Part shown: positions 1-64,000 of the stretch, one piece after another
Layout of the letters: each line of letters begins with the position of its first letter
How positions within the stretch are numbered: position 1 is the first letter of the stretch
Source of the DNA: Candidatus Competibacter phosphatis
GTDB taxonomy: Bacteria; Pseudomonadota; Gammaproteobacteria; Competibacterales; Competibacteraceae
Direction: 5' to 3'
Assembly: GCF_012939995.1 (NCBI RefSeq)
Contig: NZ_SPMZ01000002.1
Coordinates: forward strand, 36,463 to 100,462
DNA: 64,000 nucleotides
Notes under the pieces: generated by a model
Database searches by the model: none
Told to the model about the DNA's origin: nothing
The model's input: the letters and a program-made list of their open reading frames with translations, nothing else
Program-made: the position numbers and the translations under genes

Positions 1-542
1 AACTTGGCCAGATCCGGCACCGCGTCCCGATTCCACAGCGACGGCATACCCAAACCGCACAAGGCACCGACATAGACATTGAAGCGGTCGGTTTCCGGCC
101 GGTCGAAGCTGACGGTCGGCTGGGTATCCGCCCAGGCCCGGTAAAACAGGCACAGCATCCGGTGGTGAAAGATATCGGCAAACCAGGCGAAGGTCCGGTC
201 GTGGAGATTACGTGACCGATCACGCGCGTATTCGGTCAGATGCAGCGGCAACGGTCCGTGCGGGCCAAACAGCCCCAGAAAATATTCGAACAGACGCGGT
301 GGCCGGTCGTCGCCACCTGGATCGAAGGCCGCCAACGTGGCCGGCGCGAAGGCCAGCGACGGCTCCTGCGCCAGACGCACGGGATCGTCGCTCAGCCGGG
401 TCGCCTTGCCCAGCCGAGGTTTCTCACGGTACAGACATTCCAGTCGCCGCAGCGCCTGGAAAAAATGGAAGGCATACGGCTTGCGCTGTAGCGCCTCGAA
501 CAGGGCTACAGTGTGTGCCTGCGTCCGATCCGGGCTGGCCAT
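1..542 (-). CDS. tssG: T6SS baseplate protein TssG (partial, 3' end beyond the window)
   Basis: N-terminal 180 residues of a TssG/ImpH/VasB family protein, a baseplate wedge subunit that works with TssE, TssF and TssK to nucleate the contractile tail. The start (ATG at 540-542, reading MASPDRTQAHTV) is followed by the family signature ALQRKPYAFHFFQALRRLE and later LFEYFLGLFGPHGPLP. Its start overlaps the end of tssF by 37 nt, a common arrangement in this locus type that implies translational coupling. The open frame continues to base 1, so the C-terminus is missing only because the window ends. Identification rests on both sequence and synteny. Confidence 0.9.
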   Translation of the reverse strand, partial: MASPDRTQAHTVALFEALQRKPYAFHFFQALRRLECLYREKPRLGKATRLSDDPVRLAQEPSLAFAPATLAAFDPGGDDRPPRLFEYFLGLFGPHGPLPLHLTEYARDRSRNLHDRTFAWFADIFHHRMLCLFYRAWADTQPTVSFDRPETDRFNVYVGALCGLGMPSLWNRDAVPDLAK

Positions 543-2383
543 CGGATGATCTCGCCCCGCTCGGTCGATCTAACGACCGTTTCGGTGAAGGAATTGATGG
601 AAGCGTACTTGGCGAAAAACTGCTCCAGCACCGCGCCCAACAACAAGATACCCACCCCTTCGAAGGCGGCTTCGTCTAAGGTCACGGTCACCTCCAGGCC
701 GCGAGCGAAGGCGATCGGGCCTGGAATCGGCGCGCGCCGGGTCACCGGTGTGGCCCGCACCGAACAAACACCATCGACCTGTCGGCGAACAGTCATTTCC
801 GCCAGGTTGCCATACAGCGCCAGCAACTCCCGCAACGCCACGGCGCCCTGCCGGGCGTCGGTATCGGCCAACGACAGATAGTTCAGGGACAGATGGCTGA
901 TCAGCCGCCAAGCGGTGTCGCCGTGAGCGTGGGAAGGCCACGGCCGAGTGGGTCCGGCCACACAGCGCACGGCGCCGACCGGTGCCCCGGAGGCCAATGT
1001 GAAGTCGGTGTCACCCCGCCCGATCGGCATGAGCAGGGGCAGGTCACGGTTGGTGCACCAGGTGGTGACCGCCAATTGCCGCATGTTGCCGCGATACGGT
1101 GCCTCGTCGGCATCGACCAGCGACAGGAAGACTTCGCTGCCCACATAACTTGAGCGCGGCCCATCGCGCCGCTGCTGCCTGGACAGCAACCGCGGCAACC
1201 GGTGCATGGTGTAATAGGAGCGCTGTTGGCGCTGGTCAATCCGATCGTAGCTGGCATAGAACGGCAGGAAATCCTGCTCTTCGCCTTCGGGGCCGATACC
1301 GGTAACCCCAGTGACCTGGTAGACCTCGAAATCCATCGGCCGGGTCCGATCCGGCACCAGGTGATGCTCGGCCACCTGATCGCTCAAGTGAATGCGATCG
1401 GCCCGCTTGGGAAACAGATTGATCGCGGGCGCGCAGAACAGGGCGAAATTTTCCGCCGCCACCACGTTTTCCAGCACCGGATCGGCACGGTTGAGCAGGA
1501 TCAGCACTTCCAATTCTTGATCCGTACAGCGGCGCACCGCCGGCCCCAAGCCGCCCAATTCCACGAACAAATAGCGTTGTGGGAAGGAAAAATACTCGTG
1601 CAACAGTCGGTAACCCTGAAACGAGGGCGGCGTGCGGGGTAGCAGCGCCTGCTCGTCTTCGAAGCCGAGCCGCCGAATTTGGTTTCGGGCCACGACCTCG
1701 TGCCAGGGTGCCGGCCTCCGGCCGGGCCGCGCCACCATCATTACCACGTTGGATAGCAATTGTTCGTACAGCCGAGCCGGCACGGTTTCGCTACCGTGCA
1801 GGTACAGCGGCAACTGGGTCAGCACCAGCTTGCTGAAAAGCAGGCCCGGCAGTGTCGTGCGCAGCCGCAGCCGGATACCGGCGCGGACCTTGGCCAGATC
1901 CGGTAGATCGAGCTGCGCCACCGGTTCCTTGCCGGCAAAATACTGCGCTTCGGTCAGTTCCAACGGCCACAGCGTCACGTCATGGGCGGTCCGGTACTCG
2001 CAGGGCGTCTGATCGCCCTTGCCGAGCTGGCTGTGCAATTGGCTGTCGCGAGGAATCACGAACCCTTGTTCGAGCGCGCCTTCGGTCGGGTCCGGCTGGA
2101 AACGGGCCACCAGCATCGACGGCGTCGGCGCTAGATAGTGCGGGTAGACGATCTCCAGCAAATGCTGGGTGAATCGCGGGAACTCGTCGTCCATCTTGAG
2201 CTGCACCCGCCCCGCCAGGAAGCTGAAACCCTCCAGCAACCGCTCGACGTAGGGATCGGCGCACTCGAACCCCTCCAACCCCAACCGCCCGGCGATCTTC
2301 GGGAACTCGCGGGCGAATTCCCCACCCAGCTCACGTAGGTGCTGGAGTTCCCGGTTGTAGTATTCGAGCAGGCGAGGATCCAT
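506..2383 (-). CDS. tssF: T6SS baseplate protein TssF
   Basis: TssF/ImpG/VasA, a 625-residue baseplate wedge subunit, near the usual family length. The start at 2381-2383 gives MDPRLLEYYNRELQHLREL, the classic TssF N-terminus, followed by FAREFPKIAGRLGLE and DPYVERLLEGFSFLAGR. The open frame can be read upstream through tssE without a stop, giving an apparent 797-residue fusion, but that is an artefact of a frame break inside tssE. The true start overlaps the corrected tssE stop (TGATG type). It lies in the minus arm of the T6SS locus between tssE and tssG. Confidence 0.92.
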   Translation of the reverse strand: MDPRLLEYYNRELQHLRELGGEFAREFPKIAGRLGLEGFECADPYVERLLEGFSFLAGRVQLKMDDEFPRFTQHLLEIVYPHYLAPTPSMLVARFQPDPTEGALEQGFVIPRDSQLHSQLGKGDQTPCEYRTAHDVTLWPLELTEAQYFAGKEPVAQLDLPDLAKVRAGIRLRLRTTLPGLLFSKLVLTQLPLYLHGSETVPARLYEQLLSNVVMMVARPGRRPAPWHEVVARNQIRRLGFEDEQALLPRTPPSFQGYRLLHEYFSFPQRYLFVELGGLGPAVRRCTDQELEVLILLNRADPVLENVVAAENFALFCAPAINLFPKRADRIHLSDQVAEHHLVPDRTRPMDFEVYQVTGVTGIGPEGEEQDFLPFYASYDRIDQRQQRSYYTMHRLPRLLSRQQRRDGPRSSYVGSEVFLSLVDADEAPYRGNMRQLAVTTWCTNRDLPLLMPIGRGDTDFTLASGAPVGAVRCVAGPTRPWPSHAHGDTAWRLISHLSLNYLSLADTDARQGAVALRELLALYGNLAEMTVRRQVDGVCSVRATPVTRRAPIPGPIAFARGLEVTVTLDEAAFEGVGILLLGAVLEQFFAKYASINSFTETVVRSTERGEIIRWPARIGRRHTL

Positions 2384-2899
2384 CAGTGCTCCCTCGTCCG
2401 ACTGGCTTCCTCGACCTTGACCTGACCACTTTCCAGGTCGATCTCGGTCTTCCAGTACAATTGTATGGGCATGGGCTGCCCCCACAACTCCCCCTTCGAT
2501 CTCGAAGGTCAAGGCGTTATGGCTCATGCGCTCCTCGGTGAACGACGCGCGCACCCGCAACGAATTGCGCAGGATGCGCGGTTCAAAATCCAGAATCACC
2601 TGACGCAGGATCAGCTCCAGTCCATCGACGTCCAGGCTACGGGCCGTCACCCCGGCCAGCGGCGGCAAGCCAAAATTGATGGTCGACCGGGCGGCGAAGG
2701 GATAACGCTCGATGTCGCTGTCATCCGGCATCCGGCTGGCGTTGAACAACCAGGCCAGATCGCGCAGCACGCACTCGCGCAGACGGTTCGTGGACAACAC
2801 CCGCTTCTCGCGCGACTCCTGCGACTGGTCCGGTTCGTCGTCGGTCAGACGATCCAACAGCGAAGGTTGCAGTCGCTCCCTGGGCGTGAGTTCAGCCAT
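2383..2899 (-). CDS. tssE: T6SS baseplate protein TssE (gp25-like), one frame break
   Basis: TssE/HsiF, a gp25-like baseplate component. The N-terminus MAELTPRERLQPSLLDRLTD and the middle RDLAWLFNASRM and FGLPPL are family-typical. After FEIEG the frame is lost at a run of five C on the plus strand (2490-2494). Removing one base restores ELWGQPMPIQLYWKTEIDLE and a stop at 2383 that overlaps the tssF start. Repaired length is about 171 residues, normal for TssE. The start overlaps the end of tagJ by 8 nt. A sequencing overcall is the simplest explanation; a real frameshift would disable the baseplate. Confidence 0.85.
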
Positions 2900-3722
2900 C
2901 GTCGGAGCCAGTGATCACCGGTGGCGCGGTTTCCGGAACGACCAGATCGATCCGTCGAATATCGAGCAACGGATATTCGTTTTGCTCGGTGGCCAACATA
3001 CGCTGGCCAATACCCAAATAGATCCCACTCTCCTGCTCCAACCATTCGGTTCTGCGACCCAGTTGTACCTGTGGATCGGCGCTGGCCTGCGAGCCGGGAT
3101 AGCGCGACGGAATCAGGCCTACGACTTCGCCGCCGTTGGCCCAGGTAAAGCCGGCGGGCATCCAGACATAGTCGCGTAGATCGCTGGGCTGTTCGAGCGC
3201 GAGCGTGCGGATCCGCTGCCATGGAACCCAGTAGTAGCGACCGTTGATGACGGCCTCCAGCATCGGCCCCAACCGCGGGTCGGCATCGGCGAGCCACTCG
3301 AACGGCTGGCCGTCCAGCGTTCCCGACGTCGTCGCCGCGCCCTCGAACGCCTGGTCGCGGGCCGTCTGGGCTTGGGCATGATGACCACCGGCGGTCAACT
3401 GCAACGCCTCCAGCAACAATGCCATCCAAGGCTCGGGGTCACCGAAGATCAGCGGCGACCGGCGACCGGCGAACACCTCGGCACGTAGCAACTCGCAGCG
3501 GAGGGCTTCGCGGTAGGTCTGCACCATCGGCAGGGACTCGGGATCCATCTCCTCCAGCACGTTCAACTGGTTCGATGCCCGCTCCCATTGACCCAGCACC
3601 GCCAGCAACTGAAACAGAAAGATGCGGTATTTGGCGTTGGCGGGTTCCTTGCGCACCTGCGCCTGCAATTCAGCCAAAGCTTCCTGCAAACGGCCTTCGC
3701 GTAAACTTTGCTCGGCTTGCAT
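2892..3722 (-). CDS. tagJ: T6SS accessory protein TagJ (ImpE/SciE family)
   Basis: A 276-residue ImpE-type protein, known in other systems to bind the sheath subunit TssB and to influence ClpV recruitment. The N-terminal half is TPR-like (AEQSLREGRLQEALAELQAQ, then NAKYRIFLFQLLAVLGQWERA). The C-terminal half carries NGRYYWVPWQRI and the RDYVWMPA motif of the family. An upstream in-frame extension exists, but the ATG at 3720-3722 fits the family N-terminus. It precedes tssE with an 8-nt overlap. Presence of tagJ suggests an H1-T6SS-like subtype. Confidence 0.87.
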   Translation of the reverse strand: MQAEQSLREGRLQEALAELQAQVRKEPANAKYRIFLFQLLAVLGQWERASNQLNVLEEMDPESLPMVQTYREALRCELLRAEVFAGRRSPLIFGDPEPWMALLLEALQLTAGGHHAQAQTARDQAFEGAATTSGTLDGQPFEWLADADPRLGPMLEAVINGRYYWVPWQRIRTLALEQPSDLRDYVWMPAGFTWANGGEVVGLIPSRYPGSQASADPQVQLGRRTEWLEQESGIYLGIGQRMLATEQNEYPLLDIRRIDLVVPETAPPVITGSDDG

Positions 3723-3831
3723 AAACGGCTTGTCCCGCTGCTTGGGAATGAAAAAATACCGCGCACCCGGATCGAAGGAACATCCGAATGCGCGGAATCC
3801 GCGTCTTGGCCCCGGAAGAATGCGCCAGCCG

Positions 3832-4320
3832 TTAGACCTTCTTGTTGGTCTTGACATCCCAACCGGCCTTGCCAGCCGATTTGGTCGCACCTTTCTCATC
3901 CTGGGTGAAGTATTCCTGGGTCATGTTGGTGAAGTTCAGCGACAGGCTCTCGATCGGCAGGCCAGAACCTTCGCTGCCACCGGTCTGGTAACTGCTGACC
4001 AGCACGTCCTTGAACTTGAACTCCAGGAATTTCTTCTGCCCACCGTCCTTGCCGGTCGGCTTGCGCATCACCAGGGTGGCCTCGGGGTAGTGGTGACCCG
4101 AGCAGCACGACAGCAGCAGTTCGGGTGAAGCAGCGCAAAAATGCATGGTGTAGCTGAAGTCCTGCATCTGCACCTTGCTGGCGCCCAAGCCGGTACCGTG
4201 CCCGGCGGTGCCCATCTGGCTGGCACCCCAGCTCCAGCTCAGCACTTCAATCCATTCCTTGAACTCGTGGTCCTTGCACTCGCCCTTCACTTCGCCAATT
4301 TTCAAAAATGCATCAGCCAT
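3832..4320 (-). CDS. hcp: Hcp, T6SS inner tube protein
   Basis: A 162-residue Hcp1 family protein (TssD) whose hexameric rings stack to form the expelled inner tube and can carry small effectors. Recognisable stretches are MADAFLKIGEVKGECKDHEF, ASKVQMQDFSYTMHF and EYFTQDEKG. The family core is intact with no extension carrying an effector domain. It lies between tssC and tagJ in the minus arm, with roughly 100-250 nt of non-coding sequence on each side. That spacing fits separate or boosted expression, often seen for hcp. Confidence 0.95.
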   Translation of the reverse strand: MADAFLKIGEVKGECKDHEFKEWIEVLSWSWGASQMGTAGHGTGLGASKVQMQDFSYTMHFCAASPELLLSCCSGHHYPEATLVMRKPTGKDGGQKKFLEFKFKDVLVSSYQTGGSEGSGLPIESLSLNFTNMTQEYFTQDEKGATKSAGKAGWDVKTNKKV

Positions 4321-4573
4321 GGTCGTATCCTCTCAATGTGGGTATGGAAACTGCCGGCGGTTTACCCCGCCCCTGCGAGCAACGGTGCCTTTCCTGCCCG
4401 ACTTCGGGCTCAAAAGACTGGAAGTTCCGTCGTCGATCTAGGTATTGCACCTTACGTGCCAAAGCACAACTCCTTGTTTTCGAACAACTTACCTCCATTT
4501 TTCTCCGATGAACGGATCAGATCGAACCCCTGGAGCCCATTCTGACCCGTCCAGCTCACCAGCTTTCTCGACC

Positions 4574-6077
4574 TCAACCTCCCTTGATCGAAGGCAACTT
4601 GGACACCAGGCGCAACGACACGGTCAACCCTTCCAACTGATAGTGGGGGGCGCAGGAAGAACTTCGAGGTGTAGTAGCCTGGATTGCCTTCCACTTCCTC
4701 CACCACCACCTCGGCGGCCGCCAAGGGTTTCATGGCCTTGGTCTCGTCGCTGGAGATGGCGGGATTGCCGTCCACGTAGTTGTAAATCCATTCCTGCAAC
4801 CAGAGTTGCAACTGATCGCGCTCCTTGAACGAACCGATCTTGTCGCGCACCATGCATTTCAGGTAGTGAGCGAAGCGGCAGGTCGCGAACAGGTAGGGCA
4901 AACGGGCCGACAGATTGGCGTTGGCGGTGGCGTCCGGATCGTCGTACTCGGCGGGCTTTTGCAGCGACTGGGCACCGATGAAGGCCGCGAAGTCGCTGTT
5001 CTTCTTGTGGATCAGCGGCATGAAACCGTTCTTGGCCAACTCGGCTTCGCGCCGGTCGCTGATGGCGATTTCGGTCGGACACTTCGCGTCCACGCCGCCA
5101 TCGTCGGTCGGGAAAACATGGGTCGGCAGGTTCTCCACCGCGCCGCCGGATTCGATGCCGCGAATCCGGGTACACCAGCCATACATCTTGAATGCTCGGG
5201 TGATGTTGGTGGCCATCGCATAGGCCGAATTGGCCCAGCAGTATTTGCTGTGATCGCCGCCTTCCACTTCCTCCTCGAAATCGAACTCCTCGACCGGATC
5301 GGTCTTCGGTCCGTAGGGTGTCCGCGCCAAAAACCGCGGCATCGCCAAACCGATGTAGCGCGAATCCTCGGAATCGCGTAACCCGCGCCAGCCCCCGTAT
5401 TCCGGCGTTTGGAAAATCTTGGTCAAGTCTCGTGGGTTGCTCAACTCCTGCCAGGAGTCCATCTGCATCACGGTGGGGGACGCGCCGGCGATGAACGGCG
5501 TGTGCGAGGCAGCGGCGACTTGGGCCATACTCCGCAACAATTCCACATCGGGCGGGCTATGGTCGAAGTGATAGTCGCCCACCAGGCAACCGAACGGCTC
5601 ACCACCGAACTGGCCGTACTCTTCTTCGTAGATCTTCTTGAACAGCGGGCTCTGATCCCAGACCACTCCCTTGTATTTCTTCAGGGTCTTGCTCAACTCC
5701 TTCTTGGAGATGTTCATCACCCGGATTTTCAACATCTCGTCGGTTTCGGTATTGAAAATCAGATAGTTCAATCCGCGCCAGGCACCTTCCAGTTCCTGGA
5801 AATCCGGATGGTGCATGATCAAGTTGATCTGTTCACTCAACTTGCGGTCGATGGCGGCGATCATCGACTCGATGGATTTGAGCACATCCTTGGAAATCAG
5901 CGTCGTATGCTGCAGGGCCTGCTCGGCCAGCGTGCGGACGGCACTCTCGACCGCTTCCTTGGCCTGATCGGACTTGGGTTTGAATTCCCGTTGCAGCAGC
6001 GAGCCAAACTCGCTGGCTTCCACTGTTTCAGTTTGGGCTTCGGGCTGGGCCTGGGCGTTCGCGTCGGTTTCGGCCAT
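4574..6077 (-). CDS. tssC: T6SS sheath large subunit TssC, one frame break near the end
   Basis: TssC/VipB (about 500 residues after repair) forms the contractile sheath with TssB. Family hallmarks include DPLFKKIYEEEYGQFGGEP-like text, LVGDYHFDH and PFIAGASP. As written the frame continues to 4452 with a nonsense tail after KFFLRP. A run of six G on the plus strand (4645-4650) carries one extra base; removing it yields HYQLEGLTVSLRLVSKLPS and a stop at 4574, the standard TssC C-terminus. It follows tssB by only 6 nt, so the two sheath subunits are co-translated. Confidence 0.92.
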
Positions 6078-6083
6078 GGTTCA

Positions 6084-6602
6084 TCACTCCTCGGCGGCGG
6101 GCGCTTCGCCCTCGGGTTTTGGCGCGGACGCCAGGGCTTGCAGCAGGGTCGGATCGTTCAACACCTTGGCAATCAAATCCTCGGCGCCGGTCTTGCCGTC
6201 CATGTAGGTCATCAGGTTGGTGAGCTGCTGGCGTGCCTGCAGCAACTGATTGAGGGCATCGACCTTGCGCGCCACGGCGGCCGGGGAGAAATCGTCCATG
6301 CTTTCGAAGGTCAGATCCAAGCTCAGCTCCCCTTCGCCCGTGAGCGAATTGGGAACCCGGAACGCCACCCTCGGCTTCATGGCCTTCATGCGGCTATCGA
6401 AATTGTCCACGTCGATATCGAGAAACTTGCGATCGGCCACTGGCGCCAGCGGATCGACCGGCTTACCGGACAGATCGGCCATCACGCCCATTACGAACGG
6501 TAGTTGCACCTTCTTTTGCGAGCCGTACACCTCAACGTCGTACTCGATCTGTACGCGCGGAGCCCGGTTACGGGCGATAAATTTCTGGCTGCTCATCGCC
6601 AT
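6084..6602 (-). CDS. tssB: T6SS sheath small subunit TssB
   Basis: TssB/VipA, 172 residues, the smaller sheath subunit. It opens with SSQKFIARNRAPRVQIEYDV and contains LPFVMGVMADLSG and RKFLDIDVDNFDSRM, all diagnostic. The C-terminal part has the helical LNQLLQARQQLTNLMTYMDG segment known in the family to contact TssC, followed by a short acidic tail. It sits between tssA and tssC in the canonical ABC order. Intact; the start is well supported. Confidence 0.95.
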   Translation of the reverse strand: MAMSSQKFIARNRAPRVQIEYDVEVYGSQKKVQLPFVMGVMADLSGKPVDPLAPVADRKFLDIDVDNFDSRMKAMKPRVAFRVPNSLTGEGELSLDLTFESMDDFSPAAVARKVDALNQLLQARQQLTNLMTYMDGKTGAEDLIAKVLNDPTLLQALASAPKPEGEAPAAEE

Positions 6603-6667
6603 CGGAAAATTACCTCTCTGGAATTCGGAAGCGGGTGATCTGTTACCTTATCCGGCGATTCGGCTCG

Positions 6668-7732
6668 TCAGCCGTATTCGCTGGAACTTTCGCTCTGCAG
6701 GCCGAAAATCAGGTTAGCCTGCTCGGTCCCTCCCGGTGCAAGATCGAGCATGATCTCCATGAAGTCCTTCGTGACTAAATTCTTAGCACGTTTTAGCAAA
6801 AACGGTACGGGGCTGGAGGGTTCGTAGCGAGAGAAGTAGTCGCAAATTTTATCCAACATGCGAATTACGTCTTCGCGGCTGGCGATATCGCCCACCACCA
6901 AGCGCTGCCCCGCCACTGCGCCAGACGCCGCTCCGTCCTCCGACTCGCCTTGCCCCTCGGTCTCGCCGGCTGAACTCACGCCGCGCCGTTGCAGTTGCTC
7001 CGTCAATACCTGCCGGATCTCCTTCAGAACCCCGGTCAGATCGCTCATGTCCGGCGCCTGAGTCACCCCGACCAGATCGGTCAAGGCGGCTTCGATCCGC
7101 TCGACCCGGTCGCGGGCATCGGCGGCCGCTTCGGTGGTGGCCTGCAACACCTCCAGATCGGCATCCTGGAACGCGGCGTCGAGTCGGCTCTGGGTCGGCA
7201 GCTCTTCGTCATCATCCACCACCGGCGTCAGCACACCCGTGGCGACCTGAACATCGCGCAGACTGAACCGTCCTATGGCACGGGAACTGACCAGCGGCGT
7301 CTCCCGCAGGTCGCGCAGGGTGGTTTCCGAATCGCACAGCGCCACGATGGTGTTGATCCGCAGGGTCGGATCGTTGTTGTCGTCCGGGTCGAGCAGCGGA
7401 TAAACCCCATCCCAGTAGCGCTCGATCAGACCTTCCACCAGGGCCAAACCCTCGGCGAAACCCGGAAAGCCATCGCTCTGCAACAACGCTCGGGCCAGGT
7501 AAACCGCCACCCGTAGATCCCGGGTACGCTCCAGCAGGCTCAGGGCGGCTTTCTTGACGCCGCGCCAATCAGGCGGCTCGGCCGGAATAATGGTATCGCC
7601 GTACTGACGCTCGGGCGTTTCCTGAGCCAGTTTTTCCATCTCGGCGAATAAGGGATCGTATTCGAGATCCTCGCCGCACGGCGTATCGGCGGCAATATCG
7701 CTCAGCAATGCTTCGATTTCGATCACACTCAT
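6668..7732 (-). CDS. tssA: T6SS assembly protein TssA (short class, ImpA_N)
   Basis: TssA of 354 residues, placed at the baseplate or distal end to guide tube and sheath assembly. The ImpA_N domain occupies about residues 10-135 (PCGEDLEYDPLFAEMEKLAQ, then DWRGVKKAALSLLERTRDLR and WDGVYPLLDPDD). The C-terminus (YEPSSPVPFLLKRAKNLV, then DLAPGG) matches the class seen in Pseudomonas H1-T6SS. It is the first gene of the minus arm, divergent from tagH. The intergenic region 7733-7896 should therefore hold promoters for both arms; I see no unambiguous sigma54 or sigma70 box there. Confidence 0.92.
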   Translation of the reverse strand: MSVIEIEALLSDIAADTPCGEDLEYDPLFAEMEKLAQETPERQYGDTIIPAEPPDWRGVKKAALSLLERTRDLRVAVYLARALLQSDGFPGFAEGLALVEGLIERYWDGVYPLLDPDDNNDPTLRINTIVALCDSETTLRDLRETPLVSSRAIGRFSLRDVQVATGVLTPVVDDDEELPTQSRLDAAFQDADLEVLQATTEAAADARDRVERIEAALTDLVGVTQAPDMSDLTGVLKEIRQVLTEQLQRRGVSSAGETEGQGESEDGAASGAVAGQRLVVGDIASREDVIRMLDKICDYFSRYEPSSPVPFLLKRAKNLVTKDFMEIMLDLAPGGTEQANLIFGLQSESSSEYG

Positions 7733-7896
7733 CGGTCGTGCGCCTTTTCATCGATTGTCGATTTTCAAGTATAGCCATGCTTGGCTCGATTACCCTGGGC
7801 GGTATAGACTGAAATCTAATGAGCTTATGCGATTGGTTTGATGAACTCCGCCCAAATGCCCCACAAGCGGACCTCCCTGCCAACGGAAATTGCGCT

Positions 7897-9499
7897 ATGC
7901 CCTTGCGATTGACCATCACCAGCTTTCAGCGGCTCTCTCCCGGTCAGGAAACCACCAAAACGCTCGACCGTGGGTCGATCAGCATCGGCCGGGCGGCGCA
8001 AAGCGACTGGGTCCTGCAAGACCCGGAGCGCATCCTGTCTGGACGGCATTGCACCCTCCATTATCAGGATGGCGGTTATTTCCTGACCGACACCAGCACC
8101 AACGGCGTCTATCTCAACGATTCCGAACAGCGCGTCGGCCGCAACCAGATGGTCAGGCTGAAGGATGGCGATCATTTCGTGCTGGGCGAATACGAGATCG
8201 CGGTCGCCTTATCATCCGAAACCGCCGAACCAATAGCGATCCAACCGGAAGGGCCGATCACCGAGGCCGTACCGATTTCAGACCTGATGCCCGCCGCCGG
8301 CACCGCGGAATTGGGCGGCGGTCCCGACAGCATGATCAAACCCTCCTTCGGCGACATCATGGCCGAGGGCAGGGACAGTCTGGGCCTACGCCAGGCGCCG
8401 GGGAAACCGGGCAAGGAGGCGGTGGTCACCGAACCGCCTTCCGATTTGATGGAACCGGAACGGGCGTCCTTCGAACCGCCGAGGCTGATCCCCGAAACGC
8501 CGCCAGCACCGCCCGTCGCCACGCCGATTCCAGAAATACTGCCCCCACCGTTCGAACCCGGACCGGTGCCCATCGACGAACCGCCCGCGGCACGGGCTGA
8601 GCTGGAACCCCCAGCCCAACCGTTTCCCGATATCCTCGAACCGTCACCGGAAGCGCCGCCGGAAATACCGCCGGTGGCCAGCGAACGTCCGGGGGAAAGC
8701 GCCGAACCGCTGATCCCAGAAGACTGGTGGTCGACACCTTCCCCCGCCGCCCAACCCGCGCCACAACCACCGAGCGCACCGCCACCCGAACCCCGCCGGA
8801 TTGCCCCGGAAATACCCGCGCCACCTCCAGCGCGACCCCCCGTACAGCCACGCGCGGCCCGAACCCCGCCCTCCTGCTCAACCGGCTCAACCGGCCGGGC
8901 CGGACACCGATGTCCTGATACGGGCCTTTCTGGAGGGCGCTGGCCTGCCGCACTTGAAACTGACGGCCGAACAACTGCCCGAGTGCATGCGCACCCTGGG
9001 CGAGATCTTCCGCGAAACCGTACAGGGTCTGGTGGAAGTTCTGCTGGCCCGTGGCGATGTCAAAGGCGAGTTCCGCTTGCATCGCACCACCATCGGTCCC
9101 GTCGAAAACAACCCTCTCAAGACCTCGCCAGGCCAACCGCCGCTCAGTCCCGAACAGGTGATGACCCTGTTGCTGGTCCGGCAGAAAGACGCCTATATGT
9201 CGCCCGTGCAGGCGGTGCGCGAGGGCTTCAACGACATCAAGGCGCACCAACTGGCAGTCATGGCCGGGATTCAGGCAGCCCTGACCCGTCTGCTCGAAAG
9301 GTTCGACCCGGGCAACCTGGAAACCCGGCTCGAACAGAGCGTGCTCGACAACATCTGGCCAGGCAACCGCAAGGCCAAATACTGGGACCTGTTCACCACC
9401 GAATACCAGATCATCGCCCGGGAGGCCGAGGACGACTTCAACGAACTGTTTGGCGACGAATTCGCCCGTGCCTACGAAGAACGGTTGGGTGAACGCTGA
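7897..9499 (+). CDS. tagH: T6SS forkhead-associated protein TagH/Fha, one frame break
   Basis: An FHA-domain protein of the T6SS phospho-switch; in Fha1-type systems it binds phosphothreonine produced by PpkA and removed by PppA. The FHA domain is at about residues 10-105 (SIGRAAQSDW, SGRHC, TSTNGVYLND). A long Pro/Glu-rich linker follows, then the conserved T6SS C-terminal domain (LKLTAEQLPECMRTLGEIFRE, later YWDLFTTEYQ and FARAYEERLG). The two parts lie in different frames. One extra base is needed in the linker, most likely in the six-C run at 8836-8841. The start at 7897 is preferred over 7819 because the FHA domain begins directly after it. Confidence 0.85.
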
Positions 9500-9610
9500 T
9501 CTTCGCGTTCCCGATCCGAGCGCCGCTGTCGTTGCGCGGTTTGAATGCTAGGCTTTAGAAAAAACGGCGACCCCCACTCTTAACGAAACGATACAACGAG
9601 CGATTCCGCC

Positions 9611-10966
9611 ATGAGTTGGTACAGTAAAGTTGTGTGGTCCGAGGGGATGTTCCTACGCCCCCAGCACTTCCAACAACAAGACCGCTATTTCGAAGCCTTG
9701 GTCCGGCAATCCTGCCACCCTCTGCGCCCCTACGACTGGGGTATCGCCGAACTAGCCCTGGATCGGGAGGCGCTGGCCCTGGGCAAAATCGCCATCACCA
9801 CCGCTTCCGGTCTGTTACCCGACGGCACACCGTTCAGCATTCCCGACCACGATCCGCCACCCGCGCCGCTGGCGATCGACGCCGACGTGCGCGATACCCG
9901 GATCATGCTGGCCCTGCCGCTGCGGCGGACCGGCATGGCCGACGTGGAACGCGGCGAGCAGCAACAAGACACCGCCGCCCGCTACCGGGCCGTGGCCCAC
10001 GAGGTGCGGGACAACAACGTCGACACCGCCAACAACAGCGCCTTCGTCGAAACCGGCGAGCGCCGGCTACGGCTGTTCCTCGACACCCGCGACTCCAGCG
10101 AGCACACCTGCATCGGCATCGCCCGGGTGCAGGAAAAGCGCCCCGATCAGACGGTGGTGCTGGACCCCGACTACCTGCCGCCCTGCCTGGACTGCCGCGG
10201 CGTACCGGTGCTGCTCGGCTTCGCCACCGAAGTGCTTGGACTGCTGCACCAACGCGGCGATGCCCTGGCTGAGCGAGTGACGGGGGCGGGCACGGCGCGG
10301 GGCGCGGGCGTGGACATTGCCCAGTTCCTGCGCTTGCAGACCGTCAACCGCTTCGAACCGCTGTTCGCCCATCTGGCATCCATGCAGGGGCTGCACCCGG
10401 AAACGTTCTACCAGATCGCCCTGCAACTGGCCGGCGAAATGTCCACCTTCACCGGTAAGACCAAGCGCCGGCCACCACCGTTCCCCGCCTACGACCACGA
10501 CGACCTGCAAAAAACCTTCGGCGCCCTGATCGGCGAGTTGCGCCGCTCGCTCAGTCTGGTCGAAGAGCAGGCGGCCATCCGCATTCCGATCGAAGAACGC
10601 CAGTACGGCATCCGGGTGGCCATCATCACCGATCGCGAACGCCCGCTGCTGACCAAGGCCACCTTCATTCTAGCGGTCCGCGCCGACATGGCGACCGACC
10701 TGCTGCGCACCCGCTTCCCGACCCAGGTCAAAATCGGCCCAGTCGAGCGCATCGCGCAGTTCGTCAACCACCACTTGCCCGGCATCGGGGTCAGCGCGCT
10801 GCCGGTGGCGCCGCGCGAGATCCCCTATCAGGCCGATTTCATCTATTTCCGGCTCGACCGCAGCAGTGAATTCTGGAAACAAGTGCTCACCTCGGGCGGT
10901 TTCGCTTTCCACGTCGGCGGCGAGTTCCCGGGCTTGGACATGGCATTCTGGGCCATCAAAGAGTAA
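9611..10966 (+). CDS. tssK: T6SS baseplate/membrane-complex adaptor TssK
   Basis: TssK/VasE, 451 residues, which links the TssF-TssG baseplate to the TssJLM membrane complex. The N-terminus MSWYSKVVWSEGMFLRPQHF is the family signature; YFRLDRSSEFWKQVL near the end is also typical. Full length with no frame break. It lies 111 nt after tagH and 14 nt before tssL in the plus arm. Confidence 0.95.
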   Translation: MSWYSKVVWSEGMFLRPQHFQQQDRYFEALVRQSCHPLRPYDWGIAELALDREALALGKIAITTASGLLPDGTPFSIPDHDPPPAPLAIDADVRDTRIMLALPLRRTGMADVERGEQQQDTAARYRAVAHEVRDNNVDTANNSAFVETGERRLRLFLDTRDSSEHTCIGIARVQEKRPDQTVVLDPDYLPPCLDCRGVPVLLGFATEVLGLLHQRGDALAERVTGAGTARGAGVDIAQFLRLQTVNRFEPLFAHLASMQGLHPETFYQIALQLAGEMSTFTGKTKRRPPPFPAYDHDDLQKTFGALIGELRRSLSLVEEQAAIRIPIEERQYGIRVAIITDRERPLLTKATFILAVRADMATDLLRTRFPTQVKIGPVERIAQFVNHHLPGIGVSALPVAPREIPYQADFIYFRLDRSSEFWKQVLTSGGFAFHVGGEFPGLDMAFWAIKE

Positions 10967-10980
10967 ACGAGTAACGAACC

Positions 10981-12347
10981 GTGACCATCGACGATCCGTT
11001 TGCCGCCGACGGCGACGAAGGCGACCGCACCATCATTCGGCCGGCGCCGGGCGGCCGGCGTGCCGGCCCGCCTTCGCCATCCCCACCACCCCCGCCGCCC
11101 CGCTCCGCCCAGCCCGGCGGCGGCTCGAATCCGCTCCGGTGTCGGCCGGCGTCGGACTCAATCCGCTGGAAGCCGCCGCCGCGCCGCTGCTCAGCCTGAT
11201 CATGCGCCTGAAGAACACCCACTCGCATCCCGATCCCGAGCGTTTGCGGCGACGCATGATCGAGGAAATGAAAGCGTTTACCGTCAACGCCCGCAACGCC
11301 GGCGTCCACGAAAAGACCGTGTTCCGGGCTCGCTATGTGCTCTGCACCACGCTGGACGAGGTGGTGCTGAACACGCCCTGGGGCCGAGCCAGCGAATGGA
11401 GCGAGAACAGCCTGCTGATCACCTTTCACAACGAAACCTGGGGTGGCGAAAAATTCTTCGAGCTGCTCGACGCCATCCTTCCCGACCCGCGCAAGCACCT
11501 CCACCTACTGGAACTGATGTATCTGTGCCTGGCCTTCGGTTTTCAAGGCCGCTACCGGCTGCTGGATAACGGCCGCAGCCGACTGGACGAACAGCGGGAG
11601 CGCACCTACAACGCCATCCGCACCGCCCACGGCGAATACGAGCGGGAATTGTCCCCACACTGGCGCGGCGTCCTCAACCAACACAACCCACTGATCCGCT
11701 ACGTGCCGTTATGGGTGGTGGCGGCGGTGGCGGCCGCTCTGCTGCTGATCGCCTATGCGCTGTTCAACTGGCTGCTGAACAGCGCCTCCGACCCGGTGCT
11801 GACCGCGCTCGGCGGCATTCGTGGGGATACCGTGGCCATGGTCCGCCGTGGCGGCGCGACGGCGGCGCCCGCGACGCCAAAACCGCAGGTTCTCAACGAT
11901 CTCAACCGGGTATCGCGCGACTTGCGCACTTTTCTCGATCCCCAGATTCGGCAGGGCTTGGTCGATGTCCTCGAAGATGCCGACAAGACCACGGTCCGTA
12001 TCCGCGGCGACGGCCTGTTCGACTCGGGCAGCGCCAACGTCAAACCGGCCTTTCTGCCACTGCTAGCGCAGATCGGCAAAGAACTCAACACCGTCCAGGG
12101 CCGGGTGCTGGTCACCGGCCATTCGGACAGCGTTCCGATCCACACCCTGCAATTTCCTTCCAACTGGCATCTTTCCAAAGCCCGTGCCGACAGCGTGGTC
12201 CGCCTGTTGGCCGCCGTCAGCGACAAGCCCGGCCGTTTCATCAGCGAGGGCCGCGCCGATACCGAAGCGGTAGCCCCCAACAACACCCCGCAGAACCGCG
12301 CGCTGAACCGGCGCGTCGACATCATCCTGCTGGCGCGAGTCAACTAG
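10981..12347 (+). CDS. tssL: T6SS membrane protein TssL with C-terminal OmpA domain, one frame break
   Basis: Extended TssL (DotU/IcmH type), about 455 residues after repair. The GTG start at 10981 gives MTIDDPFAADGDEGDRTIIR, then a Pro-rich linker, the cytoplasmic DotU domain (VGLNPLEAAAAPLLSLIMRL; HPDPERLRRRMIEEMKAF), one TM helix (PLWVVAAVAAALLLIAYALF) and a periplasmic OmpA-like peptidoglycan-binding domain (VTGHSDSVPI, SNWHLSKARA, NRRVDIILL). The linker and DotU parts are out of frame; a base is missing around 11130-11142. An alternative in-frame start at 10866 inside tssK is not credible. Confidence 0.9.
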
Positions 12348-12356
12348 GCGGGGACC

Positions 12357-15300
12357 ATGAACAAGATCCTGAACTTCTTCAAGAGCCGCTGGTTCATCGG
12401 CATCACCGGCTTCCTGGCCGTCGCTGGTCTGATCTGGTACCTCGGTCCCCTGATCGCCGTCGCCGGCCAAACCCCGCTCGCCTCGGATCTGGGCCGCATC
12501 GGCACCATCATGACCGTCGGCGGCATGTATGGTCTGTATCAGCTCCTCTACTACATCGACACCCTGAAGCGAAACCGCAACATGCTGGCCGATCTGGCCG
12601 GTCAAGCCGGAATCGGAACGGGCGGAACGGGCGGAACGGGTGGAACGGCTGATCAGGGCGCGGCCAGCGACAGCGAACAGGCTGCCCGCGAGCGTCAGAA
12701 AAAGAAGGAAGAAGAAGCCGCCTCGGCCGAGGAAATCTCCACGCTCAAGCAGGGTTTGGACGAGGCGCTATCCGTCCTCAAACGGGCCAAGCTGGGCGGC
12801 AAGACCGGTCGCACCCAATACCTCTACCAGTTGCCCTGGTACATCATCATCGGCCCACCCGGCTCCGGCAAGACTACGGCGCTGATCAATTCCGGCCTGC
12901 GTTTCCCGCTGGGCGCCGGCAAGGTGCGCGGGGTGGGCGGCACCCGCAACTGCGATTGGTGGTTTACCGACGAAGCGGTGCTGCTGGACACCGCCGGTCG
13001 CTATACCACCCAGGACAGCCACGAGGAAGTGGACCGGGCCGCTTGGCGCGGTTTTCTGGACCTGCTGAAAAAACACCGCCGCCGCCGACCTATCAACGGC
13101 GCCTTCATCGCCATCAGCCTGGCCGACCTGATGCAGCAGAGCGAAGAAGAACGCTCCGCCCAGGCCCTGGCCATCAAGCAGCGGGTACAGGAACTGCACG
13201 AGCATTTCGGTATCCGCTTCCCCATCTACGTCCAGTTCACCAAGGCCGACCTGATCGCCGGCTTCATCGAATTCTTCGGCGACATGGGCCTGGAAGAGCG
13301 GGCACAAGTCTGGGGTCTGACCTTCCCGCTGGACAACTCCGGCAACCCGGAAGGCGTGGTCGAACAGTTCACCGCCGAGTTCGAACTGCTGGAACAGCGA
13401 CTGAACGACCGGCTGGTGCAGCGTCTGCAGGAAGAGCGCGATCCCCAACGGCGCGACCTGATCTACACCCTACCCCAGCAGTTCGCGTCCCTGAAGCAGG
13501 TCGCCGACCGTTTCCTCAAGGAAGCGTTCCGGCCTAGCCGCTACGAGGAACGGGTGCTGCTGCGCGGGGTTTACTTCACCAGCGGTACCCAGGAAGGCAC
13601 GCCGATCGATCGGCTGATGAGTTCGCTGGCCACCACGTTCGGCCTGCACCGCCAGACCTTGAGCACCTTCTCCGGCAAGGGCCGCAGCTACTTCATCACC
13701 CGACTGCTGCGCGAGGTCATCTTCCCGGAAGCGGAGATCGCCGGCGCCAACCTCAAGGTGGAGCGCTGGCGTGGCTGGATCCAGCGCGGTGCCTACGCCA
13801 CCGCCCTGCTGGTCACCGTGATTGCCGCCCTACTGTGGCTGACCAGCTACGCCCGCAATGAAATCTACGTGCGAGCGGTGGAAAAACAGCGGCTGGAAGT
13901 GGAACGACAGATTCAGGCGCTCTCCCCCGATCAGACCGATCCTGCCGCCGCCCTGCCCCTGCTGACCGCCGCCCGCACCATCCCCGGCGGCTACGACGAC
14001 CGCAATGCCGGCACCCCCTGGTTGATGGGCTTTGGGCTCTATCAGGGCGACAAGCTTGGTGGCGAGGCGCTGGCGATCTACCAGCGGCTGCTGCTGCAGG
14101 CTTTTCTACCCCGCATCGTACTGCGCCTGGAGGAGCGGCTGCGCCAGAACACCGACAATACCGGCACGCTATACGACACCCTCAAAGCGTACCTGATGCT
14201 GGACGACGCCGAGCATTTCGACGCCAAGACCGTCAAGGACTGGATGGAGCAGGAGTGGCAGGCCAATCCGCCGCGCGGATTCACCCGCGAGCAGCGCGAG
14301 CAACTGTCGGCCCATCTGGACGCCCTGCTGGAACAGGCGCCGCTGCAATCGCCCATCGCGCTGGACAGCGCGTTGATCCAGCGCAGCCGGAATCAACTGA
14401 ACCAGGTACCTCTGTCCCAGCGTATCTACGAACGGCTCAAGCAACGCCAGCGTAGTGCCGGCACGCCGCCGGACATCGGCCTGACTCTCGCCGCCGGTCC
14501 CGACACGCCCCGAGTGTTCGATCGCGGGAGCGGCCAGGCACTGAACAGCGGGGTTCCCGGTTTGTATACCTATAAGGGTTACTACCAGTTTTTTCTGGAC
14601 GAAAACCCCAAGCTGGTGGCTCATTTGGCCGACGAAAGCTGGATTCTGGGCCAAGCCCTGCAAATTTCCAGCGATCCGGCCGACCGTCAGCGCATTGCCG
14701 AGGGGGTCTGCCGCTTGTATCTCGGTGATTACCTGAAGCAGTGGCAGGATCTACTCGGCGATGTCAAGATCAAGACGTTCAACGACCCGCAAGAAGCGCT
14801 CGACATCCTGCAAGTACTGTCGGGGCCGGCCTCGCCGCTGCGAACCCTGATCGAAACCGTGGCCCGCGAAACCGCGCTGGACCAGCCGCCGCCCGCGCCG
14901 CCGGAAACCGGCAAACCCACCGCCGACCGGTCGCTGACCGACAAGATCGCCGGCATCCTGGGCAAGAGCGACGCCACCGCCGCTGACCCACTGCTGCAAC
15001 CGTGCGCCATCGACCCCCGGCTGACCGGTTTCGATGCACAGTACCGCCGGGAAATCGATGCGTCGGCGGCACCATTCCACCCTTCGATAAAACCCTGTCC
15101 GCGCTCAACGATCTGTACGGCCACATGAACGCCATCGCCCGTGCCCGGGAATCCAGCCCGGACGGCGCCGTGCCGCAAAACCTCAAAGACCAGTTCGGCG
15201 CCGTGGTCAATCAATTGCAAGTGGATGCCGCCCGCAAACCGCCGCCCTTCAACCTGTTGCTGGATAAGCTGGCCCGGGACAGCGCCGATATCGTGCGCAG

Positions 15301-16124
15301 CTTACGAGATCGTTTGAACGCTCAATGGAAGGCGGCGCAAGTCGCCCCTTTTTTTTCAGGACAACCTGCGCGGCCGTTACCCGCTGGTCCGCAGCTCGAT
15401 TCAGTGGAGTGGCGCCGGGCCGGGTGGCGCGCAAGGTTCCGCCGCCCCGCTCAATTCGATTCAATGGGTCGATCAGGGTCTGGGTTCCGGCCCGAGCCGT
15501 TCGCTGGCGGGACCGCCCGATGCCCCCTTGGCCGCCTTCGGCCGTTTCTTCGGCCCAAACGGCCTGATGGACCGCTTCTTCAAGCAATATCTGCAACCGC
15601 ATATCGATACTTCGCAGGGTAGCTGGCGCTGGCGTGGCCCCACCGGACCGGAGCAGAGCATCTCCCCGGAAGCGCTGCAAGCCTTCCAGCGCGCCGCCGC
15701 CGTGCGCGCCGCTTTGTTCGGCGATGGCCAGAATCCCACGATCCGCTTTCAGATGACCCCTCTTCAGCTTGGCCCCGGCGTGAGTCAGGCCACGATCAGC
15801 CTGGATGGCCAAACCTTCGTGTATAGCGCCAACCAGGCCGGGCGGCCAGGCAACCTGCAATGGACCGGAACCGCCGGGCAGGCGCACATCGAATTGCTGT
15901 CGCAGTCTGGCGGTAGTCCGGCACGACTGAGCGAAACCGGTCCCTGGGCTTGGTTCAAGCTGCTCGACCAGGCCCAGATCCGGCCGCTGGGCGCCGGCCA
16001 ATTCCAGGTCACGTTTCAACTAGGCGGTTTGCAGGCCATCTACCAGATGCAAACCCCTGGCAGCACCTCCAACCCCTTCAGCCTGCAAGAAATGGTGGGT
16101 TTCCAGTGCCCGGAACAACTGTAA
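12357..16124 (+). CDS. tssM: T6SS membrane protein TssM (IcmF), two frame breaks
   Basis: TssM/IcmF, about 1255 residues after repair. It has two N-terminal TM helices (about 12-37 and 47-68), a Walker A motif GPPGSGKT at 166-173, a third TM near 475-495 and a large periplasmic region ending in the IcmF C-terminal domain (SISPEALQAFQRAAAVRAAL; GPWAWFKLLDQAQI). Frame 1 runs to about 15080, where one base is missing in a CCC (15080-15082). The next segment (TLSALNDLYGHMNAIARA) ends at an eight-T run, 15349-15356, with one extra base. Removing it restores PFFQDNLRGRYPLVRSS. Residues 86-97 are a Gly-Gly-Thr repeat. Confidence 0.9.
12615..12651 (+). repeat. 9-bp tandem repeat inside tssM
   Basis: About four copies of a GGAACGGGC/GGAACGGGT unit encode Gly-Thr-Gly between the second TM helix and the ATPase domain of TssM. 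The repeat keeps the reading frame, so copy-number change would vary only linker length. Confidence 0.7.
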
Positions 16125-16900
16125 CCCCCACCTTGGTACGGCCGGCGGCTGGCTTCTTCGGCAAGCTGCCCAGTCGAGGCGATTTCATCGGCCGCCATTT
16201 GCCCAAAAGCTTCGTCGGCCCCTGGGATAGCTGGTTGCAGACCGCTGTCGCCCACAGCCGCGACCAGTTGGGCGAAAACTGGCAGGAATACTACTGCACC
16301 AGCCCGGTCTGGCGCTTCGCGCTTGGTCCCGGTCTGTGCGGACCCGCCGCCTATGCCGGTATCATGATGCCCAGCATGGACCGGGTGGGGCGCTACTACC
16401 CGCTGGCGATCGCTGCGGCGCTGGCTCCGGGCTGGCCGCTGTTCACGCTGCCGGCCAGCGGCGAAGCATGGTTTCGCCAGGCCGAACGGCTGGCGCTGGC
16501 GGCGCTCGAACGCGACGAACTGGATCTGGATCAATTCAGCCAACAGGTCGCGGCGCTGGGCGCACCGCTCGCGGACGATTTGCCGGCGACGACGGGTCCG
16601 GCGAGCGGCGGCGACGCCTGGTATTGTCCGCTGCCGCAAGCGCTGGAATCGACCGGAGTCTCGCCGTTCCTGGCCAGCGATTTGCTACGACGGGGTTTTC
16701 CCCTGCATAGCCTGTGGTGGGCCGATGGCTCCGACTGGATCGCCCGCTGCTTGCTGGTCTGTAAGGACCTGCCGCCAGCCAATGGTTTTGCGGCGCTGTT
16801 GGCCGGAAACTGGCAACAATGGGGCTGGAACGAGAAAGCACCCGCCGGCGTCGCCCACCGCCCGGGCGAGCCACCCGCCGCCGAAGAGGAAGAACCATGA
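16106..16900 (+). CDS. tagF: T6SS accessory protein TagF (ImpM)
   Basis: TagF/ImpM/SciT family (DUF2094), about 264 residues; in several systems it represses T6SS post-translationally through Fha. It contains GFFGKLPSRGDFIGRHLP and SWLQTAVAHSRDQLGENWQE, then DRVGRYYPLAIAAAL. The start is uncertain: a GTG at 16106-16108 overlaps the end of tssM by 19 nt and begins just ahead of the conserved domain, so I choose it. It is followed directly by pppA (4-nt overlap). TagF and PppA adjacency is a known arrangement and they are sometimes fused. Confidence 0.88.
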   Translation: MPGTTVTPTLVRPAAGFFGKLPSRGDFIGRHLPKSFVGPWDSWLQTAVAHSRDQLGENWQEYYCTSPVWRFALGPGLCGPAAYAGIMMPSMDRVGRYYPLAIAAALAPGWPLFTLPASGEAWFRQAERLALAALERDELDLDQFSQQVAALGAPLADDLPATTGPASGGDAWYCPLPQALESTGVSPFLASDLLRRGFPLHSLWWADGSDWIARCLLVCKDLPPANGFAALLAGNWQQWGWNEKAPAGVAHRPGEPPAAEEEEP

Positions 16901-17712
16901 ACCAGAAACCCGTTTTTAAATGGTCGTCCGCCGGCCGCAGCCATGTCGGCATGGTGCGGGCGATCAATGAAGATGCCTGCCTGGTGATGCCCGAACTGGG
17001 CCTTTGGGCGGTTGCCGACGGTATGGGCGGACATGAAGCCGGCGATATCGCCAGCCAGATGTTGATCGAAGGCTTGCAGCAGATACCGCCCCCGTGCGAC
17101 TGGCAGGATTTCCTGGACTCGGTGCGCCAGCAGATGCAAGAGGTGAATCAGCGCTTGCGGCTGGAGTCGGCCCAACGTTACCAGAACCGTACCATCGGCA
17201 GCACGGTGGTGGCGTTGCTGATCTACGAGACGCAGTGCGCCTGCCTGTGGGTGGGGGACAGCCGTATCTACCGGCTACGGGACGGCCAACTCCAGCAACT
17301 CACCCGCGATCACAGCCACGTACAGGAATTGGTCGACCAGGGCTTGATCGCACCCGAGGACGCGCACCGCCATCCACTGGCCAACGTGATCACCCGGGCA
17401 GTCGGATCGGCCGAGGAAATGCTCATCGACGAAGTCATCCACCCACTGCATCCCGGCGATATGTTCCTGCTGTGCAGCGATGGCCTCAACAAGACCGTGA
17501 GCGACGAGGAAATCAGTCGCCTGCTGATTCACAGCGACCACGACTGTCATGAGGCGGTCAAGGCATTCATCCACCTTGCGCTGATGCGGGACGCCAGCGA
17601 CAACGTGACCACCGTGGTGGTCAACATCGACGCCGATCCCCTGGAAGCCGCCGAGGAGCCGGGCGCAACGACGGTCGACAATCCGATTCCGCCGGATTGG
17701 TATCTGGAGTGA
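16897..17712 (+). CDS. pppA: PP2C-type Ser/Thr phosphatase PppA of the T6SS
   Basis: A 271-residue PPM/PP2C phosphatase that opposes the PpkA kinase on Fha in threonine-phosphorylation-controlled T6SS. All metal-binding motifs are present: INEDACLV, VADGMGGHEAGD, WVGDSRIYRLRDG, LLCSDGLN and ASDNVTTVVV. The ATG at 16897 has a GAGGAAGAA purine tract just upstream and overlaps the tagF stop. It is the last gene of the plus arm. No ppkA kinase is visible here, so the partner must be encoded elsewhere or the pathway is altered. Confidence 0.92.
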   Translation: MNQKPVFKWSSAGRSHVGMVRAINEDACLVMPELGLWAVADGMGGHEAGDIASQMLIEGLQQIPPPCDWQDFLDSVRQQMQEVNQRLRLESAQRYQNRTIGSTVVALLIYETQCACLWVGDSRIYRLRDGQLQQLTRDHSHVQELVDQGLIAPEDAHRHPLANVITRAVGSAEEMLIDEVIHPLHPGDMFLLCSDGLNKTVSDEEISRLLIHSDHDCHEAVKAFIHLALMRDASDNVTTVVVNIDADPLEAAEEPGATTVDNPIPPDWYLE

Positions 17713-17762
17713 GGCGTGGGGCGTGGGGCGTGGGGCGCGAGGCGGCGCGAGTGCCGCCTCGC
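17712..17762. terminator. GC-rich tandem repeat and hairpin between convergent genes
   Basis: Three to four copies of a GTGGGGC heptamer are followed by a perfect 10-bp stem, GCGAGGCGGC (17737-17746) with GCCGCCTCGC (17753-17762), loop 6 nt. It lies between the convergent pppA and DUF934 genes, consistent with a bidirectional terminator, although there is no strong T tract. Confidence 0.55.
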
Positions 17763-17771
17763 CACTTGTGT

Positions 17772-18257
17772 TCAGCGCCCGCGTCGATACAGGGGTAGCG
17801 GTTGATCGGCGGCCGGCTGGTAGCTGGTGCTGAATTCGTCGAATGCCGCCAGCGCGTCCTCCAGGCTGCGATCGGCCCGCAGTTCGAAGGCGTCGAAGCC
17901 GCTGCGCACCATGAAGAACAACTGATCGCGCAGCACATCGCCCACCGCGCGAATTTCGCCGCGATAGCCGTGACGCTCCCGCAACAACCGGGCCTGCGAA
18001 TAGGCGCGGCCATCGCTGAACTTGGGAAACTCCAGCGCCACCAGATCCAACAGCGGCAGATCGGCGACAAGTTCGGCCACGTCGGCGGTGTTCGGCAGAC
18101 GCACCCCCAACGGCTCGTCCCGCCCCAACAACTCGACCCGCTCCCGCCGCCAGCGCGTCAACGGCACGATCACCGCCCCGACCGGTAATTCGTCTTCCTC
18201 GCCAACGGCTTGCCAGTGGTCTTCGACGATCTGGCGGTTTTTAATAACCGACCGCAT
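17772..18257 (-). CDS. DUF934 protein, partner of sulfite reductase
   Basis: A 161-residue DUF934 family protein (VIKNRQIVEDHW, GVRLPNTADVAELVADLPLL, RAYSQARLLRERHGYRGEIR, VLRDQLFFMVRSGFDAFELR). The family is regularly encoded next to a siroheme reductase and is thought to take part in sulfite or nitrite reduction; its biochemical role is not established. Its ATG (18255-18257) lies inside the end of the reductase gene (17-nt overlap), so the two are translationally coupled. Confidence 0.85.
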   Translation of the reverse strand: MRSVIKNRQIVEDHWQAVGEEDELPVGAVIVPLTRWRRERVELLGRDEPLGVRLPNTADVAELVADLPLLDLVALEFPKFSDGRAYSQARLLRERHGYRGEIRAVGDVLRDQLFFMVRSGFDAFELRADRSLEDALAAFDEFSTSYQPAADQPLPLYRRGR

Positions 18258-19950
18258 AGCGCTTTTCCTCCTGCTTGGCCTCGTTGCTGCCCGGCGCGTA
18301 GGCCCGGACTCGAAATGGCTCCAGCCCGATCCGCCGGAACGTATCGAGGAAGCGCTCGCCTTCCGCGCGCTGCTCCACATAGACCCGTAGAATGCGCTCC
18401 AGGGTGTTGGCGACTTCGGTCTTGCGCACGGACGGACCGAGGATGTCACCGAGCGCGGCATCGTTTTCCGAGGAACCGCCCAGGGAAATCTGGTACCACT
18501 CCTCACCCTTCTTATCGACGCCGAGAATGCCGATATGGCCGACATGATGATGGCCGCAGGCGTTCATGCAGCCGGACATGTTGAGGCGGATCTCGCCCAG
18601 ATCGTAGAGATCATCGAGCCGGTCGAATTTCTCGTTGATCTGCTGAGCGATCGAAATCGAACTGGCATTGGCCAGACTGCAATAGTCCAGACCGGGACAG
18701 CAGATCATGTCGGCCAGGGTACCGATCACCGGCGCGGCCAACTTTTGCGCCTCAAGCGCGTGCCACAACTGGTAGAGATCAGCCTGGCGCACGTCGGCCA
18801 GTAACAGGTTCTGGTGATGCGTGGCGCGAATCTGGCCGAAGCTATGACGATCGGCGAGATCGGCCACCGCCTCCATCTGATCGGCATCGATGTCGCCCGG
18901 CGGCGCACCCGGCTCCTTCAAGGCGACGAAGACGTTGCGATAGCCTGCCACTTTGTGCTCGGCGACGTTGTGCCGCACCCAAGTAGCAAAGGATTTGTCA
19001 GCCCTCAGCCACTGTTCGAAACCGGGATCTTGGGCGGCCTCCGGCTCGTAGGGTGGCGGCGCGAAAAAGCGGCGCACCCGCTCGACCTCGGCTTGATCCA
19101 GCACCAGACCGGAATCCTTGATCTGCTCCCATTCCGCCTCGACCTGCTGGCGAAAAACCGCCGGTCCCAGCGCCTTGACCAGAATCTTGATGCGGGCCTT
19201 GTAGATGTTGTCGCGCCGCCCGTGCTGGTTGTAGACCCGCAGGATCGCCTCCAGATAGGACAGCAGATCGCGCTGGGGCAGAAACTCGCGGATGACGTGG
19301 CCAAGCAGCGGGGTACGCCCCAACCCACCGCCGACCAGCACCCGAAAGCCGATCTCGCCTCGCTCGTCGCGGGTCAAATTCAGGCCGATATCGTGGACCT
19401 GAGCGGCGGCGCGGTCGTGACTGGCGCCGGTGACGGCGATCTTGAACTTGCGCGGCAGGTAGGAAAATTCCGGGTGAAAGGTGGACCATTGGCGGATGAT
19501 TTCGCAGTAGATTCGCGGATCCTCGATTTCATCCGGGGCAACCCCAGCCAAGTGGTCAGCGGTAACGTTGCGAATGCAGTTACCGCTGGTCTGGATGGCG
19601 TGCATCTGCGCCTGGGCCAGTTCGGCGAGGATGTCCGGGGTCTCTTCCAGTTTGGGCCAGTTGTATTGAATGTTCTGGCGGGTGGTGAAATGGCCAAAGC
19701 CCCGGTCGTAGCGGCGGGCGATATGGGCCAGCACCCGTAATTGATCGGAAGACAGCAAACCGTAGGGAATGGCGACCCGCAGCATCGGCGCATGACGCTG
19801 GAGATAGAGGCCGTTCATCAACCGCAGCGGCCGAAATTCGTCGTCGCTCAGCTCGCCGGCCAGATAGCGCCGGACCTGGCCCCGGTATTGGGAGACCCGC
19901 TCGTCCACAAGCGTCTGGTCGTACTGGTCGTACTGGTACATCGTCGTCAC
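18241..19950 (-). CDS. Nitrite/sulfite reductase, siroheme-[4Fe-4S] hemoprotein
   Basis: A 569-residue siroheme-dependent reductase of the CysI/NirA family, cytoplasmic, catalysing six-electron reduction of sulfite (or nitrite). The C-x5-C (CPGLDYC) and C-x3-C (CMNAC) cluster ligands are present near residues 410-470. The N-terminal ferrite-reductase half has GFGHFTTRQNIQYNWPKLEE and TSGNCIRNVTAD. No flavoprotein subunit (CysJ) or ferredoxin is adjacent, so the electron donor is not obvious. Together with DUF934 this is the common sulfite-assimilation pair of many proteobacteria. I assign sulfite as more likely from context, not from residues. Confidence 0.85.
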   Translation of the reverse strand: MTTMYQYDQYDQTLVDERVSQYRGQVRRYLAGELSDDEFRPLRLMNGLYLQRHAPMLRVAIPYGLLSSDQLRVLAHIARRYDRGFGHFTTRQNIQYNWPKLEETPDILAELAQAQMHAIQTSGNCIRNVTADHLAGVAPDEIEDPRIYCEIIRQWSTFHPEFSYLPRKFKIAVTGASHDRAAAQVHDIGLNLTRDERGEIGFRVLVGGGLGRTPLLGHVIREFLPQRDLLSYLEAILRVYNQHGRRDNIYKARIKILVKALGPAVFRQQVEAEWEQIKDSGLVLDQAEVERVRRFFAPPPYEPEAAQDPGFEQWLRADKSFATWVRHNVAEHKVAGYRNVFVALKEPGAPPGDIDADQMEAVADLADRHSFGQIRATHHQNLLLADVRQADLYQLWHALEAQKLAAPVIGTLADMICCPGLDYCSLANASSISIAQQINEKFDRLDDLYDLGEIRLNMSGCMNACGHHHVGHIGILGVDKKGEEWYQISLGGSSENDAALGDILGPSVRKTEVANTLERILRVYVEQRAEGERFLDTFRRIGLEPFRVRAYAPGSNEAKQEEKRYAVGY

Positions 19951-20096
19951 TCTCCACTGAGAATTCGCTGATCGCGCCCCGGCAAAATCGACCTTGGGCG
20001 ACTATGCTAAGACACTACCATCGCCACCATATGCCCATAAAGCATTTTTTAACCATAAATTTATAACCTTTAATTCATTCATAGAGTGCTTGCAGC
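19951..20096. promoter_or_regulatory. AT-rich divergent intergenic region
   Basis: The 146 nt between the reductase and the CoA-transferase become AT-rich from about 20030 to 20085, unlike the flanking genes. This is the only place for both divergent promoters. I do not recognise a specific operator. Confidence 0.4.
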
Positions 20097-21309
20097 ATGT
20101 CCGTCGCTCCCACTGCCACCCCCCCGTCCGCTGGACGGTATCCGCGTGCTCGAACTCGGTCAGTTGCTGGCCGGACCGTTCGCCGGTACCTTGCTGGCCT
20201 ATTTCGGCGCCGAGGTGATCAAGGTCGAGCCACCCGGCGGCGACCCGATCCGGCAATGGCGCATCGTCCGCGACGGCGCGTCGCTGTGGTGGCGCAGTCT
20301 GGGCCGCAATAAGAAGTGCGTGACTCTGAACCTGCGCGATCCCGCCGGCCGTGCGCTAGCCCGGCGGCTGGCGGAACGCTGCGACGTGCTGATCGAGAAC
20401 TTTCGTCCCGGCATCCTGGAAGGTTGGGGCTTGGGACCGGACGATCTGAAGCCGGTCAATCCGGGGCTGATCTTCGCGCGGATTTCCGGTTACGGGCAGG
20501 ATGGCCCTTATGCCGCTCGGCCCGGTTACGCCTCGGTCTGCGAGGGAATCGGCGGACTGCGCTACGTTAACGGCGTGCCCGGCGACCCCCCGGTACGACC
20601 CAATCTCAGCCTGGGCGATACCTTTGCCGGCCTGCATGCGGCCTTCGGCGTGCTGCTGGCGCTGCTCGACCGCCAACGCCGCCCCCCGCACGCCGGCCAG
20701 ACCGTGGATGTGGCACTGTACGAGTCGGTGTTCAATCTGCTGGAAGCGGTGGTGCCAGAATATGACGGCGCCGGCGCAATCCGCGAGCCGTCCGGCTCGA
20801 CCGTGACCGGCATCGTGCCGACCGGCACCTACCGCTGCCGCGACGGTAAGCACGTTATCATCGGCGGTAATGGTGATTCGATTTACAAGCGGCTGATGCA
20901 TGCCACTGGGCGAGCGGATCTGGCCGAAGACCCAAGACTGGCCCACAACGCCGGCCGGGTCGAGCATCAGCAAGAAATCGACACAGCGATCGCCGCCTGG
21001 ACAGCGACGCTGGACATCCGGGAAGCGCTGGCGCGGCTGGAAGCGGCGGAGGTACCGGCGGGGCCAATTTATAATGTGGCGGACATGGTCACCGATCCGC
21101 ATTTTCTGGCGAGGGGCTTGTTCGAGACGGTGGAAATCGACGGCAAGCCACTGAAAATTCCAGCTATTCTTCCGAAGCTGGCGGAAACGCCTGGCGCGAC
21201 CAATTGGCCGGGGCCGGAGATTGGCAGCCATAATATGGAAGTGTTCGGTGGCTTGCTGGGTCTGAGCGCGGCGGAACTAGCGACGCTGAAGGGTCAGGGC
21301 GTCTTTTGA
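20097..21309 (+). CDS. CaiB/BaiF-type CoA-transferase, one frame break near the start
   Basis: Family III CoA-transferase or alpha-methylacyl-CoA racemase type, about 404 residues, moving CoA between carboxylic acids. It shows LDGIRVLELGQLLAGPFAG, AEVIKVEPPGGDPIR, LIENFRPGILEGWGLG and LSLGDTFAGLHA; the Asp of LGD is the expected catalytic residue. The natural ATG at 20097 reads MSVAPTATP, but a seven-C run (20119-20125) shifts the frame; with six C it joins RPLDGIRV. As written the downstream frame can only start at TTG 20086. The substrate is not predictable. It is divergent from the reductase and upstream of pilA, with no clear link to either. Confidence 0.87.
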
Positions 21310-21467
21310 TTCTGACCATTTTTGTCAGCCTACGCCGGTCAGGGTCACTCTTAAACGATACGGATGACGCGTTTATGAGGCCATCCAACCCGGTTCCACA
21401 CAGGAGTGTTATTATTATTCTTTGTTTAACAACATATTAAATAAAATATCCTCATCATTAGGCCGAT

Positions 21468-21483
21468 TGGCACATCCTCTGCA
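21468..21483 (+). promoter_or_regulatory. Sigma54 (RpoN) promoter of pilA
   Basis: TGGCAC-ATCCT-CTGCA has GG and GC dinucleotides exactly 10 nt apart, matching the -24/-12 consensus TGGCAC-N5-TTGCA except for one base. It lies 94 nt before the pilA ATG. Type IV pilin genes of gammaproteobacteria are classically RpoN/PilR-dependent, which agrees. Confidence 0.8.
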
Positions 21484-21576
21484 ACAGGGTACGCGACGGG
21501 ATTGAACGATGATCCCCGAAAACTCCCAAGTCCCCCAACGGGTTTTCATGTAAAAGCGCAAGTTAAGGAGTATCCC

Positions 21577-22035
21577 ATGAAGAAGTTCCAACAAGGCTTT
21601 ACCCTGATCGAACTCATGATCGTCGTGGCGATCATCGGTATTCTGGCGGCCATCGCGATTCCAGCTTATCAAGACTATACAGTTCGCGCCAAGATAACTG
21701 AAGCCGTAAATGCAGCCGCCCCTGCCAAAACTTCGCTCGCCGAATATCTGATCAGCCAAAACGCGTACCCTGCCGATGCTAGTGCAGCCGGTTTCACGAC
21801 CAACATTGATTCCAAGTATGTTCAATCTGTCAAATATAGCGGCGGCACGGCCGGCGGCACAATTAATGTTACTATCAAAGGAGTTGCAGTGGGTGGTGGT
21901 CTAGCCAACAACGATGAAGCGGTTATCCTGAGCCCAATCTGGACGGCTGGTGCCGCTACAGTGGATTGGAAATGTAAAGCTGGCTCAGACTTAACTTCCA
22001 CACTGAAGTATCTGCCGGCCAATTGCCGCAATTAA
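21577..22035 (+). CDS. pilA: Type IV major pilin PilA
   Basis: A 152-residue type IVa prepilin. The short leader MKKFQQG is cleaved before Phe ([20 protein letters not shown]), and Glu at mature position 5 is present. A C-terminal pair of Cys (WKCKAGSDL ... LPANCRN) forms the D-region disulfide loop. The ATG at 21577 has a strong AAGGAG site 7 nt upstream. It follows a sigma54 promoter and ends in a strong hairpin, so it is a single-gene transcript. The next gene encodes a GT-C type membrane protein, a position that in Pseudomonas is held by pilin glycosyltransferases. Confidence 0.95.
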
Positions 22036-22061
22036 CCCTTGGAAGTTAACCCACTCCCTGC

Positions 22062-22093
22062 AATCGGGTCTCCTAAAATTAGGAGACCCGATT
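22062..22093 (+). terminator. pilA terminator hairpin
   Basis: A perfect 13-bp inverted repeat, AATCGGGTCTCCT / AGGAGACCCGATT, with the 6-nt loop AAAATT, starts 27 nt after the pilA stop. The following T tract is short (ATTTAACT), so termination may be partial. Confidence 0.8.
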
Positions 22094-22351
22094 TAACTAT
22101 AGAGCTTCAATATCCGCCTGACTCAGGCATTTCCTACACGAATCGTTACATAAAACCCTTCAAGCCATTACAGTCGACACATCGGTAGCAATCAAATTAA
22201 AGCCAAAGAGCCATTTGCAAACCAAGCATCCCTCAGCAGGACTAGGGTTTTACCCATGTTTATTACTGCAAAACCGTAGTCTAAATTAATGCATATTGCG
22301 TGTTTGGTGCAAGGTATCCAATATATTCAAGTTTGCAATAGGTTTGATAGA
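22094..22351 (+). other. Non-coding gap between pilA and the GT-C gene
   Basis: About 260 nt of AT-rich sequence with no convincing gene or RNA. An in-frame ATG at 22289 could extend the next gene by 21 residues, but the extension (MHIACLVQGIQ) does not look like protein of this family. A promoter for the glycosylation island probably lies here. Confidence 0.5.
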
Positions 22352-24337
22352 ATGCATTATTTATTTAGAAAACCTGTTTTGATTTTCGTTACATTAATTG
22401 TTTATCTAAGCACCATATTGGCTTGCTACTGGCTCGGAATCCAAGGTGCGGCCTTCCAATTCGACGACCATCCCAACCTCTCGGTCCTCGGTGATTTTGG
22501 TAGCATCGATTCCTTCCAAAATCTCGTGGTTTATCTTCGGTCCGGTATCGCCGGCCCGACTGGCCGTCCGCTATCGCTACTGTCTTTTCTTCTTGATGGG
22601 CAAATTTGGCCGACCGATCCGCTACCCTTTCTTCGAACCAACGCACTGATCCATGCGGTCAATGGCTTTCTGATCTTCCTTATCGGCGAGCTGCTCCTGG
22701 AGCGAAGTACCGATACTCGCCTCGCCCGCCATGCGATCGTGATCGCTGGACTGGCTGCCATGCTGTGGTTGCTGCATCCCTATTGGGTCTCCACCGTGCT
22801 CTACGCCGTGCAGCGCATGGCGATACTGTCGGCATTCTTCTGTCTGCTGGGATTAGCTCTATATCTCAAGGGTCGAACACTCACTCAAGTTAAGGCAACG
22901 TGCTGGTGTGGCTGGTGGCTGGCAAGCGTGGGAGTGATTTGTGGCACTGGGTTTGCGTCCTTGCCAAGGAGAATGCGGCGGTTCTACCGGTTTTGATCCT
23001 GGTGGTCGAGTGGATGGGGGTACGCCCGCTGTGGCAATTACGGCGCTCGACCCGAATTGAGCGGGCCTGGTTTCTCGTCTTTCTCCTGATTCCGACCATC
23101 ACGCTGCTTGCCTATCTCGGGCATAAGGCACAATTTGGCTCCTTTTTCGAGTTGCGGGATAACCGATTATTCACCCCCTATGAGCGTGTTATCACTCAAC
23201 CAGGCATTCTGTTGAGTTACCTTTACGACCTGTTGATCCCCAAAGCGGGTTACGCGGGCTTGTATCAAGAAAACTATCCGTTCGCCCGTAGCCTAATTTC
23301 ACCGCCGACAACCTTGATTAGCCTGATCTTGGTCGCCAGTCTCGCTGGTCTCGCTGTCTGGTTGCGCAAGCGTCTCCCTCTCGTCGCGCTCGCACTCCTT
23401 TTTTTTTCTGGCCGGTCATCTGATCGAGTCCACCGTCCTGATGCTCGAACTCAAGTTCGAACACCGTAGTTACCTGCCAGCGGCACTGTTGTTCCTGCCT
23501 GTCGCCGCAGCAATTGTGCTTGGACTCCAGCGCCTGCGCTGGGTGGTTGGCACACTGCTAGTCGTGCTACTCGCTGCCTTCACCTTCAATTATGCGGCAC
23601 TGTGGGGACGTCCGATGGATCTGGCCGTCTATTGGGCCGAGCGGAATCCAGATTCCTGCCGCGCCCAGATCGTGGCGGCCAGTCGTCTTGCCAGGAGTGG
23701 GCACAAACAGATATCCCTGGAGCTGTTGCAGCGCGCCACGACCCACCATCCTAACTCACCCGCACTACGTCTGACCTATGCCAGCTTTCTGCAGTCGGAT
23801 GGCGAGACATCGGCTGTAGAAACCGAGGTTCGGGGTGCTGTGGAAGCGATCCGGACTGGTCCCTATGATGCTCATGTCAACATGTTCCTGGAGCCTTTGC
23901 TCGACGACTATTGGGGAAAACTTGCCTCGGCCCTGCCGCGCACAGCGTTGCTGGACATCATCGCCGCATTCGAGAATCGCCCTGAGTACAACCGCTCCAG
24001 CGGCGATCGTCAGAACTATGCCTACGCCCTTGCACGTCTGGAACTCACCGATGGGAATCTACCTGCGGCCTGTGAGCATCTCCTTGCCATACAACGGCAG
24101 TCTGGCCGCATCGGCACCGATCTTGAGATCTTCAGGCTGCTGGCAAGCAAGGGGTATTACGCCGACGCCCATTATTTCCTAACAATGGCTCAGAACAAAA
24201 TTGCACTCGGCACTGCGGCTGGCCTGCGCTTCCCACCCGATTGGTATCGCGCTGAGCTCAAACGTCTTGAACGCAACCTCGCGGAAGATGAGGCGCAATT
24301 CGCCGAGCCTCAAACCGCGATCTGTGGCACTCGATAA
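22352..24337 (+). CDS. GT-C-like polytopic membrane protein with TPR-like C-terminus, two frame breaks
   Basis: A membrane protein of about 660 residues. The N-terminal half has many TM helices and the early-loop acidic motif FDDHPNLSVL, then RPLSLLSFLLDG, NALIHAVNGFLIFL and VSTVLYAVQRMAILSAFF. This pattern is shared by TMTC/DUF1736-like GT-C proteins. The central GHLIESTVLMLELKFEHRSYLP and a soluble helical, TPR-like C-terminus follow. Two breaks must be repaired: one missing base near 22949-22951 (giving GTGVCVLAKENAAVLP) and one extra T in a nine-T run (23399-23407). The position behind pilA suggests a pilin oligosaccharyltransferase; that is inference. It is not a PilO/TfpO homologue by sight. 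Confidence 0.75.
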
Positions 24338-24373
24338 CTGCTACTGATCCATAAACTAAAGTTTCCATCTTCT

Positions 24374-25532
24374 ATGAATATTCTGCTGGTCACCCGTAAC
24401 TTTCCACCCTTGTTAGGTGGCATGGAACGCTTGAACCAATATCTTCTGCAAGAACTGGAGCGAGAATATGACGCTTATCTCGTTGGCCCAAAGGGCGCCA
24501 ACACACATGTAGCGCACCCAGAACGAGTCATCGCCTGTCCCTCGACACCAGTTTCCGTGTTTCTTATTCACGCTGCTGTCAAGGCAGTACGGTCGGCCAG
24601 ACGCTATCGACCGTGCTTGATCATCGCAGGGAGCGGCGTGAATGCTTTGCCAGCTTGGTTGGCAGCGAAAGCTAGTGGAACCCCTTGGGTAGTTTATCTG
24701 CATGGCCTTGATCTGGTGGTAGACAACATCCTTTACCAACAGATTTTTCTACCTATTATCCGTCGTGCTGACGCCTGGTTGGTCAATAGCCATGCTACTG
24801 CACGACTGGCAATTGCCGCTGGTCTAACCGCCAATCGTCTAAGCATTCTCCATCCTGGCGTAGCAATTCCCGAGACTTTGCCATCTAATGACGATGTTCG
24901 AGCTTGGCGAAAACAACACAGTTTCGGCAACCGTCCCCTCTTGCTATCGGTAGGCCGCCTGACAAAACGCAAGGGTCTGCGAGAATTTGTACTTCACGCC
25001 CTACCCACGATTTTAGTGACTCACCCTAAGGCATTGCTCGTCGTGGTTGGAGAGGAGCCTCATGCGGCGCTGACTTCAGCCACAATCGGTATAAATGCTC
25101 TACGCAAAGCAGCCTACCAAACAGGCACGCAAGAAAGCCTAAAAATACTTGGCAACCTATCTGATGAAGAACTAGGGCTAGCCTATCGGGCTGCCTCGGT
25201 GTTGGTTTTTCCGGTTCTCGACATTCCCAACGATGTAGAGGGATTTGGGATGGTGGCTATTGAAGCGGCGGCGCATGGGCTGCCAACTGTGGCTTTTGCA
25301 GTTGGCGGCGTGCCGGATGCCATTGGCAACGGCTGTTCCGGGTGTTTAATACCACCCGGTGACTATCCAGGCATGGCGAAAAAAAGTAATTGAATATCTG
25401 CAAGGAAAATCAGACGCTACCGTAACAGCCTGCCGCACTTTTGCCTCCGGCTTTTCTTGGTCGAGATTTGGGATTGTATTACGTCAATTCTGCCAAGGCT
25501 TGATGGCGTCTTCAGAGAATGGGAGAACATAA
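24374..25532 (+). CDS. Glycosyltransferase family 4, one frame break near the end
   Basis: A GT-B glycosyltransferase of about 385 residues. It has the N-terminal acceptor motif LVTRNFPPLLGGMERLNQYL, the donor-side LLSVGRLTKRKGLREFV and the EX7E-type motif EGFGMVAIEAAAHGLP, typical of GT4 retaining enzymes. As written it stops at 25393 after MAKKSN. A seven-A run (25379-25385) carries one extra base; with six A it continues KKVIEYLQGKSDATVTACR to a stop at 25530-25532. It follows the GT-C gene by 36 nt. Sugar and acceptor cannot be read from sequence. Confidence 0.85.
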
Positions 25533-25534
25533 CG

Positions 25535-25621
25535 GTGAATCAACACGATCATCAGCGAGTCACGCAGCTTTATGATGAGGCGCATTGCCATAATACCGCC
25601 ACCGACACCAAATCTGCATGA
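25535..25621 (+). CDS. Very short ORF, possible gene remnant
   Basis: GTG-started 28-codon ORF (VNQHDHQRVTQLYDEAHCHN...) placed between the GT4 and the flippase. It resembles the N-terminal helix of a longer enzyme and then stops; shifting one base extends it about 38 codons (LHDIHALDRITRTT). It may be a deletion remnant of a gene or a chance reading frame. Confidence 0.25.
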   Translation: MNQHDHQRVTQLYDEAHCHNTATDTKSA

Positions 25622-25665
25622 TATTCATGCTCTTGATCGGATCACACGCACCACTCACTTCCAAA

Positions 25666-26911
25666 ATGCTATTCCTTGCCCATCGCTTGTTCGCCTGGCG
25701 TCCCGGAGCTTATCTGCGTGCTAGTGCGAGGTTGTTGGGCTGGCTGTTAGTACGTGCAGCAGCGCAGGCAACGATAGTGCTGCTGCTCACTCGCACATTG
25801 GGTGCTGATGGTTATGGTCAATTCGTCGCTATCCTAGCTGTAGCCAGCTTCTTCGCCCCTTTAGCAGGATTAGGTTTAGGAAGTGTGCTGCTATGCGATG
25901 GAGCACGGCACTCCGAACGATTACCGGAATTACTGGGCGATACACTGGCATTATGGTGGCGTAGCACGGCGATATTTGCCTTAGCTGCAATAGGCATCTC
26001 GCTATGGTTATTACCCACAGGCATTCACGTCACAGCCGTCCTGGTCTTCACCGTTAGTGAAGTCACCAGTAGCTCGTTGAGCGAGTTGGTCGCACGCATC
26101 GAACAATCACAACATCAAACACAGCATTTCGGAGCTATCTTGAGCGGCCTGATCCTTGTGCGCCTTATGGCTTTAGCAGGGTACACTTTACTCATGCCCC
26201 ATGATGTGAACGGCTGGCTTTGGATTTATGCGGGATCAAGCGGACTCTACGTTTTGGCACTTTGGGTATGGGTGCAGATGCGATGGCGGCCGACACGCTC
26301 CAAAGCGCTCGCCATACACTTGGTGCGCGAAGGTTGGCCCTTTACCGTAGGAGCGCTGTCGCTTCGTTTGCAAGCCGAATTCAACAAACCGGTGTTAGCT
26401 CAATTGGGTTACGCGCAAGTCGGTCATTTCAGTGTTGCCCAACGTGTGGTCGATTTAGCCAGCTTACCACTGCAAGCAATGCAAGAAGCTTTATGGTCCA
26501 GACTGTTTGCGAGTTCCACCCCACGGCGGCGTCTGTGGTTGACCGGCGGCGCTCTCGTCACCCTCGCCTTGTTCAGCGGCGGAGTACTAACCTGGCTGTC
26601 ACCTTGGATACCTCGCATATTTGGAGCAGGATTCGAGGGAACTGTAGAAATCTTACTCGCGTTGGCTTGGCTACCAGCGGTGCAAGTGGTGCGCAACTTA
26701 GCGAGTGCTGCTGTCATTGCCCGTGGCCAGCGCGCCTTTTTTAACCCGAATCTATATCGCCAGCGGTATCGTCAGCGTTGTCTTCAACGGCCTGTTAGTA
26801 CCGCGTTTTGGTTTATCCGGTGCGCTCTGGTCCACTTATCTTAGTGAGGCAGTAGCCCTCGCGGTGCTTTGCTTCCTATTCGCTTCATCGCAGCAGGAAA
26901 CCTTATCATGA
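25666..26911 (+). CDS. Oligosaccharide flippase (Wzx/MATE-like), one frame break
   Basis: A polytopic membrane protein of about 414 residues of the polysaccharide-biosynthesis/Wzx family, which moves lipid-linked sugars across the inner membrane. Hydrophobic segments run the length (LLVRAAAQATIVLLLTRTLG; GQFVAILAVASFFAPLAGLG). The frame is lost at a six-T run (26737-26742); with five T it reads AFLTRIYIASGIVSVVFNGL and ends at 26911. The ATG at 25666 is preferred over 25618 because it directly precedes the amphipathic start. The stop overlaps the next gene's ATG (ATGA). Confidence 0.82.
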
Positions 26912-27679
26912 CTGCCGATCCCTCCCATGAACTCTTCCAAAACTACCTCCGACATTATCAAGCTCATGGTGCCGATCGTGCCCATGTGCCATTTGAACAG
27001 GTCACGCGCTTTCGTCTCGACCGTTTACCGCGTTGGCTAGATCGCATTCCACTCAATGCACACATCCTCGATGCGGGGTGCGCAACCGGGTATTTACTCA
27101 GCCTTCTCTGGGAAACCGGTTATCATAACCTGTCTGGCGTCGAATTGTCTGAGCAGCTTGTTCAAGTCGCCGAGACATCACTCCCGCCTAAGGTGGCCAT
27201 TACTGTCTCGGATATCCGTGACTTTCTCGCCCAAACTTCCGCAGAAACTTTTTGATGTCATTCTATTTCATCATGTGCTGGAGCACATTCCACGTGAGCA
27301 CACGATCACCTTATTACGTGAGTTTCACCGATGTCTGAAGCCAGGAGGATATCTCAATATTAGGGTTCCTAATGCATCCTATTTACTTGCGGGCCACCAT
27401 CTTTTTGGCGATTTCACACACGTTGTGCATTTCAACGAACGCTCGATGCCGCAGGTTCTGGAGGCTGCTGGCTTTGATACAAGACACCTTGAGTTCATCC
27501 ATCATCCACCTCTCTTGTTTTGGTCATGGCAGCACATGGGGCGTGCGTTGTTGCGTTTCTTAAACCGTATGCGTTGGCACCTCCACAGTGTGCTTCACAA
27601 AACGGTTTGTGCATTGATTGAACTGTATCCAATTCCAAAATGCTTCGAATGGGAGCTTGAGGTTCTTGCACGAAAATGA
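26908..27679 (+). CDS. Class I SAM-dependent methyltransferase, one frame break
   Basis: A methyltransferase of about 256 residues. Motif I is ILDAGCATGYLLSLL, the acidic end of strand 2 is GVELS, and the post-motif region is FDVILFHHVLEHIPREH with HRCLKPGGYLNIRVPN. The frame breaks between these at a five-T run (27249-27253): one T fewer joins SAETFDVILFHH. It starts inside the flippase stop and its own stop overlaps the ATG of the GT9 gene. A sugar-modifying methyltransferase is the natural reading in this operon. Confidence 0.83.
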
Positions 27680-28901
27680 TCTCAACCTGGCGGCAGTCGC
27701 TGAATCTTAGCTGGCGCAAATTCAAGCGCTCAATCGAGTGGGTGATTTTTGGATTATTCGATACCGTTGTTCTCTTTCGCCACCCCCCCCAAACCCAATG
27801 AGGCAGTAGTTGCCCTCGTACACGTCGAATTATTAGGCGATTATGTTCTGTGGTGGCCCTATGCCCAAGCCTTGGTTAGATATCTGCGTGATCAAGAGAA
27901 ACAGGTAGTTTTAGTCCTCAACGCAGATGTCTTACCGATAGCCACCAAACATTTTCCCGACTGCACGGTGCTCGGCATTTCCAGAATGCGAGGACTCATG
28001 CGCGCTCTCGAAACTCGCTCGGCATTTCTTCAACGATTGCGCAGAGTAAATGCTGGCGCTATTTATCACGACAGCCATCCGCGCGATGCCCTCATCGGCG
28101 ACGCCGCCGTACGAGCTTTGGCTGCACCAGCTTGGGGGGTTCGACGCGACATTTGCTGATCGCTCTTGGCTTGATCGAACAATTAGTCGCCGGTTGTATA
28201 TCCACCTGTTGCCAATCATGGAAGGGACACATCAGCATCGACGCCACCACGCTTTTATTCAAGCCGTCGGCGTCCCAGACAATTACCTCAAAACACCTTC
28301 CCATTTTGCCGAGGGTTTTGAAGCACCCACCACTAAACCATATTTCGTCATCGCACCCGGATCGAGCCAAAATAAGCGACGTTGGCCAGTGGAGCATTTC
28401 ATCACAATAGCACGGCAGCTTCTGACCAAACACCCACATTGGCATTGCGTGGTGGTAGGCATTCATGAGGAACGAGCACTGGGCGAAGCGATGGCTCAAT
28501 CACTCGGCGAGCGGGTCGATAATCTCGCTGGAAAGACTAATCTGTTAAACTTGATACGTTGGATCGCTCATGCGCAGATGTTGGTGGGAAACGACTCCGC
28601 TGCTGTCCACCTTGCCGCCGCCTGCGGTATCGCTAGTGTAGTTATAGTGGGTGGCGGGCATTATGGCCGCTGTTTTCCTTACGATACCAGCGAAGCATAT
28701 ATTAGGCGTCTACCCCTTACAGTCAGCGAATCCATGAATTGCTTTGGATGCGATTGGAACTGTCGCTACCACATAGGTAGACACTATCCTTTCCCCTGTA
28801 TTGCAGCCATCCCAACGGAGCGTGTGTGGAGCGCAACAGAGTCGCTGTTGTCGTCTGATAACCCTAAAGATAGATGTCTAACGTATCTGGCGCGCATGTA
28901 G
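27676..28901 (+). CDS. Glycosyltransferase family 9 (heptosyltransferase-like), two frame breaks
   Basis: A GT-B family 9 enzyme of about 408 residues, related to ADP-heptose:LPS heptosyltransferases. The start at 27676 (MISTWRQSLNLSWRKFKR) overlaps the methyltransferase stop. An eight-C run (27783-27790) with one extra base separates it from NEAVVALVHVELLGDYVLWW. A six-G run (28134-28139) separates that from FDATFADRSWLD. The C-terminal half has VIAPGSSQNKRRWPVEHF and MLVGNDSAAVHLAAACGI, family landmarks. A Cys-rich CFGCDWNC segment lies near the end. Its stop overlaps the end of the convergent GT2 gene by 24 nt. Confidence 0.83.
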
Positions 28902-29742
28902 ATGGGCTATACGCCAACCTTCAAAATAAGCTTTCAGCGGCACCCCACTCCGATAACGCCAAGCACGTATGCACGCCCTCAGTGCCAAGATAATCGCACG
29001 TCCAAAATACAAAACTCCTTTATCAAACCGGTTCTTAGCCAGCTTGCGCGCTAGCAACCAATGCGCTACCACCATGCGGGACTCATAGAAGGGTGACCCC
29101 ATCCTACTGCTGGCACTGCCTTCGTGGCGCACCCAAACGCCCTCTGATACATGTACCATGCGTTGCCTACCCAAACGATAACCGAGTTCGGCATCCTCGC
29201 CGTACATGAAAAAAGTCCTCGTCGAATAAAGGCGAGGACATACGCTCAGGAGCGATCAGCAGACAGCAACCACTAGCGTGAGGAACACTGGCTGGTAGCG
29301 GTGTCGTCGTAATCAAGCCGAGATGACGTTGATAGTAGGCTGTGCCGATGAGGCGTCCACCATGATCGATGGTGGGATAGGCAATGACAGCCACCGGCGT
29401 TTTAGAAAGTACCTGGCATAGTGTAAACGAGCCCCCCGGCAACAAAACGGCATCGTTGTTGATGAGTAACGCCCATGAGCCGGAAAAGCGCGTAGTGATC
29501 CATGTCAAGCCGTGGTTGACACCAGCAGCGAAGCCCAAATTTACAGGGCTAATTTCGATGGTGACACGATCCTCGCTGTCTAGCAGTTTCCGCAAGGTAT
29601 TTGCAGAAATACCCTCATCTTCCGAATTGTCCCATATCAGAACATGCGCCATACCATCATTGAGCAAACTGCGTATGCACCGATCTGTCCGTACGGCATC
29701 GCGGTAGTTAAGAATCAAGCCAATGATAGGTGGTAAATTCAT
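28878..29742 (-). CDS. Glycosyltransferase family 2, one frame break
   Basis: A GT-A family 2 enzyme of about 287 residues. N-terminal LILNYRDAVRTDRCIRSLLN, then VNLGFAAGVNHGL and the DXD-type NND of LLINNDAVLLPG. The C-terminal part reads MYGEDAELGYRLGRQ with the catalytic ED pair. The two parts are joined when one base is removed from a six-A run on the plus strand (29209-29214), giving LFDEDFFMYGEDAE. It is the last of three minus-strand GT2 genes, convergent with the GT9. Rhamnosyl- or similar transferase; substrate unknown. Confidence 0.82.
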
Positions 29743-29752
29743 AAGCTCTTAC

Positions 29753-30681
29753 TCATCGCGTTCGTGACCGCAATCCATCCCGCATCCCTTGAAACATGGC
29801 TTGTATTTGGATAATACGGTGAGAATCGAAAAGTGCATGTATGGCAAACGTCAAGGCAAGTTTGATTACTGCCCAAAATTTCCAGACCTTGGGTACATAA
29901 GGACGACATATAAGCTTAAGCGCATTACGGAACAAGTAGCGATGACGAAATGGCGAACGGCTTGGCCAAACACGCCAGCCGAACCACCAGTACCGCAAAC
30001 TGCCTTGCCCCATGCGGTGCTTAAAGATCGCATTCGGAATACCCCATAGCGTATATCCCCGAGCTAACACTCGAAACGACCACTCGGTATCCACATGGTC
30101 GATGAATAAGGATTCATCTAAACCGCCTAACCGCAAAAACAAGTCGATAGACACCAACGTGCCGCTGCCATTCAGATTCGTACAGCGCACAGGCTTAGCT
30201 CTAGCGGATGGATAGAGTCGCCGCCATCGCCAGTGTGTTGCCTGATGGAAGCCATGCGACAAATTGGTCGTCGCATCGATCAGCAAGGGGCCAACACACG
30301 CAACAGATTCCCCCTTGTGCTTGTAAATCCTTAAAGCCCGCCACTAGCGCAGCCAGACTGTTAGGTTCTGGTTCACTATCCTGATCGAGCAGTAAACAAA
30401 AAATACGCCGAAGATCGCATATGCCGCGCAAAGGCAACCCCTTGATTGAGTGCTGCCGCCAAACCAATATTGGCCTCATTCACGACGACATGCACATTAG
30501 GCACGGTTGCACATAAGGCATACAACGCTCGCTGAGCATCAGCGGAAGAGGCATTATCGACCAATAGTTTGAGACAATCTCGAGGCAAAGCCTGCAATTG
30601 CGATTGCAAGAGAAGAAAGTCGGGATGAAATGTCACAGTTACCGTAACAAGGTCGGCCCATCGGAAAGTTTCTATCTCCAT
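29753..30681 (-). CDS. Glycosyltransferase family 2, two frame breaks
   Basis: A GT2 enzyme of about 308 residues resembling rhamnosyltransferases. Segments in order: VTVTFHPDFLLLQSQLQALP with DNASSADAQRAL and VVVNEANIGLAAALNQGVAF; LLLDQDSEPEPNSLAALVAG (DXD site); GSGTLVSIDLFLRLGG and LFIDHVDTEWSFRVLARG. Breaks are one extra base in the six-A run 30398-30403 and one in the five-C run 30310-30314; repair gives AYFCLLLDQD and QGESVACVGPLLIDA. The start is 10 nt from nothing recognisable upstream, and the stop is 10 nt before the next GT2. Confidence 0.8.
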
Positions 30682-30907
30682 GTTTCATCGCAAACACACT
30701 GTCGACCACATAGCATCAAAACATCATAATTATCTCAGGATCCAAAAATTATTATTGTCATTGTCTCAGCAGATCCATCAAAAAACACAAGGAAAAGAAT
30801 AGTTACTATCTATAGGGATAACTAAAAATCTTATCCATAAATCAATCTCTCTAACAAAGTCTCCATCCTTATCGAATCACTGTCTATCTTATAACTGATC
30901 ATGACCC

Positions 30908-31795
30908 TCAATCTCGTTTAGTTCTACGTTGATCTTCCTCGACTCCTTTATAGTGCAAGCTGGAGATTTGTTCCGAGATCATGCCAATTAAAAAATATTA
31001 ACAAGGAATAAATTAAGAGCACAGCACTCATGTTGGTAAATCGATGTGCGGTCGCATACGTATAACCGTAATGCAAAATAGCCACTAAAAAAAAATGTCA
31101 GGCTTATCGGAAGAAAAAAAATGCATCGGCGAGAATAAGGCGCCGACCTTAAGGATAATCAGAAAAAACCGTGCACCGTCCCGCAGGAGGCGAATGTGGC
31201 TTTTCCCACCACGCTGGCCAGCTCGGATCGGGATGTAGGCGACCGGAAACCCCGCGCGGAAAAAAGCCATGGTGCTGGTGGTGGGGTAAGAAAAGCCGTT
31301 GGGCAACAAGTAAAGGAACTTGCGAAAATGACGAGCGCGGACAGCACGAAACCCGGAAGTGAGGTCCTTGATGCGATAACCGGTCATCACCGAAGCCAAC
31401 CGGTTATAGAACTGGTTAGCCAACCACCGGCCCGACGAGGCGTGAGTATCGGCTTGCCGCGCGCCCACCGCCATTTCATGGCCTTCCGCTAGCTTCGCCA
31501 GCAGGCGGGGAATGTCGGTGGGCGAATGTTGACCGTCGGCATCCATGAAAACCAGCAGGTCACCCTTGGCATTCCGCGTGCCGGTCTTGACCGCCGCGCC
31601 GTTTCCCAGCGAGTACGGGTGGCGGACCACTCGCGCACCGTGCGCCCGGCCCACCTCACCGGTCTGGTCGGTGGAACCGTCGTCGACCACAATAATCTCC
31701 GCCGCCGGATACAACGCTTTCAGTTCGGTCAGCAACGGCGGCAGATTGGCCGCTTCGTTCTTGGCCGGCAAAATGATGCTCAAGCTCTCTTTCAT
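30908..31795 (-). CDS. DPM-like GT2 (polyprenyl-phosphate glycosyltransferase), three frame breaks, hidden C-terminus
   Basis: A family 2 enzyme of the dolichol/polyprenyl-phosphate mannose synthase group: MKESLSIILPAKNEAANLPP, VVDDGSTDQTGEV, LLVFMDADGQHSP, MTGYRIKDLTSGFRAVRA. As written it stops at 31085. Removing one base each from an eight-A run (31114-31121), a nine-A run (31087-31095) and a six-A run (30990-30995) restores two C-terminal TM helices with YATAHRFTNMSAVLLIYSLL and IFLIGMISEQISSLHYKG, ending at 30908. The repaired length of about 294 residues is typical. It would make a polyprenyl-phospho-sugar, the donor form used by GT-C enzymes, which fits the GT-C protein at 22352. Confidence 0.83.
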
Positions 31796-31917
31796 GATCG
31801 ACCTTATTCTACGTTTTGTAAGAGCATAATCGATCTATATGGCGCTGCCCACTCGACACGCCATGCTCTATTGATTCGCCTGACCGCCAGCACCTGCTCC
31901 GCCCGATTTCAACCAGC

Positions 31918-32328
31918 TTACTCCTGACGCAACAACAGTTGACAATACGTCTCGAAATCAACGAGATGCCCAGACAGCACGGATCGGACGATATCCAAAT
32001 TCAGCTTTTGGTAATCATGAATAGCGACGTTGCGGAATCCAACCATGGCCTGCAAGCGCCGGGATAAATCAGCCGGGATCAGATGTGCCCGCTCCAGCAA
32101 GGAAAACGCGTCCCGGCTATCTTGGGGAATGCCCAGACGGTTGACCCGCACCCGATGCATAGCCACATCGATGCTGGCCTCACACGCCCGCAGCAGGTTG
32201 AGGATGATCGAATCCTGCTTGGTAAAGTGAATCGCCAGCTCGGACTCATGGCCCTCGTACTCCTCCCGAATCCGTCCCAAATAGCGCTCGATCACCGCCA
32301 CCTTGTTCAGAACCACGTCATCGGGCAT
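31918..32328 (-). CDS. hepT: HepT-like HEPN toxin (DUF86)
   Basis: A 136-residue HEPN-domain ribonuclease. The catalytic R-X4-H-X-Y motif is present as RNVAIHDY near residue 98. It pairs with the nucleotidyltransferase gene immediately upstream (11-nt overlap). In characterised HepT/MntA pairs the antitoxin AMPylates the Tyr of this motif. This copy belongs to the longer DUF86 subtype (VLNKVAVIERYLGRIREEY), distinct from the second pair at 62.7 kb. Confidence 0.88.
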   Translation of the reverse strand: MPDDVVLNKVAVIERYLGRIREEYEGHESELAIHFTKQDSIILNLLRACEASIDVAMHRVRVNRLGIPQDSRDAFSLLERAHLIPADLSRRLQAMVGFRNVAIHDYQKLNLDIVRSVLSGHLVDFETYCQLLLRQE

Positions 32329-32722
32329 GAATCCTTCCTCGCTCGTGAATATCTCCGAGAATATCTCGACGAGCCTCGTTCAGCCGCACATAGTCGGCCA
32401 AGGCCCGACTTTCGAACTCCTCGGACCGGAATCGGTCGGCGCAGTAAATGCGGCGGTCATGGCCAAACACTTGCTGGCGTAACACCACAGATGCATTCTG
32501 CAAATCCACCAAGTCCACATCCCGCTTAAATTGCCGGGCCAGATCCTGCGCCAACTCCCAGCAAGCCACACTGGCCATCGGCCTGGGCGATAGGATGGCG
32601 AGGTCAATGTCACTACCAGTGTGTTCAAATGGAGTACCGGCGCTCCCAAACCGATAAATCGCCCAGACCTCGGGTAACGCCTTCAGGATTCGATCAACGA
32701 TCATCTCGTCGGATATCTTCAT
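32318..32722 (-). CDS. mntA: MntA-like minimal nucleotidyltransferase antitoxin
   Basis: A 134-residue nucleotidyltransferase with the GSX10DXD motif (FGSAGTPFEHTGSDIDLAIL). Antitoxin partner of the adjacent HepT, known in this family to inactivate the toxin by adding AMP. The extra C-terminal helices (SEEFESRALADYVRLNEARR) are standard. It is the first gene of the two-gene unit. Confidence 0.87.
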   Translation of the reverse strand: MKISDEMIVDRILKALPEVWAIYRFGSAGTPFEHTGSDIDLAILSPRPMASVACWELAQDLARQFKRDVDLVDLQNASVVLRQQVFGHDRRIYCADRFRSEEFESRALADYVRLNEARRDILGDIHERGRIHAR

Positions 32723-32744
32723 TAGCCAAAATACACCTTATAAA

Positions 32745-33185
32745 CTAAGGCATTAGGTCCCAGCCATCGCGCTCGCTCATGATCTGTTCCAGCTCAAACG
32801 GACAAATCTCTGGAAACAGCGTCTCCTCCAAACCCGTTTCAGCGATCGCCATCAGTACCGCATCAATGTAGGCATCCGCCATAAGTGTCGGTAATTCGGG
32901 GCGCAGACTTGGATTATCGGCCAGCAACCGAGCCACCTGTCGCTGTTGCTCCCGAATCGTCGCTCGCCAACTTCGACCACGCCGTTCCGGTTGATAACGC
33001 CATTTCAACCAATGCATCAACAACACCGCCAACCGGCTCCCCAACGCCCGCCGCTCACTCCGTCCCATGCTTTCCAATTCCTCGGCGATGTTCATGCGAT
33101 CAACTTCCGCCCATCGCCCCGCGCGCAGCAGGGCCGCATTTCGCGTTGCCCATGCGTACAAATCCCGTTCATAAAGGGTTTCCAT
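32745..33185 (-). CDS. DUF29 family protein
   Basis: A 146-residue DUF29 protein (YERDLYAWATRNAALLRAGR, then IAEELESMGRSERRALGSRL and LLMHWLKWRYQPERRGRSWR). The family is common in cyanobacteria and environmental proteobacteria, often in multiple copies near toxin-antitoxin genes; no function is established. It lies 22 nt upstream of the MntA/HepT pair on the same strand. Confidence 0.85.
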   Translation of the reverse strand: METLYERDLYAWATRNAALLRAGRWAEVDRMNIAEELESMGRSERRALGSRLAVLLMHWLKWRYQPERRGRSWRATIREQQRQVARLLADNPSLRPELPTLMADAYIDAVLMAIAETGLEETLFPEICPFELEQIMSERDGWDLMP

Positions 33186-33391
33186 AACGCCACCTAAATC
33201 TCAAGCCAACCGGATAAATCATCGCACCCATCATCCCATTACTTGCGGGCAAGGCTGTTCCAGCAGCCGCCACTACCGCCTCCAGCGTCACTGCCGCCGA
33301 CGCTTGCTCGCCCCAGATTTCCAGAAAGCACGGCATCAACTGTCGGCGCAAAATTCAAATTCCACCTTGCCGCAAGCCTTTTTAATTTCGA

Positions 33392-33952
33392 TCAGCGCCA
33401 TAGTGCCGCCAAATGGACTCGGATCTCCGGTAACCGCTCCAAGGTCAATGTTTCATCAGGTTCCGCTGTCCGGCTCTCCCGATAATTCCCCAGCACCGGT
33501 TCTCGATAGCAGTCCATCCGCCCCTCCGTCGCGTCCAGCAGCCAAACCTCCGGGATACCGTGCCGGGCGTATAAAGGAATTTTCAACTCCCGGTCATAAG
33601 CCAGCGTGCTATTCGCTATCTCGATCAACAGCAGCACATCTCCCGCAGTCGGATGCGCATCGCGATAACCACGATTCACTACCAGCGCCAAGTCCGGCAC
33701 CACTTCGCTATTTTCATCCAGTTGCACTGGGTTCTGAACCCGCACTCGATAATCGCCATAATTCTGAATCGTCAGAATCTGCGCCAATCGATCCACATAA
33801 TCCGCGTGCAGGCTGTTAATCGGCGCCATATCCATCAACTCCCCATCGATCAGTTCCACGCGGTCGGATTCGGTCAGAATCCCCGCCGCGCCAAGCCGCT
33901 GAAAATCGACCACCGCCAGCTTATGTCGCGGGAATTGCACCGTCGCGGCCAT
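33392..33952 (-). CDS. Uma2 family endonuclease-like protein (DUF820)
   Basis: A 186-residue Uma2/DUF820 protein with the PD-(D/E)XK-like fold: GILTESDRVELIDGELMDM, EVVPDLALVV, LLIEIANSTLAYDRELKIPL, YARHGIPEVWLLD. The catalytic acidic/Lys pattern (PDL ... EIANS ... K) is intact. The family is abundant in accessory DNA; its biological target is unknown. Confidence 0.87.
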   Translation of the reverse strand: MAATVQFPRHKLAVVDFQRLGAAGILTESDRVELIDGELMDMAPINSLHADYVDRLAQILTIQNYGDYRVRVQNPVQLDENSEVVPDLALVVNRGYRDAHPTAGDVLLLIEIANSTLAYDRELKIPLYARHGIPEVWLLDATEGRMDCYREPVLGNYRESRTAEPDETLTLERLPEIRVHLAALWR

Positions 33953-33980
33953 AACCCCTCCGCTCCACCACGTATTTCAA

Positions 33981-34898
33981 CTAGACCACCCAGACCAGCA
34001 CCGCCGGCAGCGTCACCAACGCCAGCCCGGTTTCCACCGTCACGATCGCTGCCATCAACGGCGCGTCGCCACCCAGTTGCCGTGCCAGAATATAAGCGGT
34101 GGACGATCCCGGCAGCGCGGCAAAAGTCATCAAAACCGCCGTTTCCAACTGGCCCGGTTGCACCAACCAGCATAGCGTTGCCGCCAGCGCCGGCAATACC
34201 AATAGTTTCAGCGCGCTGACCGCGACCAGCAAGCCCAGCCGGTTCAGCGCCGCTAGTCGCAAGCCCGCGCCCACCGCCAGCAGACCCAACGGCAACGCCG
34301 CCCGCGCCAGAATATCCAGCATCGCCGCCGAGCCCCACGGCAAGCCGATCCCGCTGAGATTCAAGCCAATCCCGACCAGACAGGCCAGGATCAGCGGATT
34401 GGTGATCAAGCCCCGCAACACCCCAGTCACACTGATCGAACCACCGGCGTGCGCGCTCAACACCAGCACGCACAGCACATTGATCATCGGGATCATGAGC
34501 GCCATCACCAGCGCCGCCACCGTGCCGCCCTCGACGTGAAACACCGCCAGCGCCACTGCCAGTCCCACATACGTATTAAAGCGGATCGCACCCTGGTATA
34601 CCGAGCTAAAGGCTGGTCCGTCCACTCCCAGCCACGGCCGTAGCGTATACGCCAGCGCCGTCATCCCCAACAGCAAAACCACCACCACCACCGCCACCGG
34701 CCCGACCGCGTATTCCTCCAGCCGCGCCTGCGCCAAGCGGTTCACCAGCAAGGCCGGAAATAGCAGAAAATAGGTCAGTCGCTCGGCGGCCGGCCAGAAT
34801 CCGTCACCCGGAAACCCCAGCCGCCGCAGCCCCAAACCCAGCAGGATCAGCGCGAAGATCGGCCCCAGCGCGCCGAGAATCAGGGGGAGGTTGTTCAT
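33981..34898 (-). CDS. AEC family transporter
   Basis: A 305-residue auxin-efflux-carrier family permease with about ten TM helices, likely exporting or importing organic or amino acids. Landmarks: LGALGPIFALILLGLGLRR, VYQGAIRFNTYVGLAVALAV, ALPLGLLAVGAGLRL, FAALPGSSTAYILARQLGGD. The ATG at 34898 overlaps the argE stop (ATGA), so it is translated from the argE mRNA. The substrate may relate to ornithine or acetylated amino acids but this is only contextual. Confidence 0.87.
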   Translation of the reverse strand: MNNLPLILGALGPIFALILLGLGLRRLGFPGDGFWPAAERLTYFLLFPALLVNRLAQARLEEYAVGPVAVVVVVLLLGMTALAYTLRPWLGVDGPAFSSVYQGAIRFNTYVGLAVALAVFHVEGGTVAALVMALMIPMINVLCVLVLSAHAGGSISVTGVLRGLITNPLILACLVGIGLNLSGIGLPWGSAAMLDILARAALPLGLLAVGAGLRLAALNRLGLLVAVSALKLLVLPALAATLCWLVQPGQLETAVLMTFAALPGSSTAYILARQLGGDAPLMAAIVTVETGLALVTLPAVLVWVV

Positions 34899-36055
34899 GC
34901 GGATGGCAAACAAAACCGCCCGATCAGCCCTCGCAGCAGATCCAGCGTCGGCTGAATCGTCGCCAGCGACAGAAATTCGTTCGGCTGATGGGCGCATTCC
35001 ACATCGCCGGGACCGAGAATCACCGTCTCCATGCCCAAGGCATTCAGATACGGCCCCTCGGTGCCGAAACTCACCACCCCAGCCGGCGCACCGGTCAGTT
35101 CCTCGGTTGCCCGCACGATGGCGGCCGCCGCTGGCGTTTCCATCGCCTCGATCCCTTCGAACAGCGGCAGGAAATCCAGTCGCAACTCGCTCTCGGTCAG
35201 CAATCGAGCCAACCGACCATGCAACTCGCCGCGCAGGTCCGCCAACGACATTCCCGGCAACGGCCGAATATCGATGTGCAGCTCGCAGTCGGCGCAGATC
35301 CGGTTGGGATTGTCGCCGCCGTGGATATGCCCCAGATTGAGGGTCGGCACCTCGACCTCGAACAACGGGTTGCGGTGGCCCGCTTGCAATTCCGCCCGCC
35401 AGCGCAGCAACTCGCCGATCACCCGGTGCATGCCCTCCAGGGCGCTCACACCCAACGCCGGATTACTGGAATGACCCGAGCGGCCTTCCAGCCGGATCGC
35501 TTCCATCAGGATGCCCTTGTGCATCCGTACCGGTTTCAGCCCGGTCGGTTCGCCGATCAGCGCGTGCCGACCCAGCGGCCGACCGGCCGCCGCCAGCGCC
35601 CGCGCGCCATGCATGCTGCTTTCCTCGTCCGCCGTGGCCAAAATCACCAGCGGCTGGCGCAACGAACCCGCTGAGAACTCCCGCGCCGCTTCCAGCGCCA
35701 GCGCCAGAAAGGACTTCATATCAGCAGTGCCCAGACCATAAATCCGCCCGTCCGCCACCTCTCCGCCAAACGGATCGTATCGCCAGCGCCCGGCATCGAA
35801 CGGCACCGTATCGGTGTGCCCAGCCAGCACCAACCCACCCGGCCCCACCCCCAGCGTGGCGATCAGATTGGCCTTATCCGGCCGTTCCGGTAGCGGTTCG
35901 ATCCGCACCACGAAACCGGCATCCTCCAGCCAATTGGCCAGCAGATCGACCACCGGTCGGTTGCTTTGATCGAACTGCGGCGACACGCTACTGACCGAGG
36001 GAATGGCGATCAGTTGGCGGATACGATCCAGTAACGGGGTTGACGAAATCGGCAT
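34895..36055 (-). CDS. argE: Acetylornithine deacetylase (ArgE), M20 family
   Basis: A 386-residue M20 metallopeptidase that removes acetate from N2-acetylornithine in arginine biosynthesis. Metal-site motifs: VLAGHTDTVPFD, YGLGTADMKSF, ATADEESS, LIGEPTGLKPV, and GDVECAHQPNE at the end. Dimerisation-domain text GRSGHSSNPALGVSALEGMH is present. It is divergent from the GNAT-C39 gene, with 160 nt between. M20 relatives such as DapE are possible, but the ligand-region pattern fits ArgE best. Confidence 0.87.
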   Translation of the reverse strand: MPISSTPLLDRIRQLIAIPSVSSVSPQFDQSNRPVVDLLANWLEDAGFVVRIEPLPERPDKANLIATLGVGPGGLVLAGHTDTVPFDAGRWRYDPFGGEVADGRIYGLGTADMKSFLALALEAAREFSAGSLRQPLVILATADEESSMHGARALAAAGRPLGRHALIGEPTGLKPVRMHKGILMEAIRLEGRSGHSSNPALGVSALEGMHRVIGELLRWRAELQAGHRNPLFEVEVPTLNLGHIHGGDNPNRICADCELHIDIRPLPGMSLADLRGELHGRLARLLTESELRLDFLPLFEGIEAMETPAAAAIVRATEELTGAPAGVVSFGTEGPYLNALGMETVILGPGDVECAHQPNEFLSLATIQPTLDLLRGLIGRFCLPSA

Positions 36056-36215
36056 GAGTTTTCACTAGCGATGGAGGTGAATGCTGCGAGATAATAGCAA
36101 CATTCGCCGGTTGGTATCCCGCGCTTGTCCTGGCCGTTGTCGCCAAGCCGTCTTGCCCATCCCCGTTCGCCCGCCCGACTTTCGAGTCTGGAACCGCTTT
36201 GCCTTGAAATCCGCC

Positions 36216-37334
36216 ATGCCGCGCGCCGCTACTCCGGACGACATTCCAGCCCTGTTGGCCATCGAGAACCGCTGTTTCAGCAGCGACCGGCTGTCCCGCC
36301 GTAGTTTCCGTCACCTGCTAACCCGCGGCAACGCGATCACCTTGGTCGAAGAAGACGCCGATCGCATTCGCGGCTACGTGCTGCTGCTGTTCTCGCGCGG
36401 CACCTCAATGGCCCGCTTGTACTCCATCGCTGTCCACCCGGATTTTGCTCGCTGTAAGATCGGCGACCGCCTGCTGGAAGCCGCCGAGACCGTCGCCCTG
36501 GAGCGCGATTGTGTGTCGATGCGGTTGGAGGTCCGCCGCGACAACCCCCCTTCGCTGAACCTGTTCCGTCGCCACGGCTACCGCCAGTTCAAGGAAGTGC
36601 TGGATTATTACGAAGACCACATGACCGCGCTGCGCTTCGAAAAGCGCCTGGTCCCGCAACTCCAACTCGATCTGGTCAAGGTCCCCTACTACCAGCAGAC
36701 CCTCGATTTCACCTGCGGTCCAGCGGCGCTGATGATGGCCATGAAGGCGCTGGACCCCACGCTCGAACTGGACCGCAAGCTGGAACTGCGGTTGTGGCGC
36801 GAGGCTACCACCATCTTCATGACCGCCGGCCATGGCGGCTGCGGCCCCTACGGATTGGCGCTGTCGTCCTATCGACGCGGTTTCGATCTGGAGATTCACG
36901 TCAACGAAGACGGCGTGTTCCTGGTCGATTCGGTCCGCAACCCGGAAAAAAAGGAAGTGATGCGACTGGTGCAGGAAGACTGGATCGAAGAATTGAGCCG
37001 GTTGCCAGTCGCCTTGTATCGCGGCAGTCTGGGCGTGGACGAACTACGGCAGAAATTCGAAACCGGCGGTATTCCGCTGGTGCTGATCAGTTCCTACCGG
37101 ATCTATGGCGAGCGCTTCCCGCACTGGGTGGTCGTCACCGGTTTCGACGATCACTGCATCTATGTCCACGACCCGTTCGTCGATGACGAAAACGGCGAAA
37201 CCGTCACCGATTCCGTCAACATGCCGATTTCGCACCGGGAGTTCCAGCGCATGGCCCGCTATGGCAAGGTCGCGCAAAAAGCCGTGCTGATCCTCTATCG
37301 CTCCAACCGTCGCCCCGAACCGCCGGCCACTTAA
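36216..37334 (+). CDS. GNAT acetyltransferase fused to C39-like peptidase
   Basis: A 372-residue two-domain protein. Residues 1-145 are a RimI-like GNAT domain (MPRAATPDDIPALLAIENRC, ARLYSIAVHPDFARCKIGDR, NPPSLNLFRRHGYR). Residues 150-360 are a C39/papain-like cysteine peptidase fold: QTLDFTCGPAALMMAMKAL with the candidate Cys, FPHWVVVTGFDDH with His, and VHDPFVDD with Asp. It is followed 43 nt later by a RimK-like ATP-grasp ligase, a conserved pairing. A peptide-tag synthesis and removal system has been proposed for such pairs on comparative grounds. The start at 36216 is chosen because the GNAT domain begins there. Confidence 0.85.
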   Translation: MPRAATPDDIPALLAIENRCFSSDRLSRRSFRHLLTRGNAITLVEEDADRIRGYVLLLFSRGTSMARLYSIAVHPDFARCKIGDRLLEAAETVALERDCVSMRLEVRRDNPPSLNLFRRHGYRQFKEVLDYYEDHMTALRFEKRLVPQLQLDLVKVPYYQQTLDFTCGPAALMMAMKALDPTLELDRKLELRLWREATTIFMTAGHGGCGPYGLALSSYRRGFDLEIHVNEDGVFLVDSVRNPEKKEVMRLVQEDWIEELSRLPVALYRGSLGVDELRQKFETGGIPLVLISSYRIYGERFPHWVVVTGFDDHCIYVHDPFVDDENGETVTDSVNMPISHREFQRMARYGKVAQKAVLILYRSNRRPEPPAT

Positions 37335-37377
37335 CCACCCTAACCGCACACTCGCTTTATCAGGACGCTTTGCACCG

Positions 37378-38859
37378 ATGGCCGATCACATCATCCTGGT
37401 GGAAAATCCCACCGAATGGAAACCCCATTTTCCCAAACTACCCGTCGTCGCCGCCAAGGACTACCTGGCCAAACCCGAATACTCCACCGGCCGCAGCCTG
37501 CGGGTACTCAACCTGTGCCGCAGCTACCGTTACCTAAGTGTCGGTTACTACTGCTCGCTGCTGGCCGAGGCCCGACGCCACCGGGTGATCCCCAGCGTAC
37601 GCACCCTCAACGATCTCAGCCGCAAGTCGATCTACAGCCTGGACGTCGAGGATCTGGACGACCATGTCCAGCAGGTGCTGGGCAAGCCCCGACCCGGCTT
37701 CACTGCCACGGCCTTCGAACTGGATATCTTCTTCGGCCAGTGTGCCGCCAAGGAACTACAGGAGCTGGCCCGACAACTGTTCGATGCCTTCCGCTCACCG
37801 TTGCTACGCGTGGAATTCCGATTGCAAGGCAAGTGGCGAATCGCCACCCTCAAGGCACTGCACCTGCATTCGCTGTCGGCCGAACAGGAGGAGATGTTTC
37901 TCGGAGCACTGGCGGCTTATCTCAGCCGGCGCTGGCGGCAGCCGCGGGTCCGCAGCAGTAACTACCGCTACGATCTGGCGATGCTGCACAATCCCAAGGA
38001 AGCCATGCCGCCGTCCAACCCCAAGGGACTGCAACAGTTCATCAAGATCGGCCGCGAATGCGGGGTCAATGTCGAATTGGTCGAGAAAAAGGATTTTGGC
38101 CGGCTGGCCGAATTCGACGCGCTGTTCATCCGCGAAACCACCGGCATCGACCACTACACCTATACCTTCGCCAAAAAGGCGGAAAGCGAAGGCATGGTGG
38201 TCATCGACGATCCCGACTCCATCCTCAAGTGCACCAACAAAGTCTATCTAGATGAGTTACTGCGCACCCACCGGGTCCGCACGCCAAAAACCGTCATCGT
38301 CCGCCGCGACAATCTGGAACGGGTGGATGGCGAAATCGACTACCCCATCGTACTGAAGATTCCCGACGGCTCGTTTTCACGCGGCGTGTTCAAGGTCAAT
38401 GATCGGACTGAACTGCTGGACATGGCCGCTAAACTGTTCAAGTCCTCCGACCTGCTGCTGGCACAGGAATTTCTCTATACCGAATTCGACTGGCGGGTAG
38501 GAATTCTCAACAAGACGCCATTGTTCGTCTGTCAGTATTTCATGTCCAAGGAGCACTGGCAGATCTACAACCACGAACCCGGCCAAAAAACCGGTAACCG
38601 CGCCGGCGATTTCAAAACCTTCCGGGTCGAAGATGCGCCGGAGGTGGTGGTCAAGACGGCGCTCAAGGCGGCCAACCTGATCGGCAACGGCTTATATGGC
38701 GTGGATTTGAAACAGACCGACAAGGGCGTGGTGGTAATCGAAGTCAACGACAACCCCAACATCGATCACGGCATCGAGGACGCGGTGCTCAAGGAAAATC
38801 TTTATCGCACCATCGTCGAAGACATCGTCTGGCGCTTGGATCGCAAGCGGGGAAAATAA
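37378..38859 (+). CDS. RimK-like ATP-grasp protein
   Basis: A 493-residue ligase. The N-terminal 190 residues (RLAN-type region: GRSLRVLNLCRSYRYLSVGY) precede a pre-ATP-grasp domain (LAMLHNPKEAMPPSNPKGLQ) and an ATP-grasp domain with FIRETTGIDHYTYTF, VVIDDPDSILKCTNKVYL, VLKIPDGSFSRGVFKV and VIEVNDNPNIDHGIED. RimK relatives add amino acids such as glutamate to a protein or peptide C-terminus. Its partner is the GNAT-C39 protein just upstream. No obvious precursor peptide is encoded nearby. Confidence 0.87.
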   Translation: MADHIILVENPTEWKPHFPKLPVVAAKDYLAKPEYSTGRSLRVLNLCRSYRYLSVGYYCSLLAEARRHRVIPSVRTLNDLSRKSIYSLDVEDLDDHVQQVLGKPRPGFTATAFELDIFFGQCAAKELQELARQLFDAFRSPLLRVEFRLQGKWRIATLKALHLHSLSAEQEEMFLGALAAYLSRRWRQPRVRSSNYRYDLAMLHNPKEAMPPSNPKGLQQFIKIGRECGVNVELVEKKDFGRLAEFDALFIRETTGIDHYTYTFAKKAESEGMVVIDDPDSILKCTNKVYLDELLRTHRVRTPKTVIVRRDNLERVDGEIDYPIVLKIPDGSFSRGVFKVNDRTELLDMAAKLFKSSDLLLAQEFLYTEFDWRVGILNKTPLFVCQYFMSKEHWQIYNHEPGQKTGNRAGDFKTFRVEDAPEVVVKTALKAANLIGNGLYGVDLKQTDKGVVVIEVNDNPNIDHGIEDAVLKENLYRTIVEDIVWRLDRKRGK

Positions 38860-38869
38860 GGGAGCCGGC

Positions 38870-38901
38870 AGGGAGCAGGGATTACGCAAGACCTGCTCCC
38901 T
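38870..38901. terminator. Hairpin between convergent rimK-like and HiPIP genes
   Basis: Perfect 10-bp inverted repeat AGGGAGCAGG (38870-38879) / CCTGCTCCCT (38892-38901), loop 12 nt, in the 57-nt gap between convergent genes. Likely bidirectional terminator; no clear T tract. Confidence 0.6.
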
Positions 38902-38916
38902 GAATTCTCAAGCGGT

Positions 38917-39246
38917 TCAGGCCGCCTTCTTGGTCCAGGCGGTGCACCAGCCGTTGGCATGAACCAGTTTACCCTGGAAAATTGCGCAAGGGCCGCTCTC
39001 TTCGCCAGCCTTGCCGGTGTACAGGCCACAATTATGGCAAAACGCCTCGGCATCCTTGCGCTTGTCGGATTTGGTGGCGTCGGCCGCGTAACCCAGCGAC
39101 GCCGCCGTGGGATCGGTCTCGCTGACCATGTCGGCCGCCTTGGCGGCTCCACTCAGCAGGGCGTTGGCGAACGGCGCGGCCGCCAAGCCGATGGCGGTCA
39201 GCTTGATGAAGCGGCGGCGACTGTTATCGGAAACAGGATTGGTCAT
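38917..39246 (-). CDS. High-potential iron-sulfur protein (HiPIP)
   Basis: A 109-residue periplasmic [4Fe-4S] electron carrier. It has a Tat signal (SRRRFIKLTAIGLAAAPFAN) and four cluster Cys in HiPIP order: CHNCGLYTG, GPCAIFQGKLV, NGWCTAW. The precursor length is typical. HiPIPs donate electrons in photosynthetic or respiratory chains of gammaproteobacteria. It is monocistronic, followed by a hairpin. Confidence 0.93.
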   Translation of the reverse strand: MTNPVSDNSRRRFIKLTAIGLAAAPFANALLSGAAKAADMVSETDPTAASLGYAADATKSDKRKDAEAFCHNCGLYTGKAGEESGPCAIFQGKLVHANGWCTAWTKKAA

Positions 39247-39397
39247 GGGGGTCTCCTCGGGAGTTGTTATATGACCTGGTCAAACTCACGCGAACAGCAC
39301 CTGCGCGAGCGCTTGAATGATAGCATGGACCGCCATCGGGCAATTTGACATCCTGCAATGACAACGACCGATTTCCTCCTTTTTGGAGCGACATTGC

Positions 39398-41890
39398 ATG
39401 CACGCAACTGCTGACAGGGCGCGGTTTCGCCTTCGGTGGCGCCACTGGGCGCCGCAGGTCGGTATCGGCCTGTTGGCGCTGCTGGCCAGCTGCGCCATCT
39501 GGTTGTATAGCCGATTGCACGGCAGCCTGCCTCAACTGGATAGCACGGCGGTATTGGCCGGACTGAGCGCGCCGGCCATTGTCGAACGCGACGCGCTGGG
39601 CATACCGGTCATCCGTGGCGCCAACCGGCTTGATGTCGCCCGCGCCACCGGCTTCATCCACGCTCAGGAACGATTTTTCCAGATGGATCTGCTGCGGCGC
39701 ACGGCGGCCGGCGAGCTGGCGGCCTTGTTCGGCCCGGCGGCGCTGGATTTGGATCGCGCCCACCGCCTGCATCGCTTCCGCCACCGTGCCCGTCAGGCGC
39801 TGACAGCGGTACCCGCCGAAGATCGCGCCCTGATCGACGCCTACACCGCCGGCGTCAACGCCGGACTGGCCGCCCTCGCCGCCCCTCCGTTCGAATACCT
39901 GTTACTGCGAACCGCTCCCGAACCCTGGCGAACCGAGGATACGCCGCTGGCGGTGTATGCGATGTATCTGAACCTGCAAGGCCAGCAATGGCGGCGCGAA
40001 TCGACCCGGGGTCTGCTGCACGACCGGCTGCCACCCGCCTTGGCCGACTTCCTCGACCCGCTCGGTACCGAATGGGACGCGCCGTTGCTGGGAAACGCGC
40101 TTTCCTCGCCATCCCTGCCCGACCCCGAAGCGTTCGACCTGCGCCGTCAGTCGATCGCCGATATCGTTCCGGCGACCACGCGGGCGCATCAAGAAGCGCC
40201 CGCCTTCGCGCTCTTCCCAACTGTGACCACCGACCTCTCCGAAACGGTCAGCGGCAGCAACAACTGGGCGGTCGCCGGGCAATTGACCGCTCACGGCGGC
40301 GCGCTGCTGGCCAACGACATGCATTTGGCGCTACGCGTCCCCAATATCTGGTATCGGGCTGCCTTGCTCTACTCCGATGAGCGGGGTAACGAGCGACGGA
40401 TCACCGGAGTCACCCTGCCGGGTACGCCAGCCATCGCGGCCGGCAGCAATGGCCACATTGCCTGGGGCTTCACCAACAGCGAAGGCGACTGGGCGGATCT
40501 AGTGATCCTGGAAGCCGGTGCGGATGATGATAGCTATCTGACCCCCGACGGGCCGCGCGCCTTTACCCATGTCCGGGAAACGCTGACCGTCAAGGATGGG
40601 CCACCCGAAACGCTGGAGGTGCTGGAAACCGTCTGGGGACCGGTGGTGGATCGCGATCATCAGGGCCGGCGACGAGCGCTGCGCTGGGTAGCGCACGAGC
40701 CGCGAGCATTCGACCTGGGGCCACAAGGCTTGGAGCGGGTCGAAACGCTGGAGGCGGCGCTAGCGGTTGCCAACCGGGCCGGCATGCCGGCGCAAAACAT
40801 TCTGCTGGCCAGCGCGGATGGGCATATCGCCTGGACCATCACCGGTCCGATTCCGCGCCGCTTCGGCCATACGGGTCGGGTACCGTCTTCCTGGGCCGAC
40901 GGCCGGCGCGGCTGGGACGGTTGGCTGGAACCCACCGAATACCCGCGCATCGCCGATCCGCCTAGCGGCCGGCTGTGGACCGCCAACGGTCGGGTGGTGG
41001 ACGGGGCGTGGCTCAATCTGCTGGGCGACGGCGGCTACGCGCTTGGTGCCCGAGCCGGACAGATTCGCGACGGTTTGCAATCGACGCAACAGTTCGATGA
41101 AGCGCGTTTTCTGGCGCTGCAACTCGATGATCGCGCGCTATTTCTCCAGCGTTGGCGCGATCTGCTGCTGGCGGTGTTGACCCCGGATGCCACCCACGCT
41201 GATCCGCGTCGGGAGGAAATGCGTCGATGGGTCGCCGACTGGGGCGAACGGGCCGAGGTGGATTCGGTCGGCTACCGGTTGGTTCGCGCTTTCCGTCTGA
41301 AGGTCAGGGAACGGGCATTCGCGCCATTGACCGTTGCTTGCCTGCAAGCGGATCTGCGTTTCGACTACACCTTGATCAGGCAGCACGAGGGGCCGTTGTG
41401 GCAACTGGTCACCCAACAGCCACCGCATCTGCTCGATCCTCGCTATCCCGACTGGCCGGCGCTGCTGCTGGATGCGGCGGACGCGACGCTGGCGGAACTG
41501 ACCGCCGACGGTCAGCCGTTGGGTAAGAAAAGCTGGGGAGAGCAAAATTCGATCCATATCCAGCATCCCTTCAGCCGGATTCTACCCTGGCTGGGCGGCT
41601 GGCTGGACATGCCAACACGCGCCCTACCGGGCGACCTGTACATGCCTCGGGTGCAAACGCCGGACAACGGCTCGTCCGAACGACTCGTGGTCGCACCGGG
41701 ACGGGAGGCGGAAGGCATCCTACACATGCCCGGCGGCCAGAGCGGTCATCCCCTGTCGCCTTTCTACCGAGCCGGGTTCGACGCTTGGGCCGATGGCCGC
41801 CCGCTACCGTTCCTGCCCGGACCGGAGCGGCATCGGCTGACGCTGACGCCCGAATCGCTCCGACCCGAATCGCGGGTACGAAGCGAATGA
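39398..41890 (+). CDS. Penicillin-acylase family Ntn hydrolase
   Basis: An 830-residue membrane-anchored or periplasmic protein. A hydrophobic N-terminal segment (VGIGLLALLASCAIWLYSRL) is followed by the A-chain region (VERDALGIPVIRGANRLDVA, GFIHAQERFFQMDLLRR). The autocatalytic cleavage site GSNNWAVAG has the Ser N-nucleophile. B-chain landmarks are LLANDMHLALRVPNIWY, GITLPGTPA-like text and ENS-type WGEQNSIHIQHPF. The family includes penicillin and acyl-homoserine-lactone acylases, so quorum quenching is one possibility but cannot be told from sequence. The ATG at 39398 has GGAG 9 nt upstream. Confidence 0.9.
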   Translation: MHATADRARFRLRWRHWAPQVGIGLLALLASCAIWLYSRLHGSLPQLDSTAVLAGLSAPAIVERDALGIPVIRGANRLDVARATGFIHAQERFFQMDLLRRTAAGELAALFGPAALDLDRAHRLHRFRHRARQALTAVPAEDRALIDAYTAGVNAGLAALAAPPFEYLLLRTAPEPWRTEDTPLAVYAMYLNLQGQQWRRESTRGLLHDRLPPALADFLDPLGTEWDAPLLGNALSSPSLPDPEAFDLRRQSIADIVPATTRAHQEAPAFALFPTVTTDLSETVSGSNNWAVAGQLTAHGGALLANDMHLALRVPNIWYRAALLYSDERGNERRITGVTLPGTPAIAAGSNGHIAWGFTNSEGDWADLVILEAGADDDSYLTPDGPRAFTHVRETLTVKDGPPETLEVLETVWGPVVDRDHQGRRRALRWVAHEPRAFDLGPQGLERVETLEAALAVANRAGMPAQNILLASADGHIAWTITGPIPRRFGHTGRVPSSWADGRRGWDGWLEPTEYPRIADPPSGRLWTANGRVVDGAWLNLLGDGGYALGARAGQIRDGLQSTQQFDEARFLALQLDDRALFLQRWRDLLLAVLTPDATHADPRREEMRRWVADWGERAEVDSVGYRLVRAFRLKVRERAFAPLTVACLQADLRFDYTLIRQHEGPLWQLVTQQPPHLLDPRYPDWPALLLDAADATLAELTADGQPLGKKSWGEQNSIHIQHPFSRILPWLGGWLDMPTRALPGDLYMPRVQTPDNGSSERLVVAPGREAEGILHMPGGQSGHPLSPFYRAGFDAWADGRPLPFLPGPERHRLTLTPESLRPESRVRSE

Positions 41891-41957
41891 AGCACCGCTT
41901 CCCCGCTGACCCGCGCGACTTCCCCACACTCAGGGAACGAGGAAAATCGGACCACAA

Positions 41958-42254
41958 TCAATCGTCGTCATCGTCATCCTCATCGTCATCCAGCGCGATT
42001 TTCCGTTGCGGCACGGTCTTGGGATCGACGGTGATCGGTCGGTAGATTTCGACCCGATCCCCTGCTTCTAGCGGTGCGGTCGGCTTGGTGAGCTTGCCAA
42101 AAATCCCAATCTTATTTTTCTTGAGATTCAGATGCGGGTAACGACCCAGGACCCCGGATAACTCGATGGCCTGTTGTACCGTACTCCCTTCGGGCACCTC
42201 CAGGGACAGCCAGACTTGATGGCCCGATTCGGCGTAAGCGACGCTGACTTGCAT
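41958..42254 (-). CDS. rnfH: RnfH family protein with poly-Asp tail
   Basis: A 98-residue ubiquitin-fold RnfH protein (MQVSVAYAESGHQVWLSLEV, NKIGIFGKLTKPTAPLEAGD, RVEIYRPITVDPK). The last 12 residues are almost all Asp/Glu (LDDDEDDDDDD), longer than usual. It is the last gene of the rnf operon, 44 nt after rnfE. The role in Rnf function is not settled; association with nitrogen-fixation rnf operons is known. The start at 42254 is preferred over 42284. Confidence 0.9.
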   Translation of the reverse strand: MQVSVAYAESGHQVWLSLEVPEGSTVQQAIELSGVLGRYPHLNLKKNKIGIFGKLTKPTAPLEAGDRVEIYRPITVDPKTVPQRKIALDDDEDDDDDD

Positions 42255-42298
42255 AACCCCTCCTTCACACGGTCTTTGCTGCAATTACAAGCCGCGAA

Positions 42299-42973
42299 TC
42301 ACTGGACACTACAATGAAATTCTTCTTTGACTTCACGCTTTTCAGCCACCCGCTCGATCACTCGTTTGCCGGCCAGCAAAAACCCCAGCACCAGAAAACC
42401 GCCCGGCGGCAACAACATCAGCAGAAAGCCGTGATAATCCTTGATCAGCGTGGTTTCCAGAAAGGTGAAAGCTGGCCCCAGCAATAAGGAGGCGTGGGAG
42501 AACAAGGTGGCGCTGCCCAAGATCTCGCGACAAGCGCCGATCAGCACCAACGCCAGGGTCAGACCCAGCCCCATCGCCAACCCATCGGCGGCGGCGGCGG
42601 ACACCGGCTGCTTGGAGGCAAAAGACTCGGCCCGACCCAACACACAACAGTTGACCACGATCAGGGGAATGAACAGCCCCAGCACCTTGTACAGCTCATG
42701 CAACCAAGCATTGATCGCCATGTCGGCCAAAGTGACCAGCGAGGCAATCAGCAGCACATACACCGGAATGCGCACCTCTTGGGCGATCCAGTGCCGCAGG
42801 CTAGAAACAACAATGTTGGACGCCAACAGCACGGCCGTGGTCGCCAACCCCATGCCGAGCCCGTTGGTGGCGGTGCTGGTCACCGCCATCAGCGGACACA
42901 AGGCCAGCATCTGAGCGAACACCACATTGTTGTTCCACAGACCGTCGGCGAAGATGCCGCGATAATCGTTCAT
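42299..42973 (-). CDS. rnfE: Rnf complex subunit RnfE
   Basis: A 224-residue inner-membrane subunit of the Rnf ferredoxin:NAD oxidoreductase, which uses ion-motive force to reduce ferredoxin or the reverse. Six TM helices with NNVVFAQMLALCPLMAVTST, ASLVTLADMAINAWLHELYK and LIVVNCCVLGRAE, the paired Cys region that binds an Fe-S cluster within the membrane. It overlaps rnfG by 4 nt. Confidence 0.94.
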   Translation of the reverse strand: MNDYRGIFADGLWNNNVVFAQMLALCPLMAVTSTATNGLGMGLATTAVLLASNIVVSSLRHWIAQEVRIPVYVLLIASLVTLADMAINAWLHELYKVLGLFIPLIVVNCCVLGRAESFASKQPVSAAAADGLAMGLGLTLALVLIGACREILGSATLFSHASLLLGPAFTFLETTLIKDYHGFLLMLLPPGGFLVLGFLLAGKRVIERVAEKREVKEEFHCSVQ

Positions 42974-43659
42974 TGGTCATGACCTCCACTCGCTTCATCC
43001 AGCAACACCGCTCGATGAGCGGCAAAAAACTCCAGTCCCCCCTTGATCGACTTGACCACCGCGCGCGGAGTGATGGTCGCACCGGTGAACTGGTCAAATA
43101 CTCCACCGTCTTTTTTGACGCCCCAGCCAGCCGGTGGTGGATCGCTCAGCGAGCGACCGGTGAACCCGAGAATCCAGTTGGATTTACTCGTTTCGATCTT
43201 GTCGCCCAAGCCTGGGGTCTCGGCATGGCTGATTACCCGCACGCCCAGCAGCTTGCCGTCGCGGTCCACCCCGACGATCAGCACCATCTCCGAGCTGCCG
43301 TAACCCGGTGCCGTGGTCCGAAAACTCACCGCTTGCACCTGACCCTTGCGCCGTGCCCGATAGACTTGCACCGACCGATCGCCCTCTTGAATGGTCACCG
43401 TGTCGCGCACCGGTTCGTTGTCGTAGTACTCGGCGGGCACCACCTGCTGCAAGGTGACCTGCAAATCCTCCAACTGGCGCCGAGCGATATCGGCATTAGT
43501 CCCCAAGTTGGCGATGCCGATCGCCGTGCTGACCAGCAGCGCCACACCACCCAACAACAGGATCGGATACCCCGAGCTTTGCCGAATCTCCGGTTTCAGC
43601 CAGTGACTAATCACGCGAATCCACTCCAGATTTCCGCGCCAGAGGCGATTGTTTAGCAT
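42970..43659 (-). CDS. rnfG: Rnf complex subunit RnfG
   Basis: A 229-residue subunit with one TM anchor (YPILLLGGVALLVSTAIGIA) and a periplasmic FMN-binding domain. The covalent FMN site S/T-G-A-T is seen as FTGATITPRAVV near residue 195. ETPGLGDKI, a family motif, is also present. The start region overlaps the end of rnfD by 53 nt as written; a later start is possible. It lies in the usual order D-G-E. Confidence 0.93.
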   Translation of the reverse strand: MLNNRLWRGNLEWIRVISHWLKPEIRQSSGYPILLLGGVALLVSTAIGIANLGTNADIARRQLEDLQVTLQQVVPAEYYDNEPVRDTVTIQEGDRSVQVYRARRKGQVQAVSFRTTAPGYGSSEMVLIVGVDRDGKLLGVRVISHAETPGLGDKIETSKSNWILGFTGRSLSDPPPAGWGVKKDGGVFDQFTGATITPRAVVKSIKGGLEFFAAHRAVLLDEASGGHDQ

Positions 43660-44728
43660 GGGCCGGCACCGGTCGCGGCTTGCCGCTCCAGGTTCGACCG
43701 TAGGCGCGCGGGCGGATGTAATGATCGATCAGCGGCGTGGCGGCGTTCATCAGCACCACCGCGAACGCCACTCCCTCGGGGTAGCCGCCCCAGGTGCGAA
43801 TGATGTACACCAACGCACCGCAGCCGACGCCGAACACCACCTGCCCCAGCGACGAGATCGGCGAGGTGACCGGGTCGGTGGCGATGAAAAACGCGCCCAG
43901 CATCAACCCGCCCGACAGCAAGTGCAGCATGGGATCGGCGAAGCGCTGGGGATCGAGCAGATGGAAACCGCCGGCCAGCACCAGCATCGCGCCCAGCATC
44001 CCGACCGGGATGTACCAGGTGATCACCCGCCGCCACAACAGCCACAACCCGCCCAGCAGCACCAGCCATTCGGCGGTTTCGCCCAAACTGCCGCCGGTCC
44101 AACCCAGCGCGGCGGCACCGGCTTGATAATGCCCCGGTAAAATCTGGCTCAGGGAATGATTCATTCCCAACTCGGTACGGGCGTAGCCCAGGATGGTGGC
44201 GCCCGTTACGCCATCGGTCGCGGTGGAGTGTCCAAAGGTGATCAACCAGCCTTCCAATAACCCCGGCGAAGTCCCAGACCACCAGAGGTGCGGCTCCAGC
44301 CAAGTGGTCATCTCCACCGGAAACGACACCAGCAGCATCACTCGCGCCAGCATCGCCGGATTGAAGATATTCTGACCGGTACCCCCGAACACTTGCTTAC
44401 CGACCACGATGGCGAACCCGGCACCGACGGCGCCGATCCACCATGGCGCCCAGGGCGGAAGCGACAGAGCCAGCAACACCCCGGTCAACAGCGCCGAACC
44501 GTCCATGATCCCCGACCGGATCGGTCGTCCCGCCAACCATAAGCAGCCGGCCTCGCAGGCCAAACCCACCAGGACGGTGACCACCAGCAGATTGAGCGCC
44601 GGCCAGCCGAATAGCACCAAGCCGTACAAGGTTGCCGGCAGGATCGCCAGCAACACCGCGCTCATCAATCGAGGCACACTGTCCTGATCATGGGCATGAG
44701 GAGCACCGGCGAGCGAATTTGAATTCAT
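43607..44728 (-). CDS. rnfD: Rnf complex subunit RnfD
   Basis: A 373-residue polytopic subunit carrying a second covalent FMN on Thr; the site corresponds to the FIATDPVTSP segment. Other landmarks: VVGKQVFGGTGQNIFNPAML, YARTELGMNHSL and WGGYPEGVAFAVVLMNAATP. The C-terminal cytoplasmic tail is basic (RPRAYGRTWSGKPRP). Operon order is A-B-C-D-G-E-H. Confidence 0.93.
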   Translation of the reverse strand: MNSNSLAGAPHAHDQDSVPRLMSAVLLAILPATLYGLVLFGWPALNLLVVTVLVGLACEAGCLWLAGRPIRSGIMDGSALLTGVLLALSLPPWAPWWIGAVGAGFAIVVGKQVFGGTGQNIFNPAMLARVMLLVSFPVEMTTWLEPHLWWSGTSPGLLEGWLITFGHSTATDGVTGATILGYARTELGMNHSLSQILPGHYQAGAAALGWTGGSLGETAEWLVLLGGLWLLWRRVITWYIPVGMLGAMLVLAGGFHLLDPQRFADPMLHLLSGGLMLGAFFIATDPVTSPISSLGQVVFGVGCGALVYIIRTWGGYPEGVAFAVVLMNAATPLIDHYIRPRAYGRTWSGKPRPVPAHAKQSPLARKSGVDSRD

Positions 44729-44758
44729 ACCTCGGCCCTTGCTTTACAATGCAGTGTC

Positions 44759-46228
44759 TTAATCTTCATCCGCTTCCAGAACCGCGGTTCGTGGTTTCTT
44801 TGCCGCCCGCCGTTGCGCCGCCGCTTCCGCCTTGGCCCGCTCCTGTCGTTCGAACCGCGCCTGACGCTGCTCCATCAATTCGCGGGTACGCCGCGCCTTC
44901 TGTTCCTCGCGCCGTTGCGCCGCCAGCATGTCGCGCGCATAGGCGAAGTATTGCGGCAGGGGAATGTGCGATGGACAGACGTAAGCGCAGGAACCACAGG
45001 ACATGCAGTCGTTCAATCCCAGCGCTTGGATACCCTCCCAATCCTCACCGCGCGCCCGTTTGGACAATTCCAGTGGCAACAGGCCCATCGGACACGCCTC
45101 CACGCAGCGACCGCAGCGGATGCACGGCGATGGCTCGCTCGCCTCCCCGATTTCGTCGGGAGTCAGCGCCAGAATGCCGTTGGTGCCCTTGATCACCGGC
45201 ACCTGAGGCCCGGGCAACGGCTGTCCCATCATCGGTCCACCCATCAGCAGACGGGCACGCTCGTCGCTGACGCCGCCGCAATAGGCCAACAGATCGGCCG
45301 CCAGCGCGCCGATGGGAACCTCCAGATTACGCGGCTCCGGCACGGCCCCGCCGCTGACCGTGACGATGCGCGTGATCAACGGTCGGTCGTGACGCAGCGC
45401 CCGATGCGCCGCATAGGCGGTACCGACGTTGTGCACCAGCAGGCCCGTATCGGTACCACGCCCTCCGGCCGGCGTCTCCAGTCCGGTCAGCAGTTGAATC
45501 AACTGCTTGGCCGATCCGGCGGGATAGCGACTGGGCAGACTCAGCACCTCGATCCGGGCATCGTGCCGGCAGGCGTCGCTCATGGCCTCGACGGCTTCCG
45601 GCTTGTTGTTCTCAATGGCGACCACGGCGTGCGATGCCTGCAAGGCATGTAGCATGATGGCGATGCCGTCGGCGATTTCCCCCGCGCGTTCGCGCATGAG
45701 TTGGTCATCGCAGGTCACATACGGCTCGCATTCCGCGCCGTTGATCACCAGGGTATGCACGCCCGCCTGACGCGCCTTGCTGAGCTTGACCGCCGCCGGA
45801 AAATTGGCGCCACCCATGCCGACGATACCGGCGGCGCCGACCCGACGGGCGACTTCTTCCGGGCTCAACTCGAAGGGATCGGGCAGCGACTCGCGCTCGG
45901 CCCAACGCTCTTCACCGTCGGTGTCGAGGATGATGGTCGGCAGCGGCAACCCCGAGGCATGCGGCGCGGTAAACTCGCCTATGGCGGCGATCCGCCCGGA
46001 ACTGGGCGCGTGCAGCGGCGCGGAAGTCGCCCCCTGCGCGCGGGCCAGTAATTCGCCCTTGCCGACCTGCTGGCCGACCGCCACCACCGGCAGCGCCGGG
46101 GCACCGGCATGTTGCTGCAACGGGATATAGAGCCGCGACGGCAACGGCAGGGACTCGATCGGCCGCCCGGCGCTGAGATGTTTCTGGCTAGGCGGATGAA
46201 CCCCGCCACGGAAGTCATGCAGACGCAT
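44759..46228 (-). CDS. rnfC: Rnf complex subunit RnfC
   Basis: A 489-residue NADH- and FMN-binding peripheral subunit. The N-terminal barrel-like part starts FRGGVHPPSQKHLSAGRPIE. The NADH-binding region has GAAGIVGMGGANFPAAVKL and INGAECEPYVTCDDQLMRE. Two [4Fe-4S] motifs follow: CIRCGRCVEACP and CMSCGSCAYVCP. The C-terminal 75 residues are a highly charged Glu/Arg/Ala coiled extension, as in gammaproteobacterial RnfC. It follows rnfB by 3 nt. Confidence 0.94.
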   Translation of the reverse strand: MRLHDFRGGVHPPSQKHLSAGRPIESLPLPSRLYIPLQQHAGAPALPVVAVGQQVGKGELLARAQGATSAPLHAPSSGRIAAIGEFTAPHASGLPLPTIILDTDGEERWAERESLPDPFELSPEEVARRVGAAGIVGMGGANFPAAVKLSKARQAGVHTLVINGAECEPYVTCDDQLMRERAGEIADGIAIMLHALQASHAVVAIENNKPEAVEAMSDACRHDARIEVLSLPSRYPAGSAKQLIQLLTGLETPAGGRGTDTGLLVHNVGTAYAAHRALRHDRPLITRIVTVSGGAVPEPRNLEVPIGALAADLLAYCGGVSDERARLLMGGPMMGQPLPGPQVPVIKGTNGILALTPDEIGEASEPSPCIRCGRCVEACPMGLLPLELSKRARGEDWEGIQALGLNDCMSCGSCAYVCPSHIPLPQYFAYARDMLAAQRREEQKARRTRELMEQRQARFERQERAKAEAAAQRRAAKKPRTAVLEADED

Positions 46229-46231
46229 CGC

Positions 46232-46756
46232 TCACACTCCCACCAGCGCCGGCTTGGGCCAGCACCAGCTATCGAAAGTCGGTTTTTGGGGACGCAATTG
46301 TAAACACTCGGTCGGGCACACCTCGACACACACGCCACAGCCCGTACACGCTTCCTGCAAAACGACATGAATCTGCTTGGGTGCACCGATGATGGCGTCG
46401 GTGGCGCAGAGCTTGCCGCAATGGGCGCAGCCGATGCACAGACTTTCGTCGATCTCGGCCAGCAGTGGCGGACCTCCCGACGCATCCAGCGCCCGACCCA
46501 GCTTGGCCGCCAATGTCCGCGCCAATGCCGCGCCGCCGGGCGGGCATAGCGTCGGCGCGGCGGTGCCGGCCACCAGCGCGTCCGCCGCGCCACCGCAACC
46601 GGGATAACCGCACTGCCCGCAGTTCACGCCAGGCAGCAATTCCATGATGTCCTCGCGCAAGGCATCGCTCGGCACCTGGAAAAAGCGGGCGGCCAGGCTC
46701 AACAGCAGCCCCAGCAACGACCCCAACATGGTCAACGTCATCATGGCGGCAATCAT
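46232..46756 (-). CDS. rnfB: Rnf complex subunit RnfB
   Basis: A 174-residue ferredoxin-like subunit: N-terminal TM anchor (MLGSLLGLLLSLAARFF), the CGQCGYPGC four-Cys domain and two [4Fe-4S] motifs CIGCAHCGKLC and CTGCGVCVEVCP. The ATG at 46754-46756 has GGGAG 9 nt upstream. A longer open frame continues upstream to 47293, but it is only the off-frame shadow of rnfA. It receives electrons from or gives them to ferredoxin. Confidence 0.93.
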   Translation of the reverse strand: MIAAMMTLTMLGSLLGLLLSLAARFFQVPSDALREDIMELLPGVNCGQCGYPGCGGAADALVAGTAAPTLCPPGGAALARTLAAKLGRALDASGGPPLLAEIDESLCIGCAHCGKLCATDAIIGAPKQIHVVLQEACTGCGVCVEVCPTECLQLRPQKPTFDSWCWPKPALVGV

Positions 46757-46785
46757 TTTGGTGAACTCCCGATCGGGGCCGACGG

Positions 46786-47367
46786 CTAGCGTACCGGCAA
46801 CCCAGCGAAACCCATGAACGCCAGCGCCAGCAGGCCGGCGGCGATGAAAGCGATGGGAGCACCGGCAAAAGTCGCCGGCACGCTGGCCATGGCCAGCCGC
46901 TCCCGAATCCCCGCGAACAGCACCATCACCAGGGTGAACCCCAGCGCGGAGCCGAAGCCGTACAGCAGACCGCTGAAAAAATCGTGCTTCTGCTGAACGT
47001 TGAGCAGTGCCATGCCGAACACCGCGCAATTGGTGGTGATCAGTGGCAGGTAGATGCCCAGCATCTGATAGAGCACCGGGCTGGCCTTGCGCACGAACAT
47101 CTCGGTGAACTGCACCAGGGCGGCAATCACCAGGATGAACGCCAGGATGCGCAAAAACTCGATATCGAGCGGGACCAGCAGGTAATGCTCCAACAGCCAA
47201 CTGGCCGCGACCGCCAAGGTCAGCACAAAGGTCGTGGCCATTCCCATGCCCAGGGCGGAGTCGATCTTGTTCGACACGCCCATGAACGGGCACAGCCCGA
47301 GAAATCGCACCAGCACCACGTTGTTGACCAGCGCCGCGCCCAACAGGATGAACAGGTAATCCCGCAT
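46786..47367 (-). CDS. rnfA: Rnf complex subunit RnfA
   Basis: A 193-residue six-TM subunit homologous to RnfE; the two together hold an intramembrane Fe-S cluster. Landmarks: [48 protein letters not shown]-type [17 protein letters not shown]. The ATG at 47367 ([16 protein letters not shown]) has GGAGG-like bases upstream; the longer frame to 47430 lacks family similarity. It is the first gene of the operon, behind a sigma54 promoter. Confidence 0.94.
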
Positions 47368-47398
47368 AACAATCCTCCGCGTTCCTGGCTCGCTACTC

Positions 47399-47414
47399 CG
47401 CAGCAATCGTGCCA
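47399..47414 (-). promoter_or_regulatory. Sigma54 promoter of rnfABCDGEH
   Basis: On the minus strand TGGCAC-GATTG-CTGCG has a perfect -24 element and GC at -12 with exact 10-nt GG-GC spacing. It ends 32 nt before the rnfA ATG. With the NifA-type site about 80 nt further upstream it makes a typical nif promoter. Confidence 0.82.
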
Positions 47415-47493
47415 ACGAGATTGAAGGCATGCCATTCCCTAGACGTTCAATGCCTTGCCGATCTCGATTCTCCCCGGCCGATCGCGGAACGAT

Positions 47494-47509
47494 TGTGAGG
47501 TTCGCAACA
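47494..47509. promoter_or_regulatory. NifA upstream activator sequence (TGT-N10-ACA)
   Basis: TGT-GAGGTTCGCA-ACA matches the NifA binding consensus exactly, including the N10 spacing. It lies between rnfA and nifL, 80-95 nt upstream of the rnf -24 box and about 135 nt upstream of the nifL -24 box, so it could serve rnf, nifLA or both. Confidence 0.7.
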
Positions 47510-47643
47510 ATGACGAAGGGAAATGGGGTTCGCTTGTCATGAATGCTGCATTGCGGGTGAAAAGGCGGTGAATAGTGGATCGAGCCGAATCCCTCTGTCG
47601 CTTCGATTCATGCTCGATCCTCACTACTTCATGCCTCTCACGC

Positions 47644-47659
47644 TGGCCATGAACTTGCA
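47644..47659 (+). promoter_or_regulatory. Sigma54 promoter of nifLA
   Basis: TGGCCATGAACTTGCA keeps TGGC at -24 and TTGCA at -12 with exact spacing. It ends 47 nt before the nifL ATG at 47707. It suggests NtrC or NifA control of nifLA, as in related diazotrophs. Confidence 0.7.
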
Positions 47660-47706
47660 TATGGTTTTCTCACCGGTTCCAGCCTCCCACAATGCCGAGT
47701 ACACCC

Positions 47707-49283
47707 ATGGCCCAGAACGATCAGAGAACATTCGGCTACCTTTCCGCCCAGACCGACCCGAAGGCGGTGCAATCCGCCGCCGAAGCCCTGCCGCCCTGGG
47801 TGTTCGCCAAGGTGGTGGACCATCTGACCATCGCGGTCTGCCTCACCGACACCGACGCCAACATCCTCTACGTCAACCCGGCCTTCACCGAAGTCACCGG
47901 CTATGCCGCCAGCGAGGTCATTGGTCAGAACACCGCCATGCTCTCCGATCGCTGCACCCCGGCCCGGGTCTACGATCAGTTATGGCGGCAGATCAAGCGC
48001 GGCAAACCCTGGACCGGGCTGCTGGTCAACCGCCGCAAGCGGTCCACCGTCTATCTGGCGGAACTGACCGTCATCCCGATCCAGGATCTCCGGGCGGAAA
48101 CCGCCTGCTTCCTCGGCATTCATCGCGACGTGACCGCCATGCACCATTTGGAACAACAGGTGCACTATCAAAAGGCGTTGATCGAATCGATGGTGGATGC
48201 CGCCCCGGCGGTCATCGCCCTCCTGGACGAGAACGGCCGGGTCATCCTCGACAACCACGAATACAAGAAACTGGTCGGCGACCTGCGGGTACGGGAACCG
48301 GCGGCCGAATTCCTGCGTGCCTGCGGGAAACCTTGGGCGAAACCTTTCCGTGGGGCGCGAACGCCGAGCACGGTTTTCGGGATCGGGAGGTCAGCTTCGA
48401 TCCGGGCGGCAAGGGGCAACCGCGCTGGTTTTCCTGCTCGGGCGTGTGGTTCCGCGAACAGGACAGCAGCGCCGCCACCTTCTTCAAGCCGGTGCGACAG
48501 ACCTATCTGCTGCTCATGGCCAACGAGATCACCGCGCTCAAGCGCCAGCAGGAAGCGGTGGGCATGAACGCCATGCGCGCCCTGCTGGCCGAGCAGGAAC
48601 GGGTACGCAGCATGCGCGAGGCGCTGCAAGCCGCCATCTTCCAGATGCAGGGACCGATGAATCTGATCTCCGCCGCTCGCGACCTGCTGGAACGACGCGG
48701 CGCCCAGGCCGACCCCGCCCTGCGCCACGCCCTGAATCAGGCTGCCGCGACCGGTCAAACGGCCTTGGAAAGGCTGCGGGCGTTGGTGCCGGCGGTACCC
48801 CCGGAAGCGGCGACGCCGGTCAACATCAATCAGTTGCTGCGCGAGGTACTGGAACTGTGCAAGCAGCGCCTGCTGGCCGGCGGCACCGTCGTCGACTGGA
48901 AACCCGCGCCGATGCTACCCGCCGTCACCGCGCGGGCCAGCCGCTTGCGCGGCATGTTCAAGCAGTTGATCGACAATGCCCTGGACGCCATGGACAGCAA
49001 TCGTCACCAACCTCGCGAACTGCGCATCACCACCGCCACTCAAGAGCAGACGGTATCGGTGGTGATCGAGGACACCGGCCCCGGCGTGGCCTCAGACCTG
49101 CAATGGCGAATTTTCGAACCGTTCTTCACCACCAAGCGCGCCGCCACCCATGTCGGCCTGGGTCTGGCCATGGTCCAGGAAGTGGTCAATGAGCAGCGCG
49201 GCATGATTACTCTTGATCCCGACTATGACGCGGGCTGCCGCTGGCAAGTCTTGCTGCCCATCAAATACGAGGATGATTCTTGA
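47707..49283 (+). CDS. nifL: NifL, redox/nitrogen-sensing inhibitor of NifA, one frame break
   Basis: About 525 residues after repair. The N-terminal PAS domain (VCLTDTDANILYVNPAFTEV; GYAASEVIGQNTAML) would bind FAD, as in Azotobacter NifL. A second PAS-like region follows (IESMVDAAPAVIALLDENGR). The C-terminal part is histidine-kinase-like: DHp region FQMQGPMNLISAA, where I see no phospho-acceptor His, then LIDNALDAMDS, EDTGPGVASD and VGLGLAMVQEVV of the ATPase domain. One base is missing around 48322-48330; with it the text reads ETLGETFPWGANAEHGF. The start at 47707 is preferred over 47692. nifL overlaps or abuts nifA. Confidence 0.87.
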
Positions 49284-49309
49284 CCGCCATCGGTACGCAG
49301 AACGTCGTC

Positions 49310-50842
49310 ATGGATCGATCGGACTTGCTGGAAATCGAACTGGCCACGCTGTTCCGGGTAAGCCAAGTGCTTAGTCGTCCCTGTCCATTGTGGGAAACGC
49401 TCGATCAGGTCCTGCGGATTTTGCACGAATACGGCGAATTGCATCGCGGCGTGGTTTCGCTGGTGGACCCCGATAGCGGCGCCCTGCTGGTCAGCGCCAT
49501 CCACGATCAGCCCAAGCCGCCAACCGGCGAGCCGGTGCGCTACCTGCCGGGAGAAGGGGTGCTGGGGATGGTGCTGGAGCGCGGCGAGCGCCTGGTACTG
49601 CCGCGTCTGGCCGACGAACCGCGCTTTCTCGACCGTCTGCGGCTCTACGACCGCGAACTACCGCTGATTGGGGTACCGATCCGGGCCGGCTCGGGCCAAT
49701 ACAGCGGCGTGCTGGCGGCGCAACCACCCCGCCGCGACGAGTGGCTGCCGGAACGCGCCCGCTTTCTGGAAATGGTCGCCAACCTGATCGCCCGCAGCGT
49801 GCGAGCCGCTCAGGCCATGGAACGCGAGCGCGGGGCACTGACCGCCGAGCGCGATAGCCTGCGGCGGACGGTGCGCGGCCAGCACGGTTTCGACAGCATG
49901 GTGGGCCACAGCCAGCCGATGCAGCAGGTGTTCGAGCAAGTGCGGCAGGTGGCGAAATGGAATACCACGGTGCTGGTACGCGGCGAATCGGGCACCGGCA
50001 AGGAGTTGATCGCCTGCGCCATCCACTACAACTCGCCGCGGGCCAGCGGGCCGTTGGTCAAGCTGAACTGCGCGGCACTGCCGGACAACCTGCTGGAATC
50101 GGAACTGTTCGGGCACGAGAAAGGCGCGTTCACCGGCGCGGTCAACCAGCGTAAGGGGCGTTTCGAACAGGCGCACGGCGGCACCCTGTTCCTGGACGAG
50201 ATCGGCGACATCTCCCCGGCTTTTCAGGCCAAGTTGCTGCGGGTGATCCAGGAAGGCGAGATGGAGCGGGTCGGCAGCAGCCAGACCCTACGGGTGGACG
50301 TTCGCGTCATCGCCGCCACCAACCGCGATCTGGAAGCGGCGGTGGACGAAAGTCTGTTCCGGGAGGATCTCTACTACCGACTCAACGTGATGCCGATCTT
50401 CATGCCGCCGTTGCGCGAGCGTCAGGAAGACATTCCCGATCTGGCGCGATTTCTGGTGGAAAAGATCGGCAAACAGCAGGGACGCATGCTGACCATCACG
50501 GACGGCGCCATCCGCTTGCTGATGCGGCATCATTGGCCCGGCAACGTGCGCGAGATGGAAAACTGCCTGGAACGCAGCGCGATCATGAGCGCCAACGGCG
50601 TGATCGCCCAGGATGTGATCGAACTGAGCGGCCTGAGTCTGCGTGGCGCCGGCGCGGCTCCGATCTCCGCTCCGCCCAGGATCGAGTTGGACGCACCCGA
50701 CCTGGACGAGCGGGAGCGGGTCATTGCCGCGCTGGAACAGGCCGGTTGGGTGCAGGCCAAGGCGGCCCGGCTGTTGGGCATGACGCCTCGCCAGATCGCC
50801 TACCGCATTCAAATCCTCGACATCAAGATGCGGCGACTATAG
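49310..50842 (+). CDS. nifA: NifA, sigma54-dependent activator of nitrogen fixation
   Basis: About 510 residues: N-terminal GAF domain ([34 protein letters not shown]), central AAA+ domain with Walker A GESGTGKE, the sigma54-contact loop GAFTGA and FLDEIGD, and a C-terminal HTH (AAKLLG-type [17 protein letters not shown]). The linker between AAA+ and HTH lacks the paired Cys of oxygen-sensitive NifA, consistent with control by NifL instead. An in-frame TTG at 49280 overlaps the nifL stop; I choose the ATG at 49310. It ends base-to-base against the convergent gabT. Confidence 0.92.
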
Positions 50843-52132
50843 CTAGCGGGACACCTGCCTTAGCGATTCCAGGCATTGCTCGATGATCGTCAAGCCTTCG
50901 TCCACCAAGGCATCGGACGCGGTCAACGGCACCAGGATACGCACGACGTTTCCGTACATGCCACAAGGCAGTAGGATCAGGCTGCGTTCGGCCGCTCGGG
51001 TCACCAACGCCTTGGTCAGCTCGGGGTCGGGCACCCGGTGCGCCTCGTCCTGGAAAAATTCCATCGCCACCATGGCGCCCAAGCCGCGCACGTCGCCGAT
51101 GCGGGTCACCTGGTCAGCCAATTTCTTGAGTCGCGCCTGGATCGTTTCGCCCAGCCGTAGGCTGCGTTCCAGCAAACCGTCACGTTCGATGACATCCAAC
51201 ACCGCCAAAGCCGCCGCACAGGCCGGTGGACTACCGGCATAGGTACCGCCCAGACCGCCGGGGCCGACACTGTCCATGACTTCGGCGCGACCGACCACCG
51301 CCGAGAGTGGAAAACCGCCGGCCAGACTTTTGGCCACGGTGATCAGATCGGGCACCACTCCGCTATGCTCGATGGCGAAGAACTTGCCCGTGCGCGCCGC
51401 GCCGGTCTGGATTTCATCGGCGATCAGCACAATACCGTGCTGGTCGCAAAGCTGACGCAGGCGTTTCAGGAATTCCGGCGGTGCGATGTAAAAACCACCC
51501 TCCCCCTGCACCGGTTCGATGATGATCGCCGCCACCCGCTCGGGTTCCACATCGACTTTGAATAATGTCTCCAACGCCCCCAGCGATTGCTCGACGCTGA
51601 CCCCATGCAGAGGGTTGGGAAACGGCGCGTGGTAAATCTCGCCGGGGAAGGGGCCAAAACCGGTTTTGTAGGCCGGTACCTTGCCGGTCAGGCCCAGCGC
51701 CAGCATGGTCCGACCGTGGAACCCGCCGCTGAAGGCGATGACCGCCGAACGTTTGGTATGAAAGCGGGCGATCTTGACGGCGTTTTCCACCGCTTCGGCG
51801 CCTGTGGTCAACAGCAGCGTCTTGTTGGGACCCCGACCCGGTGCCAGCGCGTTGAGCCGCTCGGCCAGCGCCACGTAAGGTTCGTAGCTCATCACCTGAA
51901 AGCAGGTATGGGTATAGTGCCGCAATTGCGCCTCGACCGCCGCCATCACCTGGGGATGACGATGACCGGTGTTGAGCACGGCAATGCCGCCGGCAAAATC
52001 GATATAACGCTTACCTTCCACATCCCAGAGTTCGGCGTTCTCGGCGTGCGCGGCAGCGATGGGATGAATGCTGGACACGCCTCGGGCGACGGCTTGCACG
52101 CGGCGCGACAGCAGCTCGGCATTGGTGGTCAT
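50843..52132 (-). CDS. gabT: 4-aminobutyrate aminotransferase
   Basis: A 429-residue class III PLP aminotransferase that converts GABA and 2-oxoglutarate to succinate semialdehyde and glutamate. Landmarks: LWDVEGKRYIDFAGGIAVLN, TTGAEAVENAVKIAR, FSGGFHGRTMLALGLTGK, ADEIQTGAARTGKFF and the PLP lysine in TVAKSLAGGFPLSAVVG. The start at 52132 (MTTNAELLSRRVQ) is preceded by GGAG. It lies 47 nt after gabD on the same strand. The stop codon is adjacent to that of nifA. Confidence 0.92.
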   Translation of the reverse strand: MTTNAELLSRRVQAVARGVSSIHPIAAAHAENAELWDVEGKRYIDFAGGIAVLNTGHRHPQVMAAVEAQLRHYTHTCFQVMSYEPYVALAERLNALAPGRGPNKTLLLTTGAEAVENAVKIARFHTKRSAVIAFSGGFHGRTMLALGLTGKVPAYKTGFGPFPGEIYHAPFPNPLHGVSVEQSLGALETLFKVDVEPERVAAIIIEPVQGEGGFYIAPPEFLKRLRQLCDQHGIVLIADEIQTGAARTGKFFAIEHSGVVPDLITVAKSLAGGFPLSAVVGRAEVMDSVGPGGLGGTYAGSPPACAAALAVLDVIERDGLLERSLRLGETIQARLKKLADQVTRIGDVRGLGAMVAMEFFQDEAHRVPDPELTKALVTRAAERSLILLPCGMYGNVVRILVPLTASDALVDEGLTIIEQCLESLRQVSR

Positions 52133-52179
52133 CGTTCGATACTCCATCGATAAAGGCAAAAGAATGGGGAGCAAGTGGC

Positions 52180-53640
52180 TCAGCGGTCGATGCCACCCAT
52201 GCACAGGTATTTGATTTCCAAATATTCCTCAATGCCGTATTTGGAGCCCTCACGGCCGAGGCCGGATTCCTTCATGCCGCCGAAGGGTGCGATTTCGGTG
52301 GATATAAGCCCGGTGTTGACGCCGACCATGCCATATTCCAACGCCTCGCTGACTCGCCAGACCCGCCCGATGTCGCGGCTGTAGAAATAGGAAGCCAAGC
52401 CGAACTCGGTATCGTTGGCCATGAGGATGGCATCCTGCTCGGTCGAAAAACGGAACAACGGCGCCACCGGACCGAAGGTTTCCTCCCGCGCCACCGCCAT
52501 TTCCGGGGTCACTTGAGTCAGGATCGTCGGCTGGAAGAAAGTCCCGCCGAGTTCGTGCCGCCGACCGCCCAGCACGACACGGGCACCCTTGCTCAGCGCG
52601 TCGGCGATATGCTCCTCCACCTTCGCCACCGCCGCCTCATCGATCAGCGGCCCCTGGGTGACGCCGGATTCCAAGCCATTACCTACCTTGAGTTGGGCCG
52701 CCACCGCTTGGCTCAGCTTGTCGGCGAACGCCTGGTAGACACCCTCCTGCACCAGGATGCGGTTGGCGCAGACGCAAGTCTGGCCGGCATTCCGGTATTT
52801 GGAGATGATCGCCCCTTCCACGGCGGCATCCAGATCAGCATCATCGAAAACGATGAAGGGCGCATTGCCCCCCAGTTCCAGCGACAGCTTCTTCATCGTG
52901 CCGGCGCATTCCCGCATGAGTTGCTTGCCGATAGCGGTGGAGCCGGTGAAGCTGAGCTTGCGGATCGTTGGGTTGGCGGTGAGCTCGGCGCCGATGACTT
53001 GCGCGGAACCGGTGACCACGTTCAGCACCCCCGCCGGTATGCCGGCCCGCTCCGCCAGTTCGCACAGCGCCAGCGCCGAGAACGGAGTCTGCGAGGCGGG
53101 CTTGATCACCATGGTGCAGCCGGCGGCCAGCGCGGCGCCGGCCTTGCGGGTGATCATGGCGGCGGGAAAATTCCAGGGCGTAATGGCCGCGCAAACGCCA
53201 ATCGGTTCCTTGACGACAACGATGCGCTTGTCGGCCTGATGCGGGGGAATGACATCGCCGTAAACCCGTTTGGCTTCCTCGGCGAACCATTCGATGAAGG
53301 AGGCCGCATACGCGATTTCGCCGCGCGCTTCCGTCAGCGGCTTGCCCTGCTCCAGCGTCATCAGCACCGCCAGATCGTCCTGATGCTCCAGCATCAGATT
53401 GAACCATCGGCGCAGGAGGGTTGAGCGCTCCTTCGCGGTTCGCGCCCGCCAACCGGCGAAAGCGTCCTGAGCCGCCGTGATCGCCCGCTTGACCTCGACA
53501 ACGCCCAACTTGGGCACGCTGCCGAGCGTTTCGCCCGTGGCTGGATTGGTCACCGGAAGAGTTTCTTGACGATCGGCATCCACCCAGGAACCACCGATAT
53601 AGCACCGCTGATGAAACAGGCGAGAATCTTTCAGATGCAT
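52180..53640 (-). CDS. gabD: Succinate-semialdehyde dehydrogenase
   Basis: A 486-residue aldehyde dehydrogenase. [20 protein letters not shown] and [12 protein letters not shown] form the NAD(P) site, [14 protein letters not shown] carries the general-base Glu and [11 protein letters not shown] the catalytic Cys. [20 protein letters not shown] at the end is typical of GabD. It oxidises the GabT product to succinate, so the two genes form a GABA shunt operon. Confidence 0.93.
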
Positions 53641-53779
53641 GGGAAACTCCGTGGATTCGCAAGAAGTTTAAGGAGCAGCCTCCGCAAGGCCCATAGTGAC
53701 TCGCGCAATGCCGTGCCGCCAAGAGGCGGACTCCAGTTAGTATCGGACCGGCACAGCCATGGTAGTCTTTCGCGAAGAC
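53641..53779. other. Gap upstream of gabD
   Basis: About 140 nt with a GGAG-type site for gabD (AAGGAGCAGCC region read on plus) and no recognisable gene. It marks the left boundary of the accessory stretch 53.7-57.7 kb. Confidence 0.4.
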
Positions 53780-53950
53780 CTACGTGGTGATTGGATTCGT
53801 GTCACAGAAGAGAGAGTTGCGGCTTTCCAGTGTCAGCGTGTCCTCTCCGCGATTGTGCTCCGAGGCAATTGCCTCGCACTGCTCCAGCGCAATCCGCCGA
53901 TCCACCTGGTGCTCCAGCCAATACTCCACACCGTACTCCAGCATCCACAC
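53780..53950 (-). CDS. Small hypothetical protein
   Basis: A 56-codon ORF from GTG 53950 (or ATG 53944): VWMLEYGVEYWLEHQVDRRI, then ALEQCEAIASEHNRGEDTLT and a stop at 53780. The charged, low-GC-skew composition looks coding. The same frame stays open upstream to about 54077 without a good start, so the true N-terminus may be longer or frame-broken. I do not recognise the family. It lies on the same strand as the other small genes of this accessory block. Confidence 0.4.
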   Translation of the reverse strand: MWMLEYGVEYWLEHQVDRRIALEQCEAIASEHNRGEDTLTLESRNSLFCDTNPITT

Positions 53951-54101
53951 CGTCTTGTGCTGCCAATAATGCAGATTAGCGTGAAAACTGATGGGTAAAA
54001 TGTTACAGCAAAACCGAGAACTCGTGATTGTAAAAACCTTGCATACCCAGTATCTCTTGAAAGTCCCACGCCATCATTAATATCTTCTGGAGTACAGAAA
54101 C

Positions 54102-54530
54102 TCAATAACGCTCCCATGACTCAACATCACCAGCACACACGGTAAAGATAGAGTGGGCCTCTGGCACTTCCACATTCCGATACGTTCGATATAACGCTGG
54201 GTTTCGCACCTCCAGCTTTGCCAGCAGATGTGCCCACTCATACGCCATCTGACCTGTAGTGACAGTGAGCGATACCACCTGCCGGGCCAGCTTGATTTTG
54301 CTTATATCAAAGGCATAATCCCGCGTCTTCGCCTCCTCATGAATGCCCTTCAGATATAGAGAAATGGCCGCAAGTGGCGCCGAATGATTCTTGAAGCGGT
54401 CCAATTGGGGATGATTGCGATAGCCACGGGTTTCTCCACGAAGGACTGCCTGCGCTAAGAGAGCCTCCCGCCACAGCGCCACCAGACCTTGGGGATCCAG
54501 ATAGTTAGGATGTAATGACCAGAGGCGCAT
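54102..54530 (-). CDS. Pyrimidine dimer DNA glycosylase/endonuclease V-like protein
   Basis: A 142-residue protein of the Pyr_excise (T4 endonuclease V-like) family: MRLWSLHPNYLDPQGLVALW, REALLAQAVLRGETRGYRNH, LDRFKNHSAPLAAISLYLKG and GQMAYEWAHLLAKL. Family members are predicted to nick DNA at UV dimers; most bacterial ones are untested. The ATG at 54530 removes a 92-codon upstream extension that looks non-coding. It may be part of the cassette-like block, with a GCCTAAC box (54616-54622, minus strand) upstream. Confidence 0.75.
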   Translation of the reverse strand: MRLWSLHPNYLDPQGLVALWREALLAQAVLRGETRGYRNHPQLDRFKNHSAPLAAISLYLKGIHEEAKTRDYAFDISKIKLARQVVSLTVTTGQMAYEWAHLLAKLEVRNPALYRTYRNVEVPEAHSIFTVCAGDVESWERY

Positions 54531-54962
54531 ATTTACGGCTTCCAACGAGGCGGCGGCCAACCGACCCGGACAAGGTGCAATTTTAGGCGAGTGAGTCCGG
54601 TTGATCCGACGCCCCGTTAGGCGGCTGCCGCTGGAAAAACGAGGATGAGCTCCATTGCCCGAAACGCACGGAACAGCGCCCATCCCGAGGTAACTGCCAG
54701 CACCGGCTATATCAACAGCAGATCGGCGCGGATGTTGGCTTCCGGTGTCTGGATCTGAACCAGCTATTCCCAAGTCGCATAAGCCTCCCCCAGATGATGG
54801 AGGCAATAAACAGCGGGCGGGTGCGACGCGTCATGCCGGGCACTGCAAACCGCAGTGCCCGGCATCCCGTGATAAATATCAAGGCTACCACGAGGATGTG
54901 CCCGGCTTGCCGACGAACCGAGAGGCAAGGAATTCCACGCTGTGCCACGGGAAAGTTAGTTT
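54531..54962. other. Gap with inverted repeats, no convincing gene
   Basis: Contains a perfect 14-bp inverted repeat ATGCCGGGCACTGC / GCAGTGCCCGGCAT around 54835-54867 (loop AAACC) and a GTTAGGC box at 54616-54622. Short in-frame stretches exist on the minus strand near 54700-54790 but none is long enough to call. Confidence 0.5.
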
Positions 54963-55727
54963 TCAGCCACCCTCGGGCACCGCATCCGGGATCTCGTAGC
55001 GTTCTTCGCCAATGTGGATGATGTTGAGGTCCGCTTCTTTCTTGGCCTTGAACCGGCCAGAGTCAGCTTGGCTCTGGTCGTAGCCGACTGCACGACCCTT
55101 CTCGAAGAAGATGACCCGCTGGCTTCCATTGGCTTTGGTGACCGTCACCATGGCATTGCCATTCCCCTCACGCTTGACGCCGAACGCGCAGGAGCCCGTG
55201 GGCTGACCCTTGCCCATCGAGCAGGGGATATTCCCGGTGGCGTGGAAGTCGGTTCCGGGCACCTTGGCGTCATGACTGGGCGCGTGAGCGGTCGGCTGCC
55301 GAGCGCCATCGACGATCATCTCCAGACGATAATGGGCTACCTCATTGCGGCGAGCCGCCGAACGCATCATGTAGACGCGAATCTTGTAGTCACCGCTCGC
55401 TGGCAGGGTACCCTCGTACTGGTTTTGACTGACGGAGCCGTTGAACATGGCTACCTCGTTTTCGCCGGGAGCCATGATGTTGAAGTAGGTGGCGCCATGT
55501 TTCGTTGCCAGGCTGACGTTCATGTACTGGCCAGCATGAGCGCCCAATACGTAATCCACAGTCTCGTAGCCCTTGATGCTGGCCTCGACCACGGCACTAT
55601 TTGCACCCTTCTTGAAGTGTACCCGCTCGGTGCGAACGTCATTGGCGGCAAAACCCATGGGGGCAGTTAATAGCAGCAAACAGGGCAAGAACCAAAGGTG
55701 GAGCCTATTAAAAGGATTTGGCTTCAT
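54963..55727 (-). CDS. Secreted protein with lysozyme-inhibitor-like (PliG-like) domain
   Basis: A 254-residue exported protein. The signal peptide is clear (LWFLPCLLLLTAPMGFAAND, cleavage after FA). The first mature domain reads RVHFKKGANSAVVEASIKGY, VDYVLGAHAGQYMNVSL, GTLPASGDYKIRVYMMRSAA: the pattern of periplasmic g-type lysozyme inhibitors and similar beta-sandwich proteins. The second half contains one Cys pair (IPCSMGKGQPTGSCAFGVKR) and a small beta domain. Function as a peptidoglycan-hydrolase inhibitor is inference. It lies 41 nt after an attC-like element. Confidence 0.65.
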   Translation of the reverse strand: MKPNPFNRLHLWFLPCLLLLTAPMGFAANDVRTERVHFKKGANSAVVEASIKGYETVDYVLGAHAGQYMNVSLATKHGATYFNIMAPGENEVAMFNGSVSQNQYEGTLPASGDYKIRVYMMRSAARRNEVAHYRLEMIVDGARQPTAHAPSHDAKVPGTDFHATGNIPCSMGKGQPTGSCAFGVKREGNGNAMVTVTKANGSQRVIFFEKGRAVGYDQSQADSGRFKAKKEADLNIIHIGEERYEIPDAVPEGG

Positions 55728-55767
55728 TTGATGATTTCTCCTCGGGTTACAAGCAAACCTAGGGGGT

Positions 55768-55828
55768 GGATCACGTTCCGCATCAGCGGCTCAGTTTTGC
55801 TGGGTCCGACTGCATGCACTCGTTAGAA
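55768..55828 (-). repeat. attC-like element A
   Basis: On the minus strand it begins TTCTAAC (55822-55828, R''-like). Inside, GCATGCAGTCGG pairs with CCGCTGATGC leaving two unpaired bases (G and T), the extrahelical-base pattern of integron attC sites. The far end (GTGATCC) is a poor R' core. The upstream small gene stops 10 nt before it. Confidence 0.5.
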
Positions 55829-55837
55829 GGCGGTTGA

Positions 55838-56117
55838 TCAGTTTTCATTCAGCACCTTTCCCTTGGTGTACTCAAGACATTTACTAATTTCGGAGTTATC
55901 GAATTTTACATCTGGTTTTGATTTAAGTTTCAGCTTGATTATGTCTTCGTTAGTTTCGATTTCTAGTGAATCCAGCTTCGAATATTCCTGGGTAGGGCAC
56001 ATGCAACGTCCTTCCTGGCACTCTTGAAAAGCTTCCAGTAATTTCTCTTGCTTCCCTTTGGTCTCAGAAACCTCGATACTAACTTCGTTTTCGGTTGATT
56101 CGATTTTTATATTTCAT
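55838..56117 (-). CDS. Small Cys-containing hypothetical protein, one frame break
   Basis: Repaired reading: ATG at 56117 (MKYK) with GGAG 7 nt upstream, then, after removing one base from a five-T run on plus (56104-56108), IESTENEVSIEVSETKGKQE, AFQECQEGRCMCPTQEYSKL, DSLEIETNEDIIKLKLKSKP, and a stop at 55838; about 92 residues. The ECQEGRCMCPT cluster suggests a metal or disulfide site. I do not know the family. Both the charged composition and the flanking attC-like sites support it as a cassette gene. Confidence 0.6.
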
Positions 56118-56134
56118 CGCCATTCTCCGCTATT

Positions 56135-56269
56135 ACTCAACACCTTCTAGCGGAGCGGCGGATTGAAATCCGCCGCTCCGTAGTGCGAGCGTGAAGCATC
56201 TGCACTACTCCTATATCAACCGCGCGCTGCTCTTACGCGCGTCGGTCGGAGTGAATGCAATGGTTAGGC
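56135..56269 (-). repeat. attC-like element B with strong hairpin
   Basis: Bounded on the minus strand by GCCTAAC (56263-56269, containing the cupin stop codon) and GTTGAGT (56135-56141, fits GTTRRRY), 135 nt long, within the known attC size range. It contains a 12-bp perfect stem GGAGCGGCGGAT / ATCCGCCGCTCC with a 4-nt loop (56152-56179). A terminator or REP-like element is an alternative reading. Confidence 0.5.
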
Positions 56270-56704
56270 ACGTTGGGGTGCAGCAGGAACAAGGCCATAG
56301 CGCGCCATGACTGCGAGGAGCTGCGTCCGGTCTGGCGGGTCGCCAGCACTGACGACTTTGGCGACGTCATGGAAGTATTGCGCGCCAATATCGGGAGTTA
56401 GCACGATAAGCGCACGCGCAAGCTCAGTATGCGGATTACTGAATCCGTGCACCGAGCCTCTGGGTGTGCGCATCCAGTCACCCGGGCGCAAATCCCGTAT
56501 ATCGTTGTCGACCGAGTAGCGCAATATTCCCTCCAGAACATAGACGCATTCCTCATTGTGGGTATGACTGTGCGGTGGCGGAACGTTTGATCCCGCTGGA
56601 ACTGTTAATTCGAATACGCCCATTCCGGCGTGGGCCGCTCCGTCGATCAGATACCTGATCTCCAGTTGTCCAACTTTGATTACGTCGAGTTGCGTCATGG
56701 TCAC
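56264..56704 (-). CDS. Cupin-domain protein
   Basis: A 146-residue single-domain cupin. The metal-site motif 1 is PPPHSHTHNEECVYVLEG and motif 2 lies in PGDWMRTPRGSVHGFSNPH. Such small cupins are sensors, isomerases or dioxygenases; no function can be assigned. The stop codon lies inside a GCCTAAC box, and a GTTAGGC box lies 31 nt before the start, exactly the boundary pattern of an integron gene cassette. Confidence 0.8.
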   Translation of the reverse strand: MTMTQLDVIKVGQLEIRYLIDGAAHAGMGVFELTVPAGSNVPPPHSHTHNEECVYVLEGILRYSVDNDIRDLRPGDWMRTPRGSVHGFSNPHTELARALIVLTPDIGAQYFHDVAKVVSAGDPPDRTQLLAVMARYGLVPAAPQRA

Positions 56705-56734
56705 TTCCTTCGGTCAACTGGTGAAAAAGCTTGT

Positions 56735-56860
56735 GCCTAACGGGACGGCGGGTGAACCGGCGAAAAAGCGAAGACTTTAATGACCGATGTCAGCTTGATC
56801 CGCGTTGTTGTGCGGCGCGGAGTGCCAAGCAACCTGCGGTGTGCAGTGCCTTCTAATTGA
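56735..56860 (-). repeat. attC-like element C
   Basis: Ends on the minus strand with GTTAGGC (56735-56741) just before the cupin gene. It contains imperfect arms TTGGCACTCCGCG / CGCGGATCAAGC around a CGCACAACAA loop. The R'' end near the upstream stop codon is not clear. It shares about 70 nt (56769-56839) with the repeat at 57592-57661. Confidence 0.45.
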
Positions 56861-56861
56861 T

Positions 56862-57513
56862 TTATCGCTGATTCTTTATTGTTGTTGGGACACCGGTTTC
56901 ATCAGAAAGACGTTTGACTATTTTCTCAATCTTTTCCAGTAGCTCATCCAGCTTTTTCATTGATATTGACTGTACAGTTGATAAGGCCGGCTTCAACCAT
57001 ACCCTTGTGTGTGAATCTTGTAATCCATATCGGGATCGAAATTCTATAAATGTAGCAAGGCGAAAATGATTATTTTTTTTCTGTCATAACCAGTTCTGCC
57101 AACGTAACTCTATCGTACCGATGAAAGCCAATTCCTTGAAATAAACTATCTACTCTATTTAGGCGGAGGTAAGTACCGAGTCCATTAAAATGTTCATCAA
57201 GCTGTGGCATCACATCAGACATGATCAAGAGTCGTTCTGACGCGAGTGATCTGCCTAACGAATAAAGCATTGTTAAGTCGGAATACTCTTCATCTACAAC
57301 GGCACGGCCGCCTCTATTGGCGAAATTATCAAATCTATACCAAAGAGACTCTAGAGAATCTTGACATTGATACAAATATGAATATGAAATCGACCTTCTT
57401 TTCTGCTGGCTTCCCGAGCGTTGTTGTAATGCATGGGAAACTGATGCGGCTCCTATTGATCCAACAACGGCACCAATCAATGCGGAAAGTAATGTTGTGA
57501 GATCCATTGCCAT
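56862..57513 (-). CDS. Hypothetical membrane-anchored protein, one frame break
   Basis: About 216 residues after repair. Start at 57513 (MAMDLTTLLSALIGAVVGSI) is a single TM anchor; the soluble part has LYQCQDSLESLWYRFDNFAN, YSLGRSLASERLLIMSDVMP and FQGIGFHRYDRVTLAELVMT. As written it stops at 57070. An eight-T run on plus (57073-57080) carries one extra base; with seven it continues EKNNHFRLATFIEFRSRYGL and a C-terminal coiled coil MKKLDELLEKIEKIVKRL to 56862. Family unknown. First gene of the cassette-like block. Confidence 0.65.
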
Positions 57514-57591
57514 GGAGTATCTCTTGTATTTCCGATGAAACTGAGTTTTCTGGATAATAAGGCGGCGGATAAGCCGTAAGGACGGAAAAAC

Positions 57592-57697
57592 CGAAGGCTT
57601 TGGCGACCGATGCCGGCTTGATCCGCGTGGTTGTGCGGCGCGAGGAGCCAAGCAGCCTGCGGATTGCTATCCGCCGCCCCGTAGTGCGGGCGCGAAG
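57592..57697. repeat. Dispersed repeat, composite copy
   Basis: The first part (57592-57661) matches 56769-56839 at roughly 80-85% by eye. The second part (57658-57697, GCGGATTGCTATCCGC with GTAGTGCGGGCGCGAAG) matches 56157-56199. The two other copies are thus halves of this one, flanking the cupin and membrane-protein genes. Confidence 0.6.
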
Positions 57698-57844
57698 TGT
57701 TTGGACTTCTGTCACAAGTATAGCTTCGTGCTGGTGCACAAACAGAACTCGCCCACTTTTCAGAAAAATTGCGGACCAAACACCAGTCGGAACCCCTGTG
57801 CTAACCGGCCATGAGTATCCGAAAATCCGGCGGAGCACACCCCC

Positions 57845-58747
57845 TCAATCGCGTCCTCGCGAACGTTCCGCTTCGTTCCAATACACCGCCATTTCCTCGC
57901 GGACTTTCTCGAAGGTGGCGATGGTATCCAGCGTGTCCTGCCCGCCCTGGGCCACCACGAACGCCAGGAGCGTTTCCAACAGCGCCATGATGGCCACCGC
58001 CGACGCGAAATACTGCGGGCTTTGCGTCGGCACGACGAACACATGGTCAGCGAGATACACCAAGGGAGCCGCCACGCTGTCGGTGATCGCGATCAACCTA
58101 GCCCCACGCGCTTTGGCGTATTCGCAGGCTTGTAGCGTGTCCTTGGCATAGGGCGAATAGCTCAACGCCAGCACGGCATCCCGATCCCCCACCAATGTCA
58201 GGTCATCGAACGGCGCGCTGACATGCCGGGGCACCAAATTCAGGTTCGGCATCGCCATCCGCCCCACGTAGAAAAAGTAATGGGCCAAGGAATACGAGCT
58301 GCGCGAACCCAACACATAGGCTTGCCGGGCTTGCGCGAGTTCAAGAGCCGCTTGCTCCAGTTTGCGTGGATCGTTCTCCGAAAACGTCCGTTGCAAGTTG
58401 GACACGCTGGCGGAAGCCATCTGCGCGTACAGCGGCGCGAATCCTTCACCCTGCCCCAATTGTTGCAGCCAGCGCGCCTGACTACTGATGGTGTGCGGAC
58501 CCTGCTTCAGCGCTTCCCGAAACGGCTGGCGCAGATGATCGTAGGTTGGGTAACCGAGCCATTGCCCAAGGCGCACCAAGGTGTTGGGGCTAACCCGCGC
58601 TTGCGCCGCCGCGTCGCGGATTGGCAGCAATCCAATCTCGTTCGGATGATCCAGGATGAACTTCGCCGCCCGCCGCAACGCCGGTCGCAGTTCGGGCAGT
58701 TCCCGTTGCAACCGGGCGATGATGTCCCGGCGCTCGGCGTCGGTCAT
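57845..58747 (-). CDS. MurR/RpiR family transcriptional regulator
   Basis: A 300-residue regulator. N-terminal RpiR-type HTH (ELRPALRRAAKFILDHPNEI, PIRDAAAQARVSPNTLVRLG) and C-terminal SIS sugar-phosphate-like sensor domain (AYVLGSRSSYSLAHYFFYVG, AVLALSYSPYAKDTLQACEY, LIAITDSVAAPLVYLADHVF). It overlaps the upstream enoyl-CoA hydratase gene by 4 nt, so it is the last gene of that operon and probably its regulator. The effector may be an acyl or sugar compound. Confidence 0.9.
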   Translation of the reverse strand: MTDAERRDIIARLQRELPELRPALRRAAKFILDHPNEIGLLPIRDAAAQARVSPNTLVRLGQWLGYPTYDHLRQPFREALKQGPHTISSQARWLQQLGQGEGFAPLYAQMASASVSNLQRTFSENDPRKLEQAALELAQARQAYVLGSRSSYSLAHYFFYVGRMAMPNLNLVPRHVSAPFDDLTLVGDRDAVLALSYSPYAKDTLQACEYAKARGARLIAITDSVAAPLVYLADHVFVVPTQSPQYFASAVAIMALLETLLAFVVAQGGQDTLDTIATFEKVREEMAVYWNEAERSRGRD

Positions 58748-59559
58748 GATGACTTCCCGCCGCCGTGCTGGCGTGCCAGAAAAGCGTTGACCGCGACCAG
58801 GTGCTCCTCACTGTTATGGCACATCCCCTGGAAACAGGCGCAACGGTCGAGAAAGTCCGGCAGATTCTCGCGCTGGGCGATTTTCAGCAAGCGTTTGGTC
58901 AAGCGCAGCGCTTTCGGCGGCTGTCCGGCGATGCGTCGCGCCAGGGCATGGGTCCGTTCCAGCAACTCCGCCTCGGGCGCCACCTCCAGCAACAGCCCCA
59001 GCGCCAGCGCCTCATCGGCCTTCACCAAGCGCCCGGTCAAGGTCAGTTCGGCGGCGCGCTGATAACCCACCAACCGTTGCAGGAACCAGGCCCCGCCATC
59101 ACCGGGAATGATGCCCAGATTAAGGAAAGTCTCGCCGAACACCGTGCGCGGCGAACCGATGCGCAGATCGCACATACAGGCCAGATCGAAGCCGGCGCCG
59201 ATGGCCGGACCGTTGACTGCGGCGATGAAGGGAATCTCGGCCTTGTGCAGCGCCAGCGGAATGCGCTGAATCCCGCGCCGGTAACGCTCCTCGACTTCGG
59301 CCACGTCACCGGCGAAATCGCCACCTCGGTTGGCCATGTCCTTGACGTTGCCGCCCGCCGAAAAGGCCGATCCGGCCCCGGTCAGCACCAGCACCGAAAC
59401 CGCCGGGTCGGCATTGGCCCATTCCACCGTGCACACGATGTCGTCGATCAAATGGGTTCCGGTCAGGGCGTTGCGTACATCGTCACGCCGCATCGTCAAG
59501 GTGGCGACTCGGTCGTCGAGCGCCAGATCCGCATCTTGCAGGGTAGGCAGAGTAGTCAT
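58744..59559 (-). CDS. Enoyl-CoA hydratase/isomerase family protein
   Basis: A 271-residue crotonase-fold enzyme. Oxyanion-hole motifs AFSAGGNVKDM and AVNGPAIGAGFDLACMCDLR are present; the FGETFLNLGIIPGDGGAWFL segment carries the region of one catalytic acid. It lies between the ADP-forming acyl-CoA synthetase (14 nt) and the RpiR regulator. It acts on a CoA thioester, presumably in degradation of a carboxylic acid; the exact substrate is not predictable. Confidence 0.87.
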   Translation of the reverse strand: MTTLPTLQDADLALDDRVATLTMRRDDVRNALTGTHLIDDIVCTVEWANADPAVSVLVLTGAGSAFSAGGNVKDMANRGGDFAGDVAEVEERYRRGIQRIPLALHKAEIPFIAAVNGPAIGAGFDLACMCDLRIGSPRTVFGETFLNLGIIPGDGGAWFLQRLVGYQRAAELTLTGRLVKADEALALGLLLEVAPEAELLERTHALARRIAGQPPKALRLTKRLLKIAQRENLPDFLDRCACFQGMCHNSEEHLVAVNAFLARQHGGGKSS

Positions 59560-59573
59560 GCTCGTTGTCTCCT

Positions 59574-61712
59574 TCAGCCGATCCGATCGAGAATCATACG
59601 GGCATCGACCACGGCGTAGCCATCGGGATAGGCCACCAGCGGATTGAGATCGATCTCCGCGATTTCGGGATGCGCCTCGACGATGCTTGCCACCTTGAGG
59701 ATCAATGCCACCAGCGCTGCCTTGTCAACACCCGCCGCGCCGCGCGCACCTTCCAGAATCTTGCGGGCCTTGATCTGATTCACCATGGATTCCGCGTCCT
59801 GGCGGCTCAGCGGGATCGAACGGAAGGCGATATCCTCCAGGATTTCCACGAAGATCCCGCCCAGACCGAACATCATGACCGGGCCGAAGATCGGGTCGCG
59901 GCTGACGCCGATGATGACCTCCACGCCCTTGGCAACCATCGGCGTCAGCAGAACGCCAGCGATGTCCGCGTCGGCCTGGTAGGCGCGGCACGAGGCCATG
60001 ATGCCCGCATAAGCGGCACGCAGCGCGTCGCGTCCTTGCAGGTTCAGCTTGACGCCGCCCGCATCCGACTTGTGCAGGATGTCCTCGGACACCACCTTCA
60101 TGGCTACCGGCCGGTCGAGCCACGAGGCGTCCAGCGTGTCCAGATCGGCGGCACTGGCAATCCAGCATTGCGCTGGCACGTCGATGCCATAAGCAGCCAA
60201 CAGGTTCTTGGCTTCGGGTTCGAGCAGATCCCGGTCTGCTTGGCGCGCGGCCGCGATCATCCGTTGCATCGCCGCGTTCGGCGGCACGGGTTCCACATGA
60301 ACGGCGCTGGCGTCACGCTGGGCAAACTCGCCTCGCTCGCTCAATGCGGCCAGTACTTCCACCGCGTGCTCGATCGAGTCGTACACCGGTACGCCAGACC
60401 CGCGCAATACCTCCAGCGGTTCGGGTTTCAGTGGCGCGTACAAGCTGTAAACGACCAGCGGCTTGTCGCTTTGCTGCTTGATCGCGGCGATTTCTTGGGC
60501 CGCGACCCGTTCATCGCCGGCCAACTCCTGGGCGAAACGAATGCCGTAGCCGCCGAACATGCCAACCAGAAAAACCTGATCGACGTTGCGGTCCTGACAG
60601 AGTATTTCGGCGCAAGTCGCCAGCAACCGGGGATTGGCGTCGGTGCTACCAGCCACATCGATCGGATTGGCCAGGGACGCCTGAGGAAACAGCACGGCGC
60701 GCAATCGCTCCCGAGTGACGTCTTCCAATTCGGCCAACCGCAAGCCCGCTTCCGAAAGACGATCGGAGGCGATGGTGGCCTGTCCGCCGCCGTCGGCCAA
60801 GACCGCCACGCGCCGGCCAGCGGCCTGTTGCAACAGCCCCAAGCCTTCGGCGACCGGCAAGATCTCGTCGGACTTACCGACCACATTGACGCCGGCTTGC
60901 CGCAGCACATCGACGGTCATGGCGTAGCTGCCCGCCAGCGCCCCGGTGTGCGAACTGGCCGCTTTCTGGCCAGCCGCCGTGCTGCCCGACTTGTAGACCA
61001 CGACCGGCTTTTTCCGGGCGGTTTCCCGAGCGACCCGCAAAAACTCGCGGCCATTCTTGAAACCTTCGACATACAAGGTCGCAACCTGGGTGTTCGCCTC
61101 TTCGCCCAGATAGCGCAGGTAGTCGGCGAAGCCGATGTCGGTCTGGTTGCCCGGTCCGACATAGGTGCTGAAACCGATGTGGCCGTTGTGCTGGGCCTCC
61201 AACGCCAAAGCCAGCAACATGTTGCCCGACTGCGAAACGATGCCTACGTTGCCGGGCTTGACCGCGTCCAGCGCCAACAGGTTGACCTTCTTGTGCAGAT
61301 TGAACAAGCCGGAGGTATTGGGGCCGATGATGCGTACCCCGCCGCGCCGCGCCGCTTCCAGGGTTTCCCGTTCCAGTCGGGCGCCGGTCTCACCGGCTTC
61401 GCCGAAACCGCTGGCCAAGATCACCGCGCCCTTGACGCCATTTCGGCCACTCAGTTTGAGAATGCCGGGTAATGTCTTCGCCGGCGTGCAGATCAGCGCC
61501 AGGTCCACCGGCTCCGGCACCTGTTCGATGGAGGGATAGGCTTTGAGACCCATAATCTCCTCCAGCTTGGGATGGATCGGATAGACCTTGCCGGCATAAC
61601 CGTCACCGAGAAGACCGACCAGTGCCTTGTAGCCACGTTTGGTCGGGTCCAGGGAAGCGCCGATGATGGCAATCGAGTCGGGCGCCAGGAATTGATGCAG
61701 CGGACTGTTCAT
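59574..61712 (-). CDS. ADP-forming acyl-CoA synthetase (acetate-CoA ligase family)
   Basis: A 712-residue fused protein. CoA-binding domain (FLAPDSIAIIGASLDPTKRG; VYPIHPKLEEIMGLKAYPSI), succinyl-CoA-synthetase-like flavodoxin domains (GIVSQSGNMLLALALEAQHN; SSHTGALAGSYA with the phospho-His candidate) and a C-terminal ATP-grasp domain (AMKVVSEDILHKSDAGGVKL; MFGLGGIFVEILEDIAFRSI; EIDLNPLVAYPDGYAVVDAR). It makes acyl-CoA with ADP release. Start at 61712 (MNSPLHQFL). It sits between two enoyl-CoA hydratases, indicating an acid activation and beta-oxidation-type pathway. Confidence 0.9.
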   Translation of the reverse strand: MNSPLHQFLAPDSIAIIGASLDPTKRGYKALVGLLGDGYAGKVYPIHPKLEEIMGLKAYPSIEQVPEPVDLALICTPAKTLPGILKLSGRNGVKGAVILASGFGEAGETGARLERETLEAARRGGVRIIGPNTSGLFNLHKKVNLLALDAVKPGNVGIVSQSGNMLLALALEAQHNGHIGFSTYVGPGNQTDIGFADYLRYLGEEANTQVATLYVEGFKNGREFLRVARETARKKPVVVYKSGSTAAGQKAASSHTGALAGSYAMTVDVLRQAGVNVVGKSDEILPVAEGLGLLQQAAGRRVAVLADGGGQATIASDRLSEAGLRLAELEDVTRERLRAVLFPQASLANPIDVAGSTDANPRLLATCAEILCQDRNVDQVFLVGMFGGYGIRFAQELAGDERVAAQEIAAIKQQSDKPLVVYSLYAPLKPEPLEVLRGSGVPVYDSIEHAVEVLAALSERGEFAQRDASAVHVEPVPPNAAMQRMIAAARQADRDLLEPEAKNLLAAYGIDVPAQCWIASAADLDTLDASWLDRPVAMKVVSEDILHKSDAGGVKLNLQGRDALRAAYAGIMASCRAYQADADIAGVLLTPMVAKGVEVIIGVSRDPIFGPVMMFGLGGIFVEILEDIAFRSIPLSRQDAESMVNQIKARKILEGARGAAGVDKAALVALILKVASIVEAHPEIAEIDLNPLVAYPDGYAVVDARMILDRIG

Positions 61713-61714
61713 GC

Positions 61715-62509
61715 TCAATACCCCTTGAACCGTGGCGCGCGTTTTTCGGCGAAGGCATTCACCCCTTCCCGCCAATCTTCGGTCACCGTGCAACTGAACA
61801 CGCCATCGAGTTCCAATTGCAATTGGGTGGCGAAATCATGACCGGTGGCTTGATTGAGCAGATTTTTCGCCACGGTCATCGACACGGGCGCCTTGCCCGC
61901 GAGTTCCAGAGCGAATTGCCGGGCGCGCTCCAGCAGTTCCGCATCGGGATGAACCTGAGTGGCTAAACCGATGCGTTGCGCTTCAGCTCCATCGATGCGG
62001 GTACCCAAAAAGAGCAACTCGCGGGCCTTGTTGAGACCGACCAGGCGCGGCAGGATCTGGGTGACACCCCCTCCCACGCTGGTGCCGATGCTGACTTCGG
62101 GAAAGCCGATTTGCGCGCTCTCGGCCATCAGCACGAAATCGCAGGATACGGCCATTTCCGCCCCCGCACCCAGCGCATAGCCGTTGACGGCCGCCACCAC
62201 TGGCTTGCTTAGCCGGAAGATCTTCTCGCATACGTCGTTGCCGAGTTGTAGATACTGACGCCGCTGATGGGCGGTGCGTTGCCCTGCCCCGTGCTCCTTC
62301 AAATCGGCGCCGACGCAGAATGCTCGGCCCGCACCGGTGAGGATGACGGCCCGGATCGCTGAATCGCGTTCGGCCAACGATAGTGCCATTAGCAACTCGG
62401 TGTAGAACTGCTCGACGACCGCGTTGAGGCGGTGTGGGCGGTTGAAGTGAATTTCAGCAACTTGCTGTTTTACAGCATAAATCAGGGATTCAAAGTTTAG
62501 TGTATTCAT
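61715..62509 (-). CDS. Enoyl-CoA hydratase
   Basis: A 264-residue crotonase. Motifs AFCVGADLKEHGAG, AVNGYALGAGAEMAVSCDFV and IGFPEVSIGTSVGGGVTQIL cover the oxyanion hole and a catalytic Glu. The start at 62509 (MNTLNFESL) is preferred over 62524. It is the first gene of the operon, 2 nt before the acyl-CoA synthetase. The sequence upstream (62510-62640) is AT-rich and likely holds the operon promoter. Confidence 0.88.
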   Translation of the reverse strand: MNTLNFESLIYAVKQQVAEIHFNRPHRLNAVVEQFYTELLMALSLAERDSAIRAVILTGAGRAFCVGADLKEHGAGQRTAHQRRQYLQLGNDVCEKIFRLSKPVVAAVNGYALGAGAEMAVSCDFVLMAESAQIGFPEVSIGTSVGGGVTQILPRLVGLNKARELLFLGTRIDGAEAQRIGLATQVHPDAELLERARQFALELAGKAPVSMTVAKNLLNQATGHDFATQLQLELDGVFSCTVTEDWREGVNAFAEKRAPRFKGY

Positions 62510-62719
62510 CGCGAGACCATGCAAAATTACTTATGTGTCATAAAAAAATAAATAAAATACATTTGTGCTTTAAAAGCATACACCAATGAGCTTTCTTGTA
62601 AATGTTTTTGTTCTTAATTTTTTAAGATATCACAAATGTTTTTTATCGAGGGTCGCGCTGCCCTAACCCGCCCTACGCGCTGCCGTACCGTGGTAACCCA
62701 CCGTACCGTGGTCCAGATG

Positions 62720-63067
62720 TCAGGGATCGGGAAAAGTGGTTTGCAGTATCCTGACGACCTGTTCCCGCAGTTGTGGGGTGTCCGACGAGGCCGTCTGCCA
62801 TACGATCTGCCAATCAACCGAGAAGTACGCATGGACCGCGATATTGCGAAAGCCGACGATGTCGCTCCATGGCGTCTCGGGAAAACGAGCGCGCAAGGGC
62901 ATCGAAACGCGGGCCGCCGCCTCACCGATGATCGTCAACTTGTGAAGCACGGCGCTGCGCACGAGATCGTTGTTCAGGAAACCCTCGGTATCGACATCGG
63001 AGATAAAGGCGGTAATCGCATCCGTTGCTTCGATAATATCCACCAGGTACAGCCGGTCACTCCGCAT
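62720..63067 (-). CDS. hepT: HepT-like HEPN toxin (DUF86), second copy
   Basis: A 115-residue DUF86 protein (MRSDRLYLVDIIEATDAITA) with the catalytic R-X4-H-X-Y as RNIAVHAY near residue 79. Predicted RNase toxin paired with the upstream nucleotidyltransferase, overlapping it by 11 nt. It belongs to the short DUF86 subtype, different in sequence from the pair at 32 kb. Confidence 0.88.
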   Translation of the reverse strand: MRSDRLYLVDIIEATDAITAFISDVDTEGFLNNDLVRSAVLHKLTIIGEAAARVSMPLRARFPETPWSDIVGFRNIAVHAYFSVDWQIVWQTASSDTPQLREQVVRILQTTFPDP

Positions 63068-63359
63068 ACAGAACCTCGCTGTTCCGGAGTATTGGCTCAC
63101 GGAGCAGAGGCTTAAGTCCTTTCTGTGGCACCAAATCTACTTTGCGGTGGAACAAATCGGAGAGTTCGCGTTGCATTCGAGACAGCGCCAAGCAACCGAT
63201 CCGCGCGTCCGAACGAAACTCGACGAGAAGATCCACATCGCTACCAGGGCCGAAATCATCCCGCAACGCCGATCCGAACAGGGTCAGCCGCTGGATGCCG
63301 TTGCGTCGGCAATACGCCGGAATCAAGTTGGATGGAATCGCCAAGTGTTTATTGATCAT
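63057..63359 (-). CDS. mntA: MntA-like nucleotidyltransferase antitoxin, second copy
   Basis: A 100-residue minimal nucleotidyltransferase with GSX10DXD as FGSALRDDFGPGSDVDLLVE. Antitoxin of the adjacent HepT. The C-terminal segment (LSDLFHRKVDLVPQKGLKPL) is standard. Its start is 82 nt downstream of a GGGTTA-type repeat. Confidence 0.88.
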   Translation of the reverse strand: MINKHLAIPSNLIPAYCRRNGIQRLTLFGSALRDDFGPGSDVDLLVEFRSDARIGCLALSRMQRELSDLFHRKVDLVPQKGLKPLLREPILRNSEVLYAE

Positions 63360-63429
63360 GAAAATTCCTCTGATTTTGAGGAACCGCGCTTCCCTAAAAT
63401 AGCTTATGACTTGGAGAGTTTATCTCTTT

Positions 63430-63545
63430 ATCCAAACCGTAGGGCGGGTTAGGGCATCAGTCCGTAACCCGCCTTGAGGGAGATCAACGAACCAGCGGGT
63501 TACGTTACGCTAACCCGCGCTACGCGCTTGCTGCGCGCACCCGTC
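63430..63545. repeat. GGGTTA/TAACCC palindromic repeat cluster
   Basis: GCGGGTTAGGGCATCAGTCC with GTAACCCGCC forms an inverted repeat and is followed by GCGGGTTACG ... CTAACCCGCGCTACGCG. Related units occur at 62655-62705 (CTAACCCGCCCTACGCG, GTAACCCACCGTACCG) and 63856-63878 (ATAACCCGCCGTACCGCG). They flank the toxin-antitoxin and RHH genes and look like a REP-type family. Confidence 0.6.
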
Positions 63546-63556
63546 CACTGCCTGAC

Positions 63557-63841
63557 CTACCCGGCTGACAAGTCGGCCAGCGCTTTGGTGAGCGTTTCTT
63601 CGGACACCCCTTGCACCTTCAAGTGTTCCAACAGGCGGGCGATGGGAGCGTCCTCCAGGCGAGCGAGATCGGCGCGCAGCCCTTGGCCGATATAGGCGCG
63701 CATCAGGGGTTGATAGCCCGCGTAGCCCAGCAGGGGCGCAACGCGCTTGAGGTCGTCGATCACGTCTTCCGGCATGCGCAGGGTAACGGTCGTCATCGGC
63801 CGGTCTTGGCGCAGCCGTTGTTTGAGATCAGTCATTTTCAT
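63557..63841 (-). CDS. Ribbon-helix-helix DNA-binding protein (putative antitoxin)
   Basis: A 94-residue protein: MTTVTLRMPEDVIDDLKRVA is an N-terminal ribbon-helix-helix as in CopG-like antitoxins, followed by YQPLMRAYIGQGLRADLARL. The partner toxin, if any, is not seen immediately downstream. The ATG at 63841 (MKMTDLKQRL) is preferred over 63919. Confidence 0.75.
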   Translation of the reverse strand: MKMTDLKQRLRQDRPMTTVTLRMPEDVIDDLKRVAPLLGYAGYQPLMRAYIGQGLRADLARLEDAPIARLLEHLKVQGVSEETLTKALADLSAG

Positions 63842-63872
63842 AGAGCCGACGCTGATAACCCGCCGTACCGCG

Positions 63873-64000
63873 CTATGCCGGTTCCACCTCCGGCTTGGCG
63901 GGTGGTGATGCGGGCTCAAAGTGCAAAACCATCAATTGATCGGGGTGCAAGCCAACGGATTCGTAGGTATGTCCTTGGCGGTCGGAGAATTCGACCTCGA
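63873..64000 (-). CDS. Small protein, partial, runs off the right edge (DUF4926-like)
   Basis: C-terminal 41 codons of an ORF: EVEFSDRQGHTYESVGLHPD, QLMVLHFEPA, then a Pro-rich tail and a stop at 63873. The pattern resembles small DUF4926-type proteins found next to toxin-antitoxin genes. Its start lies beyond the window. Confidence 0.45.
   Translation of the reverse strand, partial: EVEFSDRQGHTYESVGLHPDQLMVLHFEPASPPAKPEVEPA

Follow-up and report, generated by a model that had tools for sequence, protein, structure and literature searches.

What do an acetyltransferase, a papain-like peptidase and an ATP-grasp ligase make, or take apart, when they are encoded side by side? The question is raised by two adjacent genes in the window, i.e. 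the whole 64,000-nucleotide stretch of DNA analysed here, which belongs to a wastewater bacterium with a Candidatus Competibacter-like genome (G000). These genes are (i) a GNAT-DUF3335 fusion gene (hereafter GNAT-C39) at 36216-37334 (+); and, after a gap of 43 bp, (ii) an RLAN-ATP-grasp ligase gene at 37378-38859 (+). A first-pass annotation had read them as a tagging and untagging system for peptides or proteins. The reading preferred here, with a probability of roughly 0.45, is that the two genes encode a non-ribosomal, cytoplasmic unit for amide synthesis with turnover built in, whose product would be an N-capped acid-amino-acid conjugate. In more general terms, the enzymes most likely serve to make a capped amino-acid or peptide compound and, in the usual case, to degrade it as well. 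The features of the locus are the following:

34895..36055 (-): divergently oriented ArgE-type deacetylase, in this lineage a probable accessory (NF003474)
36216..36650 (+): GNAT N-acetyltransferase domain, RimI/Ard1-like (aa 1-145; Pfam Acetyltransf_1, PDB folds, Glu105)
36681..37295 (+): papain-like C39-type peptidase domain, DUF3335 (aa 156-360; PF11814, Gln161/Cys167/His303/Asp319)
37296..37334 (+): end of the GNAT-C39 gene, with C-terminal tail and stop codon (ORF list)
37453..37902 (+): RLAN domain, N-terminal in the ligase (aa 26-175; PF14401, 6.6e-54)
37969..38859 (+): RimK/LysX/ArgX-like pre-ATP-grasp and ATP-grasp domain (aa 198-493; PF08443, PF02655)

No terminator-like site was found on the + strand in the 43 bp between both genes. 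The longest ORF of the first gene extends from 36081 to 37334 (+); the ATG at 36216 is the preferred start because the resulting 372 aa correspond to the length of the nearest relatives (L002 and L003). The second ORF encodes 493 aa, and the AlphaFold models of the two proteins have a mean pLDDT of 90 each. Elsewhere in the window, the - strand carries an MntA/HepT-type toxin-antitoxin pair at 31918-32722 (MntA, NF047752, 100 bits versus 60; HepT-like, PF01934, 5e-25), which is adjoined by DUF29 and Uma2-type putative nuclease genes at 32745-33952 (-). A GT2 gene at 29753-30681 (-) seems to be split over several frames, of which 30376-30681 retains a GT2 match; the split looks like a frameshift, decay or an assembly error.

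According to Pfam, the first protein combines Acetyltransf_1 (PF00583, 3e-14) with DUF3335 (PF11814, "Peptidase_C39 like", 5.4e-86), plus a weaker match to C39_2 (PF13529, 3.6e-7). Among 43 aligned GNAT-C39 relatives, Cys167, His303 and the oxyanion Gln161 of the peptidase are invariant, while the third residue, Asp319, is conserved in 37 and replaced by Glu in 6. The original description of an acetyltransferase joined to a papain-like peptidase with Cys, His and Asp in place is thereby borne out. The GNAT base Glu105 is invariant in the aligned relatives as well, and position 117, which we take to align with the acid Tyr115 of RimI, is Tyr in 37 and Phe in 6, with the window protein among the latter. 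The closest PDB folds of the GNAT part are RimI (2cnm, 5isv, 9mto) and Ard1 (4pv6), with TM-scores to the target of up to 0.90. All the Foldseek matches listed for the model cover this part and none the papain-like one, so that Pfam and residue conservation are the basis for assigning the papain-like fold. RimI and Ard1 are alpha-amine acetyltransferases of protein N termini. The window GNAT has the fold and the base Glu105 in common with them but differs in its peptidase fusion, in the Phe at the acid position and in missing the RimI equivalog cut-off (TIGR01575, 64.6 versus 86.4).

The second protein unites RLAN (PF14401) and RimK/ATP-grasp domains (PF08443, PF02655), and its ATP-grasp residues K288, K327, D443, E455 and N457 are invariant among 71 aligned ligases, in agreement with its initial assignment as a RimK-type ligase. 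Loss of active-site residues in homologues, which the first-pass annotation had named as evidence against its reading, was looked for in the 43 GNAT-C39 proteins and the 71 ligases and did not appear. The best PDB matches of the ligase are ArgX (3vpb, complex with LysW/Glu) and LysX/ArgX (5k2m, with LysW-gamma-AAA); the RLAN domain lies outside their coverage. The amino acids that ArgX, LysX and RimK attach to a carboxylate are acidic; RimK and LysX act on proteins or carrier proteins, and RimK extends the C terminus of ribosomal protein S6. The window ligase shares the ATP-grasp fold and catalytic residues with these enzymes but carries an additional N-terminal RLAN domain and scores far under the cut-offs of the RimK (TIGR00768, 79.3 versus 143.4; NF007764, 21.2 versus 331) and LysX/ArgX (TIGR02144, 73.6 versus 275.6) models. 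To name Glu as the residue added would be a family-level guess.

The RLAN/DUF3335 gene pair is an already known, uncharacterised kind (Pfam RLAN, DUF3335). Presumably, the Pfam RLAN entry already mentions GNAT-papain-like partners, as well as GCS2 and M20 neighbours. The window pair has the same domain families and departs from this association in nothing: an RLAN-ATP-grasp protein, an adjacent GNAT-DUF3335 protein and, with the caveat of Phe117, intact catalytic residues are all present. In PMC10318531, the fusion of DUF3335 to GNATs is ascribed to Iyer et al. (2009, Mol BioSyst, doi 10.1039/b917682a); the literature searched, with Iyer et al. (2009) outside the search, yielded no experimental study or substrate of the pair. 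To the association as given in Pfam and PMC10318531, the present survey adds (i) counts; (ii) the absence of C39 proteins from whole genomes; (iii) GNAT-RLAN fusions; (iv) an ArgE cassette found across classes; and (v) links to DUF155 and DUF2817. An anti-phage defence role was discarded, since neither protein has a PADLOC match.

Do the two genes belong together at all? In the Competibacteraceae, the label borne by nearly all relatives of the window at 87-97% identity, the whole neighbourhood is syntenic, including the AEC transporter, HiPIP and penicillin acylase genes, and adjacency within this family therefore proves nothing alone; two functionally unrelated genes might be held together by lineage synteny only, like those flanking genes. 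Nevertheless, GNAT-C39 adjoins RLAN in Aeromonadaceae, Zetaproteobacteria, Bdellovibrionota, Gemmatimonadota, Verrucomicrobiota and others, and outside Competibacteraceae the two genes are found on the same strand or on opposite strands. This recurrence, in both orientations and without the other neighbours, in Pseudomonadota, Bdellovibrionota, Gemmatimonadota and Verrucomicrobiota refutes mere synteny, which is hardly credible also in view of the strong co-occurrence, correlated protein distances and GNAT-RLAN fusions described below. The AEC, HiPIP and penicillin acylase genes, syntenic within Competibacteraceae only, were rejected as parts of the system.

Among 299 Pseudomonadota genomes, RLAN was found in 60, DUF3335 in 51 and both in 50 (Fisher p about 1e-45, with relatedness ignored). 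RLAN is also present in Bacteroidota (23 of 198 genomes). Almost all the RLAN genes examined in the Pseudomonadota sample adjoin a GNAT; the sole fetched RLAN locus of the sample without an adjacent one, L145, is accompanied by a GNAT-C39 gene on another contig (L146). The only sampled genome with DUF3335 and no RLAN, G008, encodes a stand-alone DUF3335 protease without GNAT (L149, 6620-7321). The pairwise distances of RLAN and GNAT-C39 proteins correlate (Spearman 0.53 over 31 thinned loci, with none of 5000 permutations as high), which, as a correlation of this pair alone, shows co-inheritance.

Two kinds of fusion are known in this group: the GNAT is fused to the protease in most loci and to the ligase in eight, with GNAT-RLAN-ATP-grasp as one polypeptide in L079, L151 and 6 of 22 further Bacteroidota loci. 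Hence, the three activities are placed in one pathway. A common pathway for the RLAN ligase and GNAT-C39 is supported by co-occurrence, cross-phylum adjacency and both kinds of fusion. In a soil MAG (L014, 6882-9482), GNAT-C39 and RLAN-ATP-grasp form a single continuous ORF, either a real fusion or a sequencing error.

Not all the parts are equally constant. A stand-alone GNAT lies beside RLAN in 10 of 10 sampled RLAN genomes that lack DUF3335, and the whole genomes of Nevskiaceae, Terasakiella and Bauldia with RLAN and GNAT contain neither DUF3335 nor the other C39 type. In a second gene set, the GNAT is missing and its place is taken by GCS2, a glutamate-cysteine-ligase-like enzyme; the operon then comprises a C39-like protease, RLAN, GCS2 and, in many cases, an FGase. 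Such operons are those of Rufibacter, Legionella, Planctomycetota and Bdellovibrionota, and also of most RLAN loci of Bacteroidota. In the RLAN tree, GCS2-type and GNAT-only loci do not form separate groups. Since genomes without C39 keep RLAN and GNAT, and since GCS2 replaces GNAT, the core consists of the ligase and one further enzyme, either acyl- or amide-forming. The protease, though common, is dispensable in the GNAT type.

Several loci of these types have further peculiarities. L150 and L151 have two GNAT copies each, one with or fused to RLAN and the other fused to C39, which suggests that the two can have separate roles. In Terasakiella (L075, 9460-11481), two GNAT genes near RLAN are separated by genes for a small protein that begins like a signal peptide (10016-10300) and for a protein of 178 aa that matches no Pfam family. 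In the GCS2-type locus L061, the C39-like protein (7275-7991) has a weak, below-cut-off match (6e-5) to Guanylate_cyc_2 (PF09778), the family of human GUCD1 and the closest relative of DUF3335 (PMC10318531).

The genes around the pair give some hints about its chemistry. The divergent window ArgE passes the acetylornithine deacetylase cut-offs (NF003474, 540 bits versus 460), and L163, from another class, has the same ArgE / GNAT-C39 / RLAN arrangement (62, 60 and 57% identity, respectively), while the remaining flanking genes differ. ArgJ, which makes ArgE unnecessary for arginine synthesis, is encoded elsewhere in G000, G001 and G311 (Candidatus Contendobacter odensis), so ArgE should be dispensable for that purpose in the genomes with the ArgE cassette. 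That ArgE travels with the cassette across classes, when the other flanks do not, in genomes that encode ArgJ, argues for a conjugate as product; on the other hand, ArgE adjoins the pair in one region of the tree only (the Legionella M20 protein of L061 is just 28% identical), and ArgE may be retained alongside ArgJ for arginine in some bacteria. DUF2817 (PF10994), which we take to be M14-like, recurs in the vicinity of RLAN or GNAT-C39, with eight loci in all, and points in the same direction as the ArgE cassette. ArgE and FGase are families with characterised members acting on N-acyl amino acids. The interchange of GNAT and GCS2, together with FGase, ArgE and DUF2817 as neighbours, thus suggests glutamate-like or N-acylated amino-acid chemistry, and the recurring hydrolases are no less compatible with small-molecule metabolism than with protein modification.

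Another neighbour is DUF155 (PF02582, RMND1 family), found near the pair in seven Pseudomonadota loci and three GCS2-type Bacteroidota operons. It lies in or beside operons of both system types (L214, L216, L217, L166, L148, L150 and L160, as DUF155 of the RMND1/Sif2 kind), and Pfam confirmed it in the GCS2-type L214 and L216; a DUF155-like match in L073 was dropped, as Pfam did not confirm it. In L148, GNAT-C39 is unlinked from RLAN and is grouped with DUF2817 and DUF155 in what resembles an operon. When the family dominating the signal is set aside, DUF155 and DUF2817 co-occur less strongly with RLAN (p 0.006 and 0.001, respectively), and neither was found in G000. The RLAN ligase and the bacterial homologues of RMND1 may act in a common pathway. 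Human RMND1 is tied to mitochondrial disease with respiratory-chain defects.

A linked substrate was also sought among small ORFs of 20-130 aa in the gaps around about 100 loci. Clustering gave genus-restricted or compositional matches alone, with no small ORF conserved across lineages beside the pair, in line with the earlier remark that no precursor peptide is seen nearby. This result weighs on the possibility that the ligase loads an amino acid on an unlinked small carrier, as ArgX/LysX do with LysW, from which a C39 or M20-type hydrolase would release the product. The best PDB matches, 3vpb and 5k2m, are complexes of precisely that kind, and deacylases of the M20 type are neighbours in the window, L163 and L061; but no LysW-like or other small carrier ORF is conserved beside the pair in the loci covered, and the LysX equivalog cut-off is missed. 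Carrier-based biosynthesis is accordingly considered very improbable.

The same search, together with the variants, bears on protein tagging, by which the ligase would extend a protein C terminus as RimK does, the GNAT, like RimI, would acetylate an N terminus, and removal of the tag would fall to the C39 domain. The kinship of the ligase with RimK/LysX/ArgX, which includes enzymes that modify proteins or carrier proteins, and that of the GNAT with RimI and Ard1, which acetylate protein N termini, favour this idea and count against a small conjugate, and DUF155/RMND1 homologues in operons of both system types could suit a protein substrate too. Yet C39 is absent from whole genomes with RLAN and GNAT, the GNAT can be exchanged for GCS2, often with FGase, the TIGR00768 and TIGR01575 cut-offs are missed and no co-conserved linked substrate was found near about 100 loci. 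In our judgement, protein tagging is rather unlikely, though to be reckoned with. From the first-pass proposal, the domains, their pairing and the common pathway have stood; "untagging" is optional, because the C39 protein is missing from the whole genomes of several lineages.

The C39-like domain might otherwise be a transpeptidase or ligase-coupled transferase, similar to phytochelatin synthase (gamma-Glu-Cys), in a set that makes an oligomeric peptide. Papain-like families do include transferases (PMC10318531), and GCS2-type sets pair the C39-like protein with a glutamate-cysteine-ligase homologue; against this, the C39 domain is dispensable in several lineages, and such an oligomer-forming role seems improbable.

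A precedent for the preferred amide-building reading exists in Ngg, which acetylates one glutamine and joins a second one to it, toward the osmolyte NAGGN; acetylation and peptide-bond formation are thus carried out by one protein, with a peptidase in the operon (PMC8070244). The window pair resembles this NAGGN synthetase in uniting GNAT activity with peptide-bond formation, and in the peptidase. As NAGGN synthase itself the pair was rejected: neither the ligase nor the GNAT matches TIGR03103 (Ngg) at E 1e-3, and G000 encodes a bona fide, full-scoring Ngg elsewhere (C1:17822-19450; 871 bits versus 569). The Competibacter-like lineage thus probably makes NAGGN by that route and, since the pair is not Ngg by the family model and G000 holds a separate Ngg, the product of the pair should be another compound.

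The amide-building reading would work as follows: (i) the RLAN-ATP-grasp enzyme would activate a carboxylate at the expense of ATP and couple it with an amino compound, its substrate probably being an acidic amino acid, by analogy with the LysX/ArgX/RimK relatives; (ii) the RimI-like GNAT would cap the free alpha-amine of the acid or of the product with acetyl; (iii) the result would be a dipeptide-like conjugate with an N-terminal cap, broadly comparable to N-acetylglutaminylglutamine amide; and (iv) the fused C39 papain-like domain would hydrolyse the amide when needed, and the neighbouring ArgE could take off the acetyl. In the alternative gene set, the GCS2 ligase would provide a gamma-glutamyl-type amide cap in place of acetyl. 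The reaction order, the identities of acid and amine, acetyl as the acyl group and a small metabolite as product are what we infer from the families and their arrangement. This scheme is favoured by the co-occurrence of RLAN and DUF3335 (50/60 and 50/51), the GNAT-RLAN fusions and the exchange of GNAT for GCS2; by the addition of acidic amino acids by the closest solved ligases, ArgX/LysX, and by RimK; by the ArgE of the cassette (62% identical) and the recurrence of DUF2817; and by the lack of a conserved linked substrate ORF, with Ngg as paradigm.

What makes the locus interesting is less a new type of system than a question that has become more accessible to testing. It is conceivable, if on balance doubtful, that these genes represent a widespread unrecognised metabolite or cofactor pathway apart from NAGGN, in which an RLAN ligase works with a GNAT or GCS2 cap and C39, FGase, DUF2817 or ArgE provides turnover. 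The exchange of GNAT and GCS2 and the link to DUF155 lead to specific predictions testable in culturable strains; if true, the DUF155/RMND1 link would open a first bacterial route to what the RMND1 family does biochemically. With the ligase present in about one fifth of the sampled Pseudomonadota genomes (60/299) and about one ninth of those of Bacteroidota (23/198), a defined product would assign a function to many genes that are annotated by domain alone.
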